Source: a virus
IMG/VR virus record: IMGVR_UViG_3300020595_000187
Location: 1-24,385 of that record
Reading direction: 5' to 3' (one strand)
Length of the DNA stretch: 24,385 bases
Below, piece after piece: positions 1 to 24,385 of the stretch; within the stretch, counting starts at the first letter, position 1, and each line of letters opens with the position of its first letter. Made by a program: the position numbers and the translations under genes. The notes below the pieces were generated by a model. The model saw only the letters and a list, made by a program, of their open reading frames with translations, was not told where the DNA came from and ran no database searches.

Positions 1-576
1 AACTATGAATACGTCAGGGTTTTCCCTGTACTTATCCACAGCTTTCTTACCCATCAGTAGTTTACCTGTTATAACATCCATGATAGGGCAAGGTGTGGAT
101 GCTAATATCATTGCCTTGAATACATTAGGATCGTCACAGATAATACTTATCCCTGAAATCTGTAAACCTAAACCACCTAGTTGTTGTGGTGTACCTAAGA
201 GCCTACTGTTTTTTCTTCTGTTGCAGTACTCGTCTTGTTTCATTGTACCTTGTGAATAACCAAACAAACTAAGCTGTAGACCTGATGTTGTAGGTAACAA
301 ACAACTATCATTACCTCCACCACCCATAACTGTAGGTGCTATACTTGACATAACTGGTGCTGCTTCACCTGCACCTGTAGCATTGTAGTTGTTAGTCGTA
401 CTGTCAGTGTTGTTGTTACTACTTACAGTTGAGTCCTCGTAGTTGTTACTGAAGTCACCTAACTCTACATTGTCAGCTAGTGCAATCGTCACCAAGGACA
501 GCTTTAAAATCAGGATCTTGGCAGAGAAGCTTAGTAGCTGCCTCAGGGTTACCAAGAAGGGAGAGTGTTCGAGCAT
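1..576 (-). CDS. Secreted Cys-containing protein, C-terminus cut by window edge
   Basis: A reading frame starts at ATG 576-574 and stays open for 192 codons to position 1, so the gene is 3'-truncated by the window. I checked every triplet in the frame and found no stop; a TAA lies directly before the ATG. The weak ribosome site AGAGAA precedes it. Residues about 19-34 are hydrophobic and end in ALA before DNVELGD, which looks like a signal peptide with an unusually long basic lead. The mature part has an Asn/Ser/Thr-rich segment, then Cys residues in NDSCL, DEYC, IICDDP and TPCPI. Alternating conserved-looking segments (SSIAPTVMGGGG, LFGYSQGTMKQDEYCNRR) resemble, from memory, a conserved hypothetical protein found near lysis genes of marine phages; I cannot confirm this. 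It overlaps the lipoprotein gene by 104 bp in another frame. The function is unknown; a periplasmic or virion-exported role is an inference. Confidence 0.8.
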   Translation of the reverse strand, partial: MLEHSPFLVTLRQLLSFSAKILILKLSLVTIALADNVELGDFSNNYEDSTVSSNNNTDSTTNNYNATGAGEAAPVMSSIAPTVMGGGGNDSCLLPTTSGLQLSLFGYSQGTMKQDEYCNRRKNSRLLGTPQQLGGLGLQISGISIICDDPNVFKAMILASTPCPIMDVITGKLLMGKKAVDKYRENPDVFIV

Positions 577-694
577 TTAAGTTTCTCTGACATTTGGGTT
601 CATTGTTAGGACAAACAGATGGGTACTCTATGATTGTAGATGAACAACCAGTTAGGATAACTGAGAGTAAGATACATTTAATTATCTTTAGCAT
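473..694 (-). CDS. Small lipoprotein, o-spanin (Rz1-like) candidate
   Basis: This 73-aa protein begins with a short basic N-terminus, a hydrophobic stretch (residues 8-14) and the lipobox ILTGC, which puts the lipidated cysteine at residue 17. That predicts export and anchoring, probably in the outer membrane. The start lies inside the last codons of the preceding membrane protein (17-bp overlap), the usual layout of overlapping spanin gene pairs, in which an inner-membrane Rz and an outer-membrane lipoprotein Rz1 fuse the two membranes at the end of lysis. Against this, the mature part is not proline-rich as many Rz1 proteins are, and it has four further Cys residues (28, 35, 58, 71), which is unusual. 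The spanin role therefore rests on context plus the lipobox. Its 3' part also carries the start of the left-edge gene in another frame. Confidence 0.72.
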   Translation of the reverse strand: MLKIIKCILLSVILTGCSSTIIEYPSVCPNNEPKCQRNLNARTLSLLGNPEAATKLLCQDPDFKAVLGDDCTS

Positions 695-950
695 TCATAG
701 CTTCCATCATTATACGAATAGACTTAATGTTCTCATCTATACGAGCTAGAGTTAGAGCCTGGGATTGTACTACAGTCTCTAGTCTTTCAATACGTACCTC
801 TTGCCTGAGTATTTCCTTAGTGTTATTCTTTACGTTGTTATCTAAGGATGACACATACCAGACAAGGGCTATGGTTTGACACACTATAGCTACAACTAAT
901 GTAATAGGTACTGACTTAGAGAGATGCCATTCTGTGTCTTTGTTTATCAT
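678..950 (-). CDS. Membrane-anchored coiled-coil protein, i-spanin (Rz-like) candidate
   Basis: This 90-aa protein has a short polar N-terminus, one membrane segment at about residues 15-36 (PITLVVAIVCQTIALVWYV) and a C-terminal heptad-like helix rich in Glu, Arg and Leu from about residue 40 to 85. A single N-terminal anchor with a periplasmic coiled coil is the expected shape of an inner-membrane spanin subunit. It overlaps the holin candidate by ATGA (ATG 950-948, TGA 949-947) and overlaps the downstream lipoprotein gene by 17 bp. A small class of phage holins also has one membrane segment, so a holin or antiholin role cannot be excluded. No enzymatic motif is seen. Confidence 0.7.
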   Translation of the reverse strand: MINKDTEWHLSKSVPITLVVAIVCQTIALVWYVSSLDNNVKNNTKEILRQEVRIERLETVVQSQALTLARIDENIKSIRIMMEAMNAKDN

Positions 951-1390
951 TTAGTAAATCCTGCTCCGAAGTATAGGCCAACTATAGCTGACACAATGTG
1001 AGTATCTAAAGGTGTTATGACAAAGCCAGATGCAGCTTGCCATCTTACAGTCTCGTTAGCACCAAGTAGCCAGTTAAGTATACCACCCTCTACCTCAGTG
1101 TAACCTACAATTACATTTACTTCAGGATAGAATACAGCAACTAACTTAGGTAATACTATGATAGCAAACACAGCAGACAGGGCTATGAGCCTACGTGTCC
1201 AAGCAAAGTGTTTGTCATTCTTACCAGCATTACGAGCCTCATCTACAGCACCCCTGTTGAACTCAGCTCTTTGTAATAGCATCTCGTTCTGTGCTTGTTT
1301 AGCTTTAATGCTTTGTCCCCATATGGACATGACCCCACCGAGAACGGTAGAGCCTAGCATTGTGATTAGTTCTAATGGTAATCCAAACAT
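947..1390 (-). CDS. Multi-pass membrane protein, holin candidate
   Basis: This 147-aa protein has three hydrophobic segments at about residues 3-24, 66-88 and 118-145, separated by a charged loop rich in Gln, Lys and Arg (about 26-65). It lies directly after the lysozyme gene and before the spanin-like pair, where podoviruses often keep the holin that permeabilises the inner membrane and times lysis. The start ATG at 1390 is preceded by GGAG about 10 bases upstream. Its length is at the long end for a holin and the sequence does not match a named holin class that I can recognise. The membrane topology is seen; the holin function is inferred from context. Confidence 0.55.
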   Translation of the reverse strand: MFGLPLELITMLGSTVLGGVMSIWGQSIKAKQAQNEMLLQRAEFNRGAVDEARNAGKNDKHFAWTRRLIALSAVFAIIVLPKLVAVFYPEVNVIVGYTEVEGGILNWLLGANETVRWQAASGFVITPLDTHIVSAIVGLYFGAGFTK

Positions 1391-1394
1391 TTAT

Positions 1395-2714
1395 TTATAT
1401 CTCCACCCTTCTGTTGAGCCAAAGCCTGAAATCTCTGAAAGAAGTTTTCGTAGCATAATCTTTACCTGTATCTATTTCAAAAGTACTTCCGTCTAATAAT
1501 TCGTATTCAAACCCTGCGTTTCCATTCGCCAATTGTTTAGGAGTGTATGCTAAAATAGTGGGTTGGGACTTAGACTCTGCTACCATATTATAATCTATAG
1601 CTCGTCTTGCACCTAAGCCTCTTAAAACAATGCCATTTTGAGTGAATACTTGTAACATACCAGTTTGAATAATTCCCATATCAGGATTATTTTTTGCCAT
1701 TTCTTCATAAGCAGGTTCCATATCATTGTATTCGTGACCATTCCCTGTGTTCCAAGCAAAAGATATTACACCCTCAAACGCACCAGTTGGAATGTCTGTC
1801 AATGAAACATTTTCGTCTATTATTGCTTTTTTAACTTTATCTTCAAAAGCAGTAAGAGTTGCTTTGGTAAATTCCTCATCTGTCCTGTAGTCACTTCTCC
1901 TTACTCCATCTTTTTCTACGTTATCTAATATAACATTAGCTGGATCAAAGTTATCTCTAGTAACACCAGCAGCTTGTAAGGTAGGCCACCTTCTAGCTTC
2001 ACTTTCTGGTAAGTCTATAATATTACCATTATGTCTGTACTGTAAGCCCCTTGTTGGGACAATACCATAAGCCAAAGTAATGCCTACATCAGTATAGTCT
2101 GCATCACCTAAGTGTGCTACGTCATCTTCTATATCAGGTAACTCACTAAACAAGTCATTCACTACTTGTGAAGGTGTAAATCTCTTTGCATTAAAGTCTT
2201 GTATCTTTGAATATGTATTAGCATCTAAGGTTCCTGTAACTGGTAATCCTTCTGCTTCTTGGAATGATCTTAGAGCAGCTTGAGTACCTGCACCTAGAAC
2301 ACCATCAATACCTCTGGGTACATAACCTAGCTCAGTTAAACCAGCTTGAGCAGACTTAATAGCTTCTTGGGTATCTGTAAAACTAGCATACCCTGTACCT
2401 ATTGTATTAATAACCAAAGGACTTGAGTACCTATTTGGAGATTGTCTTCTTCCTACAACCCCTACTTCACTACCTTTCACATCTGCAGTAGATGTAGTTT
2501 CTTGAACGACAGGTGGAAACTTTGCAGCCCTCTCCTCTTTTGTCAAAGACCTAGTAGCAGTGGACATTTTCTTAGCTTCCATTGCACTTTCTTTAGCCAT
2601 CTCTTCTGTAGGTACACCAGTATCCTCAAAAATGTCACTCAAAGCCTCAAAGTCTATAGGTTCTTGAGTATCCTCAAAGACATCACTGAATTCTTCAAAG
2701 TTAAAATCAGCCAT
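1395..2714 (-). CDS. Peptidoglycan-binding lysozyme (endolysin or virion muralytic enzyme)
   Basis: This 439-aa protein has an acidic N-terminus carrying a 16-residue tandem duplication (residues 6-37), a low-complexity linker, a PG_binding_1-like domain at about 112-172 (GIDGVLGAGTQAALRSFQ), and a GH24-like lysozyme domain at about 185-380. The lysozyme call rests on YTDVGITLAYG (207-217), GVISFAWNTGNG (315-326) and RGLGARRAIDYN (365-376), which match the family core. The glutamate normally found about nine residues before the Asp of YTD is absent: that region reads VAHLGDADYTD. Either a nearby acidic residue substitutes or the fold has diverged. ATG 2714 follows the upstream stop by one base and has only a weak purine-rich ribosome site. 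An in-frame ATG at 2822 with a strong AAGGAG would add 36 residues containing a membrane segment. Adjacency to membrane/lysis genes favours endolysin; adjacency to ejection proteins also allows a virion enzyme. Confidence 0.85.
   Translation of the reverse strand: MADFNFEEFSDVFEDTQEPIDFEALSDIFEDTGVPTEEMAKESAMEAKKMSTATRSLTKEERAAKFPPVVQETTSTADVKGSEVGVVGRRQSPNRYSSPLVINTIGTGYASFTDTQEAIKSAQAGLTELGYVPRGIDGVLGAGTQAALRSFQEAEGLPVTGTLDANTYSKIQDFNAKRFTPSQVVNDLFSELPDIEDDVAHLGDADYTDVGITLAYGIVPTRGLQYRHNGNIIDLPESEARRWPTLQAAGVTRDNFDPANVILDNVEKDGVRRSDYRTDEEFTKATLTAFEDKVKKAIIDENVSLTDIPTGAFEGVISFAWNTGNGHEYNDMEPAYEEMAKNNPDMGIIQTGMLQVFTQNGIVLRGLGARRAIDYNMVAESKSQPTILAYTPKQLANGNAGFEYELLDGSTFEIDTGKDYATKTSFRDFRLWLNRRVEI
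2604..2699 (-). repeat. 48-bp tandem duplication within the lysozyme gene
   Basis: Two in-frame 48-bp units encode FEEFSDVFEDTQEPID and FEALSDIFEDTGVPTE. The DNA word tatcctcaaa recurs exactly 48 bases apart, at 2621 and 2669. Both units are acidic with regularly spaced Phe, giving two short amphipathic motifs at the extreme N-terminus. Confidence 0.85.
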
Positions 2715-2715
2715 G

Positions 2716-4992
2716 TTACTTGTTTCTCTCTTTTCGTTTGGTTCTGATCTCACCATTAAGACCAATAAACAAGCCACCAATAGGAATCCTATCAAATTCA
2801 GCAGCTGTCCTTGGGGTGTCATAAGGGTTCTCCTTAGTACCTACCTCTGTGTCTTGTGAGCCTAAACCTGTTACCCCTATCTCTGGAGCATTTACTTCCA
2901 TGTTAGCATCTCTTTGAGAAATTGCATCTACAGCTCTGGTTACATCACCTTGTCCTGCAGACTCTCCTATTGTATTGACAACTGCTGAGTCATTAGATGT
3001 AGTTGGTATTTCTATATATGGGTCATTCCTTGCACCTACTGGTTGCTCTCCTCTCATAGCTAATGCTATAGCTTCTCTTTCAGCAACGTAAGCTTCAGGT
3101 TCTATTTGTGCTGCAAGCCTTGACAAATATACAGATGATGAACGCATGTCTAATAACCGCCTGAAGTCAGCTTCTTTAGGTAGAAGATTTAAGAATCTAT
3201 TACGAGCTTGTGTTATGTCACTACCAGCTTTTTTTGATATCATCATACTCTTGCCAGTTATTACCCCTGCTACGTCAACTGAGGTAATAGACTTAAACTT
3301 ATCAGTATATGCTTTACTTACATCACCACCATAGTACTTATCTACAACAAAACGTAACCCTAGTATATCAGGGTCTGTAGTATTAGCATCTATATTGTAT
3401 ACACGTTTAGTTTCATCAAAGACAAAACTCATAGTACTAGCATCTGATCTAATACGTTGGTCATACTGTGCTTTCTGTGCACCTAAAGATCTATACAGCA
3501 TGACTTCAAGAGCCTCACCCTTTACAGGGTCAACAGATTTGAGTGACTTAATCATTTTTGGTAAACCAGCACTTACTTCTTCTCTGACACCCTTAAATGA
3601 AATAGGTTCTTCTAGTATATTTATCTGTTCTAAACTTAAAGCTAATCCTGCAACATTCTGGAAGAAACCATTCCTGAAACTTTCATCTCCTTCTAAAATT
3701 GTTTTAGAACTAAACCCTTTACTTACTGCACCATATGCTTTAGTACCTACCCATCCCTGAGCATTTGTCATACTGTTCCACTTAGCTTGTTCGTCAGGAT
3801 TGAGTAGAGATATTGCACTTACTCTGTTTTTCTCTATATCAGCAGCTCCACCTGGTTTCTGATACTCAATTAGGTTTGCAAAGGTTGACATAAGACCATT
3901 GGTTGTGACAATGTCTGTACTAGGTATATCTGAAGCTTCTACTGGTAAATTTTCAAGATCAGGAAATCTGGCATCTAACAGATTAGCCGTGACTTGATCT
4001 AATTGAAATTTTTCACTACTAATTTGTGCTGCAAGCATTATGTCAGACAATTTATTACTCTTACTAAGAATACTGAGAGCAAACTTAATTTTTCTTTGTT
4101 GTTCAAGAGTATCTTTTGTTAAGATTGATATTTTACCTTCAGATGTAGAGATACCCAGTTGCTTAAAGGTTTCTTCAATGTTATTCATTTCTTTGTCAAA
4201 CTGTGCTCTATCTGCTGTATCAATAGAGGAAGGTATCTTAGCATTTAATTCTGATTTAAGTGCTAAGAAACCAAGGAATCTTGTTTGTAACATTTCACCT
4301 GTAATGGGAACACCTGCTTGATCTAATGCATTATATGCATTAAGTGTGTCATCAAGAAAAGTTTTTTGCATCTGTTTATATATAGGTTGAGCATTTTGCC
4401 ATTCACTTGCATCTGTTATTTTTGTATTATCAAATGCAATTTTCATTACTTCACGAGAGTTTATTTGAGCAGCTAACTCTTCTGTTGTAGGTTGTTCAAT
4501 ACCCTGTTTTATTAGACTAAGCCTTGCAAAGTTTAATTCCCCTTGTCCTTCTGGGGTTAGACTCAAGTTATTAACTAAAATCTCTGCTTCAGTACGTGCA
4601 AACATCTCAATAGGTTGACCTGTAATAGTTTCCTTTAATGCACTATACTCTGCATCATTAACATCAATTCCTCTACCACCAAATCTTAGATCAAGCATAG
4701 TAATTTTTCTGTTGTAATCATTTTCATTAAGATTACCTTGCTCCAACTGCTGCTGAAAAAAGTTTAACTCATCAGAGTACTCAGCCTTTTGTTCTCTTTC
4801 GAATATGTCTTTACGTTCAGTGTACGAGGGAGCTGAAGCAGCAGCTTCTCTTTCTGCTTTGTCCCTAGCTCTAGCCGATTCTTTAGCACCTGTAGCTAGA
4901 AAGTTAAAAACACTAGCTGTTGCATTAGCTTCTTGTACAGCTTGCTCAGGTCTAACCTGTGATGTTAGTTGTGGTGAAAATATACCAGCCAT
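2716..4992 (-). CDS. Internal virion/ejection protein, 758 aa (T7 gp15-size)
   Basis: This long, largely helical, charged protein has no signal peptide or convincing membrane segment. The N-terminus (MAGIFSPQLTSQVRPEQ) leads into an Ala/Glu/Lys-rich helix at about residues 20-75. The C-terminus ends with a basic tail (KRKERNK). Its length is close to T7 gp15 (747 aa), an inner-core protein ejected into the host periplasm to form the DNA conduit, and it sits in the ejection-protein block before lysis. I see no sequence motif that proves homology to gp15, so the assignment rests on size, composition and position. AGGA about eight bases upstream of ATG 4992 supports the start; the preceding gene stops at 4996. 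In T7 the gp15 gene precedes the larger gp16 gene, whereas here the larger protein comes first. Confidence 0.7.
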   Translation of the reverse strand: MAGIFSPQLTSQVRPEQAVQEANATASVFNFLATGAKESARARDKAEREAAASAPSYTERKDIFEREQKAEYSDELNFFQQQLEQGNLNENDYNRKITMLDLRFGGRGIDVNDAEYSALKETITGQPIEMFARTEAEILVNNLSLTPEGQGELNFARLSLIKQGIEQPTTEELAAQINSREVMKIAFDNTKITDASEWQNAQPIYKQMQKTFLDDTLNAYNALDQAGVPITGEMLQTRFLGFLALKSELNAKIPSSIDTADRAQFDKEMNNIEETFKQLGISTSEGKISILTKDTLEQQRKIKFALSILSKSNKLSDIMLAAQISSEKFQLDQVTANLLDARFPDLENLPVEASDIPSTDIVTTNGLMSTFANLIEYQKPGGAADIEKNRVSAISLLNPDEQAKWNSMTNAQGWVGTKAYGAVSKGFSSKTILEGDESFRNGFFQNVAGLALSLEQINILEEPISFKGVREEVSAGLPKMIKSLKSVDPVKGEALEVMLYRSLGAQKAQYDQRIRSDASTMSFVFDETKRVYNIDANTTDPDILGLRFVVDKYYGGDVSKAYTDKFKSITSVDVAGVITGKSMMISKKAGSDITQARNRFLNLLPKEADFRRLLDMRSSSVYLSRLAAQIEPEAYVAEREAIALAMRGEQPVGARNDPYIEIPTTSNDSAVVNTIGESAGQGDVTRAVDAISQRDANMEVNAPEIGVTGLGSQDTEVGTKENPYDTPRTAAEFDRIPIGGLFIGLNGEIRTKRKERNK
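2830..2835 (-). promoter_or_regulatory. Strong Shine-Dalgarno before alternative lysozyme start
   Basis: AAGGAG stands seven bases before an in-frame ATG at 2822-2820. Using it would give a 475-aa lysozyme beginning MTPQGQ, with a hydrophobic run of about 18 residues (LLNLIGFLLVACLLVLMV). The site lies within the 3' end of the preceding gene (codons for Lys-Glu), so it could be coincidental. It is the best ribosome site near this gene. Confidence 0.45.
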
Positions 4993-4995
4993 GTT

Positions 4996-7900
4996 TTAGT
5001 CCTTTTGTAAAAGTTGAGATGCCCATCGTGCTGCAGTCCCCTTGTCATTTTCGTATAGTGTTCTTAGGATGAAAGAGTAGTCGTCAACTGTAGGTGTAAG
5101 TAGTCTAAGAAGATCTGTCTTCCTGTTGTAAGATAGTGGTGATTTAGAAACAAGAGTTCTAGTATCTCTTAAGATTTGAGAGGCACGTTCAGGGTCTTTA
5201 CCGTAGATGCTCCAAGCTAGTTTAGACTTGGACAAGACTTCCTTTTTAAGAGCCTTGTTGTTCTTACCTAAGTCAAAGGTTCTTCCCATCTGGTTGTAGT
5301 ACTCAGTTACTTGCAGTGGTGTAAAACCTAGTATAGATATAAGAGCATCTGACAAACCAACTTCGACAGGAACCCTTAAACCCTTACGGTTTCTGTATGT
5401 GTCATCTGCTATAATACCGACAGCTTTAGCAACTGAGTTTATACCTGAGAAGTTTCTGAGTATTCTTAGTGAGTCTTCTGTAAGTGTAGATGTCTGACCG
5501 TTGACTAGGTTATTGACAAGGTTAAACAGTGCTTCCCCACCAGTATATACGATACTACCTGATGGACCACCTATAGCTGTAAGAACATTTTCTTCTGTAA
5601 ACTTATCAATGATGTCATAAAATGCAGGGATAGGAGCCATACGTTCTGACAGGGCTACATCAAAAGGAGTGAAGTGATTAAGAAAACCATCCATCACACC
5701 ATACTTCATAGTTATAAACAACGCCTTGTCTGTGTCATCATTAGGGTCAAGGTCAAATGTTTCTGCAACTTTTTCTGCAAGAAACCCTCCACCTAAACCT
5801 GTGAAACCAAAGAACGGCATTGTAATAAAACCTAGTTTAGCTCTTTCAGCTTTAGTTAGATCACGACCAACAAATACTTGTTCTGTTGTACGAAAGAAAT
5901 ATGACAACCACTGTGTAGGTACTTTACCCACACCACTCTGTAAAGCTGAACGAGATGTGTTACTCATGTTCTGTGTGAGAGTTTCAGTTCTTGTCACTAT
6001 ATAGTTTATAGCTTCTTCTGACAAAAAAGATACGTCAGGATTAGCCTTTTTAAACTCTAGTGCTGCACCCATAAAACCATTAGACTTAGCTGTTGATTCA
6101 CCAAAGTTAAATGGTTTTAAACCTACGTTGAAAATAGCTTTACCTACCTTAGATGCTTTGAAACCAACTCTGCCAAATGTATTTCTTGAAGACTTACCTG
6201 TCAGAGCACCCGTACTTGCTGCTAATTCGATACTGTCGCCCATAACTTCATTTGGTAATACTTGACGAAATAACTCTGCAAGATCTACAGTATCTTCTTC
6301 ACTTAGTTTAATAGCCTTAGCTAAACCCTTTAAACCTAAACTTTCTGTGGCTATGTCATCTGTTCCACTCATAACTACACGTAAGATACTAGAACCTGTT
6401 AGTGCTCTTGAGGCCACATCTAATCCTAGTATAGCTGCAGCATTTAGAATCTGAGATGACTGTAAATAAGCTTGTGACAAGTTAAATGAGAATGCAGAAA
6501 AGAAACCTGTCTTTAGTAGTAGTGCTTCAGACCCTTCTAGATTAACTTTCAAACCCCAAGCATCATAAACTTGTTCAGTTACTTCATCAGCAATAACTTT
6601 CATTTGATCCTGTAAGTTACTTGTCATACCTAATCTATTTTTAACAATCTGCTGTAATTCACGCATACGACCAGCTTCAGGACTTGAGCCAACTACTTTA
6701 GCTGTCAGGAATAGTTTCTTAAAGTTAGAACCTTGACCTACCTCAACGCCAATATTAACGCCTTCTTTTTTCATCAAACGAACTTGTTCAATCCACCCTT
6801 GCATAGCACGATGTGTGTAAACAGAACTAGCATACTGGTGGGCAGCTGATCCATACTGATCTACAATAGAAGACAATGGGCTTGGGTTATAAGCTGAAGA
6901 TCCACCGTATTCTGTAAGTGGTGTGTCACTACGAGCCATCTGGTTGTGGACATATTCTTCTACAGATTCACCATTGAAGACTTTATCAAAAGGATCTTCA
7001 ATAGTATCATCTCTTAGTTTACTGCCTATGTTACCTTCTGTAATATCTATTTTGTTAGCTGTTAACCACTTATCCATATCAGCTTTAGTATTTATACTAG
7101 GACTCCAGCTGTTGTTTGCTTGGATAACTTCAGTAATGCTTTCGTCTGTAATCTTGTCAGTCTTGTAAGCAGCCTGGATAGCTTGTAATTCTTTTGTTGC
7201 TAACTGTGCTGTTTGATCACTGAATGCTGTAAGGATAGTCTTGACACCCTTACCACCTGTTAAGAACAAGAAGTATTTAGCCAAAGGATTAGTACGTCTA
7301 CCATAAGCTGAGTAACCCAAGACATCACTAGGTTCTATAACTCTTACTGTAGAGGGTAGTATAACATAATCCTGACCACTCCAAGGAGAGTTAAGTTCCC
7401 ATACTACAGTGTCTTGAGGTATATCGTCTACCTCTTTAGCATACAGTTTGACACCATTCATATTGTCAAGAACCTTAGCATCATCAGGTAACTTACTAAG
7501 TGTAGTTCTTCTAGCAGGTAAGAAGATACCCTCTGCTACTTGCACTGAGTTCTTGAAACCTTTAGATATATAAGACTTTAGTATTTCTTGAGAAGTAAAA
7601 AAGTATGCAGCATCTGACAAATCTTGAGAAGCTTTAAAAGCATCCAACACTTCTTGAGAAGGTTGTTCGTTTGTTTTACCTACCCAGTGAGCTTTAAAGT
7701 TTGTTTCACTCCACTCCTTACGTAGTACACTCTCAGGTCCATCTCTTAGTGTTGCCAGTACACCATTCAACATATTTGTGTCATCATAGTTTAACTTAGC
7801 TATTATTTCTTTCTTCTTATTTCCTGTCTTGCTAAGATATTTATCAGCAGCAGCTGAACGAAGAGCAAGTGTATTTAGTTCTGAAACATCCCTTGTAGCT

Positions 7901-9318
7901 GCTGAAGCAACATACTTATTGTCATACAGTTTGCCGATGGTTTTAGTCCAAGCATTTTGAACTAGCTTTGTATCCAAACGTCCCTTTAAACCAGATGACA
8001 AATCAGCAGCTTCAGATACTTTTACCACATAGCCTAAAGATAGGTTGTCAGGGTCTAAAGGTATTACTTCACCGTCAGTTTTCTCTGCAATTTTTCTAGC
8101 ACCACTAGGTGCCTCACCACTCTTTAAGGGTTTGAATGCTGTTCCATCTGTACCCTTACCTATAAGAAAATCAATAGATGACGTTTGAGTATCTATAGGA
8201 TTAAACCTAGTGTCATATAAATTATACTTAAAGGTTCTTGTAAACTTTTCTACAGCAGCTACCTTTAAGGCTTCTTGGTCTACAATACGAGCAGCTGTAG
8301 GTACAGCACCTGTAGCCTCACCCTTTATAACAGTTGCAACAATATCATTTGTGTCTTTAATCTTTTGTGCCCAACCAGCAGATGGCCTTACACCACCCCC
8401 ATTAAGATCTACAGCACTAGACTGTAGGTTAGCTGTGTTAAGAGGATCAATATCTTTAGAGTGTAAGTTGTCAGCTACTTTGTTAGCTTCTTCTACACCA
8501 CCTAAATTACCAGCACGAGTAGCTACTGTTGTAGATTTAAGAGATGCTACTTTAGAAATACCTCTAGCTATACTAGCAGTCTTACCTACTACACCTACAA
8601 AACCTAATAGATCTAGTGTACCAAATATTCTATCCCAAGATGCGTCTGGGTTGTAGCCTTTGCCGTATACTTCTCTAACCATCTGAGCATAAGCAAATGC
8701 ATTGTCCTTACCCAAACCTTCTTTACGTATATCATCTACATATTCTTTAGCAAACCTACGCATCTCTTTAGGGTCAGCTGTGTCAAACAGAGTAGAGAGT
8801 AAACGATCTCCCTCACGAGCTGTACGATTGGTAAGGTTTTCATACCAACCAAATGCTGTAGCCCTTAGTATCTCTCTATCAATTAGGTCAATACCATAAC
8901 CAATGTAACTCTTACCCTCTTGTTCGACAGCAGCTTGTTCCATTTCTTCTGTAAGTATCTGTAAGTTTTTGTAGTAACGAGTTTGAGTAGCTGTGTATCC
9001 TTCACTACGACTAAGTACATCATCTTCTATGTACAGGTCATCTTTATTGTAGATACCAAATAGTTTATTTTCACCATCTGAAATAACCTCTGCAAGTTCT
9101 ATAGTGTCTTCTTTGTTGTCAATAGCCCTTGTCACTTTTCTTTTAAATGACATAGATGCTTGACTGTTTATTCGTTCTGATGCTTCTTCAGGTGTCTCAT
9201 TACCTTTAAGTATTGCCTCATTATCTACATTAGGTGGACGTACAAACTCTGGTCCATAGACATCTTGAGAGTCTATAAATCCACCAGTCTTGTTTTCAGA
9301 AGTATCAATAAATTCCAC
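4996..9318 (-). CDS. Very large internal virion/ejection protein, 1440 aa (T7 gp16-size)
   Basis: This is the largest complete gene in the window. Size and neighbours match the biggest inner-core ejection protein of T7-like phages (gp16, 1318 aa), which helps translocate DNA across the cell envelope. The sequence is mixed helical, with hydrophobic or amphipathic stretches at about residues 235-260, 925-975 (FFSAFSFNLSQAYLQSSQ) and near 1170 (TMPFFGFTGLGGGFL) that could insert into membrane after ejection. T7 gp16 has an N-terminal lytic transglycosylase; I do not see a clear catalytic motif of that kind here, and the phage carries a separate lysozyme. The start is GTG 9318-9316, supported by GGAG seven bases upstream; no better start is apparent. 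Homology to gp16 is inferred from context, not from a recognised motif. Confidence 0.75.
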   Translation of the reverse strand: MEFIDTSENKTGGFIDSQDVYGPEFVRPPNVDNEAILKGNETPEEASERINSQASMSFKRKVTRAIDNKEDTIELAEVISDGENKLFGIYNKDDLYIEDDVLSRSEGYTATQTRYYKNLQILTEEMEQAAVEQEGKSYIGYGIDLIDREILRATAFGWYENLTNRTAREGDRLLSTLFDTADPKEMRRFAKEYVDDIRKEGLGKDNAFAYAQMVREVYGKGYNPDASWDRIFGTLDLLGFVGVVGKTASIARGISKVASLKSTTVATRAGNLGGVEEANKVADNLHSKDIDPLNTANLQSSAVDLNGGGVRPSAGWAQKIKDTNDIVATVIKGEATGAVPTAARIVDQEALKVAAVEKFTRTFKYNLYDTRFNPIDTQTSSIDFLIGKGTDGTAFKPLKSGEAPSGARKIAEKTDGEVIPLDPDNLSLGYVVKVSEAADLSSGLKGRLDTKLVQNAWTKTIGKLYDNKYVASAATRDVSELNTLALRSAAADKYLSKTGNKKKEIIAKLNYDDTNMLNGVLATLRDGPESVLRKEWSETNFKAHWVGKTNEQPSQEVLDAFKASQDLSDAAYFFTSQEILKSYISKGFKNSVQVAEGIFLPARRTTLSKLPDDAKVLDNMNGVKLYAKEVDDIPQDTVVWELNSPWSGQDYVILPSTVRVIEPSDVLGYSAYGRRTNPLAKYFLFLTGGKGVKTILTAFSDQTAQLATKELQAIQAAYKTDKITDESITEVIQANNSWSPSINTKADMDKWLTANKIDITEGNIGSKLRDDTIEDPFDKVFNGESVEEYVHNQMARSDTPLTEYGGSSAYNPSPLSSIVDQYGSAAHQYASSVYTHRAMQGWIEQVRLMKKEGVNIGVEVGQGSNFKKLFLTAKVVGSSPEAGRMRELQQIVKNRLGMTSNLQDQMKVIADEVTEQVYDAWGLKVNLEGSEALLLKTGFFSAFSFNLSQAYLQSSQILNAAAILGLDVASRALTGSSILRVVMSGTDDIATESLGLKGLAKAIKLSEEDTVDLAELFRQVLPNEVMGDSIELAASTGALTGKSSRNTFGRVGFKASKVGKAIFNVGLKPFNFGESTAKSNGFMGAALEFKKANPDVSFLSEEAINYIVTRTETLTQNMSNTSRSALQSGVGKVPTQWLSYFFRTTEQVFVGRDLTKAERAKLGFITMPFFGFTGLGGGFLAEKVAETFDLDPNDDTDKALFITMKYGVMDGFLNHFTPFDVALSERMAPIPAFYDIIDKFTEENVLTAIGGPSGSIVYTGGEALFNLVNNLVNGQTSTLTEDSLRILRNFSGINSVAKAVGIIADDTYRNRKGLRVPVEVGLSDALISILGFTPLQVTEYYNQMGRTFDLGKNNKALKKEVLSKSKLAWSIYGKDPERASQILRDTRTLVSKSPLSYNRKTDLLRLLTPTVDDYSFILRTLYENDKGTAARWASQLLQKD

Positions 9319-9320
9319 AG

Positions 9321-9698
9321 TTATACTCCAAACCTTTTTCCAAGTTTTTCAAAACCACCTAGTTCCATACCTAGATTAGCTACAGCACCTGCTGTCTGTG
9401 CTCTACTTTGAGCCATTGTTATTTCTTGGGATAATCCTGACATCTGACCTGCAAAGCCAAGGTTACCACCTAACTGTGATGACAAAGAAGCTTGGCCACC
9501 AGCTAGACCTGAACCCCCTGTCACTCCCATAGCTCCAGCTTGTACCTGTGACTGTGCTCTACGTATCTGTGCCTCACGTATAGCCTGACGTTGGCTTTTC
9601 CTAGAGGCTAGTCCTTGCTGACGTGCTTGTGCTTTAGATGCTTGTCTCTTTTGTTGGACGTTTACTACTGTACCAAGTACCAATAATGCTTCTGCCAT
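9321..9698 (-). CDS. Internal virion protein, gp14-like, 125 aa
   Basis: This small protein opens with a hydrophobic segment (MAEALLVLGTVVNV), followed by a long Gln/Arg/Ala-rich helix (about residues 15-55) and a Gly/Ser/Ala-rich region (about 56-95) ending in a helical tail. That composition, and its place between a gp13-like gene and very large ejection proteins, fits the T7 gp14 type, which is ejected first and forms a pore in the outer membrane. It is shorter than T7 gp14 (196 aa). A strong AAGGAG precedes ATG 9698, in a start-site context also found at the capsid gene. The functional role is inferred from composition and order. Confidence 0.72.
   Translation of the reverse strand: MAEALLVLGTVVNVQQKRQASKAQARQQGLASRKSQRQAIREAQIRRAQSQVQAGAMGVTGGSGLAGGQASLSSQLGGNLGFAGQMSGLSQEITMAQSRAQTAGAVANLGMELGGFEKLGKRFGV
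9326..9329 (-). promoter_or_regulatory. Ribosome site deciding the GTG start at 9318
   Basis: GGAG lies seven bases before GTG 9318-9316, overlapping the final codons of the upstream gene. It supports the non-ATG start of the 1440-aa protein. Confidence 0.6.
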
Positions 9699-9703
9699 TT
9701 TAT

Positions 9704-10009
9704 TTACTCCTTAAATTCATAAACAACCCAATCGTTATCTTTTCCTACATACTCAAAATTTAACATACGTACAAGTTTACTCATTTTACTTTCAGGTTCT
9801 ACAGCTGCAAATACAGCTTGATAACCTACAGTTTTCCAAAACATCCACCAGTTATCTAATAGTGTTTTCATTTCTAAGAAGACTTCTTTTGTCATCTTAT
9901 CTATAGTAGGTAGGTGAACTATAATAAACTCTTCGTTATACTCTAACCTTATACTAAAACATGAACCTCTTATTCCATGTAAACTTTTAGAAACGGGTAT
10001 TGACTGCAT
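9704..10009 (-). CDS. GNAT-fold-like small protein in the T7 gp13 position
   Basis: The C-terminal half (YQAVFAAVEPESKMSKLVRM, then NFEYVGKDNDWVVYEF) follows the closing pattern of GNAT acyltransferase folds, with a helix, an N-F/G-F-like turn and a final strand. I cannot see a convincing acetyl-CoA pyrophosphate-binding loop, so catalysis is doubtful. The position between tail tubular B and the gp14-like gene corresponds to T7 gene 13, an internal virion/assembly protein. I chose ATG 10009 (101 aa, GGA eight bases upstream); a TTG at 10021 would add four residues. It overlaps the end of tail tubular B by 23 bp. Confidence 0.68.
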   Translation of the reverse strand: MQSIPVSKSLHGIRGSCFSIRLEYNEEFIIVHLPTIDKMTKEVFLEMKTLLDNWWMFWKTVGYQAVFAAVEPESKMSKLVRMLNFEYVGKDNDWVVYEFKE

Positions 10010-12158
10010 TAAGTATTCCAAAGCCTAACAGTACAAAATCTTTACCTTGTTCACTCTCGAACCTAAGGCGCATACTGCGACCATGACCTCTCATTTTTAG
10101 CCGTGTGGTTACGACTTTTTCAGGATAGTCCCATGTGCCTAAGCTGGACTCGTTAACAACAGGAGTATACTTTAGTCTGTATGCCTGTTGTGGTGATGAT
10201 GACGTGTTAGTACGGAAGTCCCAGTATGATGACACCAATAGAGATGACTCTCTTACAGGATCGTAACCTGCTGTATCACTGCCTGAGAACCCTGTCTCTG
10301 TAGGACGTAAGTAAACCTGTACGTAAGGTGCATTCTTCTTAAGTATTAGGTCACCCATGAAGTCGTACCCTGCCTCAGCAAAGGAGCTGTAGTTTGTGTC
10401 ACCCCAATCTAAGAAATCAGTACCTGAGAACAAACCCATTGTCATCTTACCTGTAGCACCATCGAAGACCATCAGTACGATAGCTGCATCTGCTTGTGAC
10501 AATTCTGTTAGCTGTGATACCACAACATCGTCACCACCTGATGTAATAACATCTGCACCAACTGAAGTAATGACATCATTCTCTACAAAGTTAGAACCAA
10601 AGCCAGGGTAGTATTCAGCACCTAGTATGTAATCAGGATTGCTTGCACTGTCAGATATAGTCCAAGGATAGAACGATTGTAGATTAACATCAAGAGTCAA
10701 TACTTTATTCTTCTTGTTACCTACAGTCTCACCATTGTTAGGATAAAACCAGTGTACTCTCTTGTTGGTCTCATCGTACACAGCTGTACATTCTCTACGA
10801 GCATTGCCGTCGATAGCTTCAAAGAAAGTCTGTATAGTACCAATACTAATATTGTTAGCCTTAGCTCTACCTGATACCTCATCAAAGCTTAGAGTTTGGA
10901 TACCATGCTTAGACCACCAGATAGGTACACCCTCTACACTGACAAAAGCTTTAGGGTTGTTTAGACCTACCTGAGATACTCTTGAGATAGAATACTCTGT
11001 GGCTTTGAATACACCGTCAACACCTTTGATCTGCCATACGCCGTTCTCAGCAAATACAAAGATAGAACTTTCGAATGCATGTAGTTTTAAAATGTTAGAT
11101 GCTTCAGGTATTGATATGACACCACCGTCAGTAGCTAGTAGATCACTGATCTCCTCTGATGTTGGGTCATTCTGTTGGTAACACCGTGTAACTTCTGTCA
11201 TGTTGTCTAGGTATTTAGAGAACAAGATTTTACCTGAGTTCTTTGAGCTTGTCAAACCTGCATAAAACACACGACCTGAGAATGTAGCTACAGCTTTAAA
11301 CCTACTGGTTTCATTCTCTGTTGTAATACCTGCAATACCTGATGCTTCACTACGGTTCTTCGAGAAGAAGTCTAGTATGAAGCTACCGTTACCTGTTAGA
11401 GTTGATCCTGTAAATACTTTTTTCCATTCAGATTCACTAAAGTTACCATCTGCATTCTTACCTGAGTACCAAGGATGGGTCAGAGGTGGGTACTTAGTAC
11501 TGTTGTAAGATCTGTAAGTAGCTAAAGCTGCAGATCCTTTTTCACCTGTCCAACCAGCATTAGCTGTGTCATACTGACGGTTGGTATCAGGGTCTAGTAA
11601 GTCTGAAGCATATGTAAGGGTGTCACCTAACCACTCAAAGTCTCTTACTCTAGGAGATATTTGGTACGTTGTAATTGTATTTGCATCTGAATCATACGTT
11701 ATGTAGAACGGTTCGATAGCTTCAGATGTGACAACTAAGTTACCATTTATAGTATCCATCTCAACTTTAGCTAGACCTGGACCTACACTACCTGAGAAGT
11801 TAAAGTCATTAAGGTTTACAGAAAAGCTTTCTTCTTTACCTGAGTAAGGTTCTGAAGCTGTGTTATAGAAGTGTAGTGTTATTCCACTTTGTACAACTAG
11901 AAAGTCTAACCCTGCTACACCACCAGCATTGTGCCATCTACCTGTTGTAAATACAAACGAACCGTTCAGTGTGAATGATGAGTTAATATTGTTAGTCTCT
12001 AACTTAGCAGCCAACCTACGTCTACGAGAGCCATCTCTTTCGAGAAGACAATTAGATTCGTCAATAGATGCGTCTTGAGGGAATGTTAGCTCACCAGCTT
12101 CCGTCACCAGTCCCTTGATGAACGTGTTCACTACCTTCTGACTTAATCTCTGCGGCAT
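9987..12158 (-). CDS. Tail tubular protein B (nozzle, gp12-like), 723 aa
   Basis: The N-terminus (PQRLSQKVVNTFIKGLVTEA, then ASIDESNCLLERDGSRRRRL) is the characteristic opening of podovirus tail tubular B / nozzle proteins. In the body there are many short beta-rich segments (for example FVFAENGVWQIKG and GVPIWWSKHGIQTLS) consistent with the beta-propeller of this family. Length is close to T7 gp12 (794 aa). The protein forms the distal tail tube through which DNA exits. It lies downstream of tail tubular A, as in T7, but a small extra gene separates them. The start at 12158 lies 68 bp inside that small gene; the ribosome site is weak (GGA followed by an A-run), so translational coupling is likely. 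Confidence 0.88.
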   Translation of the reverse strand: MPQRLSQKVVNTFIKGLVTEAGELTFPQDASIDESNCLLERDGSRRRRLAAKLETNNINSSFTLNGSFVFTTGRWHNAGGVAGLDFLVVQSGITLHFYNTASEPYSGKEESFSVNLNDFNFSGSVGPGLAKVEMDTINGNLVVTSEAIEPFYITYDSDANTITTYQISPRVRDFEWLGDTLTYASDLLDPDTNRQYDTANAGWTGEKGSAALATYRSYNSTKYPPLTHPWYSGKNADGNFSESEWKKVFTGSTLTGNGSFILDFFSKNRSEASGIAGITTENETSRFKAVATFSGRVFYAGLTSSKNSGKILFSKYLDNMTEVTRCYQQNDPTSEEISDLLATDGGVISIPEASNILKLHAFESSIFVFAENGVWQIKGVDGVFKATEYSISRVSQVGLNNPKAFVSVEGVPIWWSKHGIQTLSFDEVSGRAKANNISIGTIQTFFEAIDGNARRECTAVYDETNKRVHWFYPNNGETVGNKKNKVLTLDVNLQSFYPWTISDSASNPDYILGAEYYPGFGSNFVENDVITSVGADVITSGGDDVVVSQLTELSQADAAIVLMVFDGATGKMTMGLFSGTDFLDWGDTNYSSFAEAGYDFMGDLILKKNAPYVQVYLRPTETGFSGSDTAGYDPVRESSLLVSSYWDFRTNTSSSPQQAYRLKYTPVVNESSLGTWDYPEKVVTTRLKMRGHGRSMRLRFESEQGKDFVLLGFGILNAVNTRF

Positions 12159-12432
12159 CTTGTTTTTTCCGTTCTTGTCTAGCTTTACTGAAATTGTCTC
12201 TTCGGACTGTGGGGGTTTCTTTTCTGTTTCTTACATACTTTTCTACAGCTTGTTTAGCTTTTAGGAGACTTGTGTAATTACCACTAAGGTCAGCAGGTGG
12301 ACTACCTTTAGTAAACTTAATCTCAAAGAATACAAACCCATTGTTTGCTTTCTGTATTATAATGTCAGTGTTAAGCTTGTTAGTTTTGCAAACACACTTT
12401 TGGTTTTGTGTGTCTTCAATAAATTCAATCAT
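12091..12432 (-). CDS. Small unknown protein between tail tubular A and B, 113 aa
   Basis: I do not recognise the family. Residues 1-50 alternate beta-like hydrophobics with polar residues (IIIQKANNGFVFFEIKFTKG). Residues 55-100 form a basic, charged helix (AKQAVEKYVRNRKE, KARQERKKQDAAEIK), and the tail is Gly/His-rich. Two Cys lie at 13 and 15 (KCVCK). It is coupled to tail tubular A by TAATG at 12434-12430, and its last 68 bp overlap the start of tail tubular B in another frame. The location suggests a tail-assembly or head-tail-junction accessory protein, but nothing in the sequence shows this directly. Confidence 0.75.
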   Translation of the reverse strand: MIEFIEDTQNQKCVCKTNKLNTDIIIQKANNGFVFFEIKFTKGSPPADLSGNYTSLLKAKQAVEKYVRNRKETPTVRRDNFSKARQERKKQDAAEIKSEGSEHVHQGTGDGSW

Positions 12433-13163
12433 TAGTTTCTTCCGTAGTATGGACGTTTGTTTTCTCGTTTAGTTTTATACATGTCGTTCTGTACAAAAGA
12501 TTTAAGACGACGAGCTGACTGCTCGATCTTAGGGTCTGACCCTGACTTAAACAATGAGAAGCATGTAGACTTAGCCTCAGCTAACATATAGGGAAGCATT
12601 GTGTCATCTAGGTCAGGTTCAAAAGAATCTGTAAGACTGAACGTAGGATACACATACCCAAATGATCTTGATTTATTATTCTGTAATGTTGTCTCTACAC
12701 CTGCATCATATGAGTTCATGACAATATGTTCGTCATCAAAGCTTGTGTAGTATGATGGTGCTTCTGTATTACCTATAAACAATGTTGTACCACCTGCAAC
12801 ATCTGTTACTATAAGACTATTGTCTGTGTTTTGATTCATACGATCTATAAATACCATAGGTTCAACAAATGTAATTTCTCTGTAGCTTGTACCTGTAGTT
12901 GCTACATTGTAGTCAACCCTACTTAGTTGACGAGTATTTGTAGGATACTTAAAGTGTGTAGGCTTGGTTACGTCAGATAGTGATGTTAGTTTGATTAACT
13001 GTCTGTGCTCAGGTATATCTCTAGCTGCTATCAGATTAAAGAATGTATCCTGAATGACAGATGCTATTTGTTCAGATTCTACAGAATCACTTATAGAGTT
13101 GACACTCTCTGAGTCCATGTCACTCAGTATTGATTGAACCATTTCTAGGAGAGTACGTTTCAT
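12432..13163 (-). CDS. Tail tubular protein A (adaptor, gp11-like), 243 aa
   Basis: The N-terminal helix (MKRTLLEMVQSILSDMDSES) followed by VNSISDSVESEQIASVIQDT is typical of podovirus gp11-like adaptor proteins, which sit under the portal and connect head to tail nozzle. The C-terminal part has the helical segment DTMLPYMLAEAKSTCFSLFK and a basic tail ending KRPYYGRN, also typical. Length exceeds T7 gp11 (196 aa), as in many marine relatives. ATG 13163 has GGAG nine bases upstream, within the last codons of the preceding structural gene, and ends in a TAATG junction with the next gene. The identification is by family appearance and order. Confidence 0.85.
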   Translation of the reverse strand: MKRTLLEMVQSILSDMDSESVNSISDSVESEQIASVIQDTFFNLIAARDIPEHRQLIKLTSLSDVTKPTHFKYPTNTRQLSRVDYNVATTGTSYREITFVEPMVFIDRMNQNTDNSLIVTDVAGGTTLFIGNTEAPSYYTSFDDEHIVMNSYDAGVETTLQNNKSRSFGYVYPTFSLTDSFEPDLDDTMLPYMLAEAKSTCFSLFKSGSDPKIEQSARRLKSFVQNDMYKTKRENKRPYYGRN

Positions 13164-13625
13164 TTACACATGCTCCACTACTAGACTAATGACAAAGTCA
13201 ACATGACTACTAGCTCCACCATCCGATTGAATGAGAACGTAATCGTTGTCAGTTGCTGTGTTGTTAACTGAAGGGTTTAATGTATCTACATCTCCAGTAG
13301 CTGATCCTGATTGAGTAATCGTAAGAGTACCCATGCTTGCTGATGCTGAGTTCTTAACTGTTATTGTAACATCACCACCTGCAATACCTCCTGCTAGTAC
13401 TGAGGTTACTCTACTTACAGTACCTGCAAATGGAATGGGTACATATATATTCTGTGCTGATGATATGTCTGTAAAGTGAACTGTAAATACAGAACGCCTA
13501 TGGTCTTCCCATGTACCTGAACCACCACCGTTAGCTACATACACCTTGCTTGAAGAGGCTGCTGCTACACCTTTAGGTTCGTGTAAGTATGGATCTGTGA
13601 GAGATGAGTGGTTTACGTTAGCCAT
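13164..13625 (-). CDS. Head-fibre or decoration-like structural protein, 153 aa
   Basis: The N-terminus (MANVNHSSLTDPYLHEPKGV) followed by SKVYVANGGGSGTW has the look of a short virion-attachment motif seen in phage head fibres and decorations. The rest (about residues 45-153) is beta-rich and Gly/Ser/Thr-rich, with VHFTDISSAQNIYVPIPFAG and GDVTITVKNSASASMGTL, consistent with a small beta-sandwich. It is the first gene after the promoter region behind the capsid gene, with AAGGA nine bases before ATG 13625. The structural nature is well supported by position; whether it sits on the capsid or the tail is unresolved. Confidence 0.72.
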   Translation of the reverse strand: MANVNHSSLTDPYLHEPKGVAAASSSKVYVANGGGSGTWEDHRRSVFTVHFTDISSAQNIYVPIPFAGTVSRVTSVLAGGIAGGDVTITVKNSASASMGTLTITQSGSATGDVDTLNPSVNNTATDNDYVLIQSDGGASSHVDFVISLVVEHV

Positions 13626-13666
13626 TTAAAATTCCTTGATGTATGGGTACTAATGGTCCCTGCATC

Positions 13667-13685
13667 GGGTAAAGATATTTTACCC
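13667..13685. promoter_or_regulatory. Perfect inverted repeat over the -10 box, possible operator
   Basis: The minus strand reads GGGTAAA-ATATC-TTTACCC, a 7-bp perfect inverted repeat with a 5-base centre. It contains the -10 hexamer of the promoter at 13677-13705. There is no U-tract after it in either direction, so it is better explained as a protein-binding site or a 5' leader structure than as a terminator. Confidence 0.5.
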
Positions 13686-13705
13686 ACATATTAAATCTTT
13701 GTCAA
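13677..13705 (-). promoter_or_regulatory. Near-consensus sigma-70 promoter for tail/lysis genes
   Basis: Reading on the minus strand, TTGACA (13705-13700) is followed by exactly 17 bases and TAAAAT (13682-13677): a full-consensus -35 and a five-of-six -10. It lies in the longest gap between the structural genes, 52 bases before the start of the head-fibre-like gene at 13625, and points into it. It would drive the tail, ejection and lysis genes with host RNA polymerase. Predicted transcription starts near 13670. Confidence 0.7.
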
Positions 13706-13714
13706 GTGTAGGAA

Positions 13715-13730
13715 AGGGGCCTAAGCCCCT
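13715..13730 (-). terminator. Hairpin after capsid gene, probable weak terminator
   Basis: On the minus strand AGGGGC, loop TTAG, GCCCCT forms a 6-bp GC-rich stem 13 bases after the capsid stop codon. The following bases are TTCC, so the T-tract is short and termination is probably partial. T7 has its terminator T-phi at the equivalent place, directly after the major capsid gene. Confidence 0.55.
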
Positions 13731-13743
13731 AACCTTAATTTAA

Positions 13744-14706
13744 TTATACGTCTGGGTTTGTCGCAACACGGACAATACCTTCAGGACGGTACAACTTAAC
13801 ACCGTAACGAGATGATGTTACATACTCGTGACGTTGGAAGTCTTTGTTGTACTCATAATCAACTTCTGGCATCTGACGCCATGCACCCACGAATGGGTTA
13901 GCAACAGGTGCAGCAGAGAAGAACATGTTCACTTTACCATTGTTACTAGAGAAGTCATTAGCAGTTGTGCCATCACGTTCTAGTAAAGCTGAGTCAGTGT
14001 TGTCTGGAAGGTAGTTAGATGTGTATACATCAAAGCCGTAGACGTTAGCTACGAAACGCATACCAGTTGCAACACCTTGTGACACTACACCTTCGAACTT
14101 AGGGTTGTTAGAAACATTAACTAAGTTTGACAGTGTATTGATTGTGAACTCAACTGACGGATCAACAATAGCAACCATTGCTTGATCTGGAACATTTGAC
14201 TTCTTCAATGCGTAACGTGCATATGCAAAGTCTTCTAGTTCCATCTTACCTGAGTTACCACCAGCAATACGGTGTGCAATACCGTTGATAGCTTCAGCAG
14301 AGTTAGCAGATACACCAGCTTCAGGAGAAGCAAAAGTTGTAGCTTCGAAGTGCTCAAGAATAGCACGTTCTTGCTCAGGTACAAAACGAGACATTAGTTC
14401 GTTTGCATAGAAGAAGTCCTGTTCAGCTTTCTTAGTGATATAAGTAGCTGAAGTAAGATACTTGTCTACAGTAAACGTGAAGTCAGCTGTTGCAAGTGGA
14501 TCATACGTAACTTGTGTATCTTCAGTGTAGTTGTTAGTTGTAATCTCACCTATTTGTGGGATATGAAAAGTATCTCCGTCTGGGAAACCTTCAAGCATAC
14601 GGACGTACCGTTGTGCCATCATTTCATCACGAAGAAGTTCTTTTAACTCTTGGCTCCATACATCGGAACGAGTTAGGTAGGAAGTGGCAGAAGTCATACC
14701 AGCCAT
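13744..14706 (-). CDS. Major capsid protein, 320 aa
   Basis: This protein forms the icosahedral shell. The N-terminal region (TSATSYLTRSDVWSQELKEL, residues about 5-24) is followed by DTFHIPQIGEIT and by a spine-helix-like region (EQDFFYANELMSRFVPEQER) and an A-domain-like C-terminal half (MVAIVDPSVEFTIN, FVANVYGFDVYTSNYLP), consistent with an HK97-fold capsid protein of the podovirus type. Length is close to that of T7 gp10A (345 aa). It lies directly after the scaffold gene, as expected. ATG 14706 has GGAG eight bases upstream, in a start context almost identical to that of the gp14-like gene. A hairpin follows the stop codon, suggesting that this gene ends a transcription segment. Confidence 0.92.
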   Translation of the reverse strand: MAGMTSATSYLTRSDVWSQELKELLRDEMMAQRYVRMLEGFPDGDTFHIPQIGEITTNNYTEDTQVTYDPLATADFTFTVDKYLTSATYITKKAEQDFFYANELMSRFVPEQERAILEHFEATTFASPEAGVSANSAEAINGIAHRIAGGNSGKMELEDFAYARYALKKSNVPDQAMVAIVDPSVEFTINTLSNLVNVSNNPKFEGVVSQGVATGMRFVANVYGFDVYTSNYLPDNTDSALLERDGTTANDFSSNNGKVNMFFSAAPVANPFVGAWRQMPEVDYEYNKDFQRHEYVTSSRYGVKLYRPEGIVRVATNPDV

Positions 14707-14728
14707 TTTATTTACTCCAAATTAAAAA

Positions 14729-15502
14729 CTACAAACCAAATTTGTCGCCCAAACGCATTTTGTCATCCATTAATTGACGTTGGACTTTAGGTGTGTAGTA
14801 AAGGTTTTTGTTTTCTCGACGAAGATTTTGGTAGTAAGACCAATCACGTTCATTCGAGGCTTGCATATTTACACCTTCCGTGCGAACCGAACCTTCAACC
14901 AATGGTTTAAATTCTTTTTTAGGTTCACCAATAAGGTTAAAGAAAGCTGTGGGTGACTCTGCAGCAATTTCTTGCATACGTTCTATAGTTAACCCTAGCT
15001 CCTTAGCTTTATTCTGGATCTTAGCTGAGGCATCAGTGCCGTAACTCTTTTCCATTTCCTCATTAACAAAATTAAGGTTTTGCTTTACAGCAGAATCTTT
15101 ATCTCGTTCAGTTAGTGTACGTTCAACAAGGCTCTTCAGGTCTTCCTCACTCAGACTAGGGTTGGTGTTCCCTTCTGACGTGCCACCAGTATTGTTGTTT
15201 GGCGTTGCATTCTTCGCATTGATGGGGTCTGCGGCCTTATTTTGCAACTGTTCCAAGAGATCTTTGGCGTAATCCTGTTTACTTAAATCTTCCCTCATAT
15301 TACTGAGTTGTCCTTCAAGTTCTTTAATATAGCTATCAGCTTCTATTTTACCTTTAGCTAATACTTCAGGGTCTTTCCAATTATCTCCCTTCGCCTCTAC
15401 GAGTTTCTGTACAAAAGAATCCTGTGGTTGGGTACTCTCAGTAGCTTGAAGCTCAGGTTGAGTAGTGTCATTGGTTTGTCCACTCTCAGAAAACACATCC
15501 AT
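14729..15502 (-). CDS. Scaffold protein, 257 aa
   Basis: This hydrophilic, acidic protein has a Gln/Thr/Ser-rich disordered N-terminus (residues 1-30), a coiled-coil-like segment at about 50-90 (IKELEGQLSNMREDL), a low-complexity linker (NATPNNNTGGTSEGNTNP), a second helical region, and a basic C-terminal helix (VQRQLMDDKMRLGDKFGL). This design, with the coat-binding basic end at the C-terminus, and the position immediately before the capsid gene are diagnostic of podovirus scaffolds, which guide procapsid assembly and then leave. AGGA eight bases upstream supports ATG 15502. Confidence 0.88.
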   Translation of the reverse strand: MDVFSESGQTNDTTQPELQATESTQPQDSFVQKLVEAKGDNWKDPEVLAKGKIEADSYIKELEGQLSNMREDLSKQDYAKDLLEQLQNKAADPINAKNATPNNNTGGTSEGNTNPSLSEEDLKSLVERTLTERDKDSAVKQNLNFVNEEMEKSYGTDASAKIQNKAKELGLTIERMQEIAAESPTAFFNLIGEPKKEFKPLVEGSVRTEGVNMQASNERDWSYYQNLRRENKNLYYTPKVQRQLMDDKMRLGDKFGL

Positions 15503-15505
15503 GTT

Positions 15506-15745
15506 TTATTCCTTATTAATTGTTATGAGTTTAAGCAGATCATCAAGTACTTGGTTGTACTCGTTGACTGCCACTTGACGTAGTTCCCAATTAGGTACTG
15601 CGTAATCACGAACCGATTCTTTCTTTTTAAAATCTTGTTCGAGAATTTCTTTTAGATCATCGAAAGCATTTCTGTAACCTAGTACTTCAGCTTTACGTTT
15701 CTCTTTATCTTGTCCCTTGAGACCTTTTAACCAAATAGATTTCAT
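15506..15745 (-). CDS. Small unknown structural-cluster protein, 79 aa
   Basis: A charged helical protein (GQDKEKRKAEVLGYRNAFDD, then LKEILEQDFKKKES) with a Trp/Pro turn (VPNWELRQVAVNEYNQVLDD) and a final helix. I remember similar short proteins next to portal and scaffold genes of marine podoviruses but know of no assigned function. It is coupled by ATGA (ATG 15745-15743, TGA 15744-15742) to the preceding 33-codon gene and ends three bases before the scaffold start. A head-assembly accessory role is plausible from context only. Confidence 0.75.
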   Translation of the reverse strand: MKSIWLKGLKGQDKEKRKAEVLGYRNAFDDLKEILEQDFKKKESVRDYAVPNWELRQVAVNEYNQVLDDLLKLITINKE

Positions 15746-15843
15746 TTCTTCTTTTTCATTGGCTTTGTTTTAGGTCTCTCTTTAGGCTTAGGTTTCTTTG
15801 TTGTGTTACTGTACGGTTTAACTTTACCTGCTTTGTATGGCAT
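15742..15843 (-). CDS. 33-aa Lys/Pro-rich basic microprotein
   Basis: This short frame fills the 100-bp gap between portal and the 79-aa gene. It starts at ATG 15843, two bases after the portal stop codon, and stops at TGA 15744-15742, overlapping the next ATG in an ATGA junction. The product begins MPYKAGKVKPYSNTT and continues KKPKPKERPKTKP with a run of lysines at the end: almost no acidic residues and no hydrophobic core. The exact fit into the gap and the coupling argue that it is translated. A nucleic-acid-binding or condensation role would suit its charge but is speculation. Confidence 0.7.
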   Translation of the reverse strand: MPYKAGKVKPYSNTTKKPKPKERPKTKPMKKKK

Positions 15844-15845
15844 AT

Positions 15846-17591
15846 CTATATTCCCATTTCTTGAGCTAACATTAATTGTTCTTGGTTAATAGCCTCAGCT
15901 TCTTGCATCTGTTGCTGTGTTTCAAGTTGTTCAGATACTGAAATGTTTTCTGAGAACAACTCAGGTTCACCTAATTCTTCTGACAAGATTTTGGCAAACT
16001 CCTTACCTGACAAGTGGGCAGCCACTGTAGGGTCTTGCAACTTAATTTGGTATAACTGGGTAAGGTTCTGTATACGTCTAGCTCGTTCAGCAAAGTGTCT
16101 AGCACCTACAGGAACAATCTTACCTTTAGCTGTAATGTCATCCTTAGTAATCGTCTGGAATAGAACAGCACCTGTAGCATCATCTAAAACTCTTATTGTG
16201 TCAGACATATTCATATAACGACGAGACACCTCAAGCATAGCATTGAGTATTGGCTCAAGGAACACACGTTCGAAGTGAGCTGTCTTATGTTCGAAGATAC
16301 GAGATGCTGAGTTCTGTAATGACTGTACCTCAAATGCTGTCTTCTCACCTGGTGTACGTATACCCATAGCTTGACGAGGAGCACCTGCCATCTCTTCCAT
16401 CTTGTCTTCCAAGAACCTAATCTGTAAGTCAGCCTGTAATGCTGTAGCATCAGGAGCCATGTAACCTACGTCACCCTCTTCACCTAGATATACACGACCA
16501 CCTGGTTCAAAGTCAAAGTCTTCTACATCACCTCTGATCTTTAACATAGGGTAAGCTATCTGGTCAAACACATCTGACTTCAAGTTCTCTAGGTGGTCAA
16601 TACGGTACTGCATACCAACCAAATTATCTAAAGGTCCCATAGCATACAAGTTGTCAGGGCGAGGTCTCCATCCAGCTTGGAAGATAGGGGAGCTACCTAA
16701 CCAACTAGGGTCTTCTTCGTTAGCCATAACATATGCTCTGTCAACTACTGTAATGACACGGTTCTTCAGTAAGACACCCTTCTCAGTATCGTAGTAGTCA
16801 CCATAGAAGGTTAGAACCTCTACGTAGTCTGACTCGTAGTACTGCTGAATGGATGTAAAGCCGTCAGCTATATAACCGTCAGCTTTATCATACGTGGCGT
16901 CAGAACCCCTTACAGCAGCTCTAGCACCCATCATTTTAGAGAAGACACCTTCCATGTATTGCTTTGACGGATCACTGTCAATCATACTTCGGATCTCTCC
17001 AAGAGTCTTTATAGACTTGAGGATCTTAGGTGACTTCTCAAAGCTGGGTGCTGTAGGATTAAAGCAAAGATCGTATGGTGAAACACGTACAACCTTTGGA
17101 CCTACATAGTTTACAACGAGGTCCCCAGCTTCTTTGACTTGGTAGTTGTCTTCCCATGTAACAGTAGCAAAGCAATTACCGTACTGAATGTAATCATAGA
17201 GTAAATCACTGGCTGTATTAACAAAGTTAGACTGACGGACTTTATTGTCCATGTATGCTTGTATTACACTACGTTTAGCTTTAACGTTAGCATCTCTTGT
17301 CTCAGCTTCAAAACGCATCCACTTAGACTGTGGGAATAATGTAGCAAAGTAATTAGCATGGAGGTTATCCATGATCTGAGTTAGCTTGGGGGTTGTTGTA
17401 CTGTTAGACCAAGGTAACATAGCATTCTTGGTTGTGCTCGTGTCTGTAGCATACAGGTAGTTACGTAACTCTTTCCACTCTTCAACCTTAGACTGACGAA
17501 GGTTAGACCATTCACGCCATCTGTTAGATACCTCAATAGCCATTGAGTCAGGACTTAAAAGGTATTCTAATTCTATTGTTTCACCAGCCAT
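15846..17591 (-). CDS. Portal (head-tail connector) protein, 581 aa
   Basis: This protein forms the dodecameric ring at the packaging vertex. The N-terminal region (NRWREWSNLRQSKVEEWKEL, residues about 22-41), then MLPWSNSTTTPKLTQIMDNL, is characteristic of podovirus portals. The central part carries RPDNLYAMGPLDNLVGMQYR, followed by the GAPRQAMGIRTPGEKTAFEV motif near residue 410. The C-terminus is Gln/Glu-rich (SEQLETQQQMQEAEAINQEQ), as expected for the barrel or crown. Length is near that of T7 gp8 (536 aa). ATG 17591 overlaps the terminase stop in TAATG and has a strong GAGGAG at 17604-17599. Adjacency to terminase fits the packaging module. Confidence 0.92.
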   Translation of the reverse strand: MAGETIELEYLLSPDSMAIEVSNRWREWSNLRQSKVEEWKELRNYLYATDTSTTKNAMLPWSNSTTTPKLTQIMDNLHANYFATLFPQSKWMRFEAETRDANVKAKRSVIQAYMDNKVRQSNFVNTASDLLYDYIQYGNCFATVTWEDNYQVKEAGDLVVNYVGPKVVRVSPYDLCFNPTAPSFEKSPKILKSIKTLGEIRSMIDSDPSKQYMEGVFSKMMGARAAVRGSDATYDKADGYIADGFTSIQQYYESDYVEVLTFYGDYYDTEKGVLLKNRVITVVDRAYVMANEEDPSWLGSSPIFQAGWRPRPDNLYAMGPLDNLVGMQYRIDHLENLKSDVFDQIAYPMLKIRGDVEDFDFEPGGRVYLGEEGDVGYMAPDATALQADLQIRFLEDKMEEMAGAPRQAMGIRTPGEKTAFEVQSLQNSASRIFEHKTAHFERVFLEPILNAMLEVSRRYMNMSDTIRVLDDATGAVLFQTITKDDITAKGKIVPVGARHFAERARRIQNLTQLYQIKLQDPTVAAHLSGKEFAKILSEELGEPELFSENISVSEQLETQQQMQEAEAINQEQLMLAQEMGI

Positions 17592-19126
17592 TAAGAGGCT
17601 CCTCTAAATCTGTTATTAGCCCAAACGATATTCTTGTCTTTATTTCTACGTACATTCTTGAATGGCTTGACAGCAATGTCTATAGCCGAAGCAAGAGCAT
17701 CTTTAATATCGTCATGCGGTGGGTTCCTTGACTGTAGTTCTTCTTCTAAAGTCTGTGTGTTACCACCACGATAATGCCATATTTGTAAGTTGTCATAACG
17801 AGGTTCTAAAGTTGCAGATATTCTTTCGTCTTTATTACCTTGGTATTTGTTAGGTCTGAACTCATCTACACTTATAGCTAATCCGTGTTGCTTGATAAGT
17901 TCTTTTAGTTGTTTAACGATTGCTTGTTGAGCTACTGTAACCTCAGCTCTTAGTTTACGGAATGACCACTTAGTTGACAACTGTAGTATGTGCTCAAAGT
18001 AATCTGTAATTCTGTCAGTACGAAAACGATCAATGTCTAGTACGTATATGTTATTATCTGAGTCAACCCCTACGATGACAATAGCTGTGTAGTCTGACTT
18101 CTTAGATAAACTAAAAGCAAAGTCTACAGCTGCAAATACGTTTAGCTTAGAGTCTTTGTAGAACCAGTGTCCTTGATCTTCTTTTAGTAACTTACGTTCG
18201 TAGTACTGAAACCTTGTGCTTTCTATAGGTACGTTGTCAGGATCTGAAGGATCGTTGTAGTACTGTGCTCTAAACTGACCCTTGTCTAAGTACTGCCCTC
18301 TTTTCTTAGCTAGTACCTTGATGTCAAACCCGAACCACTTACCGTCCTTACGTTGACTACGAGGCCATAACATTTCACCTGTGCCATCTCCTCTATCCTC
18401 TACAGGACGTTCAAAGATCTCGTAGATGTTATCCTCACCTACCTTGTTACCATCATCATCAAACAGTTCTTCTGTCATTTGTAGCAGATCGTTGTATAGA
18501 TCTACAGGATGGTAACGTGTACCTACCACCCATTCTCTAGCATCTGCACCTTCGATAGATGACAATAAAGAGTACTGTGACTTAACCTTGTTTCTTCCCT
18601 CACCTGTGTATGCATTCTCGTATACTACTATATCATCGAGGACAGCAATATCGCAGTGCATCCCTGTAAGAGAAGTAGTAAGACCACCAGTGAACACAGA
18701 CGGGTCACGTACTTTTTCTGCTTTCCTTAAAGGATGGTCTAACATAATCTCAGAGTTAGTCCATCTTGTTCTCTTACCATCTTCAGGGTGTACGTGGTCA
18801 GGCCAGTATCTACTATAAGTATCAGATGTTAGTATTGTTTTAATAAAGCCTAACTGTTTTTCTGCTAGGTTAGCTGTAGCAGATATATACAGGATACGTA
18901 GTGTTGGGTCTTTGGTTAGTTCCCATGCTACCCTGTAAGCTATCATACGAGACTTACCGTGATCACGAGGAAACAAAAGAAGCTGGTGAGACTTAGAATC
19001 TTCTCGACCCCACCAGTTACATACATCTTCGTGACACTGACCTAGCATTTGTTCAGGTGCTACTAGCTTGATAAATGTAACTAAGTCGTTCTCAGCTGCT
19101 GAACGTATTTGATCTAATGTAGCCAT
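17591..19126 (-). CDS. terL: Terminase large subunit, 511 aa
   Basis: This is the ATP-driven DNA-packaging motor and nuclease. The ATPase domain has a Walker-A-like loop FPRDHGKSR (residues 52-60), deviating from the classic GxxxxGKS as terminases often do, and Walker B IAVLDD (160-165). The C-terminal RNase-H-like nuclease shows VDFAFSLSKKSDYTAI with D335 and D345, E395 in LRAEV, and PPHDDIKDALAS with D472/D473 and D476, so the acidic metal-binding residues look intact. Length is usual for T7-type large terminases. ATG 19126 has AGGA six bases upstream. The small terminase subunit is not seen. Portal follows in a TAATG junction. Confidence 0.94.
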   Translation of the reverse strand: MATLDQIRSAAENDLVTFIKLVAPEQMLGQCHEDVCNWWGREDSKSHQLLLFPRDHGKSRMIAYRVAWELTKDPTLRILYISATANLAEKQLGFIKTILTSDTYSRYWPDHVHPEDGKRTRWTNSEIMLDHPLRKAEKVRDPSVFTGGLTTSLTGMHCDIAVLDDIVVYENAYTGEGRNKVKSQYSLLSSIEGADAREWVVGTRYHPVDLYNDLLQMTEELFDDDGNKVGEDNIYEIFERPVEDRGDGTGEMLWPRSQRKDGKWFGFDIKVLAKKRGQYLDKGQFRAQYYNDPSDPDNVPIESTRFQYYERKLLKEDQGHWFYKDSKLNVFAAVDFAFSLSKKSDYTAIVIVGVDSDNNIYVLDIDRFRTDRITDYFEHILQLSTKWSFRKLRAEVTVAQQAIVKQLKELIKQHGLAISVDEFRPNKYQGNKDERISATLEPRYDNLQIWHYRGGNTQTLEEELQSRNPPHDDIKDALASAIDIAVKPFKNVRRNKDKNIVWANNRFRGAS

Positions 19127-19153
19127 AGTATCCTAGTTATTTTTATTTGTCAA
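19125..19153 (-). promoter_or_regulatory. Promoter-like hexamers abutting the terminase start
   Basis: On the minus strand TTGACA (19153-19148), 17 bases, then TACTAT (19130-19125). The -10 box overlaps the terminase ATG, so transcription would start inside the gene and could not supply its own start codon; it could serve the portal and following genes. It shares the CTTGACAAA word with the promoter at 13705. Function is uncertain. Confidence 0.3.
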
Positions 19154-19171
19154 GATAAAAGTTTAAATTAT

Positions 19172-20290
19172 TTAATAAGACCATGCAATGCTTACAGACC
19201 CACCATCAAAAGTATTAGAGCCTGATGGTTTAACTTTAAGTTGAGTTAGTTCACCAGATAATGTTTTAGAACCTGCACCTATTCGTTGTTCATTTTGGTC
19301 TGGGTCTATGACAGTATGTGCTTGAATAAACTTATTGGTTGTATGTACTCTTGTAAATGTCATACTACCTGTCCATTTGTCTGCTGCGTTTTGTCCTCTA
19401 ACAATCATACCTGATGTAGACTCAGAAGCATTAGTCCAAACAGACCTAGATATATATCCTGAAGTTTCAATACCACCTGAGTCACCTAGCTGTATAAGTA
19501 AATCGTCACTACCACTCATGCTTAATTCGTCAAACATAACTGTAACTTGACGGACATCCGCAGGTATTCCTGTAAAGTTTGCTTCTGTACTGCCACCAGG
19601 TGTTACAGCTGCAAGAGAACCACTGCCTACGTTGTCAGCCACTATAGAGCCTGTTACAGTACAGCCTGTTGCTGTTGTTTCTAATTTCTTTGAGTTGTCG
19701 TGGTAAAGAGATACAGAACTATTACCTGCTGCTACAATCATTTTTTCTTCAGCTGGTGATATTAATTCAATAGTACCACCACCCCTTAGATATAAATTAC
19801 CAGTACCATTATCCCTTATATGACTGTTTGAACCGTCGTGAAACAGTTCCATATCTGAACCTGCCCCAAAGATAACTTTGTTGTTATCACCAAATGACAA
19901 GTTGCCTGTAATACTATCACCAGATACAGATACGTAGTCTGTTGATGCTGTAGTTGCAGCAGTTCCTAAACCTAGAGTTGCTCTACCTTCTGTTGCATCA
20001 GCATCTGCTATTAGAGATGCACCAAATGCTGTGACTGTACCGTCAAAGACTGGGTCATTAGATACAGCTATTAACTTACCGTTAACAACTAAACTGTTTG
20101 CACCTATAACATTTGCATTTGTAATATCATTAGAGTTCATGTCAAAGTTAGCTGACATGGTGTTAGGTGTGCTACCGTCCCTAGATACTGTGTTGTCAAA
20201 AGCATTGTTAAGTGCTTCGAAGTTAGCATTCAGTGCTGCTCTACTGTAGTAGCCTGATGCTATAGTTGTTACGCCTGGTTTCTTTGCCAT
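19172..20290 (-). CDS. Tail fibre protein, 372 aa
   Basis: The N-terminus (MAKKPGVTTIASGYYSRAAL, then NANFEALNNAFDNTVSRDG) is typical of the virion-proximal end of marine podovirus tail fibres. The middle (about residues 125-215) contains the shaft-like motif FGAGSDMELFHDGSNSHIRD, GTGNLYLRGGG and SLYHDNSKKLETTATG, a repeated beta-strand pattern widespread in phage fibres. The C-terminal domain (about 225-372) is beta-rich, with FTRVHTTNKFIQAHT, and probably forms the receptor-binding tip. It lies just before the packaging genes and after the larger modular tail protein, so the phage carries two candidate receptor-binding proteins. An AGGA sits rather far (12 bases) from ATG 20290. Confidence 0.82.
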   Translation of the reverse strand: MAKKPGVTTIASGYYSRAALNANFEALNNAFDNTVSRDGSTPNTMSANFDMNSNDITNANVIGANSLVVNGKLIAVSNDPVFDGTVTAFGASLIADADATEGRATLGLGTAATTASTDYVSVSGDSITGNLSFGDNNKVIFGAGSDMELFHDGSNSHIRDNGTGNLYLRGGGTIELISPAEEKMIVAAGNSSVSLYHDNSKKLETTATGCTVTGSIVADNVGSGSLAAVTPGGSTEANFTGIPADVRQVTVMFDELSMSGSDDLLIQLGDSGGIETSGYISRSVWTNASESTSGMIVRGQNAADKWTGSMTFTRVHTTNKFIQAHTVIDPDQNEQRIGAGSKTLSGELTQLKVKPSGSNTFDGGSVSIAWSY

Positions 20291-20334
20291 TGTATTTATT
20301 AATCCTTTACCTTTGGTGGATTGGTTTTAGTTAC

Positions 20335-20733
20335 TTACAGCCAAACTCTCATGGGTGTCTCAGGTGTTACCCCATGTGATGTATCAAGTGTTTCTACAGT
20401 ATCTCTAACTGCATCACCCATTAGTCTAATGTTAACATGCCAGCCTGTCATAGCTTGCATCTCAGGATACTCCATGCCGTCTTCATCTGTCAGGGTGTTG
20501 CCTGTAGGCTCGTGTAGAGTACCTACAACGTCGATGGCATAGTCAGATGTGTTTGACACTAGGTAAGGATCACCGACGTTTGTGGTAGTCTCCTCGCCTG
20601 TCTCCTCGTCTACTGTTGTTTCAGTGTCTTGAGTGTAGAATGATGACAAGACTGTAGGCATATTAGCTTCAGTAGCTAACCTAAGGTAGAAGTCAGTCTT
20701 GATTACTTCTGGTTCAATTACTTCTTCGGTCAC
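20335..20733 (-). CDS. Small acidic tail-cluster protein, 132 aa
   Basis: The sequence starts TEEVIEPEVIKTDFYLRLAT and contains DYAIDVVGTLHEPTGNTLTD and a closing GWHVNIRLMG segment. I recall similar small proteins encoded beside marine phage tail fibres, without a known function; a fibre-assembly or baseplate-accessory role is an inference. The start is GTG 20733-20731 in a GTGA overlap with the preceding stop, with GAGGAG eight bases upstream. An acidic, Thr-rich insert (DTETTVDEETGEETTTN) occupies about residues 35-51. Confidence 0.72.
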   Translation of the reverse strand: MTEEVIEPEVIKTDFYLRLATEANMPTVLSSFYTQDTETTVDEETGEETTTNVGDPYLVSNTSDYAIDVVGTLHEPTGNTLTDEDGMEYPEMQAMTGWHVNIRLMGDAVRDTVETLDTSHGVTPETPMRVWL

Positions 20734-20927
20734 TCTGGCAACTCCTCTTCTTCTTCTTCTACATACTGATCTGGGAATTGTGCTTCATGTGCTGTTAGCA
20801 TTTCAGCTTCACTTGCAAACTCTTGCACTGTTGCATCATCTCGGTAGGATACGACAGTCCCATCCAATAGTGAGACTGCCGCAGTGTTAATGATGAAGTG
20901 ACCTTCAGTTTTTGTAATGATACTCAT
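20730..20927 (-). CDS. Small unknown tail-cluster protein, 65 aa
   Basis: I place the start at ATG 20927 (MSIITKTEGHFIINTAAVSL), because it forms a TAATG overlap with the stop of the large tail protein and has AGG upstream; an in-frame codon at 20957 would add ten residues inside that gene. The middle (VVSYRDDATVQEFASEAEML) is a mixed strand/helix region, and the C-terminus is strongly acidic (VEEEEEELPE). The family is not recognised. Coupling to both neighbours suggests it is made with the tail protein, perhaps as an assembly factor. Confidence 0.65.
   Translation of the reverse strand: MSIITKTEGHFIINTAAVSLLDGTVVSYRDDATVQEFASEAEMLTAHEAQFPDQYVEEEEEELPE
20742..20747 (-). promoter_or_regulatory. 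Ribosome site deciding the GTG start at 20733
   Basis: GAGGAG lies eight bases before GTG 20733-20731. The same bases encode part of the Glu run at the end of the upstream protein, so its acidic C-terminus doubles as the ribosome site. Confidence 0.6.
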
Positions 20928-23900
20928 TATGCTGTACCTCCATCTGTGATAGTCCATCCATCGTTACTAATCAGGTTAGCTCTAGCCGTGGCCGCCGCAG
21001 ACCCTGCTGTGTATGTACTACTTCCAAAGCTAGGTGTCATACCATCAAATGGTTCTTGTGCATCCCAATTAACTAAGAGTGCATCATAACGTGAGGTTGG
21101 TATAGAGAAACCTGTTATAAAGTTATTTAAGTTACCAGCTAAATTAAGACCTTCAATGTTAAAGTTTTCGACACCCACAATATCAGTAAGGTTATTACAG
21201 TCTTTGAACATTTTATGCATAGTTGTAACTGAAGATGTATCGAAGTTACTTACGTCTAAAGATGTTAGGCTACTGCACCTTTGGAACATACTACTCATAC
21301 CTGTAACTGAAGATGTATCAAAGTTACTCAAGTTTAAAGATGTTAGGCTAAGACATGTATAAAACATACCACTTGTATTTGTAACTGAAGATGTATCGAA
21401 GTTACTCACATCAATAGATGTTAGACCATAACAGAATATAAACATATTATTCATAGCTGTAACTGAAGATGTATCAAAGTTACTCACATCAATAGAAGTA
21501 AGGTTAGTACAAGAATAAAACATGCTACTTATATCTGTAACTGAAGATGTATCAAAGTTACTCACATCAAGAGAAGTAAGGTTAATACAATTACGGAACA
21601 TATTATTCATAGCTGTAACTGAAGATGTATCGAAGTTACTTACGTCAAGAGATGTTAAGCTATTACAATCACGGAACATATTAGCCATAACTGTAACTGA
21701 AGATGTATCTGTTGTCCCTGCTGTAAACGAAGTCATATTAGTACATCCGTAAAATGCAGAAGATAATGATAACCAACCGACAGTACCTAAGTTCTCAACA
21801 GATTTAACTTTAAGTCTGTCACCTCCAGAACTAAATCTAATATGAGGGAAGCTACCTCTGATCCGTATCAAATGATCTCCAGCAGTTGCATATGTATGCG
21901 TTAGATTAGCATCGTTGTATGCTGAGATAGATGAGACTGAACCATCACCCCACTCAATGCCAGCATCAAATGTACCTACGTTTCCGGTTGGGATCGTAAA
22001 GGTTTCGTTGGCTGTCGTCGTTGTGACAGTCATTGCAAACTCATCTGTAAACGTTGGTGCTGATGCTGTAACTATGCCAGTATCCGTTAGATCATCTGAC
22101 CACACTCTGAACTTACCTATTGTACCCATGAAGTCATAGCCTAACTGTAGGTCTGTTGCTGACAAGTCAGGAAGAGCTATAGGTGTTGTGTTAGCTATGA
22201 GTGCTGTACCATCGACTGCACCATTGATAAAGGTAGAACCATGTCGTGATGCTACGTTAAATGGTACGTTGATGTTGGGGGAGTATGACCCTGTTCCAGT
22301 TTCAGAAACAGCATCGTAAACACCAGCATTTTCTTGTGTAAAAAAGGGCCGTCCTGTGTCTGTTGAATTTGTACTTAAATCAAAAACCGAAAGAGTATTA
22401 CTAGAATCTTGTCTCCACCTAGCCCCTACAACATTGCTGTAAATTCCCTCATCAGCATATGTCATCCTGCCATCCATCTGTATTGACACAGAGAGAGGGT
22501 TGATTTCTTTGATTGAGATGTTGTCGAACTCTCCCGTAGAACCCGACCCAGTATGCAGGAAAACTCTTATAATCCCAGTAGAAGAGGTAACAGTCTGGGA
22601 AAATGACCCAGTAGAAGAATTACCTGTCCCATTATTATACAGGGGTGTAGAAAAAGAAGCCCCGTCGTAGATACCAATTCGCAGGTTTGTTCCAGAAACT
22701 TGCTCCCACCCAACAGCATAAACTTGCCCAGCAGTGACATTTACATCTTGAGTTACGCCTATGTTCCCAGATGTAGAGGTTGCTAGCATGGTGTTAGATG
22801 CGTAACTAATCGTCCCTGTCGTGAGATATTCTGTATAACCTGTAGAGCCACTATCAAACGTGCCATTCGTCACCAACTCAGTGCCTGTAGTCTCAACAGG
22901 TGTAGGCCAAGGTAGATTAGCTGATGGTACTGTTAGTGTCTCAGCCGCCCTTGTTACAGTTGATCCTGATGTTGGGATGTAGCTTGATGGGGTTGAGCCT
23001 TGTTCAAACTGAGTGCCATAGAGGTAAATGCCAGAAGTTCCGTCATTAGGGCTGTCTGGTAATCTACTAGAAACATCAGTGTCGTACACAGCAACAAAGA
23101 ATGGATTACCAGTAGTGCTTTGAGAGGCTACAGCAGTTAAAGTTATTCTATACCAACCATTACCTACTGGTGTTACTATAACACCTATGTTGCTATTACC
23201 AAGACTACCATTAGAAAGATTGACGTTAGCAAATGTAGCCGCAAACCTTGGAGAAGAACCTCCTATTTGAAGCCAACTATACTCGCCAGCCTTGGCATAA
23301 ATTGAACCTGTGTAAGTTGTTCCACTAGTAATTGAAATACTAGGAAAAGTAACTCCTGCCCAACCACCAGACTGCGGTATTATAAGAGTTGCATCTGTAG
23401 CACCTGACGGGCTGGTAGTGTTGTTTGCTGATATAACTGCTCTAGTCTTAAGCCACTCAGCATTAGCAAAATCATTCGAATAAGTAACCAAATTAGTCCT
23501 AGCTTCACTCTCATGGAGTACGCCTTCGTTTGCCCAAGCATCACCATTGTAAATGTGGTGGCCTACTCTTGGTAGGTAAACAGCAGAACTTGTTGTTGGA
23601 ACGTAGGTTTCTAAGCCAGTTGGTTGTGCTGGGTTGTCTACCATACCGCCTAAGTTACTGCGGAATAAGTGTGATCCCCATGCGTATATGCCTTGGCCTA
23701 CAACTCCAACAAAAGAACTTAATGCTCCATTACCAATTCCAAGTCTAATACTATTATCAATGTCCGTAGAGCCATCGTTAGTTACTGAGCAATAATACCA
23801 ACCATTGCCTACATCTACCATGTTTGCAGTATTACCAGTTCCAGATGCTGTTGCTACACCAGTAGATAAATTAAATGAACCACCAACATTACCACCTCGA

Positions 23901-24385
23901 CTGAGGAAAATACTTGCAGATGCTACCTCTCCTGCTTTAAAAAAGGCTGATACTGTATGAGACTCAGCACCCATAGTTACACCTTTTGATATAAAATGAA
24001 AACTATTATTGGTTGTAGCAAATGATAACTTATCTGCTGTAGTTGTACCATCAGGTGCTGTGGTTGCATTAGATGTGACTGAACAATCTGTTTTACCCCA
24101 ATCCGAATTAGAGAAGTCCTCAGAGTAAGGCAGTAGGTTATGCGGACGCCACTTAATGTTACCATCACTGCCTGTCATGGTTGCATTGCTAGAGGCACTG
24201 TGAGTTACAGCAGGGTTAAGGTTTGACTTGACACCTGCAGCTCTGTAGTACTCATTGATAAAATCTAAAGAGTAAGCTGGTTGTTTTGTCAGGACACCAT
24301 AATCTAAAGCTACAAACGAAGCTGAACTATTACGTAAGTCTCTCATAGCCTCATAGAAACTACCGTACTCTGACACCAAAAACTT
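20927..24385 (-). CDS. Giant modular tail adhesin with BspA/DUF285 LRR domain, 5' end cut by window
   Basis: The frame is open to the right edge, so the TTG at 24379 need not be the start; at least 1150 residues are present (numbered from 24379). Two related carbohydrate-binding-like units open with NLLPYSEDFSNSDW (about residue 81) and NLVTYSNDFANAEW (about 295), each followed by a GNGWY motif. A third, galactose-binding-like unit begins near 503 (LVTNGTFDSGSTGYTEY). A LamG-like region (about 635-770), a PKD-like region with WGDGSV (about 785-850), seven LRR-like repeats (891-1072) and a C-terminal cap ending DGWTITDGG follow. The repeats match the BspA/DUF285 type known from bacterial surface proteins. 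The gene's place beside the tail fibre supports a receptor- or glycan-binding role on the virion; the precise receptor is unknown. Confidence 0.85.
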   Translation of the reverse strand, partial: KFLVSEYGSFYEAMRDLRNSSASFVALDYGVLTKQPAYSLDFINEYYRAAGVKSNLNPAVTHSASSNATMTGSDGNIKWRPHNLLPYSEDFSNSDWGKTDCSVTSNATTAPDGTTTADKLSFATTNNSFHFISKGVTMGAESHTVSAFFKAGEVASASIFLSRGGNVGGSFNLSTGVATASGTGNTANMVDVGNGWYYCSVTNDGSTDIDNSIRLGIGNGALSSFVGVVGQGIYAWGSHLFRSNLGGMVDNPAQPTGLETYVPTTSSAVYLPRVGHHIYNGDAWANEGVLHESEARTNLVTYSNDFANAEWLKTRAVISANNTTSPSGATDATLIIPQSGGWAGVTFPSISITSGTTYTGSIYAKAGEYSWLQIGGSSPRFAATFANVNLSNGSLGNSNIGVIVTPVGNGWYRITLTAVASQSTTGNPFFVAVYDTDVSSRLPDSPNDGTSGIYLYGTQFEQGSTPSSYIPTSGSTVTRAAETLTVPSANLPWPTPVETTGTELVTNGTFDSGSTGYTEYLTTGTISYASNTMLATSTSGNIGVTQDVNVTAGQVYAVGWEQVSGTNLRIGIYDGASFSTPLYNNGTGNSSTGSFSQTVTSSTGIIRVFLHTGSGSTGEFDNISIKEINPLSVSIQMDGRMTYADEGIYSNVVGARWRQDSSNTLSVFDLSTNSTDTGRPFFTQENAGVYDAVSETGTGSYSPNINVPFNVASRHGSTFINGAVDGTALIANTTPIALPDLSATDLQLGYDFMGTIGKFRVWSDDLTDTGIVTASAPTFTDEFAMTVTTTTANETFTIPTGNVGTFDAGIEWGDGSVSSISAYNDANLTHTYATAGDHLIRIRGSFPHIRFSSGGDRLKVKSVENLGTVGWLSLSSAFYGCTNMTSFTAGTTDTSSVTVMANMFRDCNSLTSLDVSNFDTSSVTAMNNMFRNCINLTSLDVSNFDTSSVTDISSMFYSCTNLTSIDVSNFDTSSVTAMNNMFIFCYGLTSIDVSNFDTSSVTNTSGMFYTCLSLTSLNLSNFDTSSVTGMSSMFQRCSSLTSLDVSNFDTSSVTTMHKMFKDCNNLTDIVGVENFNIEGLNLAGNLNNFITGFSIPTSRYDALLVNWDAQEPFDGMTPSFGSSTYTAGSAAATARANLISNDGWTITDGGTA
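21164..21709 (-). repeat. Seven tandem 78-bp LRR-coding repeats
   Basis: The word gtaactgaagatgtatc, or its one-base-shorter core, recurs at 21225, 21303, 21381, 21459, 21537, 21615 and 21693: exactly 78 bases apart, seven times. Each unit encodes 26 residues of the form DTSSVTxMxxMFxxCxxLTS followed by LDVSNF. The DTSSVT and LDVSNF parts are nearly invariant even in DNA, while the residues flanking MF and C vary, as expected for a conserved solenoid core with a variable surface. Confidence 0.93.

What the first reader, a model, noticed from the sequence alone, without database searches (positions are those of the whole stretch)
2714..2822. Two competing starts for the lysozyme, one adding a membrane segment
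ATG 2822 has a strong AAGGAG at seven bases and would add a hydrophobic helix of about 18 residues, as in membrane-tethered or SAR endolysins. ATG 2714 fits gene spacing but has a weak site. If both are used, the phage would make anchored and soluble forms from one gene, and 107 bp would be coding in two frames.
Basis: partly seen in the sequence, partly recalled or inferred. Interest (0 to 1): 0.5.

Follow-up and report, generated by a model that had tools for sequence, protein, structure and literature searches.

The report
Hidden membrane anchor on phage lysozyme
In this marine phage, and in a group of its relatives, the end of one virion gene appears to double, in another reading frame, as a membrane-anchoring start for the next gene's cell-wall-cutting enzyme, so that one gene could give an anchored and a free form.

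Summary
In detail: ATG 2822 has AAGGAG seven bases upstream, is in frame with ATG 2714, and adds 36 codons with an 18-residue hydrophobic stretch; 107 bases are shared with the preceding gene. It is more than a by-product: with the upstream protein kept and its codons redrawn, none of 10,000 draws is as hydrophobic. The test is calibrated (21 of 2,009 pseudo-junctions at P<=0.01). Six further groups picked by homology, including cobaviruses ICBM1, ICBM2, P12053L, CRP-4 and CRP-5, give a combined P of 4e-7. All 25 readable marine junctions with the upstream motif are open in the hydrolase frame, although catalytic domains differ; nine bacterial-genome loci with the motif lack it. The inner start is also kept, one base after the upstream stop in 17 of the 25, and opens a duplicated short tag. 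Best reading: one gene makes a membrane-anchored long hydrolase and a soluble short one, the anchor overprinted on the end of an internal virion protein gene. The published inference that cobavirus endolysins lack membrane anchors probably reflects start-codon choice. There is no protein-level evidence; SAR release and virion packaging are untested.

The parts
2716..4992 (-). upstream gene, 758 aa, directly after an internal-virion-protein-D-like gene (4996-9318); ends in the C-terminal motif KENPYDTP..EFDRIPIGGLFIGLNGEIRTKRKERNK
   Evidence: neighbour matches ICBM2 'internal virion protein D'; motif shared by different upstream proteins
2830..2835 (-). AAGGAG, Shine-Dalgarno-like site of the upstream start, 7 bases before ATG
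2715..2822 (-). 36-codon N-terminal extension, in frame with the hydrolase; 2716-2822 overlaps the upstream gene in another frame
   Evidence: codon-redraw tests
2751..2804 (-). hydrophobic segment LLNLIGFLLVACLLVLMV, putative membrane anchor
   Evidence: helix 3-24 in a low-confidence model
2712..2714 (-). inner start ATG, one base after the upstream stop TAA (2716-2718)
   Evidence: same 1-base spacing in 17 of 25 marine motif junctions
2613..2714 (-). N-terminal duplicated acidic-aromatic tag of the short form (DFNFEEFSDVFEDT / DFEALSDIFEDTG), seen by eye
   Evidence: analogous duplicated tags follow the inner Met in relatives and in prophage-like loci
2457..2845 (-). block shared with L005 (and its first part with L009), whose flanks differ; its upstream edge lies 10 bases before the AAGGAG
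2205..2369 (-). PG_binding_1 domain
   Evidence: E 3.3e-14
1599..1877 (-). Phage_lysozyme-like region, below the family cutoff
   Evidence: E 0.0044, 17.8 bits against 22.3
947..1390 (-). holin-like membrane protein (phrog_38283, unknown function), conserved next to these hydrolases
   Evidence: the name holin is inference
678..950 (-). i-spanin-like membrane protein
   Evidence: weak PHROG spanin matches
473..694 (-). small lipoprotein-like protein (LTGCSS), possible o-spanin
   Evidence: weak match phrog_812

Best explanation
The gene 2822-1395 is a peptidoglycan hydrolase gene with two working starts. From ATG 2822, inside the end of the preceding internal-virion-protein gene and in another frame, it makes a long form with an N-terminal membrane-spanning anchor, the membrane-tethered enzyme of host lysis. 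From ATG 2714, one base after the upstream stop and therefore reachable by ribosomes that finish the upstream gene, it makes a short soluble form that begins with a duplicated tag, most likely a virion-bound enzyme. The anchor is overprinted on the conserved C-terminal motif of the upstream protein and has been kept by selection while the catalytic domain was swapped. Shown by computation: the open, hydrophobic extension, its recurrence beyond codon usage, and conservation of both starts. Inferred: that both are translated, that the long form acts in lysis, and that the short form is packaged.
For: Codon-redraw test, upstream protein fixed: none of 10,000 draws for the window; six groups picked by homology, not by hydrophobicity (L018, CRP-5, CRP-4, ICBM2, ICBM1, P12053L) P 0.004-0.045, Fisher 4.4e-7; 2.4e-6 without CRP-4, 1.5e-6 with the codon usage of the upstream gene alone. 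The test is calibrated: 70 of 2,009 pseudo-junctions at P<=0.05, 21 at <=0.01. 25 of 25 readable marine motif junctions have the next gene in this frame with an open extension; 27 of 27 junctions scored have mean hydropathy >=1.3, where the redraw null gives 2-56% each, 20 of them 3-20%. All 15 loci of another family fetched by homology show it, including L126 and L127, which my motif pattern had missed (P 0.0005 and 0.001). N-flanks from the upstream ATG are positive in most groups (MKKP, MRYR, MKK, MQR, MQKRIKR, MIHRKKRIRR), as for N-in, C-out anchors. SD-like sites precede the upstream ATG in several groups: aaggagaaacag (CRP-4), gaggaggaaacag (P12053L), aaaggggccacag (ICBM1). After 13 codon changes between L107 and L113 hydrophobicity was kept more than random changes at those codons would keep it (P 0.016; window to L009 0.015; window to L006 0.062). 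Catalytic domains at the site differ: Phage_lysozyme (L018, L043), GH19 (L004), Amidase_2 (ICBM2), SLT (CRP-5), Phage_lysozyme2 (L094). SIO1 gp24 is annotated from the upstream ATG.
Against: No protein, ribosome or mutant data. The upstream ATG and SD are also conserved codons of the upstream gene. With codon usage of the upstream gene alone single values weaken: P12053L 0.079, SIO1 0.116, CRP-4 0.041, ICBM1 0.029. ICBM2, L113, L089 and L094 lack an SD by my criterion. Of the 71 readable loci among 80 with the same holin-like neighbour, 8 have the motif and 51 have at most 15 open codons before the hydrolase start (a mechanical pick), so the anchor is not needed to work beside that protein. 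CRP-4 has a second junction (gp37/gp36), next to the holin-like gene, with no extension. In L034, L035 and L037 the hydrolase domain is fused to the end of the virion protein, which points to entry rather than lysis. In the window and in ICBM2 the N-flank from the upstream ATG carries no positive charge, so topology is unclear there.
Confidence: 0.62

Rival explanations
1. By-product: the hydrophobic frame is the shadow of the conserved C-terminal motif (P, G, S, A, I, F residues with T-ending codons) of the upstream protein. Only ATG 2714 is used and the hydrolase is soluble.
For: The motif is conserved in sequence while the extension is not; SD and ATG are its codons (K E N P Y D); T at wobble is raised in the last 30 codons (0.43-0.53 against 0.33-0.41); annotators chose the inner start in ICBM1, ICBM2, P12053L, CRP-4 and CRP-5.
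Against: The redraw null holds the motif residues and codon usage fixed and is calibrated. Nine motif loci from bacterial genomes are not hydrophobic in that frame (P2 >= 0.53), and the one AT-rich locus among them (L152, GC 0.37) is closed there. Hydrophobicity is retained after wobble changes.
Confidence: 0.2
2. Only the long form is made: ATG 2822 is the true start and ATG 2714 an ordinary internal methionine.
For: ATG 2822 has by far the better SD; the block shared with L005 and L009 begins 10 bases before that SD; SIO1 is annotated from the upstream ATG.
Against: An ATG sits 1-19 bases after the upstream stop in all 25 readable marine motif junctions, exactly 1 base in 17. Tags of the same style follow the start codon in five prophage-like loci that have no hydrophobic extension. 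Some inner starts have their own GAGG-type site (L107 group).
Confidence: 0.12
3. The long form is not a lysis enzyme but a membrane-held form for entry or assembly, for example placed in the inner membrane by the ejected internal virion proteins.
For: The hydrolase is fused to the internal virion protein in L034, L035 and L037; the named PHROG matches of CRP-5 gp37 are to tail or internal virion proteins and a peptidase.
Against: The gene stands beside holin-like and spanin-like genes; other relatives match PHROG endolysins; a hydrophobic N-terminus is usual for exported endolysins (recalled) and odd for a packaged enzyme.
Confidence: 0.06

Closest known systems
SAR endolysins (P1 Lyz, phage 21, N4; recalled; N4 preprint PMC12642591: passages seen)
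   Same: cell-wall enzyme with an uncleaved hydrophobic N-terminus, holin-like and spanin-like neighbours
   Different: here the anchor is coded in another frame inside the preceding virion gene, a second in-frame start gives an anchor-less form, and the segment is L/I/V-rich rather than G/A-rich
Cobavirus endolysins (ICBM1, ICBM2, P12053L, SIO1, CRP-4, CRP-5)
   Same: same place in the genome, related upstream motif, same open hydrophobic extension
   Different: described as free of membrane anchors (PMC6775973, passage read); the deposited ICBM1 and ICBM2 starts lie downstream of the overlap
Dual-start motif of lambda holin S107/S105 (recalled; mentioned in PMC12642591)
   Same: two starts in one frame give two forms with different behaviour at the membrane
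   Different: there two residues differ; here a whole membrane segment of 36 codons
Rz/Rz1 embedded and overlapping spanin genes (PMC6139136, search listing only; otherwise recalled)
   Same: lysis gene signal sequence coded out of frame inside another gene
   Different: there both genes are spanins; here the host gene is a virion protein and the overprinted part is only the anchor
Endolysins with an internal start of Gram-positive phages (recalled)
   Same: one endolysin gene, two products
   Different: there the internal start yields a binding domain alone; here both forms keep the enzyme

Membership tests
SAR endolysin | N-terminal hydrophobic segment able to act as signal anchor | tested here: met
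   mean hydropathy 2.92 over 18 residues, none of 10,000 redraws as high; by sequence only
SAR endolysin | weakly hydrophobic, G/A-rich segment that leaves the membrane | tested here: inconclusive
   only one G and one A in LLNLIGFLLVACLLVLMV; release cannot be judged
SAR endolysin | muralytic catalytic domain | tested here: inconclusive
   window: PG_binding_1 solid, Phage_lysozyme below cutoff; relatives L018 and L043 Phage_lysozyme above cutoff
SAR endolysin | periplasmic activation on membrane depolarisation | not testable with these tools
   needs expression experiments
cobavirus endolysin locus | hydrolase gene directly after the gene that follows internal virion protein D | tested here: met
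virion-associated peptidoglycan hydrolase | present in the particle | not testable with these tools
   indirect: fused to the virion protein in L034, L035, L037
dual-start gene | two in-frame starts, each conserved in relatives | tested here: met
   use of both not shown

The most novel reading that the evidence does not exclude
One gene serves both ends of infection: the long form, anchored through a segment overprinted on the docking motif of its partner virion protein, lyses the host, and the short tag-bearing form is packed into the virion and cuts the wall at entry. Motif, anchor and tag form a portable joint onto which lysozyme, GH19, amidase or transglycosylase domains are swapped.
Probability: 0.33. 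Interest if true: 0.82.

Novelty: new variant of a known kind. Interest (0 to 1): 0.64.

Why it matters
Most deposited starts at this locus lie after the overlap, so an anchor of this sort is cut off and the lysis pathway may be misread: the cobavirus description infers a canonical holin pathway from endolysins without anchors (PMC6775973). If true, widespread marine phages export their lysis enzyme by a signal hidden in another gene, and one gene may supply both lysis and entry enzymes. It can be tested in cultured phages (ICBM1, ICBM2, P12053L, CRP-4, CRP-5) and gives a simple rule for re-annotation: look for an open hydrophobic frame upstream of hydrolase starts.

Tried and rejected
Whole-protein tblastn of the hydrolase and of a 41-residue motif against phage records: no match. 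Synonymous-rate comparison of the overlap with the rest of the upstream gene: overlap often lower (for example 0 of 24 against 79 of 169), but discarded because the upstream genes are mosaic and the motif travels with the hydrolase, so recombination explains it. phiEco32 as a motif control: E-value 4 match in a small ORF, taken as chance. AlphaFold of the long form: mean pLDDT 41, so no fold search was made. PDB sequence search matched only the stretch of the peptidoglycan-binding domain. L089, L094 and L068 were first noticed through low P and are therefore left out of the six-group combined test; a nine-group figure that includes them (1.4e-9) is not relied on. For CRP-4 I used the junction that carries the motif (gp38/gp37); its other junction (gp37/gp36) has no extension; without CRP-4 the combined P is 2.4e-6. 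Six loci of yet another family with long open extensions gave mixed results (P2 0.003 for L067 and L098; 0.10-0.19 for L085, L093, L100, L102).

In one search the regex gave 35 rows; I set aside 9 by eye as not the motif (L119, L026, L027 at 5996, L034, L036, L039, L049, L075, L003) and L009 because the contig ends, leaving 25. The scan dropped junctions with identical last 75 bases and upstream ORFs under 150 aa (so SIO1 is not in it), and its pattern missed L126 and L127, which one search then read. One search scored the 25 plus L006 and L113. Many of these are close relatives, so they stand for roughly ten groups.

No Pfam family at E<=0.01 was found for the downstream proteins of ICBM1, L013, L089, L068, L124, L126, L130 and CRP-4 gp37; PHROG endolysin matches support ICBM1, P12053L, CRP-4 gp37, L005, L089, L068 and L126; L013 has none in either, so its label rests on position and on the shared N-terminal block.
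Full report
What is there. On the minus strand the hydrolase ORF runs to 1395 from either of two in-frame ATGs, 2822 or 2714. ATG 2822 follows AAGGAG by seven bases; the 36 codons it adds contain LLNLIGFLLVACLLVLMV. ATG 2714 lies one base after the TAA of the upstream gene. The added codons lie inside the end of that gene in another frame (107 shared bases). The window is a virus record; its hydrolase has no tblastn match in the phage records searched. Its large upstream protein (4996-9318) matches internal virion protein D of cobaviruses, and its downstream genes are holin-like, spanin-like and lipoprotein-like.

Close relatives. Nine IMG/VR loci encode relatives; seven of these and L013 cover the junction. 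All eight keep ATG, AGGAG and an open hydrophobic extension. L001 is nearly identical throughout; others share a block across the junction of roughly 390-510 bases but differ beyond it: L004 carries a GH19 domain, L006 a lysozyme-like one below the cutoff, and in L013 the upstream gene is a different protein that ends in the same motif. The upstream edge of the block in L005 and L009 lies 10 bases before the AAGGAG.

Why a by-product had to be excluded. The upstream motif codons K E N P Y D spell the SD and the ATG, and each hydrolase-frame codon has the upstream wobble base in its middle, so T-ending codons give hydrophobic residues. I therefore kept the upstream protein and redrew its codons from the locus usage. 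In one search (5,000 draws each) an ATG-started extension as hydrophobic as the real one appeared in no draw for the window, L001, L004 and L013, in 0.02-0.44% for L005, L006 and L009, and in 0.2-2.5% for the ten sequences of groups B and C. With 10,000 draws the window again had none. On 2,009 pseudo-junctions inside other genes the same test gave P<=0.05 in 70 and P<=0.01 in 21, so it is not biased towards low values.

Distant relatives. Group B (L018, L109, L032, L120: M(R/I)YRLVLTIGLV..LLLGLKEV(V/I)TR before MVDFWE) and group C (L107, L108, L110, L111, L113, CRP-5: MKKPILWFL.VLI.VLVL.. or MKRHIAWSLLVLTTVSVLTLLF before MANFW(D/E)) have the same frame relation. So do the other cobavirus isolates examined: ICBM1 and SIO1 MKK..ISITVYLVVLILLIPQ, ICBM2 MISCLLLWMLVTTSLAL, P12053L MQRLTVFLSVLTLLTLLMADF, CRP-4 gp37 MTNSKRSSIVLSRVLCLSILLMAGC. 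For six groups chosen by homology the combined P is 4.4e-7 with the ATG required and 7.8e-6 without. With codon usage from the upstream gene alone it is 1.5e-6, though single values weaken (P12053L 0.079, SIO1 0.116, CRP-4 0.041, ICBM1 0.029). The arrangement also occurs in a family with another upstream protein (L089, L094, L068): all 15 loci that homology brought in show it, for example MQKRIKRIKIFLLVLILFILIPISL in L124 and MLNLKLVSILLILLMVGYFL in L126.

Controls. Of 336 non-redundant gene junctions in the loci then held, 34 had at least 20 open codons upstream in another frame; in the frame relation seen here 18 of 25 had P2<=0.05, in the other 1 of 9; 15 of those 18 are junctions with the motif, two (L067, L098) another hydrolase family, one (L060) not hydrophobic. 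Motif-bearing C-termini in the marine loci: 25 of 25 readable ones are followed by a gene in this frame with an open extension. A scan of the collection of 84,980 bacterial and archaeal genomes for the motif gave nine loci. In five of them the next gene starts with a duplicated short tag (for example MPRFSGTPVEQDNQAPKPRFSGLPV) in frame relation 0 or 2, without a hydrophobic extension; none of the five matches a Pfam family, and of three scanned against PHROGs one is a virion structural protein and two are of unknown function. In all nine the frame in question is not hydrophobic or, in AT-rich L152, closed. Only one of the nine is AT-rich, which limits this control. Retention: from L107 to L113, 13 codons changed in the overlap and the segment stayed hydrophobic, as only 1.6% of random changes at those codons would leave it; window to L009 1.5%, window to L006 6.2%.

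The inner start. It is one base after the upstream stop in 17 of 25 motif junctions (groups A, B, C, ICBM1, ICBM2, L094, L130, L131 among them) and 4-19 bases in the other 8. What follows it is often a duplicated short tag (DFNFEEFSDVFED/DFEALSDIFED; ANFWDNDEVV/ANFWDKDEVI; VDFWERDEVV/KNFWEGDEVV), like the tags after the start codon in the prophage-like loci; this likeness is by eye. Together with hydrolases fused to the virion protein in L034 (GH108), L035 (GH19, below cutoff) and L037 (PG_binding_1 with NlpC/P60 below cutoff), it suggests a virion partner for the short form. This step is inference.

Against the reading. No expression data exist. Some junctions lack a clear SD (ICBM2, L113, L089, L094). 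Of 71 readable loci beside the same holin-like gene, 8 have the motif and 51 have at most 15 open codons before the hydrolase start. CRP-4 gp36, which stands next to that gene, has no extension. In the window itself and in ICBM2 the N-terminal flank has no positive charge, unlike most relatives. The catalytic domain of the window protein is only weakly recognised.

Print. [quoted passage not shown] Deposited starts are inconsistent: SIO1 gp24 begins at the upstream ATG, ICBM3 at an intermediate one, ICBM1, ICBM2, P12053L, CRP-4 gp37 and CRP-5 at the inner one. The papers listed by searches (8 to 15 shown of up to 1,028 hits each) did not, by title and abstract start, describe an endolysin anchor coded out of frame in a virion gene; the library is open-access only and I read passages of three papers, so this is a weak negative.

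On re-reading I ran: they added the unread members, the combined tests without CRP-4 and with own-gene codon usage, and domain searches of the control proteins.

Noticed in passing
L034, L035, L037 (and probably L036, L039): The hydrolase domain (GH108; GH19-like; PG_binding_1 with NlpC/P60-like) is fused to the C-terminus of the internal virion protein, directly before the same holin-like gene.
   Followed up: partly
window 2457-2845 and L004, L005, L006, L013: Near-identical joint flanked by different upstream proteins and different catalytic domains: a swap point.
   Followed up: partly
L147-L155: Prophage-like loci in bacterial genomes: a protein ending EFDALPSGAxYIDPDDGKxYRKP is followed in five of nine by one starting with two or three copies of a short RFxGxPV-type tag; looks like a general pairing of neighbouring virion proteins.
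   Followed up: partly
L105 6550-6690 (CRP-4), L041: The extension before gp37 reads SILLMAGCSLNQ, close to a lipoprotein signal, so in this branch the overprinted part might give a lipoprotein.
   Followed up: no
L138/L160 (SIO1): In the SIO1 record gp25 ends early and the motif lies in a separate ORF in another frame; this may be why gp24 was annotated from the upstream start.
   Followed up: no
window 20927-24385: Long protein with repeated SLDVSNFDTSSVTAMNNMF units, probably a receptor-binding or tail-fibre protein; runs off the window.
   Followed up: no
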